Notes under the pieces: model-generated | The model's database searches: none | Seen by the model: the letters and a program-made list of their open reading frames with translations, nothing else | What the model was told of the DNA's origin: nothing | Assembly: GCA_944323685.1 (NCBI GenBank) | Contig: CALUTJ010000009.1 | Span: forward strand, 1-64,000 | Length of the DNA stretch: 64,000 nt | Source of the DNA: Candidatus Gastranaerophilales bacterium | GTDB lineage: Bacteria > Cyanobacteriota > Vampirovibrionia > Gastranaerophilales > Gastranaerophilaceae | Direction: 5' to 3' | Program-made: the position numbers and the translations under genes | Shown here: in pieces, positions 1-64,000 of the stretch | Layout: each line of letters begins with the position of its first letter | Position numbering within the stretch: position 1 is the stretch's first letter

Positions 1-108
1 AGCAGCTCAGGCTCAGGCAGCAGCTCAGGCTCAGGCAGCAGCTCAGGCTCAGGCAGCAGCTCAGGCTCAGGCAGCAGTTCCGGCTCAGGTAGCAGCTCAG
101 GTTCTTCT
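1..108 (+). repeat. 18-bp tandem repeat in coding sequence
   Basis: Six successive 18-bp units (AGCAGCTCAGGCTCAGGC) start at 1, 19, 37, 55, 73 and 91. The first four are identical and the last two have third-position changes. The array probably continues to the left of the window. The unit length is a multiple of three, so gain or loss of copies keeps the frame and changes only the Ser/Gly linker length. Confidence 0.9.
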
Positions 109-243
109 AGTTCAGGTTCTGCATCTTCAGGCACTTCTGTAGAAGGCACATATACAGCAGGCTGGAGATTTGTTCCTATCGGAAAAACTAAAGATGTAAT
201 GGATAATAATTGGAAAATAGAGTACTCTTCACTTACTAAATAA
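1..243 (+). CDS. C-terminal end of a Ser/Gly-rich repeat protein (5' end outside window)
   Basis: The frame is open from base 1 to TAA at 241-243, so only the last 80 residues are seen. The first ~45 are almost pure Ser and Gly in a six-residue unit SSSGSG, followed by a non-repetitive tail that begins VEGTYTAGWRFVPIGK and ends SSLTK. Low-complexity Ser/Gly segments of this kind usually act as linkers or as surface-exposed tails. No domain can be named and the N-terminus is missing. A strong hairpin terminator follows 16 bases after the stop, so this is the last gene of its transcript. Function unknown. Confidence 0.75.
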   Translation, partial: SSSGSGSSSGSGSSSGSGSSSGSGSSSGSGSSSGSSSSGSASSGTSVEGTYTAGWRFVPIGKTKDVMDNNWKIEYSSLTK

Positions 244-258
244 AGTAATTAATAATAA

Positions 259-296
259 AAAGAACTCTTCAATAAATTTGGAGAGTTCTTTTTTTA
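259..296. terminator. Intrinsic terminator, usable on both strands
   Basis: AGAACTCT (261-268) pairs perfectly with AGAGTTCT (282-289) across a 13-base loop, flanked by an A-run on the left and a T-run on the right. It sits between the + strand Ser/Gly gene and the end of the minus-strand gene that stops at 314, so it can serve both. Confidence 0.85.
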
Positions 297-316
297 TTTA
301 TTTATTTATTTATTTA
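293..316. repeat. (TTTA)6 microsatellite
   Basis: Six TTTA units directly follow the terminator. The last unit supplies the TAA stop codon (bases 314-316, read on the minus strand) of the neighbouring HExxH protein gene. Confidence 0.8.
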
Positions 317-1243
317 TTCTTTAATTTCTTTTGAAGAAGCAATGAAATCTCTGACTTTACTTGCTGTTGCTGTCGCGGCTGTAGCAGCTACAGCAGAGCC
401 AAAATAGGTAAGCCAGGCGGCGGTTTGCATTTTATTGAGCTTTTTAAATTGCTGAGAGGGAAGCAGTCCTTTTGCCAGTTTTGCTCCTTGCAGGCTTGCC
501 AGACCTTCTTCAAGTATTTTTGGTAAAAATGCTGCAAAAGTCAATTTAGCGCAATTGTTTTTGATAAAGGTTGTTGTTTTATCAAACCAGCTGTCAGGCT
601 TTTCACCTTCAACTTTTTTGCGCTTAAAAAGTGCAGTAGCCATTATTATTGGGGTAAGTATTGCCATGGGGGTTTTAAGTTTATTTAAACATTTTGCATT
701 TTTGGAAAAATGTTTATTTATTGCGTGCCCCATTTCATGAAATGCTGAAACTGCATATTTTTCCTTGTTTATAGCAATTATGTCGATTTGTTTCATAAAC
801 ATTGCATTTTTACCTTCTGCAATTTTTGTGAGAACATTATCGCAAAAGCAATTGAAATGATTTTTCAAGCGTCTGTTTTTATTTATTATATTTTTAAGTT
901 TTTCTGGCAGGCTTTTGTTCACGTATTCTTTAAATATGTATTTGTTAGAATCGTTAACACCTGTCACCTCAAAAAAAGTTACACCTTTTTGTTTTAGTCC
1001 TGATTTTTCAAATGCCGTATCCACGATTTTTCGGAAAGCATTTGTATCTTCCTCATTCAAAATAGTTCCTGCTTTATGAAACTGTAGACGATTAACGTAT
1101 TGTATTCCCTTCTCAACGGCATTTGCTGTAGCTTTGCCGGCGATAACACCGAGTATTATTTTTTCATTTTCGGGCTTTTGATATTTTTTTCCGCTATCGG
1201 TAATTATAATTTTTGATTTTGACGGATTTGTGACATTAATCAT
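314..1243 (-). CDS. Putative HExxH zinc metalloprotease-like protein, paralogue of the one at 29258-30175
   Basis: 309 residues. HEMGH at residues 169-173 is a gluzincin-type zinc motif and EEGLAS at about 245-250 is the likely third-ligand glutamate. Hydrophobic stretches lie between and after these (about 191-206 and 275-297), suggesting membrane association. The protein at 29258-30175 shares the same order: an N-terminal region, a KGVT segment, HExGHA, a hydrophobic segment, then EEGxASxxGxKLAK. This implies one family with at least two copies here. Known of the motif: HExxH plus a downstream Glu binds Zn in M48-like and related peptidases. Substrate and real activity are unknown. No signal peptide is obvious. 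Confidence 0.7.
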   Translation of the reverse strand: MINVTNPSKSKIIITDSGKKYQKPENEKIILGVIAGKATANAVEKGIQYVNRLQFHKAGTILNEEDTNAFRKIVDTAFEKSGLKQKGVTFFEVTGVNDSNKYIFKEYVNKSLPEKLKNIINKNRRLKNHFNCFCDNVLTKIAEGKNAMFMKQIDIIAINKEKYAVSAFHEMGHAINKHFSKNAKCLNKLKTPMAILTPIIMATALFKRKKVEGEKPDSWFDKTTTFIKNNCAKLTFAAFLPKILEEGLASLQGAKLAKGLLPSQQFKKLNKMQTAAWLTYFGSAVAATAATATASKVRDFIASSKEIKE

Positions 1244-1324
1244 TAAAACTTCACCTGATAAACATTACTGCATATACAAATCATGTAAACAGAAAATATT
1301 GCTATTCGGGAGTAAATTTTTAAT

Positions 1325-2707
1325 TTAGAAATAGTATGTAACAAAAATCGCAAGAAATGTATTTAAATATGTAAGCATAAGCACAATTAATGTTGTGATA
1401 TCAATTTTTTTGTTCCAGCTTTTAGATGAAACTAAAATAAAACCTAAAAGTGCAAGTAAGGGGATAACTAACGGTATCAGATAACGCCCCTGAATAAAGG
1501 AGATAAATTGGGTAAAATAAGGAGGTGTCCAGGACAGATACAGCTCTGTAGCTATAAAAGTAAAGTTCAAAATGAACAAAACCCCGAGCAGAATTTTTTG
1601 CCATAAAGTAACAGAAACAATATCTTCGTCTTTTTTAAAATATAAATTTACAACAAACGCTACTATATATAAAATATAAACAGCAGGGAGTAAAAATACC
1701 GTATTATTGCCCAAAACTCCTATTGTCATATATATCCATATTGCAAAACACAATTTTATTGTTTTTAAAAAGGTGAGCAGATAGATAAAAGGATGGGTTA
1801 GAATAAAATTTAGCTGTAAAAACGGGTTTGAATGATTTAAAGGAACAAACCAGCTCCGGCAATAATTACTCCAGAGTATTGCCAGAACAAGCCCCGGAAG
1901 CAATACGGCGATAAGTTTTAAAAAATATATTTTCCAATTTTGGGCGAATTTGTTTTTAGGTATAAATAAGATAAATAATGAAATCAGAAAACTTTGTTTA
2001 ACAAGTGCCAGACATATTGTTAAAAATGAAAACAACACTACAGCTTTTTTATCAATTTTTAAATTTTCATCAAAAGTGTATTTAAACACGCAGGCAAAAA
2101 ATAAAGCACTAAGAGGTATAATCACGCCGTCAGCGGAAACAGATGTGCCTAAAGACAGAGACATAGGCATCAAGAGTATAAGCAAGAAGATTCGTTTAAA
2201 AATCGGTGTAATTTTGATTGCCAGATATCCGAGAGCAATGTAAAAAGCCAGCAGAAACAATTTTGCACTGATTAGCAGCCAGTATATTGAGCCTGTAAAG
2301 AATTTTGCAAACGTCATGCCTACAGTCTGAGGCAAATATGCCAGAGGCGAATATAGTGTTTGATAGCATTGTCTGGTGAAGTAAGTGCCTGTTTGTTTTG
2401 TGCTGAATTTCATTGATTTTTTTATTTGTTTAAAATCTGTTTTTATTTTTGTATCTTTTATCATCGGAGCCCAGAAACGTCCGAAATCTCTGATTGCAAT
2501 TGGGGAATAATTGCCTGCTTTGTTATCTTTTACAATCGAAGAAATTTTCCCCTCTGTAAGAGAATATATTCTTGATAAATGTGCATGTTCATCAGCGCCC
2601 ATTAAAGGAGGAATAAAAATTGTAAGCAGCAAACCACAAATAAAAGCAAAAATAACAAAAAATTTTTCAGGTTTTGCTAAAAAGTCCATAAATTTCTCCG
2701 ATAACAC
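1325..2707 (-). CDS. DUF2142-like polytopic membrane protein
   Basis: 460 residues with about ten hydrophobic segments. The N-terminus has one membrane span followed by PPLMGADEHAHLSRIY, which matches the acidic 'DE-x-AH' periplasmic motif typical of DUF2142 proteins. These are related in layout to membrane glycosyltransferases of the GT-C type and often lie near surface-polysaccharide genes. An internal Arg/Gln/Tyr-rich loop (TYFTRQCYQTLYSPLAYLPQ) also fits. No polysaccharide genes are adjacent, so the role is inferred only from family: handling of a lipid-linked sugar or a cell-surface glycan. Transcribed alone, on the minus strand. Confidence 0.65.
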   Translation of the reverse strand: MLSEKFMDFLAKPEKFFVIFAFICGLLLTIFIPPLMGADEHAHLSRIYSLTEGKISSIVKDNKAGNYSPIAIRDFGRFWAPMIKDTKIKTDFKQIKKSMKFSTKQTGTYFTRQCYQTLYSPLAYLPQTVGMTFAKFFTGSIYWLLISAKLFLLAFYIALGYLAIKITPIFKRIFLLILLMPMSLSLGTSVSADGVIIPLSALFFACVFKYTFDENLKIDKKAVVLFSFLTICLALVKQSFLISLFILFIPKNKFAQNWKIYFLKLIAVLLPGLVLAILWSNYCRSWFVPLNHSNPFLQLNFILTHPFIYLLTFLKTIKLCFAIWIYMTIGVLGNNTVFLLPAVYILYIVAFVVNLYFKKDEDIVSVTLWQKILLGVLFILNFTFIATELYLSWTPPYFTQFISFIQGRYLIPLVIPLLALLGFILVSSKSWNKKIDITTLIVLMLTYLNTFLAIFVTYYF

Positions 2708-2879
2708 TTAGAAAATATATTAATAAAAACAATAGATTGTATCAATGAAGTTTTTTGTAAATTACCCGTTTGAGCGTGAAAAAATAAGCCGGTTTTCTAA
2801 TTGTCTGTCTTTGATATTTTATATTAAATATAATCAATAAATCTTTTTCATACTTCCAACTATTCTTAATTCCAGACAT

Positions 2880-2911
2880 CGGGTTTCTTTTTTTTGAAGC
2901 CCGTTTTTTTT
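2880..2911 (+). terminator. Orphan terminator hairpin in a divergent spacer
   Basis: CGGGTTTC (2880-2887) pairs with GAAGCCCG (2896-2903), with one G-U pair, followed by eight T. It lies between divergent genes (starts at 2707 minus and 2950 plus), so there is no + strand gene upstream for it to terminate. It could be a leader attenuator of the gene at 2950 or the end of a short RNA. Confidence 0.7.
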
Positions 2912-2949
2912 GATACAATTATTATAAATTACGGCAGGAGTTTTAGTTT

Positions 2950-3840
2950 ATGGATTACGCACAGGAAAAAGAAATTTTTGATAAAAATATAAACATAAGT
3001 TATGTAAATGAGTCTTTACCGCAGGCTGATAATAAAATTATTATAAAACATTATATTTGTTCACTTATTGTTTACGGTGTTTGTGTTTTGCTTATATGGG
3101 TGAGCCCGTTTTTTTGTGATTATATAAGTTATTATGTAAAGTTATTCTACAATCATCTTTATTTATCGTATATATTAATTGCGCCTATTATTTATTTTTA
3201 TTACAGGCCAAAATCAATATGGATTTCTCACAACATTGCCATTTGTGAATATGTAAAAAGGGTTTTTTTTCATTTACCAAAGTTTGCTTCGCTTAATGTG
3301 TCAGAAATTAAAGATGAAATGAAACATTTTATCCCTACATATGTAGAGCAGCAGTCCATTATGCTTGTTTTTATAAAATGTTTTTTCAGTATATTAATGA
3401 TAAATGTTTTTTGGGAGGATATTGAAATAATTACGCAGCGTATCGGTACTTATAAAGAAATTTTTGAAATAGTAAGAACTGCTGTTTTAAATGTTGATTT
3501 TGTTGCATTAAAAGATTTTTTAAATGAATATAAGAACATTTTGTATACAAACGCAATTTTATTTCTTTTTTCTGTTGACGTTTTTATATTTTGTATAGGC
3601 TATTTAACGGAATTGCCGATTTTAAAAAACAAAATTCGCAGTGTTGAAACAACTCCGGCCGGAATATTTTTCTGTCTTATTTGTTACCCGCCCTTTATTG
3701 CTGTTATTAATGCTTTTGTCAGGCTGCCTCAAAATGATAACGTAACTGCGTTCGGGGATATAAACTCTCCTGTCACCTGGATTTTTAGAATTGTTGCAGT
3801 AATGTTCTTGTTATATATGCCTCGGCATCAGTGGCGTTAG
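2950..3840 (+). CDS. N-terminal membrane part of an ICMT-like methyltransferase gene, split by a frameshift
   Basis: 296 residues in one frame, with five or six hydrophobic segments (about 33-53, 58-77, 121-136, 197-216, 237-255, 273-287). It stops at TAG 3838-3840 immediately before the residues where the conserved methyltransferase half would start. That half is in the -1 frame and overlaps this one by 10 bases. The -1 frame is open from base 3789, so a single -1 shift between 3789 and 3837 would join the two into one protein of about 400 residues. The start has a good ribosome site (GGCAGGAG, about 10 bases upstream of ATG). Alone, this half has no recognisable catalytic motif. Confidence 0.6.
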   Translation: MDYAQEKEIFDKNINISYVNESLPQADNKIIIKHYICSLIVYGVCVLLIWVSPFFCDYISYYVKLFYNHLYLSYILIAPIIYFYYRPKSIWISHNIAICEYVKRVFFHLPKFASLNVSEIKDEMKHFIPTYVEQQSIMLVFIKCFFSILMINVFWEDIEIITQRIGTYKEIFEIVRTAVLNVDFVALKDFLNEYKNILYTNAILFLFSVDVFIFCIGYLTELPILKNKIRSVETTPAGIFFCLICYPPFIAVINAFVRLPQNDNVTAFGDINSPVTWIFRIVAVMFLLYMPRHQWR

Positions 3841-4160
3841 GGTTTAAAGGAAGCAATCTCACAAACAGAGGAACAGTGAGTTGTTTTCCGTACAACATAG
3901 TGCGTCATCCTGCGTACATATCTAAAAATATTTTCTGGATGCTGACAACAGTACCTGCTTTGTTTGTGGATTTCAGTGCTTTTGATTTTGATCTTAAAAA
4001 TTACATAATACGGGTGCTGCTTATATTTTGTGCAATAGTCGGTTGTGCCGGCGTATATTATATGCGTGCTTTGACAGAAGAAAGGCACCTTATTAAGGAT
4101 CCTGATTATCAGCAATATACTCAAAAAGTAAAATACAGGTTTATTCCTTTTGTAATATAG
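3831..4160 (+). CDS. C-terminal half of an isoprenylcysteine carboxyl-methyltransferase-like (ICMT/PEMT fold) protein
   Basis: 109 residues from a GTG at 3831, or the continuation of the preceding gene after a -1 shift. It carries NIVRHPAYISKNIFW, the conserved 'RHPxYxxx' signature of ICMT / phospholipid methyltransferase-like membrane enzymes, followed by two hydrophobic spans and a C-terminal ERHLIKDPDYQQYTQKVKYRFIP, which matches the family's 'E-x-x-L...Y-x-x-Y...RFIP' ending. The family binds S-adenosylmethionine between the last spans. Substrate unknown. No independent ribosome site is visible for the GTG, which favours a broken or frameshifted single gene over two genes. Confidence 0.6.
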   Translation: MALGFKGSNLTNRGTVSCFPYNIVRHPAYISKNIFWMLTTVPALFVDFSAFDFDLKNYIIRVLLIFCAIVGCAGVYYMRALTEERHLIKDPDYQQYTQKVKYRFIPFVI

Positions 4161-4173
4161 AAGAACAATAAAA

Positions 4174-4206
4174 AAAAGAGGTCTAAATTTTATTAGACCT
4201 CTTTTT
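4174..4206. terminator. Bidirectional terminator between convergent genes
   Basis: AGAGGTCTAA (4177-4186) and TTAGACCTCT (4193-4202) form a perfect 10-bp stem with a six-base loop. An A-run lies on the left and a T-run on the right. It serves the + gene ending at 4160 and the minus gene ending at 4226. Confidence 0.9.
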
Positions 4207-4225
4207 ATTGTGCAGTTTTGTTTTA

Positions 4226-4591
4226 TTATGCCATTAAGCCGCCGAATTCTTTAGGTTTAACTTTGTTTTTGTCGTCTTCATTAGGCGCTTCTGTTTCGGG
4301 TTTCTTTTCTGTTTCTTGTGTAAGAGCAGCCATAAGTTTTTCGAGTTTTTCCTGTTCTTCATTCATTTTTGTTTCAAGTTCTTCAACACTCATTGACGGT
4401 TGGGTAAAGGCACCTGTTGAGCCTTGAGAACCTTCTGCTCCGCTTGCGGCAACTTTGTCATAATCTGATTTTGCCTGTGTAAATATATCGGCCTGTGTAT
4501 TTAATTCTTGTTGAATACTTTTTGCCTGAGGATTGTTTTGAAAATCCTGAGTTCTTAATTTTTGTAACATACCAAATTGAACGCTTGTCAT
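4226..4591 (-). CDS. Small hypothetical coiled-coil protein
   Basis: 121 residues, soluble and strongly polar. Residues about 70-95 (EELETKMNEEQEKLEKLMAA) look like a heptad coiled coil; the middle is Gly/Ser-rich and the C-terminus is Lys/Glu/Pro-rich, ending FGGLMA. No signal peptide, no cysteines, no known family recognised. The start is supported by a purine-rich ribosome site (AAAGAGAG) just upstream. It is a single-gene transcript ending at the shared terminator. Function unknown; a structural or secretion-associated role would be a guess. Confidence 0.6.
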   Translation of the reverse strand: MTSVQFGMLQKLRTQDFQNNPQAKSIQQELNTQADIFTQAKSDYDKVAASGAEGSQGSTGAFTQPSMSVEELETKMNEEQEKLEKLMAALTQETEKKPETEAPNEDDKNKVKPKEFGGLMA

Positions 4592-4816
4592 ACTTTACTC
4601 TCTTTCTTCTTATAAATGTTTTTAAATCTCTCTTGTATATATAAAGTATATGCTTTTTCGGAAATTGCCTTTTTGTTTCAAAAAGATTAAGAAATGTTAC
4701 ATTTTTATTGAAAATCGATATATACACTGCTAAAAAAACGTTTATTATAATATAGACCTTATATATTTATATGGTTTATAAACAAATTCGGTTTAACGTA
4801 ATAAGGTTGTGAGCTA

Positions 4817-5746
4817 ATGATAAGACTGGATATTGATTTAAGCTATTTGACCAAAAACTTTGAGATAGGTACTCAACGTTTAAATCAATACGGCTCAAAA
4901 AGCATTGAAGAAATTATGGAAACCGAGGCTGAGCAGGGTAACCCTAAAGCCGAGAAATTCGAGCGTGAAGTATTAAATGACCCTAAACAGCTTTTAAAAC
5001 TTTTTAAACTTGCTAATCCGAGAAACAGATATGCGATATTATCCAATATGAATTCCCGTGATTTGGAATACATTATGCAGTATTTAGAGCCGGGCGATTT
5101 GCTTTTGGGCTTGATGTTCTTTACGAAAGAAAAACTTTTAGACCTTATATACGATTTGCCAAAAGACAAAATTTGTTCAATAGTTTTTCAGGCTTTTTCA
5201 ATGGAACAGTTTTTAAAACTGATTCCTGAAAAAGAGATAGACAAATTCTTTGATTCGGACAAACTGGATAAAGATAAAGTGCTTGAAATAGTAGAAAGTC
5301 TTCCTCCCGAAAAGCTTAACAAAATGATTGAAAAATATATGTATCAGGAAGAAGGCAAAATCCAGGAAGACAACAACTGGAGCGCAGAACATGTTGTTAA
5401 CTGGATGAATCAGCTGGAACCCGATAAATTTAAAAAAGCTTTAAAATGTTTTGAACGAGAAGAAAAATCACAACTTATAACCGAATTAACAAAACAAGAC
5501 CAGAATTTGCGCAATGAATTTTCTAAAAATGCGCTAACTTTCCCGCTGCGTCAATTAGACAAGCAGGATATAGTTAAAAACATGAACAAACTCGAGCCGG
5601 ATGACCTTATTAAAATGGTTAACGAGCTGCCGGATGAACTTATGTCAGTTGTTGCAACTCAAATCGACCCCGAGGTTTTTGCACAGGTATTGTCCAAAAA
5701 CTTTAAAGACATCTTAGGCGAGATTGGTATCGGCAACATTGCATAG
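4817..5746 (+). CDS. FliG / MgtE_N-like helical-repeat protein
   Basis: 309 residues, no membrane span and no signal peptide. It is built of short amphipathic helical units with recurring 'LExxDLLxMV..LPxE' patterns: MQYLEPGDLLLGLM, VESLPPEKLNKMIEK, MNQLEPDKFKKALK, MNKLEPDDLIKMVNELPDEL. This pattern is that of the armadillo-like superhelix shared by the MgtE N-terminal domain and the FliG middle domain. There is no CBS or membrane domain, so it is not an Mg transporter, and the FliG C-terminal charged motif is not clear. A rotor or scaffold role is possible because flhB lies 6 kb away, but this is inference. It overlaps the opposite-strand gene end by 33 bases. Confidence 0.5.
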   Translation: MIRLDIDLSYLTKNFEIGTQRLNQYGSKSIEEIMETEAEQGNPKAEKFEREVLNDPKQLLKLFKLANPRNRYAILSNMNSRDLEYIMQYLEPGDLLLGLMFFTKEKLLDLIYDLPKDKICSIVFQAFSMEQFLKLIPEKEIDKFFDSDKLDKDKVLEIVESLPPEKLNKMIEKYMYQEEGKIQEDNNWSAEHVVNWMNQLEPDKFKKALKCFEREEKSQLITELTKQDQNLRNEFSKNALTFPLRQLDKQDIVKNMNKLEPDDLIKMVNELPDELMSVVATQIDPEVFAQVLSKNFKDILGEIGIGNIA

Positions 5747-6163
5747 TGCTTTGTCTTGAGTTTTAATGCAGTCTTCAAATATTAAGCAGGCATCTTCGAT
5801 ACAGCCTTCACAGCTGCGCAGCGGGGTGCCTGTTTTTATGCCTTTAAGCTCGACGCATTCTATAGACGAGTTTTTTTCTTTAAATTTTTGAGCTGCTTCC
5901 CTTATCAGCTTCATTGTAGCGGCTTTGGAATCAGGAGCCAGAAGATTTGCGCTGCTGTTTTTAAGTCCCAAAAGCATAAAAAGGGCTGTTACTGCTCCGC
6001 AGGTTAACTGCATCCCTCCCATACCGCCGCCAAAACCTTCTGATATCATAAATGCCTGTTTTTCGTCCAGTCCGAATAAATCGCAGTAAGCGCAAACTAC
6101 CGCCTGAGAACAACTATAACCGTTTTTTTTATTTTGTAATGCTTTTTGTACTCTTGATTCCAT
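5714..6163 (-). CDS. C_GCAxxG_C_C family (putative redox-active cysteine) protein
   Basis: 149 residues with the family cysteine layout: GYSCSQAVV near residue 17, LTCGAVTALFMLLG near 54, and paired C-terminal cysteines RSCEGCIEDACLIFEDC near 117. GFGGGMGGMQLTCGAV matches the glycine-rich segment that names the family. These proteins are common in anaerobes and are thought to bind metal or take part in electron transfer; the reaction is unknown. Ribosome site CAGGAG lies upstream of ATG. The 3' end runs 33 bases into the opposite-strand gene end, with no terminator visible between them. Confidence 0.75.
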   Translation of the reverse strand: MESRVQKALQNKKNGYSCSQAVVCAYCDLFGLDEKQAFMISEGFGGGMGGMQLTCGAVTALFMLLGLKNSSANLLAPDSKAATMKLIREAAQKFKEKNSSIECVELKGIKTGTPLRSCEGCIEDACLIFEDCIKTQDKALCNVADTNLA

Positions 6164-6268
6164 AATATACTCCTGTAGAAAGATTTTAAATTTACAATTA
6201 TTATACTACGGACACTTAATATAATTTTTGTACTAAAATAAATATTAAAGACAATTAAGGATAGATTA

Positions 6269-7711
6269 ATGGACAATAATTTTCATAAAAAATTCTTTTT
6301 TATAGCAATTGGCGGAATCGGGATGAGCGGACTGGCTAAATACCTTTTGGAGATGGGCTGTAGCGTATCCGGTTCGGATATAAAAGAAAGCAAATATACC
6401 AAAAAAATGGAAGCTCTTGGGGCAAAAGTTTATATAGGCCACGATGCAAAACATATTGAGCCTGATATGATTGTTGTTGCTTCTACTGCAATAAAGGACG
6501 ATAACCCTGAAAAAATAAGAGCAAAAGAACTTGGGCTTGAGGTTTTACACCGGTCAGACGTATTAAAAATGATATCAGAAGGGCTTGGACACGATATTAA
6601 ACAGTTTATAGGTTTTTCCGGCACGCACGGAAAAACAACAACAAGCGGTCTGTGTTCTTATGTTTTAAAAATGGCGGGCTATGAGCCTTCTTATTGCGTA
6701 GGCGGTATAATTCCTGGGCTGGATACAAATGCTGAATTCGGCAAAGGCAGTTTTTTTGTAGCAGAACTTGATGAATCAGACGGCACAATCGTAAAATATC
6801 ATACAAATGTCAGTGTTATAAATAACCTTGAGGTTGACCACGTTGATTTTTATAAAAACGGTTTTGAGGATTTGTTAAAAACCTTCCGCGTTCATATTGA
6901 CAACAGGGCAAAGGACGGCAAAATTATTGTTAATAAAGATTGCAACGGCATAAAAAAATTAATTGCCGCAAATCCTGATATAAATTTTTTAACCTTTGGA
7001 ATCGACAGCTGGGATGTTGATTATACTGCAAAAAATATTCGCTTTACCGAATTAGGCTCTGAATTTGATGTCTATTATAAAACAACAAAGCTTATTCCCG
7101 TTAAGTTAATTATTCCGGGTAAGCACAATATTTATAATACTCTTGCAGTTATTGCAGCATTGCATCAGGAAGGTGTTGACCTTGAAAAAATCAGACCTCA
7201 TTTTGAAACATTCACGGGAATGGGCAGACGGTTTCAAAAAGTTGCAGAGTTTGATGCAATAAGAATTTTCGATGACTATGCTCACCATCCGACAGAAATA
7301 AAAACCACTTTAGAAAGTGCAAAACTCTGTGAAAAAGACAGGCTGGTTGCTATTTTTCAGCCTCACAGATATACAAGACTTAAAGGTCTGTGGAATGATT
7401 TTCTGAAAAGTTTTGACACCGTAGACAAATTAATTATTGTTGATGTGTATTCTGCTTCGGAAAATCCGATAGAAGGCATAGATTCAAAAACATTTGCACA
7501 GTGTTTTAAAAACAAAGATGTCACTTATATAAGCGGAAGTATGGAAAACGCGGCACGAAAAATTCTTCCGCTTCTAAAATCCGGTGATATGGTTATAACT
7601 TTAGGCGCGGGCGATGTTACAAGAATCGGCGCTGAATTGTTGAAACTCCATAAAGAAATGCTGCCGCAGGGTATTAGCTGCGATTCTCAGGTTGTTGCCG
7701 CAAAAAAATAA
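6269..7711 (+). CDS. murC: UDP-N-acetylmuramate--L-alanine ligase
   Basis: 480 residues, usual length for MurC. This cytosolic ligase adds L-Ala to UDP-MurNAc with ATP in peptidoglycan precursor synthesis. Visible: the N-terminal dinucleotide-like loop AIGGIGMSGLAKYLL, the ATP P-loop GFSGTHGKTTTSGL at about 113-126, VAELDESDGT, NLEVDHVDFY, the IFDDYAHHPTEI motif at about 337-348 that is diagnostic for MurC, and FQPHRYTRL. It heads an operon with murB (30 bases downstream), ddl and ftsQ. Ribosome site AAGGATAG precedes the ATG. All catalytic motifs look intact. Confidence 0.97.
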   Translation: MDNNFHKKFFFIAIGGIGMSGLAKYLLEMGCSVSGSDIKESKYTKKMEALGAKVYIGHDAKHIEPDMIVVASTAIKDDNPEKIRAKELGLEVLHRSDVLKMISEGLGHDIKQFIGFSGTHGKTTTSGLCSYVLKMAGYEPSYCVGGIIPGLDTNAEFGKGSFFVAELDESDGTIVKYHTNVSVINNLEVDHVDFYKNGFEDLLKTFRVHIDNRAKDGKIIVNKDCNGIKKLIAANPDINFLTFGIDSWDVDYTAKNIRFTELGSEFDVYYKTTKLIPVKLIIPGKHNIYNTLAVIAALHQEGVDLEKIRPHFETFTGMGRRFQKVAEFDAIRIFDDYAHHPTEIKTTLESAKLCEKDRLVAIFQPHRYTRLKGLWNDFLKSFDTVDKLIIVDVYSASENPIEGIDSKTFAQCFKNKDVTYISGSMENAARKILPLLKSGDMVITLGAGDVTRIGAELLKLHKEMLPQGISCDSQVVAAKK

Positions 7712-7741
7712 TCAGGTTACAAAAACAGCAGGTATTAAGCT

Positions 7742-8650
7742 ATGACTTGTAATTACATTGAAAACTATGAACTTAAAAACCACACAACATTTAAAATAGG
7801 CGGGCTTGCTCAAAGAGTATTTTTCCCCGAGACGATTGAACAGTTGTGTGAACTTTTGCAAACACTTCATAACCCGCTTATTCTTGGCAATTGTTCTAAT
7901 GTGCTGGTTTCTTCTAAAGGGATAGAACAGGATGTTATTTTAACATCAAAGCTTAATAAATTTGAAGTTTCAAATAACATAATTACGGCACAGTGCGGCG
8001 TAAAAGTTCCCATGCTTTCAAAAGAAGCAGAATCACTTGCCCTTAGTGGCTTGGAATTTATGATTGGCTTCCCCGGTTCAGTGGGCGGGGCTGTTGTGAT
8101 GAACGCATCTGCGCATTCTCAGGCTGTATCTGATACTTTTAAAACCTGCCGTGTGTTTGATATTGATGCTAAAAAAATACTGGAACTCAATAAAGATGAA
8201 ATGAAATTTGGCTACAGGCATTCTGTTTTGCAGGAAAAAAACTACATCCTTTTAGATGTAAAGTTTGAACTCCGCCCGCTTGCTAAAGAAGAAATTACGG
8301 CTGTTATGCAGCGCAATCTGGATTTTAGAAAAGACAGGCAGCCCAGTCTTGTTTTGCCAAATGCCGGCAGTATTTTTAAAAATCCTCCTAATGATTCGGC
8401 CGGCAGATTGCTTGAAAAAGCAGGAGTAAAAGGACTGAGAGAAGGAGGCGCACAGGTTTGGCTCGGGCATGCAAACTTTATTGTTAATGTAGAAAATGCC
8501 ACTTCAAAAGATGTTTCACTTCTTATGAATAAAATGTATAATATGGTAAAAGATAAATACACAATTAAGCTTGTTCCCGAGGTGAAATTTATCGGGATAA
8601 AAAGCAAGGAAGAAGAAGATTTATGGGATACGATGTTGAATCAAAAATAG
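7742..8650 (+). CDS. murB: UDP-N-acetylenolpyruvoylglucosamine reductase
   Basis: 302 residues. This FAD enzyme uses NADPH to reduce UDP-GlcNAc-enolpyruvate to UDP-MurNAc, the substrate of MurC. Visible: NHTTFKIGGLAQ near the start, the FAD-binding GNCSNVLVS, GLEFMIGFPGSVGGAVVMNA at about 103-122, FGYRHSVL, the catalytic-serine region PNAGSIFKNP at about 205-214, AGRLLEKAGVKGLREGGAQV and a final LVPEVKFIG. The short length and this motif order fit type II MurB. The 3' end overlaps ddl by 28 bases, implying translational coupling. Confidence 0.96.
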   Translation: MTCNYIENYELKNHTTFKIGGLAQRVFFPETIEQLCELLQTLHNPLILGNCSNVLVSSKGIEQDVILTSKLNKFEVSNNIITAQCGVKVPMLSKEAESLALSGLEFMIGFPGSVGGAVVMNASAHSQAVSDTFKTCRVFDIDAKKILELNKDEMKFGYRHSVLQEKNYILLDVKFELRPLAKEEITAVMQRNLDFRKDRQPSLVLPNAGSIFKNPPNDSAGRLLEKAGVKGLREGGAQVWLGHANFIVNVENATSKDVSLLMNKMYNMVKDKYTIKLVPEVKFIGIKSKEEEDLWDTMLNQK

Positions 8651-9573
8651 ATAAAAACGCCAGAATAGCGGTACTTATGGGCGGCCCTTCAAGCGAAGCC
8701 GAGGTTTCAAGACGTTCAGGCAAAAATGTTTTCAACGCATTACAAAACCTTGGATACAAAAATGCCGAACTTATTGAAGTTGATGAAAATATTGCAAAAA
8801 CACTTCGCGAAAAGAATATAGAAATTGTATACAATGCAATGCACGGAAGATTTGGTGAAGACGGTTGCATACAGGGGATGTTGGAAGTTATGGGAATACC
8901 ATACACAGGCTGCGGCGTTATGGCAAGTTCCGTTTGTATGAACAAAGAATACACAAAAAATATTCTTAAAGAAGCCGGTATCCCTCTTATAAAATCAGTG
9001 CTTGTCAGAAAAGACGAGGATTACAAAGAAAAAATAAAAGATCTCAAGTATCCTTTTATGCTAAAACCCGTGTCAGAAGGCTCAAGTATAGGGATGTATA
9101 AAGTTAATACGCCTCAAGAGATGGAAGAATGCTTTAAAAAATCTCTGCAATGCGGGCAGGATGTAATGGTCGAAGAATACCTCGAAGGCAAAAGTGTTAC
9201 CGTCGGTGTTTTAGAAGATGGGGACAAGATGTTCGCCACTGAAATTTTGGAGTTCCGAACAAAAACAGAATGGTATGATTACGAAGCAAAATATACCGCC
9301 GGCATGACGGAATTCATCTTGCCTGCGGAGTTGTCGCAAGATATGACAAACAGGGTTAAACAAATTGCTATTGATGCCTTTAATGCCTGCGCTTGCAGGG
9401 GTGTCAGCAGGGTTGATTTCCTTGTTACAAAAGATGTACCTTATGTGCTTGAAATAAATACAAGCCCGGGAATGACAGATTTAAGTGATTTGCCGGCACA
9501 GTCAAAAGCCATGGGTATAGAGTATGATACACTTGTGCAAATCATACTTAACGGTGCGGGCCTTAACAAATAA
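8623..9573 (+). CDS. ddl: D-alanine--D-alanine ligase
   Basis: 316 residues, ATP-grasp fold. Makes the D-Ala-D-Ala dipeptide for the peptidoglycan stem. Visible: VLMGGPSSEAEVSRRSG near the N-terminus, AMHGRFGEDGCIQGMLE, PYTGCGVMASSVCMNK, the central ATP-grasp strand FMLKPVSEGSSIGM at about 145-158, VEEYLEGKSVTVGV, and the C-terminal metal-site motif LEINTSPGMTDLSD at about 281-294. The tyrosine of the active-site YDYEAKYTAG segment is present, as expected for D-Ala-D-Ala rather than D-Lac specificity. The start lies inside murB, so the genes are probably coupled. Confidence 0.96.
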   Translation: MGYDVESKIDKNARIAVLMGGPSSEAEVSRRSGKNVFNALQNLGYKNAELIEVDENIAKTLREKNIEIVYNAMHGRFGEDGCIQGMLEVMGIPYTGCGVMASSVCMNKEYTKNILKEAGIPLIKSVLVRKDEDYKEKIKDLKYPFMLKPVSEGSSIGMYKVNTPQEMEECFKKSLQCGQDVMVEEYLEGKSVTVGVLEDGDKMFATEILEFRTKTEWYDYEAKYTAGMTEFILPAELSQDMTNRVKQIAIDAFNACACRGVSRVDFLVTKDVPYVLEINTSPGMTDLSDLPAQSKAMGIEYDTLVQIILNGAGLNK

Positions 9574-9579
9574 AGTAAT

Positions 9580-10446
9580 ATGGATAACGAAAATCTGTAC
9601 GAATCGAGTGAAAATCTCAATATAGAACGCAGGGTTAAGATTAACCAGATGCAAAGAAATGTCAGACGCAGCCAGCTGGGGCTGAAACGTTTGCATGCGG
9701 TCTTACGTTTTGTACTTGTTTGTTTGTTGATTTTTGCAGCTTACAAAGTTTATAAGCTTCCGCAATGGTATCTGAATAAAAATATTTTTAGCTCGGCAAG
9801 CAACAATACGCTAAAAATTATCGGGAATAACATAACCCCTACATACAGAATTATCTCTGTTTTGCGTCAATATCCCGTTCCTCAGCGTCCTATATATCTT
9901 TTTGATACCAAAAATATTAAAAAGGAGATAAAAAAATTGCCGCCTGTAAAAGAGGTTTATATAAAAAGATTATGGTTTCCGGCAAGACTGGAGATAATGA
10001 TAGTAGAAAGGCGCCCGATATTAAGTATTTCACCTGCGCCTGATGTTGCACCTATTGCTTTTTTTGCGGAAGGCGGAAAACTAATCGGCAGAGAGTATTT
10101 GCCGCTAAAAAATGTTAATAAAACAATTCTTGTTTTAACATACGGTACCAAAGGTGATGACTACAGAAACTGGGATGATGTTAAGATAAGAAAAATTGAA
10201 AACGTAGTGCTTGCTATGGAACAGTTCTCCGGTCAGACAGTGGAATATATAGATATGCGTAATCCAAAAGATATATATATAAAAATTCCCGAAGTAAATG
10301 TAAGGCTCGGAGAGATGAATCATACGGCAATTGCCAGAATACGAAATATTTCGGCAATTTTGCCAAAGATAAAAACAATGGAGAAAAAAATAAAATACAT
10401 TGATTTGAGATGGGAAGATACTCAATATATAAAATTAGAGGACTAA
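9580..10446 (+). CDS. ftsQ: FtsQ/DivIB-type cell division protein
   Basis: 288 residues with an N-terminal cytosolic tail rich in Arg/Lys/Asn, a single membrane span at about 44-61 (LRFVLVCLLIFAAYKVYKL) and a large extracytoplasmic part. The segment LKIIGNNITPTYRI...LFDTKNIKKEIKKLPPVKEVYI is the POTRA-like FtsQ domain, followed by RLWFPARLEIMIVERRPILSI, the typical 'wP..l.I.v.ERrPva' motif. FtsQ recruits FtsL/FtsB to the division site. Its place directly after murC-murB-ddl matches the classic dcw order. Only six bases separate it from ddl. ftsA and ftsZ do not follow in this window. Confidence 0.85.
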   Translation: MDNENLYESSENLNIERRVKINQMQRNVRRSQLGLKRLHAVLRFVLVCLLIFAAYKVYKLPQWYLNKNIFSSASNNTLKIIGNNITPTYRIISVLRQYPVPQRPIYLFDTKNIKKEIKKLPPVKEVYIKRLWFPARLEIMIVERRPILSISPAPDVAPIAFFAEGGKLIGREYLPLKNVNKTILVLTYGTKGDDYRNWDDVKIRKIENVVLAMEQFSGQTVEYIDMRNPKDIYIKIPEVNVRLGEMNHTAIARIRNISAILPKIKTMEKKIKYIDLRWEDTQYIKLED

Positions 10447-10450
10447 TAAG

Positions 10451-10966
10451 ATGAAAGAAAATTTTGAACGTAATAACAATCCGTTTTGCCCGTTCGGTAC
10501 AATAGGCCGTCTTGGATATTTTATTACTAATACATTGATACTTGTTATTTCAACAGCATTTCTGTTTTTCTTTGCCCGTACCGGTGCTGAGTTGTCTAAA
10601 GAACTTTTGTTGACTCAAAATTACAGTATGCTCGAAATAATGTTAAACAATGCACCTAAAAGAGAAACAGCGGTATTTGTAATTGTTGTTCTGGGCATTA
10701 TGTTTTTTAAATTTATCATTGCAAAAAAGCGAATTCTTGATATTGCACCGGAGACTCCTAATATAATCAGAAATAGCTATTTGATTGCTTTGGGTGTAGC
10801 TTTACTTCCGTTTATGGCCAATTTTGTTGTACCGGTTGTTGGTTGGGTTAATAATTTTTTGGGTATAACCTCAATACTTATTACTCTGTATTTTATTTGT
10901 AAAAAGGGCTCAAAAACCGCTGAAAAAGAGATTACACAGCCTGTGGAAGATGAAAAACGGCAATAA
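10451..10966 (+). CDS. Small polytopic membrane protein, DUF805-like
   Basis: 171 residues with four hydrophobic segments (about 20-37, 73-90, 108-124, 131-147). The N-terminal PFGTIGRLGYFITNTLIL resembles the 'xxGRixRxxYf' opening of DUF805 inner-membrane proteins, and the later KKRILDIAPETP recalls their 'kRlhDig' motif. The match is suggestive, not certain. It begins four bases after ftsQ, so it belongs to the wall/division operon, which suggests envelope association. Function unknown. Confidence 0.6.
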   Translation: MKENFERNNNPFCPFGTIGRLGYFITNTLILVISTAFLFFFARTGAELSKELLLTQNYSMLEIMLNNAPKRETAVFVIVVLGIMFFKFIIAKKRILDIAPETPNIIRNSYLIALGVALLPFMANFVVPVVGWVNNFLGITSILITLYFICKKGSKTAEKEITQPVEDEKRQ

Positions 10967-10983
10967 ACAGATAAGGCATAAAA

Positions 10984-11484
10984 ATGATTGTTGATTGCAA
11001 CTTGATAGCACTGAATAATCCGGATGATATACTTCCTTATCCTAATTACAAATCAGGACTTTTAGACAAAGACAAAAGTTTTATAAAATTCGGTTATCCG
11101 TCAACAAACTATCCTATACTTAATATGCCCTACATTCTTGAAGATTATGAAGGCAACACACTTCCGCCTGGGCATTACCAGATAGTACTTGCTCCTAATC
11201 GAAAAACATTGTATTTTGTAGAATCAAACGAGATAAAAGCCTCTATACCTGTTGCAAATCTTGTGGAAAAAATGACTTCCGAGCAGGAAGAAAAAGAGAG
11301 AATAAAAGAACAGGAAAAAATTGCAAAAAAATACAAAAACCGTCCGCGCAAGCGTCCGCTTGATCAAACGGAGCGAAAAAGGCAGGCAAGCATGGAAGCG
11401 AGTATTGACGATTCTAATCCAAAATATTATATCCTGTATTACAGAAACGGAAATATTCAGGCTAAAGGTTATATTTTAAAATAA
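10984..11484 (+). CDS. Hypothetical soluble protein at the end of the mur-ftsQ operon
   Basis: 166 residues with no signal peptide or membrane span. The N-terminal half looks globular and beta-rich (PYPNYKSGLLDKDKSFIKFG, PPGHYQIVLAPNRKTLYFVE). Residues about 100-136 are a highly charged Lys/Glu/Arg helix (EQEEKERIKEQEKIAKKYK) that could be a coiled coil or a nucleic-acid-binding arm. The C-terminus YYILYYRNGNIQAKGYILK looks like a beta hairpin. No family recognised. Seventeen bases separate it from the membrane gene upstream, so it is probably co-transcribed. Confidence 0.6.
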   Translation: MIVDCNLIALNNPDDILPYPNYKSGLLDKDKSFIKFGYPSTNYPILNMPYILEDYEGNTLPPGHYQIVLAPNRKTLYFVESNEIKASIPVANLVEKMTSEQEEKERIKEQEKIAKKYKNRPRKRPLDQTERKRQASMEASIDDSNPKYYILYYRNGNIQAKGYILK

Positions 11485-11513
11485 TTGACGATAATAAAAT
11501 CAATTATTATATT
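11485..11513 (+). promoter_or_regulatory. Predicted sigma-70-type promoter of flhB
   Basis: TTGACG (11485-11490) and TATATT (11508-11513) are separated by 17 bases, five of six consensus matches at each box. The predicted start near 11520 leaves a leader of about 55 bases before the flhB ATG. The -35 region overlaps the stop of the preceding gene, so this marks a new transcript for flhB and the two genes after it. Confidence 0.5.
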
Positions 11514-11574
11514 TCATGGTAATATATTTATTAAGTTGAGTAAGGTTAGACTAAAAAGTTAGGAACCCTTCCCC

Positions 11575-12690
11575 ATGGGTGATGAAGATAAGCAGTTTGA
11601 GGCATCTCACCAAAAACTGGAAAAAGCAAGAAAAGAAGGTCAGGTTGTAAAATCCAAGGATTTTTCAACGGCTGTTGCAATGATTGTCATGTTTTTTGCA
11701 ATCGCAAAACTCGCCCCTTTTATTTTTGACCAGATTTCGCGGCTTTTTGTGTTGTGTTATGAGCAAATACCAAACCAGCACTTAGACGCAATAGGTATGC
11801 CGTATTTGTTATTTATAACCCTTGTCCCTACAATTTTAATTATTGCCCCGATACTTGCTCTGGCTATGTTTATTGCAATAATAGGTGACTTTATTCAGGT
11901 CGGGCCGTTATTTACAACAACACCGCTTGCGCCCAAGCTTGATAAACTCAATCCGACAAAATATTTTAAAAACCTTATGTCAGTAAAAACTTTGTTTGAG
12001 CTTGTTAAAAATATTATCAAGGTTGTAATTTTAGGCTATGTGGGCTGGTCTGTGTACAGCTCGCATTTTGAAATTATTCTTGGGCTTGCGGCTATGGATA
12101 ATCATTTTGCAGTAATGCAGGAGTTCGGTTCATTGATTATGGACTTCGTAATCAAAGCAAGTATTGCGTTTTTGATTATTTCGGCAGCAGACTACGGGAT
12201 GACAAGGTGGAAATTTTTACAAGACCAGAAGATGTCCTTTAAAGAGGTTAAGGACGAATATAAAAACACTGAAGGCGACCCCAATGTAAAAGCCGCACTG
12301 CGTCAGCGCCGTCAGCAGATGATGCAGCAGGGTATGATGGACGCTGTTCCGGAGGCGGATTTTGTTGTAACAAACCCGACCCATGTGGCCTGTGCTCTTA
12401 AATATGATCAGGAAACAATGGAATCGCCAAAACTCGTTGCCAAAGGTACGGAACTTTTTGCCAAAAAGATTATAGATATCGCCCGTGAACACGGTGTACC
12501 GGTTGTAGAAAACCCGCCTGTTGCGCGTGCGCTTTTCAGGCTTGTTGATGTTAACCGAGAAATCCCGCCGGATTTGTATAAAGCAGTAGCTGAAATCTTA
12601 TTATTTGTATATAATTTGCGAAATTCTCAAAAACCTAGTAATATAGATACTAAGATGAATGATATAAGTGATAGAAGTGGCAGAAGATAA
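11575..12690 (+). CDS. flhB: Flagellar-type export apparatus protein FlhB
   Basis: 371 residues. The N-terminal segment QFEASHQKLEKARKEGQVVKS is the family's 'T.kkL.dAR.kGqv.kS' opening. It is followed by four hydrophobic spans (about 35-51, 81-103, 145-160, 184-203) and a cytosolic domain containing NPTHVACALKY at about residue 266. The N-P-T-H sequence is the autocleavage site that switches export substrate in FlhB/SctU proteins. The ending VPVVENPPVARALFRLVDV...PPDLYKAVAEIL is also canonical. No other export genes are adjacent, so flagellar versus injectisome use is not proven; the FliA-like sigma gene three bases downstream favours flagellar. Confidence 0.92.
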   Translation: MGDEDKQFEASHQKLEKARKEGQVVKSKDFSTAVAMIVMFFAIAKLAPFIFDQISRLFVLCYEQIPNQHLDAIGMPYLLFITLVPTILIIAPILALAMFIAIIGDFIQVGPLFTTTPLAPKLDKLNPTKYFKNLMSVKTLFELVKNIIKVVILGYVGWSVYSSHFEIILGLAAMDNHFAVMQEFGSLIMDFVIKASIAFLIISAADYGMTRWKFLQDQKMSFKEVKDEYKNTEGDPNVKAALRQRRQQMMQQGMMDAVPEADFVVTNPTHVACALKYDQETMESPKLVAKGTELFAKKIIDIAREHGVPVVENPPVARALFRLVDVNREIPPDLYKAVAEILLFVYNLRNSQKPSNIDTKMNDISDRSGRR

Positions 12691-12692
12691 TT

Positions 12693-13361
12693 ATGATTAA
12701 TAATGCTTCTCAAAATAAAATTAAAGAATATATATCCATTGTTGAAAAGGTTGCAAAAGTAGAACACAGACGTATCCCTTCTCACATGGTTGATTACGAA
12801 GAACTTGTATCTATCGGTATTATTGCTGTTCAGGCAATGATTAAAAACAAAACTCCGGAACAGCTTGAAAAATACAACACTTCTTATATTTCAACGGCAG
12901 TCAGATGGGCAATCAGAAACGAACTGAGAAACAGATACAAATGGTATACTCTCAAACACAAAACTGATGCCGAAACTGCTGAAGCAGCAGGCACTGATGA
13001 CGCTCTTGATGTTTCACCGGGCAAAGTTAGAGAAGCTATTTACGAAACAATCCTTTCTATTGATTCAATTGCTGCGGCGTCATCTGACAACGATTCTCCT
13101 TTTGATTTTATCAAAGACCCTCATGCTCTTCCTGATGAAAAAGCTGAGATTAGCGAGCTCGGGAAAGCGATAAGAGAAGCTATTGCGACATTACCTCAAA
13201 AAGACAGACTTGTTGTAGAATACAGATTCTACAGAAATATGCAGGTTAAAGAAATTGCGGAACAGGTGGGGCTTTCATCTTCGCGTATTACAAGGATTGT
13301 ACAATCTGCCCTGAACCATGTCAGAGAATACCTTGTTGCCCATGAACATTACGGTTATTAA
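12693..13361 (+). CDS. fliA: FliA-like RNA polymerase sigma factor (sigma-28 group)
   Basis: 222 residues. Region 2 is represented by RRIPSHMVDYEELVSIGIIA and by YISTAVRWAIRNELRNRYKW (core binding and -10 recognition helices). Region 4 is the C-terminal helix-turn-helix IATLPQKDRLVVEYRFY...VKEIAEQVGLSSSRITRIVQSALNHVR. The DYEELVSIGIIAV stretch and the Ser-rich SSSRITRI helix are typical of FliA-type factors. The linker between (about 95-145) is longer and more acidic than usual and region 3 is weak. It follows flhB by two bases, so it probably controls motility or export genes; targets are inferred, not seen. Confidence 0.8.
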   Translation: MINNASQNKIKEYISIVEKVAKVEHRRIPSHMVDYEELVSIGIIAVQAMIKNKTPEQLEKYNTSYISTAVRWAIRNELRNRYKWYTLKHKTDAETAEAAGTDDALDVSPGKVREAIYETILSIDSIAAASSDNDSPFDFIKDPHALPDEKAEISELGKAIREAIATLPQKDRLVVEYRFYRNMQVKEIAEQVGLSSSRITRIVQSALNHVREYLVAHEHYGY

Positions 13362-13375
13362 TCAGGTTTGATCCC

Positions 13376-14377
13376 GTGCAAAATTTTATTATCATTTTGT
13401 TAATAATAATCTGTGCAGGCCTTGGCGTGTGGCTTGCTTCTGTATATTTGCAATTTAAAAAATTAAAGCAAACCTTTCGCAACTACAAAAAAATGCTCCG
13501 CAGTGTAACCAAAACAGTTAATTCTGTTCGTTACGGAAATCTGTATGAAAGAATCCCTAAAGAAACCTCATCGGTCCTGCCCAACCTTGCTCAGAGCGTT
13601 GATTCAATGATTGAGGCTATAGTCGACAGAGAAAATATGATTAAGGAATACCAATCCGAACTTAACCAAAAAATAGATGTTTTAACAGAAGTGGAGGAAC
13701 TTAAAGAAGATTTTGTTGCTACGTTAACCCATGACCTTAAAGTGCCGATACTTGCCGAAAAAAATATGTTAAACTTTTTGCTAAACAATCGTTTTGGCGA
13801 GCTGAACGAACGCCAGAAGGAGGCTATTGGCTATTTAACAAGCTCTAATAAAGAACTTGTTGAACTGGTTGAAATTATACTCGAAACATATAAACTTAAC
13901 GAAACCAAAATAGAACTCCATAAGGAAGAACAGGACGTAAACAGACTTATAGAAGAAACAATAGAACAAATGCGCCCCATAGGCGATACCGACTCAATAT
14001 CAATAAATTACTGGAGCGAGTTTTTTAACAGGGTCAATCTTGATGAGTTTTACATAAAAAGGGTGCTAAAAAATCTTATATTAAACGCGATTTCGTTTAG
14101 CGAACCTGATTCTAAAGTAGACGTTGCACTTTGTAACGATGACAAAAATATTTATATAAAAATAACAAACTACGGCAAAAGCATAAAAAAAGATGAAATA
14201 GACCACGTTTTTGACAAATATTACACAACGGCAAAAAAATTCCGCAAAGTCGGCACAGGTCTGGGCTTGTACCTGTCTAACAGGATAGTAAAAGCACATA
14301 GCGGCGAAATTATAGTAGAAACAGATTCAAATAATATTCCTTATACAACATTTATGATTAAATTGCCGATAGAATAA
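13376..14377 (+). CDS. Orphan membrane histidine kinase
   Basis: 333 residues from a GTG. One N-terminal membrane span (about 2-24), then a HAMP-like linker (RYGNLYERIPKETSSVLPN), a coiled coil, the H-box FVATLTHDLKVPILAEKN at about 117-134 with His 124 as the probable phosphoacceptor, N-box RVLKNLILNAISF, and ATP-lid motif VGTGLGLYLSNRIVKAHSGE. The D-box is weak (ITNYGKSI where D-x-G-x-G is usual), which may reduce ATP binding. With a single N-terminal span there is little periplasmic sensor, so the signal is probably membrane or cytosolic. No response regulator lies next to it. Last gene of the flhB unit. Confidence 0.85.
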   Translation: MQNFIIILLIIICAGLGVWLASVYLQFKKLKQTFRNYKKMLRSVTKTVNSVRYGNLYERIPKETSSVLPNLAQSVDSMIEAIVDRENMIKEYQSELNQKIDVLTEVEELKEDFVATLTHDLKVPILAEKNMLNFLLNNRFGELNERQKEAIGYLTSSNKELVELVEIILETYKLNETKIELHKEEQDVNRLIEETIEQMRPIGDTDSISINYWSEFFNRVNLDEFYIKRVLKNLILNAISFSEPDSKVDVALCNDDKNIYIKITNYGKSIKKDEIDHVFDKYYTTAKKFRKVGTGLGLYLSNRIVKAHSGEIIVETDSNNIPYTTFMIKLPIE

Positions 14378-14662
14378 GTTTTAAGGCTGTTGATTTTTAT
14401 CCGGAAAAACTGCTGTTACCGGAACAATACGCAGTTGTTTCTGTTATTTTGTTCCTGCTGACAAAATTAATGCTCCATTTCAACAAATAACGCCTAAATT
14501 TTTATAATTTAAAAATTCTGAAAACCTCGGGCACATATGCTTTGCCGCCAATTTTGGCAAGGTGAGTTTGTAACAATTTCTTAATAAAGTGAGTCAAAAG
14601 TGTTATAAATTCAAAAAATTGGGTACTTAGTATATAGGTGGCATATACACAGGATGTTAAAA

Positions 14663-14944
14663 ATGATAGGAAACTTTAATAACAAAAAAGAATCAAAACC
14701 CTTGTCCCACAAGGCTTTAAAAGTCTCGGGGGGGGGGTGTGAACCGTATAAAATCAATGATTTAGCAGAATGCGCAGATGCACAATATAGTGCATCACTT
14801 GAGCCTGCGCAAGATTCAGCAAGACAACTTGGCTCAGGAGCTGAACACACCTCGCAAACAGCAAAAGAACTTTTAGAAGAAGGAAATAATAACAAGATAA
14901 ACTGCAATATTCACCGCGCAAGCGGTCGGGTTTCAGCACTGTAG
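14663..14944 (+). CDS. Doubtful 93-residue reading frame crossing a G10 tract
   Basis: A start at 14663 has AGGAT eight bases upstream; an in-frame ATG also lies at 14654. The frame passes through ten consecutive G (coding SGGG), so gain of one G brings a stop within a few codons and loss of one G within about ten. The product has no signal peptide, no span and no recognised family; the C-terminal half contains AEHTSQTAKELLEEGNNN. Part of the sequence looks repeat-derived, so it may be a decayed leader or pilin-type gene and not a working one. It ends 67 bases before the autotransporter start. Confidence 0.25.
   Translation: MIGNFNNKKESKPLSHKALKVSGGGCEPYKINDLAECADAQYSASLEPAQDSARQLGSGAEHTSQTAKELLEEGNNNKINCNIHRASGRVSAL
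14728..14737 (+). repeat. G10 homopolymer tract
   Basis: Ten consecutive G in an otherwise AT-rich spacer, 274 bases upstream of the autotransporter start and inside the small reading frame at 14663-14944. Long G tracts near surface-protein genes are a known substrate for slipped-strand phase variation in other bacteria. Whether this one switches anything is inference. Confidence 0.85.
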
Positions 14945-15011
14945 GTTGTGCATACGTGCCCAACACAAAAAAATAAAAAAGAATTAGTTATTACATAAAG
15001 GACATAAAAAG

Positions 15012-18000
15012 ATGAAAAAGATTTTTCGTAAAAATAAAAAAACTAACCTTCTTAAACATTCTTACCGGCCTTGTGATTTCACACAGAATTGGTCAGATTC
15101 TGAACACACTCAATCATCGCAAACCTGCAACAACGGGCGCTTCAGAATGACAGAAAATTTATTAACCCTCTCCGGTGGGAGAGGGCAGGGTGAGGGTTGG
15201 TACTGGCAAAAGGCATTAAAAACAGCCACACTGACACTTGCAATGTCCTTTTTCATCACTTCTCCTGCAATTGCGCAGCAGGTTCCTGTCCCTACTTTAG
15301 ACAAACTTAATAAAGACGGTGTGACTATCCCTGACTCTGACCCTGAACAGGTCTACCCCGAATCTGCTTACAAATTAACACCTATCGAAAACGCAGACCC
15401 TGAAAATCTTCCACAAAACGCAATAACCCTTTATGACAAAAACGATGACGGGACAGTCACACCAAAATACTACCTTGTAAACCTTAAAGACTCAGTAACA
15501 AACATAGGTGAAGGTGACTCAACAAAATACTTTGAATGGAGTCAAAACACAGAAGGGAATCTTGAGCTGAAAGAAGTATCAGCACCTACAGAAGGAAAAA
15601 CTACTATTACCGTAAAATACGACACATCTAGTCTGCTACAAAGAATCCCAAACGACGCAGACAAATCATCAACAAATATTTCAGGCACTTTTGTAAACCA
15701 GACCACAGGCAGCACATCTGGTGCTCAATACGGCGGTGCTATATATAACAACGGAACAAACGCAAAACTCGGTGACATCAATGCTGATTTTGTAGGTAAC
15801 TATGTGTCTTCAACTAATTCTTTTGCCCGTGGTGGGGCGATTTATAATGATGAAGGAACAATCGGTAACATTACAGGCGACTTTATCGGCAACTATGCGT
15901 CGTCTACTGATAGTTATGCCTACGGCGGGGCGATTTATAACTTTGGTGACGCAACAATCGGAGATATAACAGGTGACTTTATCGGCAACTATGTGTCAGG
16001 CAGTTATCGTGCCTATGGCGGGGCGATTTATAACTTTGGCTCAAATGCTGAAATCGGCGATATAACAGGTGACTTTATCGGCAACTATGCGTCTTCTGGC
16101 TCTGGCGGGGCGATTTATAACGATTATGGAGATATTGGGGATATCACAGGCGACTTTATCGGAAACTATGCGTCTTCAACTAATTCTTCTGCCCATGGCG
16201 GGGCGATTTATAACTCTGGAACAATCGGCGATGTAACAGGAGATTTTATCGGTAACAGTGGCGGGGCGATTTATAACAATAGAGGAACAATCGGCGATGT
16301 AACAGGAGATTTTATCGGTAACAGTGGCGGGGCGATTTATAACTATAATAGAACAATCGGAGATATAACAGGTGACTTTATAGGCAACTATGAGTCTTCA
16401 ACTAATTCTTATGCCCAAGGCGGGGCGATCAGTAATAATGCATATGATTATAAAATCTATGGAGTCATCGGAGATATAAAAGGTAATTTTATCGGCAACT
16501 ATGCATCTTCTACTGATTCTTCTGCCTATGGCGGGGCGATTTATAACAGTTGGGGAACTATCGGCGCTAAAGACGATGACGGCAACGTAGTAGGCGGTAT
16601 TATCAACTCAAGCTTTATAAACAACTACGCTAAATCCGAAACAGATGAGGCAAAAGGCGGTGCTATTTATACTAACAAAAGCTTAAACATCATAGCCCAA
16701 AATGGCGGACAATCCGTATTTTCCGGCAACTATGTGCAAGACAAAGACGGTAAACGCCAAGAAGCAATATATGTTGAAAACAACAACAGTGCAGGCTCTA
16801 CAACTCCGGAGAGAATTTCTTTTGAAGATAACAAACTGGTGTTACAGATAAAATCCTCATACTTCGACAGCTATGACCCTGTTGACTTAACCCTCAACGC
16901 TAATACAAACAGTGTCATTCATTTCGATGACCAGATATCTGGAGAGATAGGAGCTGTTAATGCGACCTATCAAATGAACATCATCGGCATGGCAGAAAAT
17001 TTTGAAGGTAAAGATGATATGTATGCAGATTTGGGTCTATCAGATGATGCTACATTATCAGAAGTGGTCGATGCATATTTTGACTACAAGGTCGAACAAC
17101 AATTCGGCGATGATGGTTTGCCTCCCGAATACGCAGGTCAGATTGATGAGATAAAAGGGAGTTTACTCGTCGAATTAATTGAAATGGGCGCAGTAGAAAC
17201 CTCCGACCCTGAACTAATCTCATCAGGCTCAATAGGCAGCTACAACCTCAAAATCACAGGCGACAGCACAGGCAAAGTTGTTTTAAACAACGATGTAATC
17301 AATGCAAATATCAGCTTAGACAACACTAATTTGTATCTTGGCAGAGAAGATGTCTTTAACCTATCACAATCCTTAACACTCAATTCAGGTTCAATATACC
17401 TCAATAACAACACAATCGGCACAATGCATGTTCCTACCTTAAATTTAAACGGCAATACAAATATATCAGTCGACGCTGACTTAGCAAACAAGTCCATGGA
17501 CAGAATTACAGCCGTTAACTACAACATTAAAGACAACGCAATGTTAAACGTCAACAACGTTGTACTCTTATCTGACGCTAAAGAAGATGTTACTAACATT
17601 CAATTTGCTGATGACGCAATAAAAGGCAACGTCGCATTTACAGGTGCAACGCCAATCGCATATTCTCCAATCTGGAAATATGACGTATCTTACAACCCTG
17701 ATGACGGATTCTTTAGCTTTGTACGCGGTGCTGCTTCATCAGGCAATGCATCTGATGCATTTAACCCCTCAGTTTTGGCATCTCCCGTAGCTACTCAGGC
17801 AGGTGCTTATACAACCCAGCTTCAAACATTTAACTACGCATTCCAGCACGCAGATACATTTATGAATATCCCGTATCTTGAACGTGTGGCTATCATTAAT
17901 CAAGGCAAATACGCTTTATCTCCAACCGGTGATGCAACAGATGTAGGCACATTCTCGCCTCTGCTGCTAAAAGACGATGATGCAGGCTTCTGGGTTAAAC

Positions 18001-18755
18001 CTTATGCTTCATTTGAAAATGTACCGCTTAAGAACGGCCCTAAAGTTTCTAACATCAACTACGGTACTTTAGTCGGTTACGATTCAAAGCTAACCTCAGT
18101 AGGCAACGGTTTTGAAAGAGTATTAACAGGTTACATCGGTTACAACGGAGCATCTCAAAGATATTCAGGCGTTGATGCTTACCAAAACGGCGGTTTGTTA
18201 GGCGGAACTGCAACGTTCTATAAAGGCAACTTCTTTAACGCAACAACCTTAAGTGTAGGAGCTTCCGCAGGCGATGCTTCAACAATGTACGGTTCTGAAA
18301 ACTATACAATGCTTTTAGCTGGCTTAGGTAACAAAACAGGATACAACTTTGAGTTCTTTGACGGCGGAATGATATTGCAGCCCAGTATGCTTATATCTTA
18401 CACATTCGTTAATACGTTTGACTATAACAACGCCGCAGGCGTAAGAATAGAATCTGACCCTATGCACGCAATACAGTTGGCTCCGGGAATCAAGTTAATC
18501 GGCAACACCAAAAACGGCTGGCAGCCATATATCGGTGTAAGCATGGTTTGGAATTTGCTTGATGAATCAAAAGTAACAGCCGACAGTGTAAGATTACCCG
18601 AAATGAGCATAAAGCCATACGTTCAGTACGGTGTGGGTATCCAGAAGAGATTCAAAGACAAGTTCCTTGCTTTTGGACAGGCAATGATACACAACGGCGG
18701 ACGTAACGGTGTGTCACTTTCCGCAGGTTTGAGGTGGATAGTCGGCAGTGAATAA
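15012..18755 (+). CDS. Large autotransporter with GGAIYN-repeat passenger and C-terminal outer-membrane beta-barrel
   Basis: 1247 residues. The signal segment is unusually internal: TATLTLAMSFFITSPAIAQQ at about 77-96, after a polar leader of ~75 residues partly encoded by dispersed repeats. A shorter start, Met46 (15147), is possible, but the AAAGGAC site favours 15012. From about 241 to 553 the passenger has eleven GGAI(Y/S)(N/T) units mixed with TIGDITGDFIGNYASSTNS-type blocks, a repeat of about 30 residues that should form a beta-helix. The last ~280 residues (from FWVKPYASFENV) form an autotransporter barrel ending GLRWIVGSE. Such proteins are displayed on the outer membrane, often as adhesins. 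Its ligand is unknown. Confidence 0.88.
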   Translation: MKKIFRKNKKTNLLKHSYRPCDFTQNWSDSEHTQSSQTCNNGRFRMTENLLTLSGGRGQGEGWYWQKALKTATLTLAMSFFITSPAIAQQVPVPTLDKLNKDGVTIPDSDPEQVYPESAYKLTPIENADPENLPQNAITLYDKNDDGTVTPKYYLVNLKDSVTNIGEGDSTKYFEWSQNTEGNLELKEVSAPTEGKTTITVKYDTSSLLQRIPNDADKSSTNISGTFVNQTTGSTSGAQYGGAIYNNGTNAKLGDINADFVGNYVSSTNSFARGGAIYNDEGTIGNITGDFIGNYASSTDSYAYGGAIYNFGDATIGDITGDFIGNYVSGSYRAYGGAIYNFGSNAEIGDITGDFIGNYASSGSGGAIYNDYGDIGDITGDFIGNYASSTNSSAHGGAIYNSGTIGDVTGDFIGNSGGAIYNNRGTIGDVTGDFIGNSGGAIYNYNRTIGDITGDFIGNYESSTNSYAQGGAISNNAYDYKIYGVIGDIKGNFIGNYASSTDSSAYGGAIYNSWGTIGAKDDDGNVVGGIINSSFINNYAKSETDEAKGGAIYTNKSLNIIAQNGGQSVFSGNYVQDKDGKRQEAIYVENNNSAGSTTPERISFEDNKLVLQIKSSYFDSYDPVDLTLNANTNSVIHFDDQISGEIGAVNATYQMNIIGMAENFEGKDDMYADLGLSDDATLSEVVDAYFDYKVEQQFGDDGLPPEYAGQIDEIKGSLLVELIEMGAVETSDPELISSGSIGSYNLKITGDSTGKVVLNNDVINANISLDNTNLYLGREDVFNLSQSLTLNSGSIYLNNNTIGTMHVPTLNLNGNTNISVDADLANKSMDRITAVNYNIKDNAMLNVNNVVLLSDAKEDVTNIQFADDAIKGNVAFTGATPIAYSPIWKYDVSYNPDDGFFSFVRGAASSGNASDAFNPSVLASPVATQAGAYTTQLQTFNYAFQHADTFMNIPYLERVAIINQGKYALSPTGDATDVGTFSPLLLKDDDAGFWVKPYASFENVPLKNGPKVSNINYGTLVGYDSKLTSVGNGFERVLTGYIGYNGASQRYSGVDAYQNGGLLGGTATFYKGNFFNATTLSVGASAGDASTMYGSENYTMLLAGLGNKTGYNFEFFDGGMILQPSMLISYTFVNTFDYNNAAGVRIESDPMHAIQLAPGIKLIGNTKNGWQPYIGVSMVWNLLDESKVTADSVRLPEMSIKPYVQYGVGIQKRFKDKFLAFGQAMIHNGGRNGVSLSAGLRWIVGSE
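15091..15152 (+). repeat. 62-bp palindromic dispersed element, copy inside the autotransporter leader
   Basis: This 62-base stretch matches 62266-62327 at 56 of 62 positions with no gap. Its ends contain the inverted pair ATTCTGAA (15097-15104) and TTCAGAAT (15141-15148). Here it is translated as leader residues about 27-47 (including SDSEHTQSSQT). A copy elsewhere in a non-coding spacer shows that it is a mobile or dispersed repeat and not a protein domain. Confidence 0.75.
15166..15197 (+). repeat. CCCTCTCC/GGAGAGGG palindrome repeat in coding sequence
   Basis: CCCTCTCC (15166-15173) and GGAGAGGG (15178-15185) form an eight-bp stem with a four-base loop, followed by CAGGGTGAGGGT. A related, diverged copy lies at 62161-62180. 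This type of G/C-rich palindrome is widely dispersed in bacterial genomes. Here it codes LTLSGGRGQGEG in the autotransporter leader. Confidence 0.65.
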
Positions 18756-18761
18756 AGAATT

Positions 18762-18796
18762 ATGTAGGTTGGGCTGAAAGCAAGCCCAACCTACAT
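18762..18796. repeat. 14-bp-stem hairpin repeat after the autotransporter gene
   Basis: ATGTAGGTTGGGCT (18762-18775) and AGCCCAACCTACAT (18783-18796) are perfectly complementary across GAAAGCA. Related decayed versions occur at 14941-14966 and 62379-62395. It lies seven bases after the stop codon but has no T-run of its own. Confidence 0.8.
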
Positions 18797-18814
18797 GCTA
18801 CAAAATCTGCACTA

Positions 18815-18843
18815 AAAAGCCCTTAATTTAATAAGGGCTTTTT
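18815..18843 (+). terminator. Intrinsic terminator of the autotransporter gene
   Basis: AAAAGCCCTTA (18815-18825) pairs perfectly with TAAGGGCTTTT (18832-18842), ending in a T-run. Confidence 0.9.
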
Positions 18844-18845
18844 AT

Positions 18846-18951
18846 CTAATCTAGTGTCGCAGTTGCCGCCTCGAGCCTTCGAGCCGTCACTGCTCACCTT
18901 TTCAATATTCGTTCACGTCGCTTTGTTCCTTATCACGAATTTTTCTCGGAC
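18846..18951 (+). repeat. Three-hairpin dispersed repeat, copy 1 (106 bp, lacks the middle hairpin)
   Basis: Starts CTAATCTAGTGTCGCAG and ends ACGAATTTTTCTCGGAC, like the copies at 34375 and 55214, but about 70 bases are missing, including the GTGAAGCC/GGCTTCAC hairpin. The first hairpin (GCAGT...ACTGC) is intact. The third (ATTCGT...ACGAAT) keeps six pairs. The copy sits between the autotransporter terminator and the polA promoter. Confidence 0.85.
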
Positions 18952-18965
18952 AAAAAGCGGGTTTT

Positions 18966-18975
18966 ATGCTAAAAT
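18966..18975 (+). promoter_or_regulatory. Extended -10 promoter of polA
   Basis: TATGCTAAAAT contains an extended -10 (TG-C-TAAAAT, hexamer 18970-18975), 31 bases before the polA ATG. The -35 position falls at the edge of repeat copy 1 and is not a good match. A similar extended -10 (TATGCTATAATGCCA) occurs at 62105. Confidence 0.45.
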
Positions 18976-19006
18976 GCCAATGGAAAGATAACAACAGGCG
19001 GGGAGT

Positions 19007-21907
19007 ATGGATAACAGCAAAACACTTATTTTGATTGACGGTCACGCACTTGCTTTCAGAAGCTTTTATGCCCTTGAAAGAACAGGCATGAAAAATTCTG
19101 ATAAAGAACCCACATGGGCTGTTTTCGGTTTTTTTAAAGCCATATTTGACCTGCTTAAAAATCCTAAAATCAACCCCGACTGTATTGCTGTAGCTTTTGA
19201 TGTAAGCCACCATACCTTTAGAACCGAATGCTATCAAGAATATAAAGCCAACAGAGAGCAGATGCCCGATACTATGCAAAGCCAGATGGGGCTTATTATG
19301 GAAGGGCTTGAGGCTTTTAGTATTCCGATTTATACAAAATCCGGCTTTGAAGCAGACGATGTTATCGGCACTATTGTTACCAAAGCTACAAAGCTCGGGC
19401 ATAAAACGATTATTTTGACGGGCGATCAAGACGCTTTTCAGCTTATTGACAAAGAAGGCTATGTCAGTGTGTTGATTCCTTCAAAAGGCGAGCTTATAAA
19501 TTACGATTGGGCAGGGGTTTACAACAAACTAGGCGTATTCCCCGATCAGGTCGTTGATTACAAAGCCTTAAGAGGCGATACTTCGGACAATATACCGGGG
19601 ATAAAAGGCATAGGGGAAAAGACCGCGGCAAAATTGCTCGACAGGTTTAAAACTCTCGACAATGTGCTCGCTCATATTGATGAAGTTGACGGTAAATCTT
19701 TGAAAGAAAAGCTCCAAAACGGTGTGGAAGATGCTAAGATGAGCTATTTTCTTGCCACGATAAAACGCGATGTCGAGATTGATTTTGATTTTGACAAAAC
19801 CAATCTTGAAATGCCTGATTTAGAAAAAGTAAACGCGTTTTTAAAACATGTTCAATTTTTCAGCTTCTTAAAAAATCTGCCCGAAATTTTAAGACCTTTC
19901 GGTTTGAATGCTGATGAATCTAAAGCATTGACAGCTGCAACAGTTCAGGCTGAAAATTCAAAAGCTGAGCCTGAAACTGTTTCTGCACCGTCAAGCCAGC
20001 AGCAGCTGGGGTTATTTGCTTCTGTTCAAGAAGTAAATAAACCTTCTTTAAAAAATGAGCGTAAGACAATTGTAACCGAGCAGGAGCTTGAAGAATTAAT
20101 TAATGTTTTAAACAAACAAACCCTTATTGCTCTTGATACGGAAACAACATCGATAAACGCTCTTGAGGCAGATTTAGTGGGGCTTTCTATTGCGTATAAC
20201 GAACAGATTCAAGCAAAAGACGGAAAAGTCGTATTAGCAGAAAAAGACGGACAAACAAAATCTTTTTATATCCCTGTTTTTCACAAAGTCGGCGACCAGC
20301 TTGAGATGGATTATGTTTTAAACAAGCTCAAACCGATTTTGGAATCCTCTTCAGTTTGCAAAACTTTCCAAAATGCAAAGTATGAGATAAATACACTTTT
20401 GAAATACGATATTCACTTAAATGGTATAATTTTTGATACAATGCTTGCGAGTTATGTCAATGATCCTGCCAGAAAACACGGATTAAAGACTCAGGCGGCC
20501 GAAAATCTTGACTACTTTATGACAGAGATTGACGAACTTATCGGCAAGGGCAAAAAGCAGATAACAATGGACGATGTGCCTATTGAAAAGGCCTCTGATT
20601 ATGCTTGTGATGATGCTTTTGCAACGCTCGAGCTTACAAAATTCTGGCAGAACAAGCTTGATGACGACGGCAAAAAGCTTCTTTATGAGATAGAGGTTCC
20701 TGTTTCCGTTGTACTTGCAAAAATGGAGGCTCAGGGGGTTTCGCTTGATACCGGGTATCTTGCGGAATTGAATAAAGAGCTTGAACAAAACTTAAAAGAT
20801 ATTGAAGAAAAAATATACGCGCTTGCCGGCGAAAAGTTTAATATAAATTCTCCAAAACAGGTCGGTTCAATACTTTTTGAAAAACTGCAAATACAGACAA
20901 AAACAAAAAGAAGAGGCGCCAACAAATTTTCTACAGATGCAAAAGTGTTAGAGGAGCTTGCAAAAGAACATGAAATCGCAAACTACCTTTTGCAATACAG
21001 ACATTATGCAAAGATGAAATCAACTTATGTTGACGCATTGCCTGATTTGATAAGTCCTGTGGACGGAAAGATTCATACAAGCTACAATCAGACAATTGCC
21101 GTAACAGGCAGACTTTCTTCATCAAATCCTAACTTGCAGAATATCCCTGTCAGAACACAACTCGGCAGCAGGATAAGAAAGGCTTTTATCCCTGAAAATC
21201 GTGATACACAGGTTTTGTTATCGGCAGATTATTCGCAGATAGAGTTAAGATTGCTCGCGCATTGCTCGGGGGACGAAAATCTTATCCGTGCCTTCAAATC
21301 CGGAGAAGACATCCACACGCAAACAGCTGCTAAAGTTTTTGGGGTCGGGCTTAGAGAAGTAACAAAAGAAATGCGAAGCAAGGCAAAGGCCGTAAACTTC
21401 GGTATTGTATACGGACAAACACGTTACGGACTTGCCGGTTCTCTTGGAATATCAAATGAGGAGGCCCAGCAGTTTATTAACAAGTATTTTGAAACTTATC
21501 CCAAAGTTAAAGAATATATGGAAAACTCTGTCCAGTATGCTTATCAAAACGGCTATGCAAGAACTATATACGGAAGAAAAAGATATCTGCTGGATGAGCT
21601 GCTAAGCTCTAATCACAACATCAAAGAATTTGCACAGCGTGCCGCAATCAATACACCGCTTCAGGGGGCTGCTTCCGACTTAATAAAAATGGCGATGATT
21701 GAGCTTGATAAAAATTTTGAACAAAATAATATAAAATCAAAAATTATTATGCAGGTTCACGATGAATTGATTATAGAAACTTATAAAGATGAACTTGAAA
21801 AAGTAAAAGAGCTGACCAAACAAGCCATGGAATTGAATCAACCGCTTTTAGTGCCTCTTGTTGTTGATATGGAATGGAGTTCTTCGTGGTTTGAGGGAGA
21901 AGAGTAA
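19007..21907 (+). CDS. polA: DNA polymerase I
   Basis: 966 residues with three domains. The N-terminal 5'-3' exonuclease (about 1-300) shows LILIDGHALAFRSFYAL, KSGFEADDVIGTI, LTGDQDAFQLI and GDTSDNIPGIKGIGEKTAAKLL. The 3'-5' exonuclease domain (about 350-560) keeps the acidic residues LIALDTETTS (about 375) and YACDDAFATLEL, so proofreading looks active. The polymerase domain has LSADYSQIELRLLAH (motif A), RSKAKAVNFGIVYGQT (motif B) and IIMQVHDELIIE (motif C). It repairs DNA and removes RNA primers. The Ala/Gln/Ser-rich linker near 305-345 is longer than usual. The downstream secreted-protein gene starts one base after the stop. Confidence 0.97.
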   Translation: MDNSKTLILIDGHALAFRSFYALERTGMKNSDKEPTWAVFGFFKAIFDLLKNPKINPDCIAVAFDVSHHTFRTECYQEYKANREQMPDTMQSQMGLIMEGLEAFSIPIYTKSGFEADDVIGTIVTKATKLGHKTIILTGDQDAFQLIDKEGYVSVLIPSKGELINYDWAGVYNKLGVFPDQVVDYKALRGDTSDNIPGIKGIGEKTAAKLLDRFKTLDNVLAHIDEVDGKSLKEKLQNGVEDAKMSYFLATIKRDVEIDFDFDKTNLEMPDLEKVNAFLKHVQFFSFLKNLPEILRPFGLNADESKALTAATVQAENSKAEPETVSAPSSQQQLGLFASVQEVNKPSLKNERKTIVTEQELEELINVLNKQTLIALDTETTSINALEADLVGLSIAYNEQIQAKDGKVVLAEKDGQTKSFYIPVFHKVGDQLEMDYVLNKLKPILESSSVCKTFQNAKYEINTLLKYDIHLNGIIFDTMLASYVNDPARKHGLKTQAAENLDYFMTEIDELIGKGKKQITMDDVPIEKASDYACDDAFATLELTKFWQNKLDDDGKKLLYEIEVPVSVVLAKMEAQGVSLDTGYLAELNKELEQNLKDIEEKIYALAGEKFNINSPKQVGSILFEKLQIQTKTKRRGANKFSTDAKVLEELAKEHEIANYLLQYRHYAKMKSTYVDALPDLISPVDGKIHTSYNQTIAVTGRLSSSNPNLQNIPVRTQLGSRIRKAFIPENRDTQVLLSADYSQIELRLLAHCSGDENLIRAFKSGEDIHTQTAAKVFGVGLREVTKEMRSKAKAVNFGIVYGQTRYGLAGSLGISNEEAQQFINKYFETYPKVKEYMENSVQYAYQNGYARTIYGRKRYLLDELLSSNHNIKEFAQRAAINTPLQGAASDLIKMAMIELDKNFEQNNIKSKIIMQVHDELIIETYKDELEKVKELTKQAMELNQPLLVPLVVDMEWSSSWFEGEE

Positions 21908-21908
21908 G

Positions 21909-22319
21909 ATGAAAAAAATAATTACCGCGTTATTTTTTGCTTTATTTATGTTTGTTGTTTCAGGTGTTATTGTTGACACCTGCGAGGCAAAACAAACAAC
22001 ACAGCCTGTATATACCAGTTACCACGACTGTATAAGGCTGTACAAGCTCCCATTTGGCAAATTGTATTTTCTTGCACTTTCTGCTGCAAATTCTCTGGGG
22101 TATGAAATAAAAGAAATGCAGTCACGAAACGGCTATATCATTATAGAAGCCGAAGGCAAAGAGTTTTTGCTTTCCGCAAACACAAAAAATAAATCCTATA
22201 CATACTTAAAACTTTCTCCCTGTGATAATAACTACTATTTTAATCCGCAAATACCCAAAAAGATTTTTAACTACGTTGATTTGAATTTTAATATGGATAT
22301 AAAAGATTTGAAGTTTTAA
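21909..22319 (+). CDS. Small secreted or periplasmic hypothetical protein
   Basis: 136 residues from the ATG at 21909, one base after the polA stop. Met-Lys-Lys-Ile start, hydrophobic core ITALFFALFMFVVSGVIV and a probable cleavage before or near CEAKQTT, so the mature part is exported; a lipoprotein is not clear because the Cys is preceded by VDT. The mature region (about 100 residues) has several aromatic residues (YTSYHDCIRLYKLPFGKLYF, SYTYLKLSPCDNNYYF) and looks like a small alpha/beta domain. No known family recognised. A longer in-frame start inside polA (21858) is unlikely because the signal peptide would be buried. Confidence 0.7.
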   Translation: MKKIITALFFALFMFVVSGVIVDTCEAKQTTQPVYTSYHDCIRLYKLPFGKLYFLALSAANSLGYEIKEMQSRNGYIIIEAEGKEFLLSANTKNKSYTYLKLSPCDNNYYFNPQIPKKIFNYVDLNFNMDIKDLKF

Positions 22320-22345
22320 GTTTGCTTATATGAATATGTAAAATA

Positions 22346-22374
22346 GTGACAGTTTCAAGCTTTTTATATATACT
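22346..22374 (+). promoter_or_regulatory. Predicted lepA promoter very close to the start codon
   Basis: GTGACA (22346-22351) and TATACT (22369-22374) with a 17-base spacer, five of six consensus bases each. The -10 box ends only six bases before the lepA ATG at 22381, so transcription would begin at or next to the start codon (a leaderless mRNA). Confidence 0.5.
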
Positions 22375-22380
22375 AGGCTT

Positions 22381-24189
22381 ATGAGCAAAAGAAACATTAA
22401 AAACGTAAGAAATTTTTGCATAATTGCACATATTGACCACGGCAAATCAACACTTGCCGACCGTTTGCTGGAATATACAGGTACTGTTGCCGAACGTGAT
22501 ATGCAAAATCAGCTTCTCGACTCTATGGACATAGAAAGAGAACGCGGAATCACAATCAAACTGAATGCCGCAAGAATGAAGTATAAAGCAAAAGACGGTC
22601 AGGAATACGAACTCAACCTGATTGATACCCCCGGTCACGTTGACTTTTCTTACGAGGTTTCACGCTCTCTGGCTGCGTGCGAAGGCGCTTTGCTTATTGT
22701 GGATTCAACACAGGGCGTAGAGGCGCAAACGCTTGCTAACGCGTACCTTGCCATTGAGCAAAATCTTGAAATTATCCCTGTTATCAATAAAATTGACCTG
22801 CCTTCCGCTGATGTTGACAGAGTGAAAGAAGAAATCGAAGAGGTCCTCGGTATTGACGCGGAACACGCAATCCCTGCAAGCGCAAAAGCAGGAATTGGTA
22901 TAGAAGATATTCTGGAAGCTATTGTAAAACTGATTCCTCCGCCTGAAGATACATCTGACAAACCGTTAAGAGCACTTGTCTTTGACAGCGCGTATGACCC
23001 TTATCTGGGTACTTTGTGCTTTTTTAAAATCGTTGACGGAAGTATTAAAGTAGGTGACAAAGTCAAATTTATGGCGTCCGGTAACAAATATGAGGTTACG
23101 GAGCTAGGTTATTTGAACCCGAATCGTGTGCCCGTGCAAGAGCTTAGTACCGGTGATGTAGGCTATATGGCGTGTTCAATCAAAGAATTGACAAGGTTTG
23201 TGGGTGATACAGTTACACTGGCAGATACGCCCGCGGCAGAACCTTTGCCCGGGTATAAAGAAGCTTTACCTGTCGTATTTTCAGGACTTTACCCTGTTGA
23301 CAATGATGATTATCAGGATTTAAAAGAGTCTTTGGAAAAACTAAAACTCAATGACTCCTCTATTACCTTTGAGCCGGAAACTTCTTCTGCTCTGGGGTTT
23401 GGCTTTAGATGCGGTTTTTTGGGTATGCTGCATATGGAAATTGCACAGGAAAGACTGGAGAGAGAATATGATCTCTCGCTTGTAACAACAGCGCCATCCG
23501 TAGTTTATCGCGTGCATAAAACAGACGGCTCGGTTGTAGAGATTGATAACCCTGCAAACCTGCCCGACCCGCAATACCGTGAATATATAGAAGAACCGTA
23601 TGTTAAGGTTAATATCATTGCACCTAATGAATATACCGGTACTTTGATGGATTTGTGTCAGACCAAAAGAGGCATTTTTGTAAATATGCACTATATTGAC
23701 AAGGTGCGTGTTGATATAGAATATGAAATGCCATTGAGCGAGGTTATTGTTGATTTTTACGACCAGTTAAAATCACGGACAAAGGGTTACGCCAGCATGG
23801 ACTACGAGTTCAATGAATACAAACGCTCAGACCTCGTAAAACTCGATGTTATGCTTGCCGGAGAGGTAGTTGACGCCCTGAGCGCAATCGTTCACAAGGA
23901 CAATGCATTTTACGTCGGGCAGAAGCTTACAGCAAAACTTAAAGATATTATCCCCCGTCAGATGTTTGAAGTGCCAATTCAGGCGGCTGTCGGCGGAAGG
24001 ATTATTGCACGTACAAACATAAAAGCTTTAAGAAAAAGCGTGCTTGATAAGTGCTACGGCGGTGATATTTCGCGTAAGCGCAAGCTTTTGGAAAAGCAGA
24101 AAAAAGGTAAAAAACGTATGAAAGCCGTAGGCCGTGTTGAAGTTCCACAGGAAGCTTTTATGGCGGTGCTTTCGTTGAATGATGAATAA
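22381..24189 (+). CDS. lepA: Elongation factor 4 (ribosomal back-translocase LepA)
   Basis: 602 residues, the usual LepA length. The GTPase domain shows [20 protein letters not shown] (G1), [12 protein letters not shown] (G2), [14 protein letters not shown] (G3), [13 protein letters not shown] (G4) and [14 protein letters not shown] (G5). Domains after it follow EF-G order without domain IV. The LepA-specific C-terminal domain is present ([24 protein letters not shown], then [20 protein letters not shown]). LepA acts on stalled or mis-translocated ribosomes during stress. It appears to have its own promoter. A Shine-Dalgarno site is weak. Confidence 0.97.
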
Positions 24190-24206
24190 AAATTAGTCAA
24201 CATATA

Positions 24207-24554
24207 TTATTTTAAATACTTTTTAACCGTATTCAAAAATTCCATAAGCTGAATAGGTTTTGGTATATAATCAACACAGCCGAGTTCTTTTGCTTTGTTT
24301 ACTTCGTTTTCCATAGCACAAGCAGATACTACAATAACCGGTGTTTTTTTATTGAAAGTACGTAAAAAATCATATCCTGATACAACAGGCATTTGAATAT
24401 CCAGTAAAATAAGAGCATAATCGTTATGCAAAGCTTTATCCAACCCCTGCTGTCCGTCTAAAGCTGTATCAACAGTATAAGACTGAGCCTCAAGAATATC
24501 TTTCATCAGCTTTAAATTGAGTTCATTGTCTTCGACTATCAGTATTTGTGCCAT
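24207..24554 (-). CDS. Single-domain response regulator (CheY/DivK-like)
   Basis: 115 residues, only a receiver domain. The acidic pair is in LIVEDNELNLKLM, the phospho-accepting Asp in LILLDIQMPVVSG at about residue 52, a Ser at VVSAC and the conserved Lys in YIPKPIQ. It has no output domain, so it must act through protein contacts or as a phosphate relay. It begins six bases after the stop of the histidine kinase upstream (24561-25859), so the two form one operon and probably one signalling pair. The DNE-x-N-x-K-L pattern is typical of DivK-type receivers paired with hybrid or soluble kinases. Confidence 0.93.
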   Translation of the reverse strand: MAQILIVEDNELNLKLMKDILEAQSYTVDTALDGQQGLDKALHNDYALILLDIQMPVVSGYDFLRTFNKKTPVIVVSACAMENEVNKAKELGCVDYIPKPIQLMEFLNTVKKYLK

Positions 24555-24560
24555 AATCCG

Positions 24561-25859
24561 TTAATTTTCTTTTGTATCTTTCTTTTTAGGCTGTTCAAGA
24601 GGCATTTCTACAAAAAATGTGGTACCTTCACCAACAACGCTTTCAAACCAGATTTTTCCGTTGTGCAGTTCTACAAGTTCCTTGGTTATTGTTAAACCAA
24701 GCCCTGTTGAGCTTTCTTTTTTGGAATATACGTTGTTAAGCTGTACAAATTTGCCGAAAATTTTGCCTTCGTATTTTTTGTCTATGCCGACTCCGTTGTC
24801 TTTAACCCATAAAAGGACTTTTTCGTCTTGTTTTTTGTATCCGATTTCAATTTGTCCTTCGTCCGGAGTAAATTTGATGGCATTGCTTAAAAGATTGTAC
24901 AAAATTTGCTGTATTTTCTGGTAATCCGCTTCGATTTCAAGAAAATCTTTTGCAAATTTTTGAAGCGTTATATTTTTTTTGTTTGCAAGCGGTTTTACAA
25001 TATTCACAACCTCATTAACAGAAGTTTGAAGATTGAATTTGCAAAGTGCAAGTTTTATTGCTTTTGCTTCTATTTTGGAAAGCTCAAGAATTTCGTTTAT
25101 CATTCCGAGCAAATGCAGTCCTGATACGTGGATATCTGTCACATATTCCGTCTGTTTGTCATTTAACGGGCCGAAAATTTTCATATTTAATGCTTCTGAA
25201 AAGCCAATAATGGCATTCAGCGGGGTTCTCAGTTCATGAGAAATGTTTGCAAGAAACTCATTCTTAACCTTATCAGCGGCAAGAATTTTTTCATTCTGTT
25301 TTTTTATTGTCGCAAAGGCTTCTGTCTTTTCTATAATACTGTCTTGCAATGCCCTGAGCTGTAGTTTGAACACGTTAGAGAGTTCTGAATCTTTTATTGA
25401 ATATGATATTAATGCAGCAAGAGCAACAGCCAGTTCTTCGTCCTGTCTGGTAAAAGGATAAGCTTTTGGTCTAGCAATCAGCATAAAACCGAAGACTGTT
25501 TCTCTGATGTTTAGCTTTGCTATCAAAAAGTCAGAGCCTGTTTTTTTGAGTTTTAATGCATTAAAAAACGATGAGTTTTCATCAAAAGTAAAAACACTTG
25601 TGTCGTAAAGTTTATTTTTTAAAATTTCCGGAAAATTTATTGTATTTTTATCCGGTTCGACAGGCAAATCCTTGCAGGAAAACATTTTGTACTGTATATT
25701 TGCACAGCCTGCGTTGAGATAACAAATGTATGCACAGTCAAAATCTACGATTTTTTGAAATTGCAGTATTGATTTTGCAAAATTCTTGTCTAAATCATCA
25801 TCTGATGACAAAATATCCGGAATATTTTCTAAAACCTGTTTAAATTTATTTTCGTTCAT
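24561..25859 (-). CDS. Soluble histidine kinase with GAF-like sensor domain
   Basis: 432 residues, no membrane span. The N-terminal half (about 10-170) has the GAF-like pattern (CAYICYLNAGCANIQYK, FLIAKLNIRETVFGFMLIAR) ending LAVALAALISYSI, then a coiled coil. The kinase core has the H-box FLANISHELRTPLNAIIGFSEAL (His about 210), N-box QQILYNLLSNAIKFT, D-box WVKDNGVGID, F-box IFGKFVQL and G-box STGLGLTITKELVELHNG. All catalytic elements are intact. It senses a cytosolic signal and probably phosphorylates the receiver encoded directly downstream. Minus-strand two-gene operon. Confidence 0.92.
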   Translation of the reverse strand: MNENKFKQVLENIPDILSSDDDLDKNFAKSILQFQKIVDFDCAYICYLNAGCANIQYKMFSCKDLPVEPDKNTINFPEILKNKLYDTSVFTFDENSSFFNALKLKKTGSDFLIAKLNIRETVFGFMLIARPKAYPFTRQDEELAVALAALISYSIKDSELSNVFKLQLRALQDSIIEKTEAFATIKKQNEKILAADKVKNEFLANISHELRTPLNAIIGFSEALNMKIFGPLNDKQTEYVTDIHVSGLHLLGMINEILELSKIEAKAIKLALCKFNLQTSVNEVVNIVKPLANKKNITLQKFAKDFLEIEADYQKIQQILYNLLSNAIKFTPDEGQIEIGYKKQDEKVLLWVKDNGVGIDKKYEGKIFGKFVQLNNVYSKKESSTGLGLTITKELVELHNGKIWFESVVGEGTTFFVEMPLEQPKKKDTKEN

Positions 25860-25982
25860 TGTTAATTTATTATATTGTTTATAAATTTTGTGTTCAAGTT
25901 ATTTACATTTTTAATATCTTTTGTGCTAAAATGTCTGTTGCCGAAACCATTATTTTTAATTAATAACAATAGGACAACAAAA

Positions 25983-26864
25983 ATGATTCGCAAACTAGCA
26001 AAAGCCGGTGTTGTTTATCGGGCTTACAGAATCAACTTTAACAGACATAAAAAGATAAAAAAATTTGCTAAAGCAATGGAATACGGAGCAATGGGCTCTC
26101 TTGCAACAATACAGGCAGGGTATTTGTTAAGACAGCCTGTTGTTGAACAATTTATCAAAACAGTACCAAAATCAGATATAAAAATTACACATTTGTCCAA
26201 AGATGCAAAACTTGGCCCTATGCCGTATGTTGCATCAAAAACCAAAGATGTGTTCATGGATTCTTTATTTAGATTAAGCAGCTATATAAAACCGCTTTAT
26301 ACATATGCAGTACCTAAGGTTTCTTCAAAAGAAAGATTGCTGCAAAAACATATGATTTTTAAAATTATGGAAGAGGATAAAAACCTTCCGCTGAATTTGA
26401 ATAAAAATAAGATGGCATCAACGATATTGAATATTTCAAACGAGCTCGGGGTAGACCCGATAACTATTGCCTGCATAATAAAACAGGAAACCCACTTTCA
26501 TAGCGGTTTAAACGGAAACGGTGCGAAAGGATTGATGCAAATTACAAGAATAACGGTTAAGGATATGTATCAAAAAGGTCGTGCCCGTCTATATCACGAT
26601 GCATTAAATGACCTGAAAAAAGATCACCCTACTCACAAATCATTGTTTAGTGAGCTGCAAAATCATGATTCCATAAACATAAAAGTAGGGGCTATGGCAT
26701 ATCTGATGCGTCTGCAACAATCCGGAGGCAATGTTAAACAAGCACTGAAAAATTACAACGGCAGCAGTTTAAAAGAACGTTATGCCCGTGAGGTTTTTGG
26801 AGATATTCAAAAATACACGGCAGAGTATGAAAAACTTAAAAAATCATCGTCAAAACCGGCTTAA
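25983..26864 (+). CDS. Lytic transglycosylase (SLT domain)
   Basis: 293 residues from the ATG at 25983, chosen because AGGACA lies about nine bases upstream; an in-frame start at 25875 would add a Phe-rich extension overlapping the kinase promoter region. The SLT domain covers about 140-270 with the catalytic Glu in CIIKQETHFHSGLN, then AKGLMQIT and the substrate-groove motif LKNYNGS. These enzymes cleave the MurNAc-GlcNAc bond of peptidoglycan to give anhydro ends. The N-terminal region is basic with a weakly hydrophobic stretch (MGSLATIQAGYLL) but no classical signal peptide, so the export route is unclear. Confidence 0.85.
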   Translation: MIRKLAKAGVVYRAYRINFNRHKKIKKFAKAMEYGAMGSLATIQAGYLLRQPVVEQFIKTVPKSDIKITHLSKDAKLGPMPYVASKTKDVFMDSLFRLSSYIKPLYTYAVPKVSSKERLLQKHMIFKIMEEDKNLPLNLNKNKMASTILNISNELGVDPITIACIIKQETHFHSGLNGNGAKGLMQITRITVKDMYQKGRARLYHDALNDLKKDHPTHKSLFSELQNHDSINIKVGAMAYLMRLQQSGGNVKQALKNYNGSSLKERYAREVFGDIQKYTAEYEKLKKSSSKPA

Positions 26865-26988
26865 ATAAATATTATTCTGATACAATCATTTTTTGTTAAT
26901 TTCAATATGCAAATTTAAAAATTAAGGGCAATTTTTTTACCAAAAAATACTTTATATAGCTATAGGTGAGGTAAAAGGTCAGACAGAT

Positions 26989-28146
26989 ATGCCCATTTCT
27001 TTTAACAATATTCCGAAACTGGTGGCTTATGTAAGAAAGCCTGCTGAAAGTATAATTTCTACAAGAAAAATAACAACTCCGATACAACCGGAAGAATTAA
27101 GATATGCAGGTGCTAAAGCATATGAACAAATGCCTCTTGTTTTCAAAATTCATAACGGTTTGTTAAAAGGATTGACTATTAAGGAGCTTGAGCGGTTAGA
27201 TTCGGCTCTGCTGGGTATAAAAGGGTTCAGGCTTAAAGGTTTGCCATCCACATCACATCTGAACGAAGCGGAACGTGAAATTTTATCAAAACAATTAAAT
27301 AAATTTCGTGACGTAAACCCTTTTGTCTTTATGTCACTCGGCGCACGTCCGGCAATGGTAACAACAAGTTCTGATATTCTGTTAAAAGTCAAATCAAAAA
27401 ACTTTGACACTCTGTTACGTACCCTCGGGGAGTATGAAAATACCTTTATTTTTAATAAAAAAGCGACTTTAGAGCATATTGCAAAAAATAAAAGTTTTTA
27501 TACCCAGAGGCTCAACCTGCCTAAAAACGCCGCTGATGAAGATATCTATAAGATTTTAACAGGTGAAAACAGCCCCTTAAAAGACGAAAATGGCGGGTGT
27601 GATTTAATAGGATTGTTATTTGGATTTCCTAAAAAAAATTCAATGATATACAAACTTGAACGCGATGCCGGTATAGATGTTTTATTAAGAAAAAATCCCG
27701 AAAAATTTAAAGAAGCTCTGCTTAAAGAACTGCATTCTCCGGATTGTGTTTATGCCAAATTTGACGATGTCTTCAAAAAAGAGTTGGAAAATACAATAAA
27801 ATCAATCAGTACAGTGGGGCATTCCGATGATTTGGGGTTGCCTTTAGGGTACACTTTTGTAAATTTTGCCGGTGAAACATCTGAAGTTGTTAGAATAAAT
27901 CAAAAGCTCAGAGAGATTTTGCCAAAACTTGAAAAAATAAATGCGGCAAATCAAAAAGCAAAAGACGAGGAATTTTTCCGCGGTTTAACCGATGCAAACC
28001 CTCAGAAGGAGTTGGATGAATTTATAAAAAGTTTGCAGGAAGAATCCTCTAAATTGCAGGGGTCCGTGAATCCGCAAGCAGTATTTGAAGATTTTTTAAC
28101 AAATGTACAAAAAGAACTCGACAAAACACAAAATCCGTTTCGTTAA
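26989..28146 (+). CDS. Hypothetical soluble protein, helical
   Basis: 385 residues, no signal peptide or membrane span. It begins MPISFNNIPKLVAYVRKP and is mostly helical with Lys/Glu-rich stretches and an acidic/amide-rich C-terminus ending KTQNPFR. Segments such as KELERLDSALLGIKGFRLKGLP and LGARPAMVTTSSDILLKVKS have no motif I recognise. Ribosome site AGGTGAGG precedes the start by about 20 bases, which is rather far. It has its own terminator. Probably a lineage-restricted protein; function unknown. Confidence 0.6.
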   Translation: MPISFNNIPKLVAYVRKPAESIISTRKITTPIQPEELRYAGAKAYEQMPLVFKIHNGLLKGLTIKELERLDSALLGIKGFRLKGLPSTSHLNEAEREILSKQLNKFRDVNPFVFMSLGARPAMVTTSSDILLKVKSKNFDTLLRTLGEYENTFIFNKKATLEHIAKNKSFYTQRLNLPKNAADEDIYKILTGENSPLKDENGGCDLIGLLFGFPKKNSMIYKLERDAGIDVLLRKNPEKFKEALLKELHSPDCVYAKFDDVFKKELENTIKSISTVGHSDDLGLPLGYTFVNFAGETSEVVRINQKLREILPKLEKINAANQKAKDEEFFRGLTDANPQKELDEFIKSLQEESSKLQGSVNPQAVFEDFLTNVQKELDKTQNPFR

Positions 28147-28153
28147 ATCTTAT

Positions 28154-28188
28154 AAAAAACGGCCTTCCTTTTGAGAAGACCGCTTTTT
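28154..28188. terminator. Bidirectional terminator between the hypothetical gene and fba
   Basis: AAAAAACGGCCTTC and GAAGACCGCTTTTT form an imperfect stem of about 13 pairs with one mismatch, A-run on the left and T-run on the right, between convergent genes ending at 28146 and 28204. Confidence 0.75.
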
Positions 28189-28203
28189 AAAACAGTGATT
28201 TTA

Positions 28204-29163
28204 TTAGTCGTCAGCGTGACCTGCTGTGCCTAATACATCTCTCATTTTGTGTATAACCATTTCTTTAACGGCTGTTCTTCCTGGGCCCATATATTCACGA
28301 GGGTCGAATTTTTCAGGATGTTCAATGAAGAATTCTCTGATAGTAGAAGTCATAGCCAATCTCAAGTCTGTATCGATATTGATTTTAGCTACACCGTGTT
28401 TAGAAGCGTAGTTAAGCATATCTTCGGGAACACCTTGAGCATCAGGCAATTGACCGCCGTATTTGTTGCATTTTTCAACAAATGCTTTAGGTACTGAAGA
28501 TGAACCGTGAAGAACGATAGGATAATCGTAACCAACAACATCGTAGATAGCTTTTTTGCATTCAGCCAATCTTTCAAAGTCGAGTTTAGCTTCGCCTTTG
28601 AATTTGTAAGCACCGTGAGAAGTACCTATAGCAATAGCAAGTGAATCGCAGCCTGTTTCTTTAACAAATCTTGCTGCTTCTTCAGGATCTGTATAAGTTG
28701 CGTGGTGAGCTGCAACTTTAACGTCGTCTTCAACACCGGCTAATTTACCGAGTTCTGCTTCAACTGAAACGCCTCTTTCGTGAGCGTATTCAACAACTTT
28801 TTTAGTTAAAGCGATGTTTTCTTCGAGCGGGAATCTTGAACCGTCAATCATAACGGAAGAGAAACCGCCGTCGATACAAGCTTTACAAATGTCGAAATCT
28901 GCACCGTGGTCTAAGTGAAGAGCGATAGGTACAGTAGTTGTAGCTAATGCTGCTTCTACCAGTTTGATTAAGTAAGTTTGGTTAGCGTATTTTCTTGCAC
29001 CTGCGGATACTTGAAGAATGATAGGTGATCTTGTTTCTTCAGCAGCTTCTGCAATACCTTGCAAGATTTCCATGTTGTTAACGTTGTAAGCACCGATAGC
29101 ATATTTGCCTGCGAGTGCTTTTTTGAACATTTCGCCTGTTCCTACTAATTTTCTTTCTGCCAT
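28204..29163 (-). CDS. fba: Class II fructose-1,6-bisphosphate aldolase
   Basis: 319 residues. This zinc-dependent enzyme splits or forms fructose-1,6-bisphosphate in glycolysis and gluconeogenesis. Visible: GKYAIGAYNVNNMEILQGI with substrate-loop residues, IILQVSAGARKY, the zinc-site LHLDHGADFDICKACIDGGFSSVMIDGS (His/Asp pair at about 82-86), VEAELGKLAGVEDD, IAIGTSHGAYKF, LHGSSSVP with the third-type His, and KINIDTDLRLA. The motif order is that of class IIB aldolases. Strong GGAGAAA ribosome site. Single-gene transcript. Codon use is highly biased, as expected for an abundant protein. Confidence 0.97.
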   Translation of the reverse strand: MAERKLVGTGEMFKKALAGKYAIGAYNVNNMEILQGIAEAAEETRSPIILQVSAGARKYANQTYLIKLVEAALATTTVPIALHLDHGADFDICKACIDGGFSSVMIDGSRFPLEENIALTKKVVEYAHERGVSVEAELGKLAGVEDDVKVAAHHATYTDPEEAARFVKETGCDSLAIAIGTSHGAYKFKGEAKLDFERLAECKKAIYDVVGYDYPIVLHGSSSVPKAFVEKCNKYGGQLPDAQGVPEDMLNYASKHGVAKINIDTDLRLAMTSTIREFFIEHPEKFDPREYMGPGRTAVKEMVIHKMRDVLGTAGHADD

Positions 29164-29257
29164 GAGTTTTTCTCCTCTTTTTTACTCGAGCATATTCATG
29201 ACAAAAGTATCGCAAAAAAAGGTTTTTTACAAGATTTTTTATATATTAAAATTATTC

Positions 29258-30175
29258 TTAGTTTTCTTTTTTCTGAAGGTGCTCTGCCAGTATATTTCCA
29301 AGCCCTATTGCTGCACTCAGCACAACTGCAACCTGAGCATATGATTTAAACGCAGACAGATAATTTTTATTTAACCGTTTTATTTGTGTCGGGTTTAAGT
29401 ATTTTTTTGCAAGTTTTATTCCTTTAATTGAAGCGACCCCTTCTTCTGCTAACATGGGCAGAAAACTTACAAATGTTATTTTGCCGGAATTGTTTTTAAC
29501 AAAGTCTTTTGTTTTTTCCCACAGTGATTTGGGCTGTGTTTCTGATTCGGGTTTTACCCTGTGGAATAAACCCGCGGCAAAAAGGCCTAACCCTAAAACA
29601 GGTACTCCATACGGGGTAATGTTTCTTAATTTTTGCATAAATCTCATGGTTTTTGAGGAGTTGTAATTCAATGCGTGTCCTATTTCGTGGAACACAGATG
29701 AGAAAAGGCCTTTCTCTCCTATATAAACTTTATTGTTTTTAGGCTCAAATGCGGCGTTGGCTCCGTATTTGAACATTTGTGTAAAGCTGTCTGCAATGTT
29801 TTTTGCAAAAGGGGCTTTTTTTATAGCAGTTTTTAATTCGTTAACAACTTCGTTGATATTTTTGTCGTTTACTGTTTTTAGCGTTACTCCTTTAGAAGCA
29901 AGCCCCGAGTCTTGTATTGCTTTTTTAGCAATTGCTTTTATATTTTCGAAAGTGTCAACATCAGGCATGTCATTTTGCATATAACGGCTAATCATTTGCA
30001 TACAACTGTTGCTTTTAGGCATAACCGTATCTGCAAGAACTGCCCCTGATGGGATTACACCTACCGCAAGTCCGGCTGCAATAGCTTTAACACTCCTTTT
30101 GGGGTTTTTATTTTGAGTTTTGTTTTGAACGTTATTATTGTTGACGGCAGTAGTGTCTATCCCTTGCACATGCAT
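29258..30175 (-). CDS. Putative HExxH zinc metalloprotease-like protein, paralogue of the one at 314-1243
   Basis: 305 residues. N-terminus Asn/Lys-rich, then a hydrophobic stretch (KAIAAGLAVGVIPSGAVLAD) that could be an internal signal anchor. HEIGHALNY at 163-167 is the zinc motif, followed by a hydrophobic segment (VPVLGLGLFAAGLF), a basic stretch and AEEGVASIKGIKLAKKYL at about 243-260 with the likely Glu ligand. The layout is the same as in the first copy: a KGVT segment, HExGHA, KxxxFVKNN, then the EEG block. Ribosome site AAGGAAG is present. Its function is unknown; an intact HExxH and downstream Glu suggest catalytic competence. Confidence 0.7.
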   Translation of the reverse strand: MHVQGIDTTAVNNNNVQNKTQNKNPKRSVKAIAAGLAVGVIPSGAVLADTVMPKSNSCMQMISRYMQNDMPDVDTFENIKAIAKKAIQDSGLASKGVTLKTVNDKNINEVVNELKTAIKKAPFAKNIADSFTQMFKYGANAAFEPKNNKVYIGEKGLFSSVFHEIGHALNYNSSKTMRFMQKLRNITPYGVPVLGLGLFAAGLFHRVKPESETQPKSLWEKTKDFVKNNSGKITFVSFLPMLAEEGVASIKGIKLAKKYLNPTQIKRLNKNYLSAFKSYAQVAVVLSAAIGLGNILAEHLQKKEN

Positions 30176-30284
30176 TTTTTACTTCCTTTTTGCTTCACAC
30201 TTAAATGAAAAACAAATCAGCGACAAAATTTGCATTTATTTTGGTGCTCTTTTGCAAAATTGTAACAAAAATTGGGGAAGAAAA

Positions 30285-31493
30285 TCAGTTTTCTGTTTCT
30301 TTTATGTATTCTTCAATCTCCATGCAGCGTTCAAGCACATCGTTATAAAGATTGTTCAAATAAAATTCAACCTCTCTTGCGTCTTTAAGCTTTGTCTTTT
30401 TCCAGAAAAAGCTTTCCGTAATGTGAGAAAAAAAGTAATCTTTAAATTTCACAATTGAGTCATAAATAGCGGAATCAATGTATCTTTTTGCTTCGCTCAA
30501 ATAAATGAACAAATCGCACATCTGAGATTTTGCTTTTATTACCCTGTCTGTAGCCAGTGAGTTTTTTATTTTTATCAGGTGGTCTAAAATCACGGTGTAT
30601 CTTGGCAGAAGTTCTTTTTTCTTTTGCGGAAGCGTCTTTTTAAAATATTCAATTGTTGTAGCGTAGCCTATTTCTACGAGTTTATCCCTTTCAGACTGCG
30701 GCAATGTAAACTGGACCGGCAATATGTGGTCTGTATCTATTTTTATGTAATCAAACTTGTCTTTAGGCTGATAAGTTTGCATAATATATTCGGTTGCAAA
30801 ATTTGACATTGTCGCAAAAACAGCGTTTAGATATTCAACCGAGTTTTTTACGTCCGGCCAGTATTTTCCGCCTTCAAGTCTGAATTCAATAACCCTGCAA
30901 TCTTTAGGACATAATATGTCGCAAATTCTCCACATCGGCCAGCTTTTCATAATATCGCCGTCTATGAGGACATTGTCTTCAAACTCAAACGGTTCCAAAA
31001 GCCCCGGCAGTGAGGTAGAAATTCTTACAGCCTGAGCGACTTCAAAATCCGGTGTTGTGTATTTGGAAAATACGTAAGGGGTGCAGCCGTTTATATTTGT
31101 TGTTATGACAAAGAAATCTTTGTCTATGTCTTTAAAAGTTACGGGCTGGTTTTTGCCTTTTTCATATTTTTCTCCGTAAAATTTTTTTTCAATGCCCGTG
31201 CGTATCCAGTCGAGAAAATGTTCTCCTTTGCTTATTGCAAACTTTTTTGTTATATCAAGCCTTACATCGCGAAAAAGGTCAAAATTAACTTCTTTAAAAA
31301 TTTCTTCAAACTCTTCATATGTATAATCTAAAGAAGCATAAGCCGCGAAAACAGCACCGACAGAGGAGCCGGCAAATGATTTTATTTGTACGCCGATTTC
31401 CTTCATTGCACGCAGTGCACCTAAATAAGCAAGCCCTCTTATTGCCCCGCCTCCGAAAATGCAAAGATACTGTTTTGAACCGATATCGCTCAA
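30285..31493 (-). CDS. Patatin-like phospholipase
   Basis: 402 residues. The patatin domain is at the N-terminus: the oxyanion-hole motif FGGGAIRGLAYLGAL at about 12-26, the nucleophile elbow SFAGSSVGAVFAAY (G-S-S-V-G, Ser at about 43), and the catalytic Asp in VLIDGDIMKSWP (D-G-D in place of the common D-G-G/A). Ser-Asp dyad enzymes of this family hydrolyse acyl esters of phospholipids. The C-terminal ~170 residues are helical and charged (LPQKKKELLPRY..., LSEAKRYIDSAIYDSIVK) and are not part of the catalytic domain. No signal peptide, so it is cytosolic or injected by an unseen system. Confidence 0.85.
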   Translation of the reverse strand: MSDIGSKQYLCIFGGGAIRGLAYLGALRAMKEIGVQIKSFAGSSVGAVFAAYASLDYTYEEFEEIFKEVNFDLFRDVRLDITKKFAISKGEHFLDWIRTGIEKKFYGEKYEKGKNQPVTFKDIDKDFFVITTNINGCTPYVFSKYTTPDFEVAQAVRISTSLPGLLEPFEFEDNVLIDGDIMKSWPMWRICDILCPKDCRVIEFRLEGGKYWPDVKNSVEYLNAVFATMSNFATEYIMQTYQPKDKFDYIKIDTDHILPVQFTLPQSERDKLVEIGYATTIEYFKKTLPQKKKELLPRYTVILDHLIKIKNSLATDRVIKAKSQMCDLFIYLSEAKRYIDSAIYDSIVKFKDYFFSHITESFFWKKTKLKDAREVEFYLNNLYNDVLERCMEIEEYIKETEN

Positions 31494-31612
31494 GCAAACT
31501 CCTTTGTTTTGCCTTTATTTTGTTCTTTTATTAAATCATAAATCATTGTACAAAAATACAAAACAGCTCAAATATCCCTCTGTTGGATGATATCTGATTG
31601 ATATTAAAGAGC

Positions 31613-31635
31613 AAAAAAAAGAGGCTCAAAGCCTC
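31613..31635 (-). terminator. Terminator of the AMIN-like gene
   Basis: GAGGCT (31621-31626) and AGCCTC (31630-31635) form a six-bp stem with a three-base loop; read on the minus strand it is followed by eight T. Confidence 0.85.
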
Positions 31636-31684
31636 GTGTATATTGTTGAGTATCGTCTATTTAATTTCTCTCTCTCATGGTCTT

Positions 31685-32911
31685 TTAAAAAGCTCTCTTA
31701 GGTGTGTGTGCTTGAGCTTTTCTCAAATTTTCTTTTAATCCTTTAGCAAGGTCAGCTCTGCCGTTTTTTTCATAAATTTTGGTAATGGATTCCAAAAATT
31801 TTACGCTGTCTAAATCAGACGGAGTTGATTTTGTTGTTTGCATTTTAGGATTTGCTAAAGTCTGCGGTTTTGTTGCTACCGGAGTTGAAACAGGCTGATT
31901 TATTACAGGCTGTCTTTTTATAGGCGCAACTGATTGTCTGACAATTTGTCTGTGCTGCTGATTTTGCGGCATTGATGATGCAGCCTGATGCATAGGTCTT
32001 CTTCTCGGTATGCCGGAAATCCCAGTCGGCTCAATATTTGTAGTATACGGATTTTTCTGGCTGTTTTGATATGCTCTAATTCCGTAACCTGCATTCAACG
32101 GGTTTACTGCTGCCAGTCCGTCAGGTCTTGATAAAACCATGTTGTCAGCCATTCTGCGGTTGAGCGCAATTTCTCTTTCCATTTGAGCTGATGATTTCGG
32201 TTTGGAAAGCAGCTCGCTCAGGCTTTGTTGTTTCTGTACGGGTTTCTTTTTAGGTCTGAACAGCATTGACGCAATGATAAATATCACACCCAGTATTGTA
32301 ATAAGATTTATGTCGCCAGAGGCAGCTTTATTAACAACTTTTTTTGCAAATGTTTTTGCATTCACCAGCATTTCCCGTGAAACATGCATTTGCGTTAACA
32401 TTTGATTAACCTGCGGATTGGCAGTTTGATCATCTTGAACTTCCTCTTCCAAAGATGTTTGATTGTATACAGGTGTGTAGCTTGAAACAGGTGCACTGAG
32501 ACTTATGGATTCATTTGCAGCGGGAGTGGCAGGAAGAGTTGCTGCGGATTGTTGTTTGTCAAAAAGTATTTTGCTGTCAGCAATATTTTCGCCCTTGAAA
32601 ATTATTTTGATATCGCCTTTACCCGCCGGAGTAACCGTTACATTTTCGAGATTTGTGACGTTGTTATAAACTGTGTTTAAGTCGGGAGATACTTCAACAT
32701 CTTTTAATTGCAGAGTTAATTTGTTGTTATCAGCAGAAATTGTCTTTTTAATCTGAGCTGTTTCATCTGTTTTTAAAACGATTCCGTAGCCTGTGTCCAG
32801 CGCGTCAATTTGAATTTCTGAAAGAGTGTTTGCAAAACCTGCAGACATCCCCAGCAAAACGGCTAACCCCGCAATTGATAATTTTGTAGTGAATTTTACG
32901 ATACTTCTCAT
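31685..32911 (-). CDS. Secreted AMIN-like protein with a mid-protein membrane span
   Basis: 408 residues from the ATG at 32911, preferred over 32944 because TTGGGA and a classic signal peptide follow it (MRSIVKFTTKLSIAGLAVLLG...AGFA). Residues about 28-120 have alternating beta strands (LSEIQIDALDTGYGIVLKTD, NKLTLQLKDVEVSPDLN, VTVTPAGKGDIKIIFKG) resembling the AMIN domain that targets envelope proteins to peptidoglycan or secretin pores. A span lies at about 205-222 (INLITILGVIFIIASMLF), then a long Gln/Pro/Ser-rich cytosolic tail with a short helical end (LDSVKFLESITKIYEKNG). Partner unknown; a pilus or division link is only a guess. Confidence 0.6.
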   Translation of the reverse strand: MRSIVKFTTKLSIAGLAVLLGMSAGFANTLSEIQIDALDTGYGIVLKTDETAQIKKTISADNNKLTLQLKDVEVSPDLNTVYNNVTNLENVTVTPAGKGDIKIIFKGENIADSKILFDKQQSAATLPATPAANESISLSAPVSSYTPVYNQTSLEEEVQDDQTANPQVNQMLTQMHVSREMLVNAKTFAKKVVNKAASGDINLITILGVIFIIASMLFRPKKKPVQKQQSLSELLSKPKSSAQMEREIALNRRMADNMVLSRPDGLAAVNPLNAGYGIRAYQNSQKNPYTTNIEPTGISGIPRRRPMHQAASSMPQNQQHRQIVRQSVAPIKRQPVINQPVSTPVATKPQTLANPKMQTTKSTPSDLDSVKFLESITKIYEKNGRADLAKGLKENLRKAQAHTPKRAF

Positions 32912-33015
32912 TATTTCCCAATACTCCCAAGAGTTACTCAACATTGTTTACATATAAATCATACGGGGTTGGCATGTTAAAAACATCAATCACGGGTTTA
33001 AGATTTTGCAAAACC

Positions 33016-33037
33016 ATATTGACCAGATGGTCAATAT
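33016..33037. promoter_or_regulatory. Perfect operator-like palindrome
   Basis: ATATTGACC (33016-33024), AGAT spacer, GGTCAATAT (33029-33037): a perfect nine-base inverted repeat with four-base spacer, typical of TetR- or MarR-type dimer sites. It lies about 105 bases upstream of the AMIN-like gene start (32911) and 79 bases beyond the 3' end of the gene stopping at 33116. No T-run follows on either strand, so it is not a usual terminator. Confidence 0.55.
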
Positions 33038-33115
33038 ATAATTGTCATTAAGTCAGCCCGCGTATTTTTGAGGGGATTTTATAAGTAAACTTTTACGGGA
33101 AATGTAATGAAAAAT

Positions 33116-34123
33116 TTATTCTTCAGATTCCTGCTGTTCTTTGAAGGAGTTAAGCAGGTCAAGCATTTCTTGCGAACCGTTAAGAATTATTGTTGCATTT
33201 GGTGAGAACAACGGGTCGCCGTTATGGTTTGAATATACATAAGAAACCATTGCTCCGCCTTTGTGCCCGTATTTGTTTTGGGATATTATATAATACGGCG
33301 AAAAGTCATCTTCCTTTTTATTTTCGGATAATGCTTTTTTAGTTAGAATCAAACTTTCGGATATTTTATTATACGAAAGCGAATAGTTTCCTTTTTCGCC
33401 GAGAGCATCGTTTAATGCAGATTTGAATTTTCTGACGGAGGTGTTTTCGTCGGCATAATCGTCAAAAATCATTATTCCGTTGATGCCTTCAATTTCGCGT
33501 TCGTATTTCCCGTTAGCACTGACCACGGACATTGTTCCGTCAGACTTGATGTTAAAGGATTCAAACGGTACAGGGCCGTCTATTGTCATTGCCGGCATCC
33601 TGCTTAATACAACCGCATCTTTTTCTTTGTCATATTTGAAAGAGTAGTTTTTTTCATCGTATACGGCACGGTCAAACATTGCCTTTTTGACAGCATTTAT
33701 GTGTTTTTTTACCGTTTCGTTGTTTTCAATAAAAGGTTTTTCTGTATGTGTAACAAATGCTCCTGTCCCATCGCCGTTGTCTATGTAAGTATTTTCCGGC
33801 GGAACAAAATCTCTCCCGCCGATAAGAGCGGCAGAACCGTCATTTTGCAGTCGGTAAACATTGTGTTTTGGTGAATAATTCATTTTTTTGTCTTTTTTAT
33901 GAATTAAAACAACCTCATCAAATTCGGCATCATATCTCGGGATATAATTTTGGGATTTTAAATCTCTTACAAATTTTTGTTCTATGGGCATCGGGTTTTT
34001 GTCAGCTTTTTTTGCTCTGGATTTGTTGATAACAAAATCAGCAATTAAACCTGCGGCAATACCGCTTCCTAAAAACATAGCCGCTTTGGGCAATATTTTT
34101 TGAGCTTTTTTAACAATAGACAT
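33116..34123 (-). CDS. Hypothetical protein; main part of a gene frameshifted near its 5' end
   Basis: 335 residues from ATG 34123. Upstream sequence continues the same frame back to about 34217 (TTLGTTAGALAAGADIF, VTAGNKALTGM) and then switches frame at a homopolymer, so 34123 is probably an internal Met. A hydrophobic segment (KAAMFLGSGIAAGLIADFVI) lies at 13-32. The rest is soluble, beta-rich, with three similar blocks each starting with tyrosine and a 'D..vVLi.K' pattern (YDAEFDEVVLIHKKDKK, FKYDKEKDAVVLSRMP, LSYNKISESLILTKK), probably three copies of one small domain. No known family recognised. Confidence 0.55.
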   Translation of the reverse strand: MSIVKKAQKILPKAAMFLGSGIAAGLIADFVINKSRAKKADKNPMPIEQKFVRDLKSQNYIPRYDAEFDEVVLIHKKDKKMNYSPKHNVYRLQNDGSAALIGGRDFVPPENTYIDNGDGTGAFVTHTEKPFIENNETVKKHINAVKKAMFDRAVYDEKNYSFKYDKEKDAVVLSRMPAMTIDGPVPFESFNIKSDGTMSVVSANGKYEREIEGINGIMIFDDYADENTSVRKFKSALNDALGEKGNYSLSYNKISESLILTKKALSENKKEDDFSPYYIISQNKYGHKGGAMVSYVYSNHNGDPLFSPNATIILNGSQEMLDLLNSFKEQQESEE

Positions 34124-34290
34124 ACCGGTAAGGGCTTTGTTGCCGGCTGTTACAAAAATATCCGCTCCTGCGGCAAGAGCACCGGCTGTAGTCCCCAGCG
34201 TTGTACAAATTTTGGTTTTTTATAATCATTACCGTTTTTTGTTTGAGAAACAGAAGCTTTAAAATTAGGTATGCCTGCAACTTTAGTCAT
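34124..34290 (-). pseudogene. 5' part of the same gene, out of frame by one base
   Basis: The true start is probably ATG 34290 with AAGGGA upstream, giving MTKVAGIPNFKASVSQ and on to NDYKK. At T6 (34216-34221; A6 in the coding sense) the frame is lost: adding one A restores KKTKICTTLGTTAGALAAGAD and joins it to the downstream gene, for a total of about 391 residues. So the gene carries a one-base contraction, or the base is missing from the assembly. Confidence 0.7.
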
Positions 34291-34374
34291 AAATTTGTCC
34301 CTTAATTAATGCATTAATTATAACAGATTAACACACCAAAATAAATTTTTTGTCAGGCAGAAATAAAATATTAT

Positions 34375-34550
34375 CTAATCTAGTGTCGCAGTTGCCGCCT
34401 CGAGCCTTCGAGCCGTCACTGCTCACCTTTGCCTTCTTTTTCGGCTGAACTGTGGTGAAGCCTGAAAAATGGCTTCACTATGTGAACAATGTGTCACTCA
34501 AAAAATTCGTTCACGTCGCTTTGCTCCTTATCACGAATTTTTCTCGGACA
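34375..34550 (+). repeat. Three-hairpin dispersed repeat, copy 2 (176 bp, complete)
   Basis: Nearly identical to 55214-55388. Hairpins in order: GCAGT...ACTGC enclosing CTCGA...TCGAG; GTGAAGCC (34454-34461) with GGCTTCAC (34470-34477), a perfect eight-bp stem; and AAAAATTCGT (34502-34511) with ACGAATTTTT (34534-34543). No reading frame of any length. Confidence 0.9.
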
Positions 34551-34663
34551 AAATAAATGTAACACCAAATAATTAAGTGTAAATTAAACATTCAAAACGC
34601 TGATATATTAACAAATGTTACAAGAATTAAAATCATGGAAACCATGATGTGGAGCGGGTGTAC

Positions 34664-34750
34664 ATGATTGTTAAAAAAATGTTACTTTCTCATGACTTCA
34701 AAATGCTGTACAAATCACACTTTCAATGGTTTAATAAAATCAATAAATGA
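34664..34750 (+). CDS. Possible 28-residue small protein
   Basis: ATG at 34664 with GGAGCGGG about 10 bases upstream, stop TGA at 34748-34750. Product starts MIVKKMLLSHDFKMLY, basic with aromatic residues. It is followed by an inverted repeat (GATTTGG...CCAAATC, near 34780-34802) and the terminator at 34804, consistent with a short + strand transcript. Length is too small to judge coding; a non-coding RNA is the alternative. Confidence 0.25.
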   Translation: MIVKKMLLSHDFKMLYKSHFQWFNKINK

Positions 34751-34803
34751 ATTAATTGTTGAGAAAAATTTTTGGGAGGAGATTTGGACGGATTTCCAAA
34801 TCT

Positions 34804-34832
34804 AAAAAGCCGGTAAAATATCCGGCTTTTTT
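34804..34832. terminator. Terminator at the gloA 3' end
   Basis: AAAAGCCGG (34805-34813) pairs perfectly with CCGGCTTTT (34822-34830), with A-run and T-run on the two sides, so it works both for gloA (minus) and any + transcript from the spacer 34551-34803. Confidence 0.85.
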
Positions 34833-34866
34833 ATTTTCTGTCTGTTTTTTATGTACAAAATGTTAT

Positions 34867-35244
34867 TTATAATTTTTGAATAATTTCAATTTCGTTGCCG
34901 TCAGGGTCTTTTATAAAGGCAATTTTAGATTGGGCTTCTTCCATTAAGAATGGTTCATAGAGATATTCTCCGCCAAAGTTTTTGAATTTTTTATCAAATT
35001 CGTCCATATCTTTTGTTTCAACTGCAAAATGGCCGAAGGCGTTTCCGTTTGTGTAGCCGTTTTGCGGATTTTCAAAATTTTGGGTCAATTCAATTTCAAA
35101 ATCACCGTCTTCCCCTTTTAAGAAGTGAAGTATAGAGTCTTCCAGCTCGATTTCGTGAGTCTTTTTTAAACCTAACAGCTCTGTGTAGAACTTCATTGAG
35201 GCTTCAATATCCTTTACTCTTATCATTGCGTGCAAAATTTTCAT
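34867..35244 (-). CDS. gloA: Glyoxalase I (lactoylglutathione lyase)
   Basis: 125 residues from ATG 35244, chosen for the strong AAGGAGAG site just upstream. Vicinal-oxygen-chelate fold: KILHAMIRVKDIEASMKFYTELLG with the first metal His, LHFLKGEDGDFEIELT with the first Glu, NAFGHFAVETKD with the second His, FIKDPDGNEIEII with the second Glu. These are the four GloA metal ligands. The enzyme turns the glutathione-methylglyoxal adduct into S-lactoylglutathione. It is divergent from gshB-gshA, which make its co-substrate, 104 bases away, so a shared control region is likely. Slightly shorter than the E. coli enzyme. Confidence 0.9.
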   Translation of the reverse strand: MKILHAMIRVKDIEASMKFYTELLGLKKTHEIELEDSILHFLKGEDGDFEIELTQNFENPQNGYTNGNAFGHFAVETKDMDEFDKKFKNFGGEYLYEPFLMEEAQSKIAFIKDPDGNEIEIIQKL

Positions 35245-35348
35245 GGTTCTCTCCTTAAAATGTAAATTCTCTAACAGGCTAATCATAACATATCATTGTA
35301 TTTTTTAATTTGGTTGGGGTATATTTAAGTTTAAACGAGGAAGAAATT

Positions 35349-36347
35349 ATGAACCAATTACAACAAACTGTTCTATTTGTAATCGATGACTTAGAGCTTA
35401 AATATTTTGAGTTTAACGATTTAGTAACTAATTTCTGGTTAATAAAAGAGCTTTTAGAAAGAGGCTTTGAAGTTTTTATCACGGTAAAAAACAAATTGTT
35501 TACCGAAAATGAAACTGCAAAAACTATATGCTGGCAGGCTTATGTTAAAGATAACAATATTTTTTACAAAAAAGAAGAGCCGAAAGAGTATATTATAGAA
35601 CACTTCGACGTGGTATTCTTCCGTCCCGACCCGCCGGTTGATATCGATTACATAAATGCTTGCCATGTGTTTGACTATGTTGATACGGAAAGAACGGTGA
35701 TGATTAACAATCCCGTTGCTGTCAAAAACTTTAACGAAAAATTCCACCTGAATTATTTCAACCGGTATGCGCCTCAAAACCTTGTGACGGCAGATGCTGA
35801 CAAAATAAAAAGTTTTGTACGTGAACACAAAAAAGCCATAATAAAACCCTTAAACAGATGCTTTGGCAGCGGGGTTTATTATCTTGATACGGAAGAAAGA
35901 AACATAAATGCCATAATCAAGAACCTTACAAATGAAGGCAAAACCATGGTTATGGTGCAGGAATACATTGAAGAAGCCGCACATGGAGACAAAAGGATAC
36001 TTATTTTAGGCGAGCATGTCTTTGACGAGTGTATATTAAAACTCCCCGGCAAAGACGATTTTAAATTCAGTGTCCATTCCGATAAGTATTTTGAAACGGC
36101 AGCCCTCACAGAAGATGAAAAGAAAATGGCACAGGAGATTGCTAAATACCTTAATTCTGTAGAACTGTACATGGTTGGGCTTGATGTTGCAGGCGGAAAG
36201 ATTATGGAAATTAATGTAACAAGCCCGTGTTATTTTATCAGAGAAATAAACGCCCATAACCGCGAAAAATTTCAAGATAAGCTTATGGACAAATTGATAG
36301 AACTTATTGAACTTAAACAAGGAAAAGTACCTGCTTCTTTATGCTGA
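35349..36347 (+). CDS. gshB: Glutathione synthetase (ATP-grasp)
   Basis: 332 residues from ATG 35349 (GAGGAAG upstream). Visible: the N-terminal VLFVIDDLELKYFEFNDLV, DVVFFRPDPPVDIDYINA, NNPVAVKNFNEKFHLNYF, the ATP-grasp strand KAIIKPLNRCFGSGVYYL, VQEYIEEAAHGDKRILIL, and the metal-binding end GLDVAGGKIMEINVTSPC. This matches bacterial GshB, which joins gamma-Glu-Cys and Gly. 'GDKRILIL' and 'EINVTSP' are the family's diagnostic segments. It overlaps gshA by seven bases, so the two are translationally coupled. Confidence 0.9.
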   Translation: MNQLQQTVLFVIDDLELKYFEFNDLVTNFWLIKELLERGFEVFITVKNKLFTENETAKTICWQAYVKDNNIFYKKEEPKEYIIEHFDVVFFRPDPPVDIDYINACHVFDYVDTERTVMINNPVAVKNFNEKFHLNYFNRYAPQNLVTADADKIKSFVREHKKAIIKPLNRCFGSGVYYLDTEERNINAIIKNLTNEGKTMVMVQEYIEEAAHGDKRILILGEHVFDECILKLPGKDDFKFSVHSDKYFETAALTEDEKKMAQEIAKYLNSVELYMVGLDVAGGKIMEINVTSPCYFIREINAHNREKFQDKLMDKLIELIELKQGKVPASLC

Positions 36348-37711
36348 AACAGTCATCTGTAAATTTTGAAGAAAATCTGCTTGCCGATGGAACCCGACTA
36401 ACCGAAATATTCTTTTCTGGCTGTAAAACGTCTGATGTAATCGCGCAAAAAAGAGTCGGGGTTGAGTTTGAAAAACTGCCGGTTTGTAAAAATGATTTTA
36501 AAGCCGCGCCGTACTATCAGATTGCAAAATTTTTAAACTCTTTAAAAACAAAACATCCCCGCCGGTTTGACGATATATGTGAGAATAATGCCTTACTCGG
36601 GCTTGTCTCTGATGACGGCGTGATTACTTTAGAGCCGGGGTCACAAACTGAATTAAGCTTAAAACCGCTTGATAGTATTGATAAAATATCTGCAATAATT
36701 AAAAACTACAATAAAGTTACTGCACGCTTAGCGCAAGAACAAGGAATACTCTGGCTCGGGTGCGGAATACAACCCGTGTCGACTTACCGGAATATTAATA
36801 TAATTCCCAAAAAACGTTATGAATATATGACAAAATATCTGCCGTCTGTTGCCAGAAAACCGCTTGTTATGATGAGAGAAACAGCCGGTATTCAAGCAAG
36901 CTTTGATTATGCAAGTGAAGAAGACGCAATGAAAAAATTTGCATTTGCTCTGAAATTATCGCCTTTTATCAGTGCAGCATTTGCCAATTCTCCTATCAGA
37001 AACGGCAGACTGACAAAATTTAAGTCAAACCGTGCAGCAAGCTGGCTTGAAACAGACAATGACCGTTGCGGGCTTGTAAGTTCTAAAATTTTTTGCGGAG
37101 AGTTTTCTTTTGAGCAATATTCTCAAATCTTGCTGGATGTGCCTATGATTTTTATCGAGCGTGTTATAAACGGGACTAAAAAGGCAATAAAGGTAGAAAA
37201 TTTGACTTTCAGACAGTTTATAAAAAACGGATATGAGGATTTTTGTGCAACTAAAGAGGATTGGGAAACACATATCAGCCTGTATTTTCCCGATGTAAGA
37301 TTTAAAACATACATAGAAATAAGAAATCATGACAATCAACGGGAAGATTTGATTTGTTGTGTTCCTGCATTATGGAAAGGGCTTTTGTATAATGCAGATG
37401 CTATGTCTGCTGTTTTAGATATCTTAAAACCTCTAACATATTTCGATTTTGAATATGTGAGGAGAAAAACGCCAAAATGCGGTTTGGATATGAAAATCAG
37501 ACATATGGCGATTAAAGATATTGTGAGGGAAATAACGGATATTTCTTATCAAAGCCTGAAAAGTTTTGCACAGGGAGAAGAAAAATATCTGGAGCCTTTG
37601 AAGGAATATACGGATAATGGGCTTACTCCTGCCGACCTTGTAATACAAAAATACAACAGGGATTGGAATTGTAATTTGTTGAAATTTGTAGAATATACTG
37701 CTTTAAAATAG
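36341..37711 (+). CDS. gshA: Glutamate--cysteine ligase, GCS2 (plant/proteobacterial) type
   Basis: 456 residues. Segments typical of the GCS2 family: VGVEFEKLPVCKNDF near the N-terminus, TLEPGSQTELSLKPLDS (glutamate/ATP site), GILWLGCGIQPVSTYRNINIIPKKRYEYM, MMRETAGIQASFDYASEEDAMKKF, FANSPIRNGRLTKFKSNRAASW, and YIEIRNHDNQREDL near the C-terminus. The enzyme makes gamma-Glu-Cys from Glu, Cys and ATP, the first step to glutathione. This type is found in plants, alpha-proteobacteria and cyanobacteria, unlike enterobacterial GshA. Coupled to gshB through a seven-base overlap. Confidence 0.88.
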   Translation: MLKQSSVNFEENLLADGTRLTEIFFSGCKTSDVIAQKRVGVEFEKLPVCKNDFKAAPYYQIAKFLNSLKTKHPRRFDDICENNALLGLVSDDGVITLEPGSQTELSLKPLDSIDKISAIIKNYNKVTARLAQEQGILWLGCGIQPVSTYRNINIIPKKRYEYMTKYLPSVARKPLVMMRETAGIQASFDYASEEDAMKKFAFALKLSPFISAAFANSPIRNGRLTKFKSNRAASWLETDNDRCGLVSSKIFCGEFSFEQYSQILLDVPMIFIERVINGTKKAIKVENLTFRQFIKNGYEDFCATKEDWETHISLYFPDVRFKTYIEIRNHDNQREDLICCVPALWKGLLYNADAMSAVLDILKPLTYFDFEYVRRKTPKCGLDMKIRHMAIKDIVREITDISYQSLKSFAQGEEKYLEPLKEYTDNGLTPADLVIQKYNRDWNCNLLKFVEYTALK

Positions 37712-37832
37712 CTTCTTGCTATTTAAAATTAAATAACATAAAATATACTTGTAAGGGTGAAAAAAATCACAATTTAATCTATTCAAAATATAATATTGAG
37801 AGAATCTGCATACAGTTAATAAGGATAAGACA

Positions 37833-38093
37833 ATGGAAAAAGAAAAAGAAAACACAAAAACTATTACCATTAAAGTTTGTATGGGCAGCTCCTGCTTTGC
37901 AAGAGGTAACGCTGCTAACCTTGATTATATCGAAAAATTTGTTAAAGACCACGGATTGGATGCAAAAATTGATGTTGTCGGCAGCAGATGCGAAAACAAC
38001 TGCGCAGTCGGCCCGAACGTTATTATTAACGGCGAAAATTGCGAATCAGCATCACCTGTTAGATTGGAAGCAATTCTCAAAAAATATTTATAA
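37833..38093 (+). CDS. Thioredoxin-like [2Fe-2S] ferredoxin (NuoE C-terminal type)
   Basis: 86 residues. VCMGSSCFARG at about 15-25 gives the C-x4-C pair and GSRCENNCAVGPNVIING gives the C-x3-C pair: the four ligands of the [2Fe-2S] cluster of thioredoxin-like ferredoxins such as the NuoE/HydC C-terminal domain. These pass electrons between NAD(P)H, ferredoxin and hydrogenase modules. It opens the hydrogenase locus, with a good AAGGATAAG site upstream. A second such protein (41197-41457) sits before the other hydrogenase, so each hydrogenase has its own partner. Confidence 0.88.
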   Translation: MEKEKENTKTITIKVCMGSSCFARGNAANLDYIEKFVKDHGLDAKIDVVGSRCENNCAVGPNVIINGENCESASPVRLEAILKKYL

Positions 38094-38106
38094 TTTAGGA
38101 TTTTAA

Positions 38107-38134
38107 AAGCCTGCCGTCATAAAATGGCAGGCTT
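38107..38134 (+). terminator. Hairpin after the first 2Fe-2S gene (partial terminator or processing site)
   Basis: AAGCCTGCC (38107-38115) and GGCAGGCTT (38126-38134) are perfectly complementary with a 10-base loop, but only GCTTAT follows, not a full T-run. It may reduce read-through and not stop it. Confidence 0.5.
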
Positions 38135-38224
38135 GCTTATACTTTATCGGCAGACTATAAAACATTAACGCTATTTTAATAGTGCCTGTTTTCTTAACAA
38201 AATAAATTAATAAGGGGTTATTAA

Positions 38225-39973
38225 ATGAACAGCCAGTATCCTATATATACACTTCAAAACGAGTGCGTTGACTGCTACAAATGCGTGCGACAGTGCAGCA
38301 TGAAAGCTATCCGTATAGAAAACGGACACGCGTCAGTTATTCCGGAAAAATGCATTGCCTGCGGTCACTGCGTGCTTGTATGCCCGTCAGAGGCTAAAAA
38401 AATAAGAAACGATATAAACAGAGCCCGCGCAGTACTTACTGCTAAGGAACGTGTTTTTGTCTCTCTTGCACCGAGCTGGGCAGGATACTGGGAATGCGGC
38501 AGCGAAAAACTCATATCGGCGATTAAAAAACTCGGATTTGAAGGAGTCTCTGAAACCGCTCTCGGCGCACAGGAGGTGTCTATCGAGGTTACAAAAATCC
38601 TTTCGCAGCGCGATAATAAAATTCATATCTCCAGCGCCTGCCCTGCTATTGTTGATTACGTAAGACTCTACATGCCGGAATACACAAAATACATTACGCC
38701 TGTGGGTTCACCGGCAATGACACACGCAAAACTGTTAAAGCAAAGATACGGTAATGATATAGGGGTAGTGTTTGTCGGCCCTTGTATAGCCAAGAAAAAC
38801 GAAGCAGACCGAAACCCCGACCTTATTGATGTTTCTTTGACCTTCCACGAACTTTCTCAGTGGCTTGCTCAGGAAAATATAGAAACAGAAAATATAGAGC
38901 TTGCGGACGACGTAAGATTTGTGCCTAAAAAAGCCTATGAGGGCGCTTATTACCCTATAGAAGGCGGAATGAATAAAACAATCAGGCTATCAGGCTGCGC
39001 CAAAGATATTCAGCTTGTTAGCGTAAGCTCTATCCCTGCATTTAAAGATTCTCTGACAAATCTTGAACCGGAAAATCTTAAAAGCACAATATTTATAGAG
39101 GCTCTTGCCTGCCCCGGCGGCTGTGCCAACGGCCCTTGCAAAGACCCGTCAAAACCCGGTGTAATAACAATGTCTGATATCTTAAAAACCGTTAAATTAA
39201 GAGATGATATTCCGACAGAACCCGAGGTTGTTGTTGAAAAAGAATACCGCGAACATCCGCAAAACACTAAAAAATACACGCCTGAAGAAATAGCTGAAGC
39301 TATGGCAAGAATAGGCAAACACGGTGCAGAAGATGAACTCAACTGCGGCGGCTGCGGCTATGACACCTGCCGTCAGCTTGCGGAAGCACTGCTAAACGGT
39401 GACGCCGAGCCTTCTATGTGCGTATCATACATGCGAAAACTCGCAATAAGAAAAGCCAGCGCAATGCTGCGTTCTATGCCGTCGGCTATTGTTATGGCTG
39501 ATGCTGATTTGAATATTCTTGAAACCAACGAGGCGTTTGTCAGAATGTTTGCGCCCGACCTTCTCGAACTCTTTAACGGCCGGCCGGAAGGGCTTGCCGG
39601 CGGCGCGCTGGATAGAGTTGTTCCGTTTACCGATTTGTTTAAACGTACTTTAAAATCAGGTAAAGATATCCATAAAGAGCGTTATCCAATAGGCAAAAAT
39701 CTCTATGACATTGCCGTTTTTGAAATTGAACGCAACAAGTTTGTAGGCGCCGTTATAACAGACGTTACACAAACGGAAATGAAACGCGAACAAATCGCTA
39801 AAAAAGCCCACGAGGTAATCGAAAAGAATATTGCCACAGTGCAAAACATTGCCTGCCTGTTAGGAGAGCATATGGTAGACACTGAATTGTTGCTGAGCCA
39901 GATTGCGCAAGGGTATGAGGACAATCAGCCGGAAACTGAAGACTCTGAAATTACGGAGAATGGAGAAAAATAA
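38225..39973 (+). CDS. hydS: Sensory [FeFe]-hydrogenase-like protein with PAS domain (group C type)
   Basis: 582 residues. Two ferredoxin clusters near the N-terminus (CVDCYKCVRQC, CIACGHCVLVC), then the H-cluster domain: SSACPAIVDYV (first motif, lacking the second Cys of T-S-C-C-P), FVGPCIAKKNEAD (second), and EALACPGGCANGPC (third). A further CGGCGYDTC with a later Cys (PF04060-like Fe-S domain) lies at about 376-384, and a PAS-like domain at about 420-520 (MPSAIVMADADLNILETNEAF). This order is that of the sensory hydrogenases thought to couple H2 or redox state to signalling. It shares one base with the SpoIIE phosphatase gene, so the two are tightly coupled. Confidence 0.88.
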   Translation: MNSQYPIYTLQNECVDCYKCVRQCSMKAIRIENGHASVIPEKCIACGHCVLVCPSEAKKIRNDINRARAVLTAKERVFVSLAPSWAGYWECGSEKLISAIKKLGFEGVSETALGAQEVSIEVTKILSQRDNKIHISSACPAIVDYVRLYMPEYTKYITPVGSPAMTHAKLLKQRYGNDIGVVFVGPCIAKKNEADRNPDLIDVSLTFHELSQWLAQENIETENIELADDVRFVPKKAYEGAYYPIEGGMNKTIRLSGCAKDIQLVSVSSIPAFKDSLTNLEPENLKSTIFIEALACPGGCANGPCKDPSKPGVITMSDILKTVKLRDDIPTEPEVVVEKEYREHPQNTKKYTPEEIAEAMARIGKHGAEDELNCGGCGYDTCRQLAEALLNGDAEPSMCVSYMRKLAIRKASAMLRSMPSAIVMADADLNILETNEAFVRMFAPDLLELFNGRPEGLAGGALDRVVPFTDLFKRTLKSGKDIHKERYPIGKNLYDIAVFEIERNKFVGAVITDVTQTEMKREQIAKKAHEVIEKNIATVQNIACLLGEHMVDTELLLSQIAQGYEDNQPETEDSEITENGEK

Positions 39974-41148
39974 TGGCAGAAAAATCCTTCTTTGTTGATA
40001 TTGACTGTTTTCAGCAGAAAAAGCACGGGCAAAATACTTTCGGAGACTGTTTTAAATCCAAACGTTTTACTGACGAAGGCCGCCTTCTTGCCGTATTATC
40101 CGACGGATTAGGCAGCGGGATTAAGGCAAATATCCTTGCCACAATGACTGCTACAATGATTTTAAAATTTATTGAAGAAGGCAAAGATATCTTAAAAGCC
40201 ACCGAAGTTATTATGAACTCTCTGCCAGTTTGTCAGGTCAGAAAGATTAGCTACTCAACATTTTCCGCTTTCGAATGCTCGGACGAGGGCGAGATAAAAA
40301 TCGTTGAAGAGGGCAACCCCGATTTTATCCACATAAGAAGCGGTCGGCTCGTCGAACATACTCCGAGAATTGTTACCTCAAAAAAATTTACAAACCGCCA
40401 CATGCATTTGTATAACTTTAAACTCGAACCCGAAGACAGGCTTATCTTTTGTTCTGACGGGGTTACGCAGGCCGGCATGGGTACAGATGAATATAAATTG
40501 GGCTGGCGCCGCGAAGGACTCATTGAGTTTGCAGAAAGTGAAATAAAACGCGACCCGTCTATCTCGAGCCGCCACCTTGCAATGGAAATTGTTAAAGAAG
40601 CCATACGAAAAGAACCCGACCATCAGGCAAAAGACGATGTATCCGCCCTAGTTTTGTATTTCAGACAGCCGAGAAAACTCCTTATCTTTACAGGCCCTCC
40701 ATACAGACAGGACAGAGACGCCGAATACGCAAAAATCTTTGATGACTTTGACGGAAAAAAAGCGATTGTCGGCGGCACTACTGCAAACCTTGTTGCAAGA
40801 GAACTCGGGCGGGAAATTACAACAGAAAAATATAATAAGGGGATGCTGCCGGCATGTTCGCATATGGACGGGGTTGACCTTATCACGGAAGGGATTTTAA
40901 CTCTCACCAAAGTGCTTGAATACCTTAACGAAGGCTATGACCGCTGGCCGGATGATGCCGCAGGAAGGTTGATTGAACTTTTGCTGGACTCCGATGTTAT
41001 CAATTTTATGATAGGTTCAAAGCTTAATCAGGCGCATTACGACCCTGATTTGCCGTTAGAGTTGGAGATTCGTAAAAATGTTGTAAAACAACTGGAAAAA
41101 ATTTTATCAGGACGTTATATTAAAAAGGTAAACCTCAGGTTTATTTGA
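39973..41148 (+). CDS. SpoIIE-type PP2C serine phosphatase linked to the sensory hydrogenase
   Basis: 391 residues. The PP2C-like domain occupies about 1-230: LLAVLSDGLGSGIKANILA (the metal-binding 'SDGxGxG' motif), LIFCSDGVTQAG, and DHQAKDDVSALVLYF at the end of the domain. The last ~160 residues (from LLIFTGPPYRQDRDAEY) form a separate domain of unknown role, with KAIVGGTTANLVARELG and NFMIGSKLNQAHYDPDLPLELEIRK. No membrane span. Its ATG overlaps the stop of the sensory hydrogenase, which suggests that the sensor controls this phosphatase. Substrates (perhaps anti-sigma antagonists) are not visible in the window. Confidence 0.88.
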   Translation: MAEKSFFVDIDCFQQKKHGQNTFGDCFKSKRFTDEGRLLAVLSDGLGSGIKANILATMTATMILKFIEEGKDILKATEVIMNSLPVCQVRKISYSTFSAFECSDEGEIKIVEEGNPDFIHIRSGRLVEHTPRIVTSKKFTNRHMHLYNFKLEPEDRLIFCSDGVTQAGMGTDEYKLGWRREGLIEFAESEIKRDPSISSRHLAMEIVKEAIRKEPDHQAKDDVSALVLYFRQPRKLLIFTGPPYRQDRDAEYAKIFDDFDGKKAIVGGTTANLVARELGREITTEKYNKGMLPACSHMDGVDLITEGILTLTKVLEYLNEGYDRWPDDAAGRLIELLLDSDVINFMIGSKLNQAHYDPDLPLELEIRKNVVKQLEKILSGRYIKKVNLRFI

Positions 41149-41196
41149 CGGAATTAAAGAATTTCAGACACCACCTAATTTTAAAGGGAGAACTAA

Positions 41197-41457
41197 ATGA
41201 CTGACGGAAAAATATTGTTAGAATTATGTTTCGGCACAACATGTTTTGTTATGGGAGCATCAAAGCTACAGGAGATAGAATCAATACTCCCCCCGCAATA
41301 TAAAAATAAAGTGGAAGTTAAGGCTCATACCTGCCTTGATTTGTGCAAAAACGCAACATATATGAAAGCTCCCTTTGTAAAACTTGACGGTGAAATAATT
41401 TCTGAGGCAACTGTCGAAAAAATACTTAAAGCAATAGAAAGAAAGATTGATGGATAA
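41197..41457 (+). CDS. Second thioredoxin-like [2Fe-2S] ferredoxin
   Basis: 86 residues with LCFGTTCFVMG (C-x4-C) and HTCLDLCKNA (C-x3-C), the same cluster pattern as the protein at 37833 but clearly diverged from it. AAAGGGAG ribosome site. The stop codon overlaps the start of the group-B-like hydrogenase by eight bases, so it is translationally coupled and is presumably the electron partner of that enzyme. Confidence 0.87.
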   Translation: MTDGKILLELCFGTTCFVMGASKLQEIESILPPQYKNKVEVKAHTCLDLCKNATYMKAPFVKLDGEIISEATVEKILKAIERKIDG

Positions 41458-42919
41458 CAGCAATACTACACACATAAAGCGTGAAGTACTGGTTAGACTT
41501 ATTCATGCTTTTATAAATCAAGAAATGGGCAATATAAGAGAACTGCCTTTTCAAATGCGTCCAAAAAACGGCGAAGCACCTTACAGATGCTGCATTTATA
41601 AAGAAAGAGCAATTCTTCGCCAGAGAGCAATTGCAGGGCTTGGCTTGAGTGTTGAAACAGATGATGAGATGACATCTTTAAATACTTATGCACAAAAAGC
41701 AATGGAAAGAACAGCGCCTGAAAAAGAGATTTTAACAGTTGTTGACGCCGCCTGCAAAGGCTGTGTGCCAAGTCGTGTTTATGTTACCGAACTATGTCAG
41801 GGCTGTGTCGCAAGACCGTGCGTTTCTACCTGCAAATTCGGCGCAATACAAATTAAAGACGGACGCTCTGTTATAGACGGCGACAAATGTAAAAACTGCG
41901 GTATGTGTATGCAGGTTTGCCCGTATAGCGCTATTGTAAAACTTAAAGTTCCGTGTGAAGATGCCTGCCCTGTCGGTGCAATCCACAAAAACGAGATGGG
42001 ACACGCTGTTATAGACTTTGATAAATGTATTAGCTGCGGTGCCTGCGTAGGCGCATGTCCGTTTGCGGCCGTACATGAAAAAAGTCAGGTTATAGATATT
42101 TTAAAAGAAATGAAAGCCGGCAAAAAGGTTGTGGCAATGGTTGCACCGGCAATCGTCGGACAGCTGCCGGTTTCTGTAAACAAAATTGCTCAGGCACTGA
42201 TTGAAGCAGGCTTTTCAGAAGTGTTTGAAGTCGCTCAGGGGGCTGACACTACAGCAAGAACGGAAGCCGAAGACTTTAAAGAAAGAATGGAGCGCGGCGA
42301 CGAGTTTATGACAACATCGTGCTGTGCGGCTTATAACGAGCTTGTTGAAAAACATATACCCGAGCTTAAACCCTTCCGTTCAGAAACAAGAACGCCTATG
42401 TATTACACGGCAAAATTTGTCAAAGAACAGTATCCAGACTGCGTGACAGTTTTTGTGGGGCCGTGTGTTGCAAAGAGAAAAGAAGCCCAAAAAGAAGAAT
42501 ATACAGACTATGTAATGAACTTTGAAGAAATGGGCGCTTTGTTTGTCGCTTTGAATATTGAAGTTGCAAACTGCGAGGATTACCACTTTGCAAATGAAGC
42601 CTCAAAAGAAGGCCGAAACTTTGCAATAACAGGCGGGGTAGCAGAATCCGTTAAGGTTGCATTAAAAGACTTCCCTGAACTGTTCCCGACCTGCGTAAAC
42701 GGTTTAAATCCAAAATCTGTTAAAGACCTTAAAAACTGGGCTAAAAAAGGACAGTGCAGCGAGGGTAACCTTGTTGAAGTTATGGCGTGCGAGGGCGGCT
42801 GCGTTGCAGGTTCTGCCTGCTTGAACAACAAACGTATCACAACCAAAAAAGTTCAGGCTTATGCAGGCGAAAGCAAATGCATAAACGATTTGCCGGAGAT
42901 TGAACCTAAAACAAAATAA
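41450..42919 (+). CDS. [FeFe]-hydrogenase, group B-like
   Basis: 489 residues from ATG 41450 (a TTG three bases earlier is less likely). N-terminal ~100 residues are unusual, with RHAFINQEMGN-like helices, then cysteine-rich CKGCVPSRVYVTELCQGC and CVARPCVSTC, CKNCGMCMQVCP, CEDACPVGAI and CISCGACVGACP: several [4Fe-4S] clusters. The H-cluster motifs are TTSCCAAYNELVEKH (T-S-C-C-A where A/P varies), FVGPCVAKRKEA and EVMACEGGCVAGSAC, all with the bridging and ligating cysteines. It should be catalytic for H2 production or uptake. Maturases (HydE, HydF, HydG) are not in the window. Confidence 0.92.
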   Translation: MDNSNTTHIKREVLVRLIHAFINQEMGNIRELPFQMRPKNGEAPYRCCIYKERAILRQRAIAGLGLSVETDDEMTSLNTYAQKAMERTAPEKEILTVVDAACKGCVPSRVYVTELCQGCVARPCVSTCKFGAIQIKDGRSVIDGDKCKNCGMCMQVCPYSAIVKLKVPCEDACPVGAIHKNEMGHAVIDFDKCISCGACVGACPFAAVHEKSQVIDILKEMKAGKKVVAMVAPAIVGQLPVSVNKIAQALIEAGFSEVFEVAQGADTTARTEAEDFKERMERGDEFMTTSCCAAYNELVEKHIPELKPFRSETRTPMYYTAKFVKEQYPDCVTVFVGPCVAKRKEAQKEEYTDYVMNFEEMGALFVALNIEVANCEDYHFANEASKEGRNFAITGGVAESVKVALKDFPELFPTCVNGLNPKSVKDLKNWAKKGQCSEGNLVEVMACEGGCVAGSACLNNKRITTKKVQAYAGESKCINDLPEIEPKTK

Positions 42920-42926
42920 AATAAAT

Positions 42927-43493
42927 TCAGCTTAAAACATATGCTGTCAGAATATCGGCATACTTTTTGCAGAGTGCCTGTGCACCTGCTTTTGCCATTT
43001 CCGGACGGTGAGCTTTTTTTACAATCTCTAAAATATCAGGGCTTGAGTTGTATGCTGTATATTCCATAAACGCATACTGAGGTTCAACGGTTCTGAGGTA
43101 GTCTTTGTCAGTAACCAGTTGTTCTTCAGGCATTTCTGAAACTTTTTTAAGCAATTTGAATACTTTGTTAAATACATCAAAAGTTACCCGATTTATATCC
43201 AAAAGATTGTCGTTAACGGAATATACACGCATCTTATTGCCGTTATTAGGGTTGATGCACCATTCGTAACCTATTGTTATTGAGTTTTTATTATGTTTGT
43301 TCGGGTATGCTTTTAAAATATGCTTAAACTCGTCAAGGTCGTTGCCGTTTTCATTTGTAAGTTCGCAATGAAAAGTTGTAACTCTGCCCCTTGGCAGGAT
43401 ATAGTCTTGATTTCCCATCCTGACGGATTGAACTTTTTCTTGTTTGTGGGTGTAGGCACCGGGGTTTTTTATTCCTTGAAAGCTTATTTTCAT
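42927..43493 (-). CDS. Hypothetical protein
   Basis: 188 residues from ATG 43493 (AAAAGGAAAATTGT upstream fits a ribosome site). Begins MKISFQGIKNPGAYTHK, soluble, mixed alpha/beta. EDYLRTVEPQYAFMEYTAYNSS-like and EIVKKAHRPEMAKAGAQALCKKYADI segments near the C-terminus suggest helices. No family recognised. It is convergent with the hydrogenase gene, with only seven bases between stop codons and no obvious terminator. The N-terminal 'ISFQG' pattern recurs in hypothetical proteins of this lineage by my recollection; that is not a functional clue. Confidence 0.6.
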   Translation of the reverse strand: MKISFQGIKNPGAYTHKQEKVQSVRMGNQDYILPRGRVTTFHCELTNENGNDLDEFKHILKAYPNKHNKNSITIGYEWCINPNNGNKMRVYSVNDNLLDINRVTFDVFNKVFKLLKKVSEMPEEQLVTDKDYLRTVEPQYAFMEYTAYNSSPDILEIVKKAHRPEMAKAGAQALCKKYADILTAYVLS

Positions 43494-43564
43494 ACAATTT
43501 TCCTTTTGAAAAGTAAAAAGCTTCAACAAAAATTTTTTTGCTACTATTTTAAGATAATTTAAAA

Positions 43565-44266
43565 TTAAGAAAATAACCCGAGCTGTGAGGATTTCTCCTG
43601 TTGCTCTTCAGCAAGGATTTTTCTTAAAAACTTTGCCCTGTGCCATTTTGTTGTGCCGTATTGTTTTATTGCCGCAACATGTTCTTTTGTCAAATATCCT
43701 TTGTTGTGCTCCCAGCCGTATTGCGGGAATTTTTTTGACAGCTCAAGCATAAATCTGTCACGGCTTACTTTGGCAAGAATGCTTGCCGCCGCTATAGCCG
43801 CAGATTTTGAATCGCCTTTGATAACTGTTTTTTGAGCGTGCGCAAAGTTTTTTATAAGTTTGTTGCCGTCAACAAGTACAAGGCAGTCTTCACTTTTAAT
43901 ATGCTTTATAACCTCGCAGCAGGATTTGTTCATGCATGCAAGCGATGTATTTAAAATATTCTTTTTGTCTATGTCTTCAACGCTGCCCTGCACAATTGAA
44001 TAAATGCAATTGTCTTTGATTATGTCAAAGAGTTCTTCTCTGTGTTTTTCCGACAACTGTTTTGAGTCATTTAACAGAGAAAGTTTTTTTTGCAGTTTTT
44101 CATCGATGTGTTTAAAACATACCGCAGCGGCAAAAACGGGGCCTGCGCCGGGGCCGCGTCCCGCTTCATCCGTTCCTGTTATATAATCGCAGCCCGAGGA
44201 GTTCATTTGGCTTTTATCAAACTCAAAAAGTTCATGAATCTTGGTTTTCAATTTTGTCGTCATCAA
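43565..44266 (-). CDS. rnhB: Ribonuclease HII
   Basis: 233 residues. Removes RNA from RNA/DNA hybrids, including misincorporated ribonucleotides. Visible: ITGTDEAGRGPGAGPVFAAAV with the D-E catalytic pair at about 29-30, LNDSKQLSEKHREELFD, LVDGNKLI with the third acidic residue, IKGDSKSAAIAAASILAKVSRDRFM and the helix NKGYLTKEHVAAIKQYGTTKWHR. Complete family signature. The 5' end overlaps rbgA by 35 bases, so the pair forms an operon on the minus strand. An internal Met (MNSSGCDY) is a possible shorter start. Confidence 0.95.
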   Translation of the reverse strand: MMTTKLKTKIHELFEFDKSQMNSSGCDYITGTDEAGRGPGAGPVFAAAVCFKHIDEKLQKKLSLLNDSKQLSEKHREELFDIIKDNCIYSIVQGSVEDIDKKNILNTSLACMNKSCCEVIKHIKSEDCLVLVDGNKLIKNFAHAQKTVIKGDSKSAAIAAASILAKVSRDRFMLELSKKFPQYGWEHNKGYLTKEHVAAIKQYGTTKWHRAKFLRKILAEEQQEKSSQLGLFS

Positions 44267-45086
44267 GTATAAATTTCCCTATTCTTCCCGCTCTGAAATC
44301 AGTCAGTACCATTACGGCAGTCCTGACGGTATCGGGTTGAGAGTTTTTTACTATCCAGTTTCTGCTTAAAGCAATTGCTTCTAGCGAAAAATCTTCATCA
44401 ATGTTGTAGTAATCTTTAACAGCCTGCGGGTATTTTGTTTTTAAAATTTCCAGAAGCTCACGCGCCACCTCTTCATTTTCGTATGCGTTTTCACTTACTG
44501 AATTAACCATTGCAAGCTTGCCTGCCTTAAACTGATCCTCCTGTTTAAGCGGTATAATCCCCGGAGTGTCCAATAAATCGATTTTAGGGTTAACTCTGAC
44601 CCACTGCTGCTGTCTTGTCACACCTGCTTTTGCCCCGACTTTTGTTTTTCCTTTTTTAATGAGTTTGTTGATAATGCTTGATTTGCCGACATTTGGCATA
44701 CCGACTACAACAACCCTTGCCGGTCGTGGCAAAAGCCCTTTTGCTACCAGTTTATCAATTTTGGGTTTTGCTAATTCTATAACTTTATTTACTATAATCG
44801 AAATATCGTTGTTTTTTGAGACACAGGATGCAATAACAGGAAATCCTGTTTGTTTTTTGTAAAAATCAATCCAGTTTTTCAGCTTTGTTTCGTCGGCAAG
44901 ATCCGCTTTGTTCAAAACAATAAGACGGGGTTTTTCACCCAGAAGTTTTTTTATATCCGGATATACTGAGCTTTCCGGTATACGGGCATCCAAAACCTCA
45001 ATAACAACATCAACAAGATTGACAAGTTCTTTTAGCTTTTTTTCCGCTTTAGCAATATGTCCGGGGTACCAGTGAATGTGTGCCAT
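44232..45086 (-). CDS. rbgA: Ribosome biogenesis GTPase YlqF/RbgA
   Basis: 284 residues. Circularly permuted GTPase needed for late 50S subunit assembly. The motif order G4-G5-G1-G2-G3 is visible: LIVLNKADLADE (G4) at about 56-67, SCVSKN (G5), VVGMPNVGKSSIINKL (G1) at about 127-142, AGVTRQQQWVRV (G2) and LLDTPGIIPLK (G3). The N-terminus AHIHWYPGHIAKAEKKL is the family's 'WfPGHM.ka' opening. The C-terminal ~100 residues are the RNA-binding domain. Start has AAGGATA upstream. Confidence 0.94.
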   Translation of the reverse strand: MAHIHWYPGHIAKAEKKLKELVNLVDVVIEVLDARIPESSVYPDIKKLLGEKPRLIVLNKADLADETKLKNWIDFYKKQTGFPVIASCVSKNNDISIIVNKVIELAKPKIDKLVAKGLLPRPARVVVVGMPNVGKSSIINKLIKKGKTKVGAKAGVTRQQQWVRVNPKIDLLDTPGIIPLKQEDQFKAGKLAMVNSVSENAYENEEVARELLEILKTKYPQAVKDYYNIDEDFSLEAIALSRNWIVKNSQPDTVRTAVMVLTDFRAGRIGKFILDDDKIENQDS

Positions 45087-45164
45087 AAAATATCCTTGGT
45101 CATTATATCAGTTGAAATTATAGCCTAAAACTATATTAAGAACTGTAAAAACAGAGCAGGCGAG

Positions 45165-46064
45165 TTATTTTTTTGTGTAGAAAACTTTACAGAGATTAGT
45201 ATCAAGCATTGCGTCAATCCCTATTGGAAATGTCTGCTTGTCTTTGCAATGACCGAATTTTAAACCTCCTGTTACAGGGATTTTGAGGCTTTGTGCAAGG
45301 TCGTTAAAAAAGCTGTCAAAATAATTTTCGTTGTCGATTCCGCTAAAATCTCCGAGCACTATGCCTGCCAGATTATTTTTAAATTGCGGAATATTCAAAA
45401 GCTGGGTAAACATTTTGTCTATTTTGTAAACCGGCTCATTTATGTCTTCTGTTACAAATATAAATTTTTCATCGGGTATAAAGTTTTGTCCGCAAAGAGA
45501 TTGAATTGTGGATAAATTCCCGCCCCACAATAGGCCCGATGTTACTCCTTTGTAATAGATTTTTGGGGCATCAATTTTTATCTCGTCATTTGTCTGCGTA
45601 AGCGTGTTAAAAAACGATTGTTCCGTATATTCAGACGCTGCTTCGCCGAAATCCGAATAAGCCATCGGTGCATTAAAGGTCACAAGCCCTGTTTTTTTAT
45701 AAATCATAAGCATAAGCGCCGTAATGTCAGAGTAACCGCAAAATATTTTAGGGTGCTGCTTTATGGAAATATAATCTATTTTGTCCAGCAGTCTTATTGC
45801 TCCGTATCCGCCTCTTGCCGCAATTATTGCGTCAATTGTATCGTCTTTAAAAAAGTCATTGAGTATTTTTGCACGCGTATTGTCATCACCGCAAAGGTAA
45901 TTTTTTCTGTCTTGCGCGTTAGGCGAAACAACAACATTAAAACCTTTGTTTTCAAAGTACTGCTTAGATTTTTGCAGTCTTTCAAAATCTTTTATGTCGC
46001 CGGATACACACAAAATGCCAATGGTGTCACCTTTTTTTAATTTTGGAGGAAAAATTTTTTGCAT
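45165..46064 (-). CDS. ldcA: LD-carboxypeptidase (S66 family)
   Basis: 299 residues. Releases the terminal D-Ala from tetrapeptide stems in peptidoglycan recycling. Visible: LKKGDTIGILCVSGD near the N-terminus, IIAARGGYGAIRLLD, the nucleophile in FCGYSDITALML at about 105-116, the Glu in FVTEDINEPVYKID and the His in GLKFGHCKDKQTFPIG at about 268-283, together the Ser-Glu-His triad of S66. Cytosolic, no signal peptide. Divergent from dnaX, whose start lies 78 bases away. Good GGAG site upstream of the ATG. Confidence 0.92.
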   Translation of the reverse strand: MQKIFPPKLKKGDTIGILCVSGDIKDFERLQKSKQYFENKGFNVVVSPNAQDRKNYLCGDDNTRAKILNDFFKDDTIDAIIAARGGYGAIRLLDKIDYISIKQHPKIFCGYSDITALMLMIYKKTGLVTFNAPMAYSDFGEAASEYTEQSFFNTLTQTNDEIKIDAPKIYYKGVTSGLLWGGNLSTIQSLCGQNFIPDEKFIFVTEDINEPVYKIDKMFTQLLNIPQFKNNLAGIVLGDFSGIDNENYFDSFFNDLAQSLKIPVTGGLKFGHCKDKQTFPIGIDAMLDTNLCKVFYTKK

Positions 46065-46141
46065 GAGTGTGATTTTATTTTTTGTGTCGTTTCTCGTATA
46101 ATTTAATTATAAATATTTGTAAGACTTGGAGCAAGAAAATT

Positions 46142-48109
46142 TTGAGTGAAAGATATCTGCCTTTATACAGAAAATACCGTCCGCAAACATTTAAAGATTT
46201 AATAGGACAGGAAAATATAGTTAAGGCTCTGACAAACGCAATCAACCTTAATAAAATTTCCCATGCGTATTTGCTTTGCGGCCCGAGAGGCACCGGTAAA
46301 ACTACAACGGCAAGAATTATCGCAAAATCACTAAACTGTGCAAAAGGCCCGACTCTGGAACCCTGCGGAGAATGCCCAAGCTGCAAGGATATTGCAAACT
46401 CGACTCCTATAGACGTTATAGAAATAGATGCCGCGTCTAACCGAAAAGTTGAAGACGCAAGAAATATACTCGAAAAAATTCAGTTTGTTCCAGTAAACGG
46501 CAGATACAAAATATATATTATAGACGAAGTTCATATGCTTACGACAGAGGCTTTTAATACTCTGTTAAAGACTCTTGAAGAACCCCCTGAAAACGTAATT
46601 TTTATCCTTGCAACAACGGAACCGCACAAAGTGCTTGATACAATAATCTCTCGCTGTCAGCGTTTTGATTTTCGAAGGATTACAACAGAAGACATCGTTG
46701 CAAGGTTAAAGTACATATCAGAGCAGGAAAATATAAAAATAACGGATGAAGCTTTATTTACTATAGCAAGAAGTTCTGCCGGCGGTATGAGAGATTCTCT
46801 CGCACTTTTAGACCAGATAAGCGTACTTGATGCTGACAAAGAAATCACTCCAGATGATGTTAACGAGATGCTCGGGCGTTTGTCTTTTGAAACTCTTTTT
46901 GACTTAAGCAGTGCAATAACAGATTCTGACACGCAAAAGGCAATTACTCTTTTGGATTCAGTTTATAACAAAGGCAACGAACCTTTCCAGATTATCACAA
47001 ACCTTATTCAGTATTTCAGAAATCTTCTGGTTGTAAAAAACTGTTCCGATCGAAAAATTGCGGCAGAATTGACCCAGTTGAGCGAAGCACATATACTCAG
47101 CTTGAAAGAGCAATCGCAAAATCTGGAGCCGGAACAAATTTTGTATATTATAGAGCGGCTTTCTTTTTATTCAAAAGAAATCAAAGATACGACAAACAGA
47201 TATCTCTGGCTGGAGCTTTGCGTGATAGAGCTTTCTTCTAATGTTAAGTTTTCGTCTTATTCTCAGCTTTTAGAGAGGATAGAACGCCTTGAAGCGGGCA
47301 TACAAGATAGTAGCGTCCCGCCGGTTTTTGCACGTGCCAAACAACCGGAGCAGGTATATTTTCAAACGGCGGCCCCTGCTGTTGTTAAAGAAACCGTAGC
47401 GCAGACTTCCGTACAAAATACGGAAAAAGAACTGTCAGCCGGACAGGAAGAAACTATTGAACACAACTGTGTGCAAGAAATACAATCCGGTGAAAATCCT
47501 GAACCGGTTAAACGGGAAGAGCCTTCTCAATCCCAACAGTCGGCTCCTTCACAGCATACAGGCACGGATATGGCGGCTGTATGGTCGGGAATTCTGCAAA
47601 ATATTACGAGTATTCCCTCAAGAATGTTTTTCTACAATCTTTCACGTCCTCTGGAACTTACTTCAGAGGGGATTACAATTGCCTTCGGCAAAGAAATTTT
47701 TGTAAAACAGGCACAGGACAACAGCAAAAATGCACCGCTTAAAAAAGCTGCAATGGCTTATTTTGGTGTAGAGGATATCAATATCCACATAAAACTTGTT
47801 GACGAAAAAGAGCTTGCTCAAGCTGCTGCCGCAAAACCCGTTATAAATAAACTGGAAAGAAAACCCGCAGCTCCTGTTTTAAACAATGAATCCTTCTCTG
47901 AAAAAGAAGAAGAGGAAGAAAGCATTGCACTCATAAAAAAAGAGCATCCTCAAGCAGCGGAAGAAACTGTTCACACCATGGCAGAATCTTATCAGCCTGA
48001 TTTAGAAAACAGCACCGGGGATTCCGGAAAAAAAAATGATGTGCCGATAAATATCTCAGACCGCTCAAGAATGGTTATGGAACTTTTTAACGGAAAGTTT
48101 ATCGATTAA
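46142..48109 (+). CDS. dnaX: DNA polymerase III subunit tau/gamma
   Basis: 655 residues from a TTG at 46142, where GGAG lies 10 bases upstream; the frame extends to 46082 but begins with another TTG and non-conserved residues. AAA+ clamp-loader motor: SERYLPLYRKYRPQTFKDLIGQE, Walker A LLCGPRGTGKTTTARII, zinc cysteines EPCGECPSCKDI, Walker B IYIIDEVHMLTTEAF, sensor TTEPHKVLDTIISRCQRF. After about 370 it has a variable Glu/Pro/Gln-rich linker, a conserved C-terminal module (WSGILQNITSIPSRMFFYNLS) and an acidic tail. A nine-A run near the 3' end (48028-48036) could allow slippage. First gene of its strand after divergent ldcA. Confidence 0.95.
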   Translation: MSERYLPLYRKYRPQTFKDLIGQENIVKALTNAINLNKISHAYLLCGPRGTGKTTTARIIAKSLNCAKGPTLEPCGECPSCKDIANSTPIDVIEIDAASNRKVEDARNILEKIQFVPVNGRYKIYIIDEVHMLTTEAFNTLLKTLEEPPENVIFILATTEPHKVLDTIISRCQRFDFRRITTEDIVARLKYISEQENIKITDEALFTIARSSAGGMRDSLALLDQISVLDADKEITPDDVNEMLGRLSFETLFDLSSAITDSDTQKAITLLDSVYNKGNEPFQIITNLIQYFRNLLVVKNCSDRKIAAELTQLSEAHILSLKEQSQNLEPEQILYIIERLSFYSKEIKDTTNRYLWLELCVIELSSNVKFSSYSQLLERIERLEAGIQDSSVPPVFARAKQPEQVYFQTAAPAVVKETVAQTSVQNTEKELSAGQEETIEHNCVQEIQSGENPEPVKREEPSQSQQSAPSQHTGTDMAAVWSGILQNITSIPSRMFFYNLSRPLELTSEGITIAFGKEIFVKQAQDNSKNAPLKKAAMAYFGVEDINIHIKLVDEKELAQAAAAKPVINKLERKPAAPVLNNESFSEKEEEEESIALIKKEHPQAAEETVHTMAESYQPDLENSTGDSGKKNDVPINISDRSRMVMELFNGKFID

Positions 48110-48193
48110 TTTTACAAAAAGTTTAACATTGATTGTTTTAACAATGTTTCTTAATTATAATAAGCTCAATGCAATAGACTCAATGAGGATAGT

Positions 48194-50299
48194 ATGAGTT
48201 TTAAAGTTGAGTATGTAAATAAATTAAAGGTCTTTTTTACAGTTTGTGTTATAGTTCTGCTGTTTGTTTTTGCGCAATTTTTGAAAGGGGCTTTTGCCGT
48301 TGTCGAAGACAAACTTGTTGATTTACGCAGCAGGTTAACACTCGACGGCGGACTTTTTTCACAAAGATATAAAAGCGCCGACAGCAATATTGTCATTGTT
48401 TCAATAAACGATTTGACCCAGTATGAGGCGGCTAATTCGCCGGAGTTGAATTTGAGAAAATGGCCGTGGTCGCGTGAGGTGTGGGCTAAGGTTATAAATT
48501 TTCTGGAAAAACAGAATCCCAAAGTCCTTGTTGTGGATTTGAATTTTTCAAACTATGAAGATTTATCGCGAAATTATGCGTCTGCTGATATGCGGCTTGC
48601 AGATACTCTGGGGTATTACAAAAATATAGTGCTTGCAACAGCTTTAAGAACGCAGGTCGGGGACGATGAAAAATATGACGCTTCAAAAATTCTTGATAAT
48701 TTTGAAAACCCTTATTCCCCCTCCAGTGATGCTTTGAGTATGCATATTTATGATGAAAATTTAGATTCCAATATAACTTATTATTCACATACACCTATAC
48801 CGGATATTTTTACAAACAGCACAACAATGGCCGTGACTAATCTTGTTACCGATAAAAATAATAAAGACGAAAATGTCAGATACTCTCAGCCTGTATACAG
48901 ATTAATTAAAGGCAACAAGGAGTTTTATATTCCTTCTCTTGCACTTGCTACAATGATGAAATACAACGGCATTGATCCTCTGACAGAGGAAATTGTTATA
49001 AAAGATAACGTACTTCGAACCGCGAAAAATTCAATACGTCTGGATTCAAAAGGCAGAGCTTTAATAAACTGGCACAAAGATGTAAATGCTTATACGGATA
49101 TTCCGATAAATGCTGTGTTGTTAAGTATGGTCAGAGGCGTTAATTATTTTGAATACGACAACAAGAAAATCCCGCTTGATTTCTTTAAAGATAAAATAGT
49201 AATCATTGCGCAGACTCAATCTGCTACGGAAACTCATAATACACCTGTTGCTAAAGATATGCCCGATGCGCAGATAAAAGCTACGATTATTGATAACTAT
49301 ATAAACGATGCAAATACACAAACAGATTTGCGCAAAAATTTTGTAAAACATCTTAACCCTGTTAAAGGTGCTATAATTACGGCGGCATTTTGTATGGCAA
49401 TAATTATAGCAATGCTGGTTGCAACAAACCTGCCTCTTGCTTTTATAAACGGTGTATTACTGATATGTACATATGTTTTATTTGGCGTGTTTGTTTTTGC
49501 TTACCCGCACTTGAGGCTGCTTATTGATATGGCAGAACCCCTGTACTGGATAATTGCAATATTTATGCTGGCTTTCGGGTTAAAAGCACATTATGAACTT
49601 AAAAGAAAACGGAAAATTGAACGTATTTTCGGCAATCTTGTTTCTGAAAAAGTTCTTAAACAGCTTGTTAACAAACCTCACAGACTCAATCTTAAGTCTA
49701 CGGTACAAAAAGTTACTGTTATGTCATGTAATATCTATAACGATATACAAATTTCAAAAGCACTTCCACCTGAAAAATATGTCGAATTAATTAATAAAAT
49801 ATTTAATTCCATTGAAAAAATAATCTTTAAATACAACGGTACAATCAACCGCTTTGTCGGAAATTCCGTGCAGGTGTACTGGGGCTACCCCATACACTCC
49901 CGCAAAGACAGCGAAAATGCTCTGCGTGCTGCTATAGAAATTCAACAAAAAATTGATGAAATAAATACAAGCGTAAGCAATATAAATTTTGAAGAATATG
50001 ATGAACAAACTTTTGACGGAAGGAATAAATATTCCGTTGATGTAAAAATCGCAATCAATACAGGCGATGCGCTTGTCGGGCAGATAGGTTCTTCTAATAT
50101 GTCAGATTTTACCGTTATGGGAGAAACCGTCGATATTGTTGAAAGAATCAAAGATATTTGTCTTGAATTTAATAAGGACATAATTGTCACGGAAAATACA
50201 CTGAACAATATTGACGAAAAAATACCGGCAGAGTATATCGGTTCAATAAGAGTTAAAAACTCCTCGGACAAGGTTAAAATTTTTGAAATAAGATTATAA
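48194..50299 (+). CDS. CHASE2 sensor protein with degenerate adenylate/guanylate cyclase domain
   Basis: 701 residues. One N-terminal span (VFFTVCVIVLLFVFAQFL), a large extracytoplasmic CHASE2-like domain (about 35-385; DSNIVIVSINDLTQYEA, KWPWSREVWAKVINFLEKQNPKVLVVDLNFS, DKIVIIAQTQSATE), three close spans (about 393-475), then a class III cyclase-homology domain (about 505-700). In the cyclase the first metal Asp region reads VTVMSCNIYND where family members have VLFxDIRGF, and the second reads RFVGNSVQVYWGYP where GDAVMAVFG is usual: both Asp are Asn. DFTVMGETVDIVERI has Asp for the transition-state Asn. Activity is doubtful; a nucleotide-binding or partner role is possible. Confidence 0.82.
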   Translation: MSFKVEYVNKLKVFFTVCVIVLLFVFAQFLKGAFAVVEDKLVDLRSRLTLDGGLFSQRYKSADSNIVIVSINDLTQYEAANSPELNLRKWPWSREVWAKVINFLEKQNPKVLVVDLNFSNYEDLSRNYASADMRLADTLGYYKNIVLATALRTQVGDDEKYDASKILDNFENPYSPSSDALSMHIYDENLDSNITYYSHTPIPDIFTNSTTMAVTNLVTDKNNKDENVRYSQPVYRLIKGNKEFYIPSLALATMMKYNGIDPLTEEIVIKDNVLRTAKNSIRLDSKGRALINWHKDVNAYTDIPINAVLLSMVRGVNYFEYDNKKIPLDFFKDKIVIIAQTQSATETHNTPVAKDMPDAQIKATIIDNYINDANTQTDLRKNFVKHLNPVKGAIITAAFCMAIIIAMLVATNLPLAFINGVLLICTYVLFGVFVFAYPHLRLLIDMAEPLYWIIAIFMLAFGLKAHYELKRKRKIERIFGNLVSEKVLKQLVNKPHRLNLKSTVQKVTVMSCNIYNDIQISKALPPEKYVELINKIFNSIEKIIFKYNGTINRFVGNSVQVYWGYPIHSRKDSENALRAAIEIQQKIDEINTSVSNINFEEYDEQTFDGRNKYSVDVKIAINTGDALVGQIGSSNMSDFTVMGETVDIVERIKDICLEFNKDIIVTENTLNNIDEKIPAEYIGSIRVKNSSDKVKIFEIRL

Positions 50300-50331
50300 A
50301 TTAAGCCCGATTATAAAATGTGTGCGTTGAG

Positions 50332-51060
50332 TTAAAACTTATGCTCTAAATTAGGGTGCCAGATTACATTCTTTTTTATTACTTTTGCCGGATTCCCCGC
50401 AATAATTGTATATTCTTCATTAAATTCTTTTGTAACAACAGCACCGATTCCGACAATTGTATTTGGCGGAAGTTTGGCATTTTTAGTTAGTTTAACACCT
50501 TCGCCTATCCAGCAGTGTTCTCCGATTTCCAAGGGTTTTTGAATATTGTTAATCCTTTGTTTTGTATCTTTGTCAAAAATTGCATGCCCGTCAGTCGGCC
50601 AGATAGAAATGCTGTTTGAAAACAAACAGTCATCTTTTACTATTAATGCTGCATTTTTTTCATTCAAATAGATATTTACTCCAAAGGCTCGTATATTTTT
50701 TCCGAGTATAATTTTTTGTCCGTTCCCACAGCAAATATTGATATCTAAATCTTTACAGACGGAATTTTCTCCAATTATAACAGTTGCATTGTTTGCGTGT
50801 ATTGTAATGTGAGAATTATAGAAGTCTGTATTTCGGGCAATTTTTACGGTATTGTTGCTGCCTTTAATTCTGATACAAAGTCCCGCGCAGCTCTTTTTTG
50901 CTTTCCGGGCAGAATCATCCTCGCTGAAAAAGATAATTTTGTTATTTTTACCTTCAATAAGTGACAGGTTTTTTCTCAAATTTTTTCTTTTTTGAGAATC
51001 CCAAACACAAATCCACATCATTTTATTAAGAAATTTATGCCACTCATTTTTTAAGCCCAT
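50332..51060 (-). CDS. Left-handed beta-helix (hexapeptide) acyltransferase
   Basis: 242 residues from ATG 51060, chosen because GGGAGATG lies just upstream; an in-frame Met at 51093 would add eleven residues. The C-terminal half shows hexapeptide-repeat character (PLEIGEHCWIGEGVKLTKNAKLPPNTIVGIGAVVTKEFNEEYTIIAGNPAKVIKK), typical of acetyl-CoA-dependent O- or N-acetyltransferases of surface sugars. The middle has repeating IxIHANNATVIIGENSVCKDLDINI turns, also a beta-helix. The N-terminus is basic and lacks a signal peptide. No sugar-synthesis genes are near, so the acceptor is unknown. Confidence 0.82.
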   Translation of the reverse strand: MGLKNEWHKFLNKMMWICVWDSQKRKNLRKNLSLIEGKNNKIIFFSEDDSARKAKKSCAGLCIRIKGSNNTVKIARNTDFYNSHITIHANNATVIIGENSVCKDLDINICCGNGQKIILGKNIRAFGVNIYLNEKNAALIVKDDCLFSNSISIWPTDGHAIFDKDTKQRINNIQKPLEIGEHCWIGEGVKLTKNAKLPPNTIVGIGAVVTKEFNEEYTIIAGNPAKVIKKNVIWHPNLEHKF

Positions 51061-51199
51061 TTTACATCTCCCTGAATACAAACTTGAACTCAACGCAAAA
51101 CATTATTTTAATTATACATAAAATGAGGCTTGCGGGTGCAAAATTTCAAACACCAACCTTCTGCCGGCATGTGCTTAAGCAGATAATATACATATTAAA

Positions 51200-51221
51200 A
51201 AAGAGGGGATTATCCCTCTTT
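51200..51221 (-). terminator. Terminator of the 52-residue gene
   Basis: AAAGAGGG (51200-51207) and CCCTCTTT (51214-51221), perfect eight-bp stem with a six-base loop; read on the minus strand it is followed by TTTTTT from the A-run at the left. Confidence 0.85.
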
Positions 51222-51248
51222 ATCAATATGATGGTATAAAAAATGCGA

Positions 51249-51407
51249 TTATACTAAACCTAACATTTTTTTGTACCAGCTGAAAGTTTCAAGCTCAAGA
51301 CCGTTGAAAGTTGTCTTTAAGCATTGTCTTTTCAGATAGCTTTCAAATTCGTCGTTAAATTTGGATTTAACCTTTTTTTCTTCCTTTGATGCAGTTTTTG
51401 TGGACAT
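51249..51407 (-). CDS. 52-residue basic small protein
   Basis: ATG at 51407 directly after a near-perfect Shine-Dalgarno (AAAGGAGG, seven bases from the start), stop at 51249, then a strong terminator 27 bases on. Product starts MSTKTASKEEKKVKSKF, continues with NDEFESYLKRQCLKTTF and NGLELETFSWYKKMLGLV. It is Lys/Glu-rich, with one Cys and no signal peptide or span; it looks like a charged N-terminal arm plus a C-terminal amphipathic helix. With promoter, SD and terminator it is a complete small gene. No family recognised. Confidence 0.75.
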   Translation of the reverse strand: MSTKTASKEEKKVKSKFNDEFESYLKRQCLKTTFNGLELETFSWYKKMLGLV

Positions 51408-51482
51408 GGTTGGCCTCCTTTTGGATTTTTGGGATTAAATAAACACACATATATATAAATCAAACCTAGACCTATGAAATTT

Positions 51483-51512
51483 ATTATAGCATACTCTGGC
51501 CATGTTTGTCAG
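51483..51512 (-). promoter_or_regulatory. Promoter of the 52-residue gene
   Basis: On the minus strand: CTGACA (51507-51512), an 18-base spacer and TATAAT (51483-51488), preceded by TGC (an extended -10, TATGCTATAAT). The predicted start near 51476 gives a leader of about 69 bases before the ATG at 51407. Confidence 0.65.
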
Positions 51513-51621
51513 CACTTTTACTATAAATGTAAAAGTTGTAAAGGTAAATTTTTGCTAAAAATCAAGCATATTTTAAGTTTTATGTCTTTACACATCTTAA
51601 CAATTAGTGTATCTGTGACAA

Positions 51622-52326
51622 TTATTGTAAAACAGCACGGGCTATTTTACTCGGCGGATGCAGTCTGTCACCTGATGGCAGGTCGCCGTATTTTTCTTTC
51701 ATTCGGGCAATAAGGCGCTTTTTATCAGGGTCGGGATCAAAAAACAGTCTTTCGTATATACTGACCCCGTCGGCCACTATAGGTGCAGTAGAATTGGAAA
51801 AAACTTTTCCGTATTTTTTTATAAAAGCACGATGTGCTACAGCATTCATCCCCAGAAAGTTTAACTCCTCCTGTACGGAACTTTGTCCGTCTTTGTCTTT
51901 TGCGTGTCCTGCTTCGTGCAAAATTGCCTCTCCTATTGCCAGCATAACCGCAAAATCTTTTGTATTTTGGTATTTTTTGTTAATCATTATCGCATTGCGA
52001 TCAAAGCTGTATTGTGCATGGACTCCTTTTTCAAACGGTTTTGCAAAATAGAGCCTTATATTTTCTTTTTCAATAAAATCAACGCATTCTTTGCCTGATT
52101 TAAAAGGAAGCTGCATTCCCATGTTTTCGATATACTTTATGTCTTCTTGCGAAAATGTCAGGTCGTTGATTTCTGATAAAGCAGTCGTTAATACACTGTC
52201 ACGCACCCATGGCATATCCTTTGAAAAATCTATGTCAGCCGGCTTTGACACCGTTTTGGGCGGTGTCCAGCGTAATTTTGATACAGGTGTTGCAATACTT
52301 GCGTATACTGGTGAAATAGGAGTCAT
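51622..52326 (-). CDS. Third HExxH putative zinc metallopeptidase
   Basis: 234 residues. HEAGHAKD at 137-141 (in AIGEAILHEAGHAKDKDG) followed by SSVQEELNFLG at about 149-159, where E153/E154 would be the third ligand, much closer than in the proteins at 314 and 29258. It is therefore a different family that shares only the motif. N-terminus MTPISPVYASIATPVSKLRW lacks a signal peptide; the C-terminus includes DLPSGDRLHPPSKIARAV. Peptidase activity is inferred from the motif only. Monocistronic on the minus strand. Confidence 0.6.
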   Translation of the reverse strand: MTPISPVYASIATPVSKLRWTPPKTVSKPADIDFSKDMPWVRDSVLTTALSEINDLTFSQEDIKYIENMGMQLPFKSGKECVDFIEKENIRLYFAKPFEKGVHAQYSFDRNAIMINKKYQNTKDFAVMLAIGEAILHEAGHAKDKDGQSSVQEELNFLGMNAVAHRAFIKKYGKVFSNSTAPIVADGVSIYERLFFDPDPDKKRLIARMKEKYGDLPSGDRLHPPSKIARAVLQ

Positions 52327-52368
52327 AACAATCGCTGTTTAAATTATCACAAAAATCGGTAAAATCAC

Positions 52369-53592
52369 TTAATTTTCGTTGTCGTAAGAAATTGTGTAGT
52401 CTGAGCTGACGGCAAGCCATCTGAAAGCTTCTTCGTTATCGCTTTCCGGCAGGTCAACAACAAATGTCCCGCCGTATCTGCCTCTGGAAAAATTTACAAT
52501 CCCCTGCTTCGAAAGATTTTGCAGGGCTTTTCTTATCGTGTTTGAAGAAACATCAAACTGCCTTGACAAATCTTCCATTGAAGGAAGTTTGTCGCCTATG
52601 TCGTAGTTAGAGGCTATAAATTTTTTGATTTCGTTTTCTATTTTTTGGTAGCTGTAAAATGCCGCTTCAGCAGCGGAAGCAAATATAGAAGTTTCGTTAA
52701 GCGGCTGTAAAACACCTGTTTGCCGGTTATCGTCGGGTATTTTTATTATTGTTGTACCGTATCTGCCGCGTCTGGCTAGCAGATAGCCTTCATCTATAAG
52801 TGTTTTCATTGCATCGTGTACTGTTTTTATGCTCACTTTAAGAATTTCAGACAATTCTTGATGCGCAGGCAGTCTGTCGCCTATTTTATAGTTTTCTCTT
52901 ATATAATCCTTAAGCTCTCGTTCAACTTTATAAACAAGAGTGTCGGCGGTTATTTCTTCGGTTTCGGTGTTTAAAAGATCTGTTTCGTCTTTAGAAAATT
53001 CCGGCTGTTTTTTTAATATCCAGTTGGAATCATTTGAACGAAAAGCTTTTGCTTCGATAATCCCTTGCGAAGCAAGAAAATCAAGCGCCAGACGTATTGT
53101 ATTTGTCGAATTGCCTATTTCTGCCGCTAAAAATCTTGCTGACGGCAAAGAATCGCCGGGGGCGATATTGTTGTCTACCAAATATTTTTTTATCTGTGTA
53201 ATTACTTTTTCTCTTTTGGAAGACGCTTTTCGAATAATGGGGTTTGAGGCATTTTCTCCTTTTATAATTGTGCCTATACGTTGTTTAGATTCCAAAAAAC
53301 CGGCATCTTCAACGCATCTTACGGCATTTTGTACGGTACCTACGCTGACTCCGAGGTAATATGCAATATCCTGCTTTTTAGGCAGCAGAGAGTTTGGCTT
53401 TAGCCCGCCTTTTTTTATTCCTGATACAATCCAGTCAGTGAGCCATTTTTTGATTATTGAATCTTTTGATTCAAATGTGTTTTTAAAGTCAGGTATTTCT
53501 TTTGGAAGCTGTGAAATTTCGATACGTTTGAGTTCTGATTTTTCAAGTTTTTCAAAACCTTTTGATTGTTGAGATGCAGACTTTTCTGCCAT
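52369..53592 (-). CDS. Regulator with four tandem GntR-type winged-helix domains and no effector domain
   Basis: 407 residues from ATG 53592 (GGAGGT upstream). Four units of about 67 residues each have the GntR pattern 'I..G..LPs...La..l.VS..TVr.Al..L...G.l....g.Gt.v': about 45-112 (KKQDIAYYLGVSVGTVQNAV), 126-193 (LAAEIGNSTNTIRLALDFLASQ), 219-285 (LSEILKVSIKTVHDAMKTL, ending RRGRYGTTI) and 314-380 (LSRQFDVSSNTIRKALQNLSKQ, ending SRGRYGGTF). Normal GntR proteins have one such domain plus a ligand-binding domain; none is visible here. The linkers are polar. It may bind a four-site operator array or bridge DNA. No target is visible. Confidence 0.85.
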   Translation of the reverse strand: MAEKSASQQSKGFEKLEKSELKRIEISQLPKEIPDFKNTFESKDSIIKKWLTDWIVSGIKKGGLKPNSLLPKKQDIAYYLGVSVGTVQNAVRCVEDAGFLESKQRIGTIIKGENASNPIIRKASSKREKVITQIKKYLVDNNIAPGDSLPSARFLAAEIGNSTNTIRLALDFLASQGIIEAKAFRSNDSNWILKKQPEFSKDETDLLNTETEEITADTLVYKVERELKDYIRENYKIGDRLPAHQELSEILKVSIKTVHDAMKTLIDEGYLLARRGRYGTTIIKIPDDNRQTGVLQPLNETSIFASAAEAAFYSYQKIENEIKKFIASNYDIGDKLPSMEDLSRQFDVSSNTIRKALQNLSKQGIVNFSRGRYGGTFVVDLPESDNEEAFRWLAVSSDYTISYDNEN

Positions 53593-53856
53593 GTTAGACC
53601 TCCGGCTTTTTCTTTTTAGGAAGCTTTTTTCCACACAATGTATTTGCTTATTATACCATATAAGTAAAAAAACAAAAGATATTTTTTTGTTAGTTTTTGT
53701 ACAAATGTAAACTAATTCTTAACAAAATAAAAAAGCTGCGCAATTTCCGCCGCATAAATTTTTTTTATATAAAAGGGGAATTATTTTTTTGAGGATGAAC
53801 AACATAGAAGGAAAATAATTGTTTAATGCGCTGAAAATGCATATTTTCAGATAACT

Positions 53857-53921
53857 AAAACCGAAAAGGGCGAAAGCAGAATTGGCTGCAAGGAAAACAC
53901 TTCCCTTCGCCCGCCGGTTTT
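53857..53921. ncRNA. Compact multi-stem structured RNA candidate
   Basis: Nested and side-by-side complementary segments: AAAACCG (53857-53863) with CGGTTTT (53915-53921); GGGCGAA (53868-53874) with TTCGCCC (53906-53912); inside, GCAG (53876-53879) with CTGC (53886-53889) and GGAA (53892-53895) with TTCC (53901-53904). This gives two coaxial seven-bp stems topped by a three-way junction with two hairpins. Both strands can fold. On the minus strand it would lie in a long leader of the four-domain GntR-like regulator; on the plus strand it would be a free RNA. It does not match any riboswitch consensus I can recall. Confidence 0.4.
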
Positions 53922-53933
53922 AAGAACAACTCA

Positions 53934-53960
53934 GACAAAAATACCGGAGTATTACTCCGG
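53934..53960 (-). terminator. Terminator of the gene at 53984
   Basis: CCGGAGT (53944-53950) and ACTCCGG (53954-53960), a perfect seven-bp stem with three-base loop; on the minus strand it is followed by TATTTTTG. Confidence 0.85.
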
Positions 53961-53983
53961 CATCTTATCTGAAAATATTTGAT

Positions 53984-54331
53984 TTATTGTTCGTTATCAG
54001 GCGGCTGGTACCACTGAAGGACATCAGGATATATGCAGTTGTCATTCAGTTTTCTGCCTGCAAAGAAAATAGCATTGAGTTCGGACTTTTGCTTGCCTTC
54101 AAGGGTTTCAAAATATTGATCCTGTCGAATGAGTACGGCAATTTCTCTTTCGGCTTCGATATTGTCATCCGAAAGTTGGGACTCGAGGTACTCGATTCGC
54201 TCTTTTATTTCACGCCTTGCTGACTTGATTGCGTCCATCACTTCATCTGCGTTATTTAAAGTTCTTTTTACTTGGTTTTCTACTAATTTCAACATAAAAC
54301 GGCCTAAATTGTCTGGATACGGTACACTCAT
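53984..54331 (-). CDS. Small hypothetical helical protein
   Basis: 115 residues from ATG 54331. The frame continues upstream to 54367, but that stretch contains a TATAAT box, so the shorter start is preferred. Begins MSVPYPDNLGRFMLKLVENQ; residues about 25-60 form a long charged helix (EVMDAIKSARREIKERIEYLESQL) likely to be a coiled coil, and the C-terminus is aromatic/polar (CIYPDVLQWYQPPDNEQ). No signal peptide, no span, no known family. Own promoter and terminator. Function unknown. Confidence 0.6.
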   Translation of the reverse strand: MSVPYPDNLGRFMLKLVENQVKRTLNNADEVMDAIKSARREIKERIEYLESQLSDDNIEAEREIAVLIRQDQYFETLEGKQKSELNAIFFAGRKLNDNCIYPDVLQWYQPPDNEQ

Positions 54332-54356
54332 TTTATTAACCCGGCTACCTTTTCTA

Positions 54357-54386
54357 TTATACTGCATGAATCACATATATATAAAG
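54357..54386 (-). promoter_or_regulatory. Promoter of the gene at 53984
   Basis: On the minus strand TATAAT (54357-54362) has a weak TTTATA-like -35 about 18 bases upstream. Transcription would begin near 54350, just before the chosen ATG at 54331, which is why the longer reading frame is rejected. Confidence 0.45.
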
Positions 54387-54469
54387 TCTTTTTTTGCTAT
54401 CTAAATTCAAAAAAACAACAATTTGTTACATATCTTAAAGAATAGAGCGGAAAATAAGTGGCTTTTTAT

Positions 54470-54631
54470 TCAGCGGCGTTGTTTTTGATATTCTGCAAAT
54501 GCTTTAATAGCACTACTCTTTGAAAATATTTCAAAATCCGTCAGGTTTAAAAGAATATATTTATTCTGCAATTGTTTGAAAAAAGCCTGTTTTATGTGTT
54601 GATTCTTAAATATGCTTGTGGTTTGATTAAA
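54470..54631 (-). pseudogene. Possible gene-end remnant (about 53 codons, no start)
   Basis: An open stretch without a start codon or ribosome site, ending TGA at 54470-54472, encodes a protein-like sequence: HIKQAFFKQLQNKYILLNL, TDFEIFSKSSAIKAFAEYQ and KQRR. The amphipathic pattern and the Gln-x-x-Phe...Tyr...Phe spacing are reminiscent of C-terminal parts of VRR-NUC/endonuclease-like phage proteins, but that is weak. It is bounded by a stop at its upstream side. Could be chance in AT-rich DNA. Confidence 0.25.
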
Positions 54632-54639
54632 TTATCGAA

Positions 54640-54705
54640 TGCCCGAGGGAATAATCCTCTCGCAAAGGGTCTTATGGCTGAAAGACCGCCTGAGGGTAAA
54701 ATTTA
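54640..54705 (+). promoter_or_regulatory. Structured leader of rpsP
   Basis: Immediately before rpsP. GAGG (54645-54648) can pair with CCTC (54656-54659), or that CCTC can pair with GAGG at 54692-54695; GGTCTT (54668-54673) pairs with AAGACC (54682-54687). Mutually exclusive stems upstream of a ribosomal protein gene suggest autoregulation. Which protein or ligand acts is unknown. Confidence 0.35.
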
Positions 54706-54735
54706 GAAAACAAAAAACAGGAGAACAAGCCAAAA

Positions 54736-55140
54736 ATGGTTAAAATCAGATTAAAAAGACTCGGATATAAAAAGAATCCTACTTTCAGAATTGTTGTTAT
54801 AAACGACTTACAAAAAAGAGAAGGCAGACCTATTTGCGAATTAGGCCACTATAATCCTAAAACAAAAGAAATGAAATTAGATAAAGCTACTGCTTTGGAA
54901 TGGATTTCAAAAGGTGCTCAACCTTCTCAAACAGTTCAATACCTTATCAATAACTGTAACGAAGACGGTACTTTGAACTACAAACAAAAAACTGAAAAGA
55001 AACTTTCTAAAAAAGCATTAGCTAAATTGGAAGCTGAAAAAGAAGCTAAAGCTCAGGCAGAAGCCGCAGCAGCAGAAGCAGCTGCTCAGGAAGCAGAAGC
55101 ACCTGCCGCTGAAGAAGCTCCCGCTGAAGCTGAAGCATAA
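54736..55140 (+). CDS. rpsP: 30S ribosomal protein S16 with Ala/Glu-rich C-terminal tail
   Basis: 134 residues. Residues 1-80 are S16: MVKIRLKRLGYKKNPTFRIV, EGRPICELGHYNPKTKEMKL, WISKGAQPSQTVQYL. The remaining ~50 are a low-complexity tail (KLEAEKEAKAQAEAAAAEAA followed by EAPAAEEAPAEAEA), longer than in most bacteria, where S16 has 80-90 residues. The core is involved in 30S assembly. rimM, trmD and rplS, which often follow rpsP, are absent here; gatC is next after the repeat. AGGAGAA ribosome site. Tail repeats may vary between strains. Confidence 0.95.
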   Translation: MVKIRLKRLGYKKNPTFRIVVINDLQKREGRPICELGHYNPKTKEMKLDKATALEWISKGAQPSQTVQYLINNCNEDGTLNYKQKTEKKLSKKALAKLEAEKEAKAQAEAAAAEAAAQEAEAPAAEEAPAEAEA

Positions 55141-55177
55141 ACACAGATATTAACAGGGGAAAAGAACACTTATTAAG

Positions 55178-55201
55178 CCGCTTTTATAAAAAGCGGTTTT
55201 T
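55178..55201 (+). terminator. Terminator of rpsP
   Basis: CCGCTTTT (55178-55185) pairs perfectly with AAAAGCGG (55189-55196), followed by a T-run. Confidence 0.9.
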
Positions 55202-55213
55202 CTTTTGTATTTT

Positions 55214-55388
55214 CTAATCTAGTGTAGCAGTCGCCGCCTCGAGCTTTCAAGCCGTCACTGCTCACCTTTGCCTTCTTTTTCGGCTGAACTGTGGTGAAGC
55301 CTGAAAAATGGCTTCACTATGTGAACAATGTGACATTCCAAAAATTCGTTCGCGTTGCTTTGCTCCTTATCATGAATTTTTCTCAGAC
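55214..55388 (+). repeat. Three-hairpin dispersed repeat, copy 3 (175 bp, complete)
   Basis: Matches 34375-34550 over its whole length with scattered substitutions. The middle hairpin GTGAAGCC/GGCTTCAC (55294-55317) is identical. The third hairpin has A for C in its right arm (ATGAATTTTT), which keeps pairing as G-U. Sits between the rpsP terminator and gatC. Confidence 0.9.
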
Positions 55389-55483
55389 ATAATAAAAACT
55401 ATGTAAAAAAAACACAACAAACCGTGGCTTTTTTGTTGCGCTCATGTTAATAATAAATAATATATGTTTGGTTGGAGAAGAAA

Positions 55484-55765
55484 ATGATTACGATTAAAGA
55501 CGTTGAACACGTTGCAAAACTTGCCAGATTGGAGCTTAGCGAGGAAGAAAAAGAGAAGTTTTCAAAACAACTCGGTGATATTTTAAAATATGTAGAACAG
55601 ATGAACGAAGTTGATACAACGGGTGTTGAACCTATGAGTCACGCAATACCAATGGTTAATGTTATGCGTGAGGATGTTGTTGTCAGCGAAAATACTAAGG
55701 ATGAACTTATGGCGAACGCGCCTTTAAAAGAAGACGGTTTCTTCAGGGTTCCTAAGATAAATTAA
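55484..55765 (+). CDS. gatC: Glutamyl-tRNA(Gln)/aspartyl-tRNA(Asn) amidotransferase subunit C
   Basis: 93 residues from ATG 55484; a TTG at 55472 in frame is rejected because TTGGAG there is the ribosome site. Small helical protein: ITIKDVEHVAKLARLELSEEE, KFSKQLGDILKYVEQMNEVD, TTGVEPMSHAIPMVNVMRED, and a tail DGFFRVPKIN. This is the GatC pattern. It stabilises GatA and helps bind GatB. gatA and gatB are not in the window, so the complex is encoded at separate loci. Confidence 0.92.
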   Translation: MITIKDVEHVAKLARLELSEEEKEKFSKQLGDILKYVEQMNEVDTTGVEPMSHAIPMVNVMREDVVVSENTKDELMANAPLKEDGFFRVPKIN

Positions 55766-55772
55766 AAGGTTT

Positions 55773-55806
55773 AAAAAGCTTAGAGGACACACCCTCTAAG
55801 CTTTTT
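55773..55806. terminator. Terminator of gatC, perfect 14-bp stem
   Basis: AAAAAGCTTAGAGG (55773-55786) and CCTCTAAGCTTTTT (55793-55806) pair without mismatch around a six-base loop, ending in a T-run. Confidence 0.95.
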
Positions 55807-55857
55807 AACTTATGAATGTTTTTAACAACAGATATAATGACTAGATAGGGGTATAAA

Positions 55858-57471
55858 ATGGGAACAAAGTATATTTTTGTAACAGGCGGTGTTGTTTCAT
55901 CTCTGGGCAAAGGGATTGTTGCAGCGTCTTTAGGCAGGCTTTTAAAATCAAGAGGGTTTTCTGTCGTAATACAAAAATTCGACCCTTATATTAACGTCGA
56001 CCCCGGAACAATGAGTCCTTTTCAGCACGGTGAAGTGTTTGTAACCGATGACGGTGCCGAAACAGACCTTGATTTAGGTCATTATGAAAGATTTACGGAT
56101 ACTTCTCTGGGTAAAATTAATAATGTTACCTCCGGCAGCATATATCAGACCGTCATAAAAAAAGAGCGTAAAGGCGAGTACTTAGGGGCTACGGTGCAAA
56201 CCATACCCCACATAACCAATGAAATAAAGTCAAGAATCAAAAAAGCTGCCGCACAGTTTAAACCTGATTTTCTTATAACCGAAGTCGGCGGCACAATCGG
56301 GGATATTGAAAGTTTGCCTTTTATTGAAGCCATAAGACAATTCAGAACAGAAGCAGGCTTTGGTAACAGCCTGTCAATTCATGTTACTCTTCTGCCGTAT
56401 TTGCCGACTTCAGGCGAGTTAAAGACAAAGCCATCTCAGCACAGTGTTTCAGTTTTGAGAAGTTACGGCATACAACCGGAGATTCTGGTTTGCAGAACGT
56501 CAAAACCTCTGCCTAAAAAAGAAAAAGAAAAACTCTCGCTGTTTTGTTCGGTTCCTGTTGATGCGGTTATAGAATGCAAAGATATGAAGTCGATTTATGA
56601 GGTTCCTCTTGCTCTTGAAGAACAGCAGATGGCTCATGTTGTGTTGCAAAGATTGCAGCTGCTTGATAAAAAGCCGAATCTTGATTCGTGGAAAAGGCTT
56701 GTTGAAAAAATAAGAAACCCGAAACGCACTTTTAAAATAGCAATCGCAGGAAAATATACAAATCTTTCCGATGCTTATATTTCCGTTGTTGAGGCGCTTA
56801 AACATGCCGGATACCACAAAGATGCCAAAATCGAGATAAAATGGATAAATTCCGAAGAATGTACTGACATGAAAAAGGCCAAAGAAATCTTATCTGACGT
56901 TGACGGGCTTGTTGTCCCGGGAGGTTTCGGGGTAAGAGGTATAGAAGGCAAATTGAATGCTATCAGATATGCCCGTGAAAACAATCTTCCTTTTTTGGGA
57001 TTGTGCCTCGGTATGCAATGTACGGTAATTGAATACGCAAGACATGTAGTAGGCTTGAAAGGTGCAAATTCTACCGAGTTTAACGAAGGTACTCCGTATC
57101 CTGTTATTGATTTTATGCCGGAGCAAAAAAATATTGATGAACTCGGCGGAACAATGAGGCTGGGAAAATTCGACTGCGTATTGCAAAAGGGCACAAAAGC
57201 TTATGACGCATACGGAAAAGTAAAAACAATTTCTGAAAGACACCGCCACAGATACGAAGTTAACAACGAATATAAAAAACAGATAGAAGATGCAGGTCTG
57301 GTATTTTCCGGCATGTCGCCTGACGGCCAGCTTTGCGAGATAGTGGAATACCCTAAAAACGACTGGTTTGTGGCCTGTCAGTTCCACCCCGAATTCAAAT
57401 CACGTCCGGAACATCCGCACCCTTTGTTCGAAGGCTTGATAAATGCTATAAGTAAAAACAAAGGAGTTTAA
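55858..57471 (+). CDS. pyrG: CTP synthase
   Basis: 537 residues, standard length. N-terminal amidoligase domain: [20 protein letters not shown] (ATP site), [58 protein letters not shown]-terminal glutamine amidotransferase domain with oxyanion-strand [13 protein letters not shown], nucleophile [10 protein letters not shown] (Cys at about 381) and the His-x-Glu pair in [11 protein letters not shown]. It makes CTP from UTP. Own promoter region after the gatC terminator. Confidence 0.97.
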
Positions 57472-57578
57472 TATAAAGAAATTTAACAAATTTGTCGAAA
57501 TTTGAGGAAAGAATGTTATTTTTTCTGAAATTTGGGTATTTATAATATAGGAAGACATAATACAGGAGTGCGCGCGAT

Positions 57579-58406
57579 ATGAACATACTTATTTCAAACG
57601 ATGACGGACTTATGGCAAACGGCATCAGAGCATTAACAGAAGCTTTAAGCTGTGAACACGATGTTTATGTAATTGCCCCTGACAGAGAGCGCAGTGCGGC
57701 AGGGCATTCTTTGACTTTGCATACACCTTTGAGGGTTGAGGAGCTTGACCCTAAATTCGGAGCAAAAAGAAACTGGGTAACAACAGGCACTCCCGGTGAC
57801 TGCGTAAAAATAGGTTTGAGTGCGATTTTAGAACCTCACGAAATGCCGGATCTCGTTATTTCAGGTATCAATCACGGGCCAAACCTCGGGGCGGATATAT
57901 TGTACTCCGGTACTGTTAGTTGTGCGCTGGAAGGCGCAATGCTCGGTTTTCCGGCTATTGCAACATCGCTTGCAGGGCTTCATTATGAGGTGGAAAATTT
58001 TGCTTTTGCCGCAAATTTTATGGCTAAATTTGTAAACAAAATAAAAGAGATAAACTTTCCTCAAAAATCAATCCTGAACATCAATTTCCCTTCTCTCGAA
58101 GCGGAAGATATTGCCGGGATTGCGATAACCAAGCTAGGTACCCGTATGTTTACAAGCAAATACGATAAACGTATTGACCCGAGAGGCAAAACTTATTACT
58201 GGCTGGCCGGCGAACTTATTGAATACGATGAAAACGACGGAACCGATATAAATGCCGTACGTCAGAACAAAGTTTCGATTACTCCTATAACTTTTGAGAT
58301 GACGCATCAGAGCATTATGAAGGATTTGGAAAAAGCTTTCTGTAAAGAACACACCTGCGACTGGTTTGAGCCTGTTGAACAAGAAATAAAAAAGAAAAAG
58401 AAATAA
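57579..58406 (+). CDS. surE: 5'/3'-nucleotidase SurE
   Basis: 275 residues. Metal-dependent phosphatase of nucleoside monophosphates linked to stationary-phase survival. Visible: ILISNDDGLMANGIRAL with the Asp-Asp pair, APDRERSAAGHSLTL, GTPGDCVKIGL, and SGINHGPNLGADILYSGTVS with the metal Asn. The C-terminal Lys-rich end (EIKKKKK) is an extension. GCAGGAG-type ribosome site (CAGGAG) precedes the ATG. Single gene with its own terminator. Confidence 0.94.
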   Translation: MNILISNDDGLMANGIRALTEALSCEHDVYVIAPDRERSAAGHSLTLHTPLRVEELDPKFGAKRNWVTTGTPGDCVKIGLSAILEPHEMPDLVISGINHGPNLGADILYSGTVSCALEGAMLGFPAIATSLAGLHYEVENFAFAANFMAKFVNKIKEINFPQKSILNINFPSLEAEDIAGIAITKLGTRMFTSKYDKRIDPRGKTYYWLAGELIEYDENDGTDINAVRQNKVSITPITFEMTHQSIMKDLEKAFCKEHTCDWFEPVEQEIKKKKK

Positions 58407-58422
58407 CCGAATATTAACAATG

Positions 58423-58457
58423 AAAAAGCGGATTTCAGTCACAGAAATCTGCTTTTT
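58423..58457 (+). terminator. Terminator of surE
   Basis: AAAAAGCGGATTTC (58423-58436) pairs with GAAATCTGCTTTTT (58444-58457), one G-U pair, followed by more T. Confidence 0.9.
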
Positions 58458-58549
58458 TACTTAAAAATTAAAAAATAGACCGTTTAATCTATCCGTAAAC
58501 TCTGCAAATAATGTATAATTTCAGTAAGTCAATCAATTTGGAGTTTAAT

Positions 58550-59335
58550 ATGAAATACGATTTGGAATCAGTTCTTGCATGTGTAAAAAACGATGAACAC
58601 TGGATAAAAAAACTTGTTATAGGTAGTGTACTCAGTATTTCAACGATTTTGCTTTTGTTGATACCGCTGCTGTTGTTTTTAGCTTTATTCCATTCGCCGG
58701 CCGCTGTTCCCGCAGTGCTTTTGTTATCGGCTTTTTGTCTTGTTGTTTGTACAATTATCGGCCTGTCTCTTTTGGGATATTGCTTTAAAGCCGGCCATGA
58801 TTATTTAAACGATCCTATGACAAAACTCCCCGAGTGGTCTGATTTCTGGCAGCTGGTTCTGATAGGTTTTAAAGGCACACTGGGTTCAATTTTGTTTTAT
58901 TTGCCTGTGATGTTTTTGACTGCGGCATATCTTTTTACAGCCCTGCATTTTGAACCTTTAGATGACAAGTCAGAAAGTGTAAAAACTCTGTTATTCTGTT
59001 TTGATATATTCACGGAACTTTTGTTTTGGGTTTATACGCTTTTTTACTCATTATTTATGGCTAATTTTATGAAAGACTTTAACCCGTTTGCATTTTTAAA
59101 TGTATCTGAGGCATATAAACTTTTAAAAGGCAACGGTTTGAACTATTTTATTCTGGTGCTGATAGTATTGGCGCTTTCGTCGCTGCTTGGTTTTTCAGGG
59201 ATTATTCTTGCACTGACAATAATAGGTTTGCTGGCAATTCCGTTTGTTTCATTATACGTTAGCATTATGAGCTGTATTTTAACTGCCCGTTTTATGCAAA
59301 TAGCTAACGAACCCAAAAATGTTGAACAAAATTAA
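58550..59335 (+). CDS. DUF4013-like integral membrane protein
   Basis: 261 residues from ATG 58550 (TTGGAG upstream; an in-frame earlier ATG at 58511 lacks a site). Six hydrophobic segments. The N-terminal DEHWIKKLVIGSVLSI and LGYCFKAGHDYLNDPMTKLPEW SDFW segments match the DUF4013 pattern 'D..W...l..G' and 'GY..r......LPeW'. The family is found in archaea and bacteria; function unknown, perhaps a membrane assembly or transport role. Paralogue of the next gene, 24 bases downstream. Confidence 0.7.
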   Translation: MKYDLESVLACVKNDEHWIKKLVIGSVLSISTILLLLIPLLLFLALFHSPAAVPAVLLLSAFCLVVCTIIGLSLLGYCFKAGHDYLNDPMTKLPEWSDFWQLVLIGFKGTLGSILFYLPVMFLTAAYLFTALHFEPLDDKSESVKTLLFCFDIFTELLFWVYTLFYSLFMANFMKDFNPFAFLNVSEAYKLLKGNGLNYFILVLIVLALSSLLGFSGIILALTIIGLLAIPFVSLYVSIMSCILTARFMQIANEPKNVEQN

Positions 59336-59359
59336 AATAAAACTAAGGAGAAATAAAAA

Positions 59360-60145
59360 ATGGAACTCGATTTTGAAAAATCACTAACTTATATATCAAA
59401 AGACCCGGGCTGGGTAAATAAATTGCTTGCGGGGGCTGGCATATCTCTTGCTGGATTTGCGGTATTTTCAATACCGTTGTTTGCTTATTTGTTCAGCTCT
59501 TCTGCAATAATAGCTGTTTTATCATTTTTATTAAGTTTTGTTTGTTCAATAATACTGTATTTGCTTTGCACGGGGTATTATGCACAAACCGGCAGCAGAA
59601 GAATCAATTTTTCAAACTCTTTTCTGCCTGATTGGGCAGAGCTGGGCAAATTATTAAAAACAGGTTTAAAGTATAACATCGGATTATTTATATTCATTTT
59701 GCCCGTACTTATCGGTTCAGTGATATTTTTGGCAGCTCTTACATACTTAATTGCGCACAAAGGTTTGTTGCATCCGGCAGGCTTTTTGTTTATGACCTTG
59801 TTAGGCGCAATTGTCCTGCTTTTGCATCTGTTAACTTATGTATTTTGTCCGCTTATGATGGCTAATTTCTTTAAAGATTTAAAAATTCTGTCATTTGTAA
59901 ATTTTAAAGAGGCTTTTGCCATGTTAAAAGGCAATGTTGGCAACTATTGTATCTTGATACTTCTTTATCTTGCGCTTTCCATTATGTTGCAGATAGCTTT
60001 TTCGGTTCTGTTTATGACAATAATCGGGTTGATTTTTGTGCCGGTATTGTATTTTTACATATATCTTGTTTCTGCGGAATTAACCGCGCAGTTTGTGCTT
60101 TGCGCAAAAGAAAAGCAGCAGGATGCGCCTGTTGAGGAACAATAA
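59360..60145 (+). CDS. DUF4013-like integral membrane protein, tandem paralogue
   Basis: 261 residues with the same layout as the gene before it: DPGWVNKLLAGAGISLAGFA, ARTGSRRINFSNSFLPDWAEL-like loop (YAQTGSRRINFSNSFLPDW), LMMANFFKDLKILSFVNFKEA and MLKGNVGNYCILI, which correspond to FMANFMKDFNPFAFLNVSEA and LLKGNGLNYFILV in the first copy. So the pair arose by tandem duplication. AAGGAGAAA ribosome site. The 3' end overlaps a nitroreductase remnant by 10 bases. Role unknown. Confidence 0.7.
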   Translation: MELDFEKSLTYISKDPGWVNKLLAGAGISLAGFAVFSIPLFAYLFSSSAIIAVLSFLLSFVCSIILYLLCTGYYAQTGSRRINFSNSFLPDWAELGKLLKTGLKYNIGLFIFILPVLIGSVIFLAALTYLIAHKGLLHPAGFLFMTLLGAIVLLLHLLTYVFCPLMMANFFKDLKILSFVNFKEAFAMLKGNVGNYCILILLYLALSIMLQIAFSVLFMTIIGLIFVPVLYFYIYLVSAELTAQFVLCAKEKQQDAPVEEQ

Positions 60146-60369
60146 AAGAGAAAATAAATATTTTTCTCGCTGCAACCGCAGAAGGACTCGCTTGTTCTAT
60201 GAGGATACCGGTAGGCGATGAGGGAGTGAATGTTGCGGGAGTTGTTAACGCGCCTGAAAATTATCTTTTACCCTGTTATATAGGCCTTGGCTATCCGTCA
60301 GAAGACAGACCGAAAATACAACAGGTTGAATACAGCACAAAACAGAAAATGCATTTTGGACAGTGGTAA
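60136..60369 (+). pseudogene. Remnant of a nitroreductase-family gene (C-terminal end only)
   Basis: No start codon or ribosome site; the frame is closed by TGA at 60133-60135 and ends TAA at 60367-60369. The last ~70 residues read FLAATAEGLACSMRIPVGDE, GVNVAGVVNAPENYLLPCYI, GLGYPSED and KQKMHFGQW. This matches the C-terminal part of FMN nitroreductase-family proteins ('LAA.AEGLG..mriP', 'P.gY..PCyi.iGyP', ending 'MHFGKW'). The FMN-binding N-terminal two-thirds are gone, so it is a decayed gene, likely truncated by deletion. Confidence 0.75.
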
Positions 60370-60427
60370 TGCTGCCCCGGAATCACCAACTGATTTTAAA
60401 ATAACAAATTCCTGCTAAAATATTCTT

Positions 60428-61357
60428 ATGAAAGAGCTTGAGTATCTTGAAATTATAAATAAAACGCTGTCTGATTCCTCGCTTTTAGGCGATGATTGCG
60501 CATATTTAAAAGAGTTTGATATTTGTGTAACGCAGGATACACTTGTGCAGGACGTGCATTTTCTTCTTGATACAACTGATGCAAAAACACTTGCACAAAA
60601 GGCTGTAAATGTTAACCTGTCAGACCTTGCAGCAGCAGGTGCAAAACCTCTTTATATAACAATTTCGCTGTCGCTGCCTGAGGATATCGACAAAAATTTT
60701 GTTGAAGATTTCTATAAAGGTATAGAGCTTGCAATTTCAAAATACAACGTTAAAATAGCCGGCGGAGATTTAACGGGCGCTGATAAAGTTTTTATTTCCA
60801 TTTGTGCAATAGGCAAAAAATATAATACGGTTAATGTTTGCAGAAATTGTGCCAAACCTGATGACATAATTGTTGTGACCGGTGCTCACGGAAGCAGCGC
60901 AGGCGGTTTAAAGCTGCTTTTAAGCGGCAAAAAGGAGCCTCGAAAACTTATAAATAAACACCTTTTGCCTGTAGCTCAAATAGAAAAAGGCTGGATAATT
61001 ATGCAAACCGCGTTTGAAAGCGGAGTGGAAAATATTGCAATGATGGATTCTTCTGACGGGCTTGCAGATGCTGTATACAAGCTGTCTACAGGGTGCGGAT
61101 ATCTGTTTGATGTTGATTATGACTCAATTCCCGTTGATAAGGAGTTAAAAAACGCTTTTCCAGATGAATGGAAAAACCTTGTAATGTGGGGCGGCGAAGA
61201 TTTTGAGCTTGTCTGCTGCGTTGATAAAAAAATATATGAAAAGCTGGATAAAACAAAATTCTTTAAAATAGGCAAAGTTTGCGATAAAAAAATAACAAAA
61301 GAAATTGCCGTTAAACTAAAGCGGGAATTTGAAGACAATAGTTTTAAACATTTTTAA
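60428..61357 (+). CDS. thiL: Thiamine-monophosphate kinase
   Basis: 309 residues, PurM/ThiL fold. Phosphorylates thiamine monophosphate to the active pyrophosphate. Visible: LLGDDCAYLKEFDICVTQDTLVQDVHF with metal aspartates, AVNVNLSDLAAAGAKPLYIT, VKIAGGDLTGADKVFISICAIG, VVTGAHGSSAGGLKLL, AMMDSSDGLADAVYKL and WGGEDFELVCCV. Slightly shorter at the N-terminus than E. coli ThiL, but all metal and substrate motifs are present. No other thiamine genes adjacent. Followed after 11 bases by ispD. Confidence 0.92.
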   Translation: MKELEYLEIINKTLSDSSLLGDDCAYLKEFDICVTQDTLVQDVHFLLDTTDAKTLAQKAVNVNLSDLAAAGAKPLYITISLSLPEDIDKNFVEDFYKGIELAISKYNVKIAGGDLTGADKVFISICAIGKKYNTVNVCRNCAKPDDIIVVTGAHGSSAGGLKLLLSGKKEPRKLINKHLLPVAQIEKGWIIMQTAFESGVENIAMMDSSDGLADAVYKLSTGCGYLFDVDYDSIPVDKELKNAFPDEWKNLVMWGGEDFELVCCVDKKIYEKLDKTKFFKIGKVCDKKITKEIAVKLKREFEDNSFKHF

Positions 61358-61368
61358 AAGGAATATAT

Positions 61369-62028
61369 ATGAAATTTGCGGTAGTTGTAACAGCGGGCGG
61401 AAGCTCTGCAAGATACGGGAAAAACAAACTTCTCGAAAAAATTGGAGGCAAAGAGGTTATATTGCATTCAATAGAAGCCTTTTTGCCATTTAACCCTTCA
61501 CGGATTGTTGTTTCTGCCTCAAAAGAGTTTGCACCCGTCTTAAAAGAACTTTTGGCGGAAAATAATCTTTCTGAAGTGAAAATTGTTTTGGGCGGCGCAA
61601 CAAGGCAGGCTTCTGTTTACAATGCACTAAAGGCTTGTGATTCACCCGATATAGCGGCGATTCATGATGCGGCACGACCTCTTATAAAAAAAGAAGATAT
61701 CGAAAAATGTTTGAATAAAGCCATAGAAACCCAAGCCGCCATTGTAGGCGTCAAAGCCGTTGATACAATAAAACAAACAGATAACAACAATAAAATAACC
61801 GCTACACCTGACAGAAACAGCCTCTGGTATGTGCAGACTCCGCAAATCTTTGATTACAAACTCATTATGCAGGCGCATCAAAAATTTGAGGGTGAATCTT
61901 TTTCAGATGATGCAGGTCTTGTTGAAGCGCTTGGCAAAGATGTGTATATAACAGAGGGCAGTTATTCGAATATAAAAATAACAACACCAAAAGATATTTG
62001 TCTGGCGCAAATGCTGTATAAGATGTGA
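61369..62028 (+). CDS. ispD: 2-C-methyl-D-erythritol 4-phosphate cytidylyltransferase
   Basis: 219 residues. MEP-pathway enzyme of isoprenoid synthesis: joins CTP and MEP. Visible: AVVVTAGGSSARYGKNKLLEKIGGKEV (nucleotide-binding loop with Arg and Lys), VVLGGATRQASVYNAL-like segment (KIVLGGATRQASVYNAL), AIHDAARPLIKKEDI, LWYVQTPQIFDYKLI, FSDDAGLVEALGKDV and NIKITTPKDI. AAAAGGAA ribosome site. CTP from the nearby pyrG is its substrate, but the genes are not in one operon. Confidence 0.95.
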   Translation: MKFAVVVTAGGSSARYGKNKLLEKIGGKEVILHSIEAFLPFNPSRIVVSASKEFAPVLKELLAENNLSEVKIVLGGATRQASVYNALKACDSPDIAAIHDAARPLIKKEDIEKCLNKAIETQAAIVGVKAVDTIKQTDNNNKITATPDRNSLWYVQTPQIFDYKLIMQAHQKFEGESFSDDAGLVEALGKDVYITEGSYSNIKITTPKDICLAQMLYKM

Positions 62029-62160
62029 GTTTGTAATTTTTCTGTAACCTTTCTACGGAGTGTGGGGTAAATCTTTATTGAGCCTGTCGGGTGAGACAGA
62101 CAGTATGCTATAATGCCATTGGATAAGGTATTTTATTATCCTGCGCTGCTCAACATTAAA

Positions 62161-62180
62161 TCTTCTCCGACGGGAGAGGA
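62161..62180 (+). repeat. Palindrome related to 15166-15185
   Basis: TCTCC (62164-62168) and GGAGA (62173-62177) around GACG, within TCTTCTCCGACGGGAGAGGA, resembling the CCCTCTCC/GGAGAGGG element in the autotransporter leader. Confidence 0.5.
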
Positions 62181-62265
62181 AAGCAGCCGTATGAGCATAG
62201 CGAATTACGGACGCAGGTGAGAGTCGACAATACAGGTTATCAGCCTGATGATTCCAACCTTAGCC

Positions 62266-62327
62266 GGTCAGATTCTGAACACGTCCAATCATCGCAAACC
62301 TTCAAAGACGGGCGCTTCAGAATGACA
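62266..62327 (+). repeat. 62-bp palindromic dispersed element, non-coding copy
   Basis: 56 of 62 bases identical to 15091-15152 with no gap, with inverted ends ATTCTGAA (62272-62279) and TTCAGAAT (62316-62323). This copy is in a spacer, showing the element is not intrinsically coding. Confidence 0.8.
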
Positions 62328-62333
62328 CAGAAA

Positions 62334-62369
62334 CGTCATCCTGAGGGAGTGAAACGACCGAAGGATCTT
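62334..62369 (+). repeat. REP-like hairpin element
   Basis: Begins CGTCATCCTGAGGGAGTGAA and ends with GACCGAAGGATCTT. ATCCT (62338-62342) pairs with AGGAT (62362-62366). Sequences of this type ('...CATCCTGAGG...CGAAGGATCT') are familiar dispersed repeats in many bacteria. Directly follows the 62-bp element. Confidence 0.55.
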
Positions 62370-62651
62370 TTAGTCGTGTTGGGCTGAAAACCCAATCTAC
62401 TGTCTACTACTATTACCGCGTAAGCGGTGTGCGGCTCTGCCGCAGAAACAATAGAAAATCCGACCTTTGTATGAACTCTCTTCAAAACTAGATATTTAAT
62501 CAACTTTTGAACGGAGTCCTTACAGCCGCTCAAAATCCGCTCCATAATAAAATATTATCAATAGTGTTCAAGCTCTGTTGACTATGTGAAATATTTTAAG
62601 ATATATGATAGAATTAAGTTGTTCATCAGTAATAAAAAGTTAGGATAGAAA

Positions 62652-63266
62652 ATGAAAATAATAAAAAATAATTTGATTTTAACCGCTATAACAGCACTTA
62701 TTTTGGCAGGCGGGATTATTACTTTTGCAGCAAAAGCTCCCGAACAACCCGCCACAGCACCTGCTAAACAGGAACCAACCCTCGAACAACCGGTTAGACA
62801 ATCACCTGATAAAGAAATTAATCTCGACAAATCCGTTAAAGCAGCGGAAGATAAACCTGCCGTTACAACTACTCCGCCAGCCAATGCTAATGAGTACACG
62901 GCTGTTTCTTCTTTAAATATTGTAAATAACCCTTCAGCTTATTTGAATAAAAAAGTTAGATTCAAAGCGGCTTTTGATAAATTTTCTACTTTAGGTTTGG
63001 ATTACAAGCCTGCGTTTAGAGATTCTCAAAAATACATATCCTTCCTTATCAGAAGAGATGATGTAACCGATCATGTTATTCCTCTTTCTGAAATGAAAAT
63101 ATTTATTAAACGTTCCGAAGCGGAAAAATTCATTGATTTAGATTCCGGCGACATTATAGAAGTCTACGGCAAAGTCTTTTCTGATGCTTTAACAGACGCC
63201 TGGGTTGATACAGACAAACTCGTCGTTATTTGCAAAAAGAAAAAAGATGAAGATAAGAAAAGCTAA
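62652..63266 (+). CDS. Membrane-anchored hypothetical protein with OB-like domain
   Basis: 204 residues. N-terminal signal anchor (NNLILTAITALILAGGIITFA), a Pro/Ala/Gln-rich linker (about 28-80), then a beta-rich domain about 84-195: SSLNIVNNPSAYLNKKVRFK, KYISFLIRRDDVTDHVIPLS, DSGDIIEVYGKVFSDALTDA. The pattern 'sl.i..nP..yl.kkV.f...' resembles OB-fold nucleic-acid or ligand-binding domains seen in exported bacterial proteins. Lys-rich C-terminus. A GGATAG site lies just before ATG. Function unknown. Confidence 0.65.
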   Translation: MKIIKNNLILTAITALILAGGIITFAAKAPEQPATAPAKQEPTLEQPVRQSPDKEINLDKSVKAAEDKPAVTTTPPANANEYTAVSSLNIVNNPSAYLNKKVRFKAAFDKFSTLGLDYKPAFRDSQKYISFLIRRDDVTDHVIPLSEMKIFIKRSEAEKFIDLDSGDIIEVYGKVFSDALTDAWVDTDKLVVICKKKKDEDKKS

Positions 63267-63347
63267 AAATTGAAATAATAAAAAATATAAACAATAATAT
63301 TTATCGTATTTTAATTATTCTGGAAAATTATTGCGGAGTTATGGAAT

Positions 63348-64000
63348 ATGGCAAACACAAAAGCAGATAAAATTGCAAAACAAGAAGAAAAAAATAAAGT
63401 TTATTTGACGGTGCACGGGCACTTTTATCAGCCGCCCAGAGAAAATCCCTGGCTTGAGGCAATTGAGCTGCAAGACAGTGCTTTGCCGTTCCATGATTGG
63501 AATGAAAGAGTAAATCTCGAGTGTTACAATCCTAACTCTGCATCAAGAATCGTTGACGATAAAAATAAAGTGCTGGATATAGTTAACAACTACTCCTTGA
63601 TGAGTTACAACTTCGGCCCGACGCTGTTATCGTGGATGGAAAAACATGCCCCGAAAACTTATGAAAGAATAATAAAAGCAGATGTAGTCAGCCGTGTGCA
63701 GTTTTCCGGTCACGGAAACGCTATTGCTCAGGTTTACAACCACATGATTATGCCTCTTGCAAACAGAAGAGATAAAGAAACTCAGGTAAAATGGGGCATA
63801 AGAGATTTTGAATACAGATTCGGCAGAATGCCCGAGGGGATGTGGCTTGCAGAAACCGCTGTTGATGACGAAACTCTTGAAGTTTTAGCGGATAACGGAA
63901 TTAAATTCACCATTTTATCGCCGTATCAGTCTTTAAAATATCGAAAAATGGGGGATAAAGACTGGACTGATGCGGGCTGGGGTAACATTGACCCTGCAAA
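63348..64000 (+). CDS. Glycoside hydrolase family 57-like enzyme (3' end outside window)
   Basis: The first 217 residues are seen from ATG 63348 (GCGGAG upstream); the frame is open to the window edge. VYLTVHGHFYQPPRENPWLE, NLECYNPNSASRIVD, YNFGPTLLSWMEKH, RVQFSGHGNAIAQVYNHMIM and GMWLAETAVDDETLEVLADNGI match the GH57 / DUF3536 group of alpha-glucan or amylase-like enzymes, with the HGH-x-Y-Q-P-P opening. No signal peptide, so a cytosolic role in glycogen or glucan handling is likely. Catalytic motifs beyond the edge cannot be checked. Confidence 0.85.
   Translation, partial: MANTKADKIAKQEEKNKVYLTVHGHFYQPPRENPWLEAIELQDSALPFHDWNERVNLECYNPNSASRIVDDKNKVLDIVNNYSLMSYNFGPTLLSWMEKHAPKTYERIIKADVVSRVQFSGHGNAIAQVYNHMIMPLANRRDKETQVKWGIRDFEYRFGRMPEGMWLAETAVDDETLEVLADNGIKFTILSPYQSLKYRKMGDKDWTDAGWGNIDPA

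Follow-up and report, generated by a model that had tools for sequence, protein, structure and literature searches.

A gut Gastranaerophilales (Melainabacteria) genome with a probable hydrogenase control cluster of the hydS/hfs type

The closest described counterparts of the locus reported here are the hydS/hydA2 cluster of Ruminococcus albus 7 and the hfsABCD operon of Thermoanaerobacterium saccharolyticum, T. thermosaccharolyticum and C. thermocellum. The R. albus cluster (RUMAL_RS17365-RS17385), recovered from plasmid pRUMAL01 by tblastn of plasmid records, reads rex, adhE, phosphotransferase, 2Fe-2S, 2Fe-2S, HydS, SpoIIE, group B hydrogenase; it falls 111-fold in co-culture, and a role of its PAS domain and phosphatase in H2 sensing has been proposed (PMC6776011). 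In the hfs operon, by published description, hfsB encodes an [FeFe] hydrogenase with a PAS domain, hfsC a homologue of serine phosphatases and hfsD a ferredoxin-linked hydrogenase resembling R. albus HydA2 (PMC11837493, PMC5707799). When hfsA/B are deleted, adhE expression and ethanol yield go up; removing all four genes has a different effect (PMC5707799). That H2 sensing is passed to the phosphatase is the standing hypothesis for such clusters, backed by knockouts and co-culture transcriptomes, which do not amount to proof (PMC6776011, PMC5707799, PMC11837493).

The window analysed here is a stretch of 64,000 nucleotides on contig C9 of a 2.31 Mb, 99.7% complete genome from a gut Gastranaerophilales (Melainabacteria) lineage, a relative of cyanobacteria. 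An earlier note on this window had described five same-strand genes, including a PAS-containing hydrogenase overlapping a PP2C phosphatase by one base, two separate 2Fe-2S partners and a group-B-like enzyme, and this layout is borne out by the coordinates, profile matches and alignments, with all five genes found on the + strand:

37833-38093, + strand: FdA, an 86-aa thioredoxin-like [2Fe-2S] protein resembling the NuoE/HydC C-terminal part (Cys16, 21, 53 and 57, read from the sequence)
38107-38134, + strand: a hairpin between FdA and HydS with an 11-pair stem and a short T-rich tail, a possible terminator or attenuator
38225-39973, + strand: HydS, a sensor-type [FeFe] hydrogenase of 582 aa, assigned by profile matches, alignments and a structure model
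39973-41148, + strand: PP2C/SpoIIE-family protein phosphatase of 391 aa, assigned by PF07228, a fold match and alignment
41197-41457, + strand: FdB, a second 86-aa 2Fe-2S thioredoxin-like protein (Cys11, 16, 47 and 51; PF01257 just under cut-off)
41450-42919, + strand: HydB, a group B monomeric [FeFe] hydrogenase of 489 aa (TIGR04105; L1 motif TSCCAAY, both cysteines kept)

The HydS and PP2C frames share a single base (39973, within TAATG), while FdB runs 8 bases into HydB; the HydB start was set at the better ATG, 41450, an in-frame TTG also being present at 41447.

Like the window, the R. albus 7 cluster carries two small 2Fe-2S proteins, a PAS-containing HydS, a SpoIIE phosphatase and a TIGR04105 group B hydrogenase (577 bits) in one directon, and the HydS and phosphatase genes overlap in both. 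It differs from the window in that rex, adhE and an APH-like phosphotransferase gene lie upstream and hydS follows both 2Fe-2S genes. The window HydS aligns with that of R. albus 7 (32.6% over 96%), as does the phosphatase with its SpoIIE counterpart (30.6% over 90%). Monoglobus has the same core, but with one 2Fe-2S gene. HfsA is described as aligning poorly with any known protein, and the window has two NuoE-like 2Fe-2S proteins instead. With HydS, a SpoIIE-type phosphatase and a group B hydrogenase encoded side by side, the locus is, on sequence grounds, a member of the known hydS/hfs-type clusters, and because it matches those of R. albus and Thermoanaerobacterium it is mostly an ordinary one.

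In 22 of 22 loci of named genomes (L034-L055) all five genes are present and in unchanged order, an arrangement far beyond chance. Loci whose phosphatase is 88-97% identical belong mostly to Candidatus Gastranaerophilales, an order in Candidatus Melainabacteria. In a class-wide sample, full-length HydS occurs in 47 of 146 genomes, all 47 in the window's family; order-level relatives with both phosphatase and HydS were also seen. The spacing between HydS and PP2C is -1 in 17 of the 39 loci measured. The flanks are less constant: none of the 22 relatives' loci showed gshA next to the cluster, and the genes downstream of the window cluster turned up in only one of them. Directly upstream of the cluster (window 35310-37711), in a host presumed to be a fermentative anaerobe, are genes for an ATP-grasp protein like glutathione synthetase and for a glutamate-cysteine ligase of the plant/cyanobacterial type (GCS2, TIGR01436-like); in relatives, neither gshA nor gshB was found next to the cluster. 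As a separate observation, the G+C of HydS (0.451) is the highest among the 42 long ORFs of the window (mean 0.380, sd 0.032), and that of the phosphatase (0.430) and HydB (0.435) is also high, which could reflect either acquisition or stronger constraint.

HydS consists of two [4Fe-4S] motifs, the H-domain, a C-terminal [4Fe-4S] site, a PAS domain and a C-terminal helix. Its Pfam matches include Fe_hyd_lg_C (E=5e-45) and an FeS domain (E=4e-11), with PF04060 matching at the C-terminal FeS motif. The PAS match of the window protein is weak (PAS E=0.001, PAS_8 E=0.0014, both below the Pfam cut-off); PAS_8 was matched in all 35 HydS relatives, and the predicted structure has a PAS-like order of strands and helices at 420-513 (pLDDT about 70). 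Across the 35 relatives, the H-cluster cysteines C139, C187, C296 and C300 are invariant, as are C374, C377, C382 and C399 of the C-terminal Cx2Cx4Cx16C site, a motif taken as defined in PMC8163306. The L1 motif is SSACP, aligned to the TSCCP of solved hydrogenases. The earlier note had the second Cys of the first H-cluster motif missing, as expected for slow sensory forms, and here the assignment has to be reversed: the first Cys, corresponding to the proton-transfer residue C299 of CpI, is replaced by Ala, while the second, cluster-binding Cys is retained, and all 51 HydS sequences (window and relatives) carry SSACP. By sequence, then, HydS is a sensor-type [FeFe] hydrogenase with an intact H-cluster site that lacks the proton-relay Cys.

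Loss of the relay Cys is typical of group C sensors without being universal. Published group C sequences have Ala at this position in about 43% of cases and Cys in 17% (PMC10055695), and R. albus HydS has SSCCH, keeping the relay Cys where the window has SSACP; the loss is therefore common yet not group-defining. Since R. albus HydS keeps both cysteines, slow turnover by way of Cys loss is not a trait shared by these clusters. The window protein has the group C (M2f) features, namely the H-cluster cysteines, the Cx2Cx4Cx16C motif, a PAS domain after the FeS site and the lost relay Cys. Thermotoga maritima HydS (group C, M2f) likewise has Ala at the relay position (A131 in TmHydS), a C-terminal FeS site and a PAS domain (PMC10055695, PMC8163306). 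The residues framing the diiron site differ between the two: Ser and Gly occupy the two Met positions in TmHydS, whereas the window HydS has, by alignment, Leu294 and Thr166, nearer the group D pattern (PMC8163306). The group D (M2e) enzyme TamHydS of Thermoanaerobacter mathranii shares with the window HydS the Cx2Cx4Cx16C site and a Leu plus a hydroxyl residue at these positions (PMC8163306). Group D enzymes have no PAS domain, in contrast to the window HydS, and membership in that group was ruled out on this point.

Alternatively, HydS might be mainly a redox partner with a catalytic role: as a slow hydrogenase it would adjust H2 or ferredoxin jointly with HydB and the two 2Fe-2S proteins, and the PAS domain and the phosphatase would act on enzyme activity post-translationally, not on transcription. 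Deletion of hfsB in T. saccharolyticum raises hydrogenase activity, and adhE expression alone cannot explain the enzyme changes (PMC5707799), which agrees with such a role, as does the lack of a transcription factor gene in the five-gene block. Transcripts do change, however, when hfsA/B are deleted (PMC5707799), and a part in catalysis sits poorly with the missing proton relay Cys of HydS, so that we regard this account as unlikely.

The phosphatase matches SpoIIE (PF07228, E=5e-14) and is the one SpoIIE phosphatase in the host genome. Residues D25, D44, G45, D162, G163, D221 and D222 are invariant in the alignment of relatives. The predicted structure (pLDDT 85.8) gave its best fold matches to 3pu9 (Z 25.2) and to SpoIIE of B. 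subtilis, 5ucg (Z 24.0), the whole-model matches mostly spanning residues 5-234. The protein thus appears to be a PPM-fold phosphatase with all the metal-binding Asp residues expected for the family. Beyond this fold, residues from about 235 to 391 form an extra C-terminal alpha/beta region that is well conserved and for which no Pfam match was found. No relatives of the phosphatase were found in the viral contigs searched.

The known substrates of SpoIIE/RsbU-type phosphatases are STAS proteins. A phosphatase domain of this type is what one would expect if PP2C worked by partner switching, that is, by dephosphorylating a STAS anti-sigma antagonist and thereby freeing a sigma factor for the hydrogenase genes. 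The earlier note had proposed a look for anti-sigma antagonist targets elsewhere, and this search, run genome-wide, did not support them. In the 99.7% complete genome, the search for an RsbW/SpoIIAB-type anti-sigma kinase gave two HATPase_c_2 matches, both in large proteins and neither above cut-off; STAS_2 gave none. There are two STAS matches in the host genome, one of them in a frame of 546 aa that was taken, because of its length, to be a SulP-type transporter. The other (L086:1477-2361) is a fusion of a response-regulator receiver (REC) and a STAS domain, the sole soluble STAS protein, with an Asp, judged by eye, at the usual position of the acceptor Ser.

The distribution of this REC-STAS protein also runs against partner switching. 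It is full length in the window's genus and in genomes G024 and G037, and in G024 no phosphatase relative was found; in six cluster-bearing genomes of the family (G023, G027, G028, G031, G034, G035) only the receiver domain was matched. The protein does not co-occur with the cluster, being absent from most of the cluster-bearing relatives tested. Partner switching is therefore largely disfavoured, and we give it very little probability. Because its parts are missing or unsuitable, the target of the phosphatase more likely lies outside the STAS system. A fuller version of this idea is put forward only tentatively: the SpoIIE-type phosphatase, under the H2-sensing hydrogenase, would work independently of the STAS/anti-sigma system, perhaps on hydrogenases or fermentation enzymes themselves, and its C-terminal region 235-391 would choose the target.

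As for a kinase counterpart of the phosphatase, the one clear Hanks kinase lies on another contig near a DNA-methyltransferase-like gene, and was rejected as showing no link to the cluster. In R. albus pRUMAL01, the gene for the APH-like phosphotransferase (L102:6703-7452) separates adhE from the 2Fe-2S genes, and its product may be the kinase that counters the phosphatase there; no such gene was seen in the window cluster.

Of the two small 2Fe-2S proteins, FdA matches PF01257 above cut-off (E=3.7e-9) and FdB falls just under it (E=3e-5, 24.3 bits vs 24.8); both align together with the 2Fe-2S pair of R. albus. HydB scores 522 bits against TIGR04105, for which the curated cut-off is 450. Its first H-cluster motif reads TSCCA where TSCCP is usual (SSCCP in R. 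albus), and TSCCAAY is fixed in 22 of 22 close relatives. HydF, for maturation, is encoded in the host genome, and a third [FeFe] hydrogenase, a trimeric bifurcating-type HydA, lies beside a HydB-like flavoprotein gene on contig C27 (L001) of the same genome.

The terminator-like hairpin ahead of HydS, which the earlier note does not mention, raises the possibility that FdA has a separate, or partly its own, transcript. The gap between FdA and HydS ranges from 12 to 206 nt across the loci measured. The longer gaps in the window's genus usually contain a hairpin, and about half of the congeners have a strong one; in other genera, most loci with gaps of 12-60 nt lack it. From the sequence, FdA may be transcribed at least partly on its own.

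Hydrogenase output might also be set mainly by a Rex-type NADH/NAD repressor, the HydS-phosphatase pair regulating something else. The host genome encodes one Rex-like protein, and rex lies within the R. albus cluster. Rex-like operators are nevertheless about as frequent in the window as expected (20 vs 17), with none at the cluster promoters, although the operator form searched may not be that of this lineage, and we consider control of this kind highly improbable.

The account that we favour, with fair confidence, is that the locus is a hydS/hfs-type hydrogenase control cluster in which the state of HydS is relayed to the phosphatase and sets the group B hydrogenase. HydS would bind H2, or respond to the redox state of ferredoxin, and turn over slowly. 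Its cluster state would reach the neighbouring phosphatase via the C-terminal region and the PAS domain, probably through direct contact between the two proteins. The phosphatase would then dephosphorylate a Ser/Thr protein and in this way alter how much of the ferredoxin-linked group B hydrogenase is present or how active it is, and perhaps do the same for fermentation enzymes. The two small 2Fe-2S proteins would probably serve HydS and HydB as electron donors or acceptors. The earlier suggestion that H2 or redox state controls a phosphorylation switch that sets hydrogenase output stands in part: by analogy, it matches the published hypothesis for such clusters and fits the conserved block, but the anti-sigma target attached to it is unsupported.

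The finding places a putative H2-sensing cluster of the Ruminococcus/Thermoanaerobacterium type in gut Melainabacteria. Earlier papers on these bacteria, in the parts accessible to us, describe FeFe hydrogenases and mention no sensory cluster. With only one SpoIIE phosphatase and no partner-switching genes that could be recognised as a set, the gene content of this host narrows the question of what HydS signals to, and the target probably lies outside the usual class of substrates.
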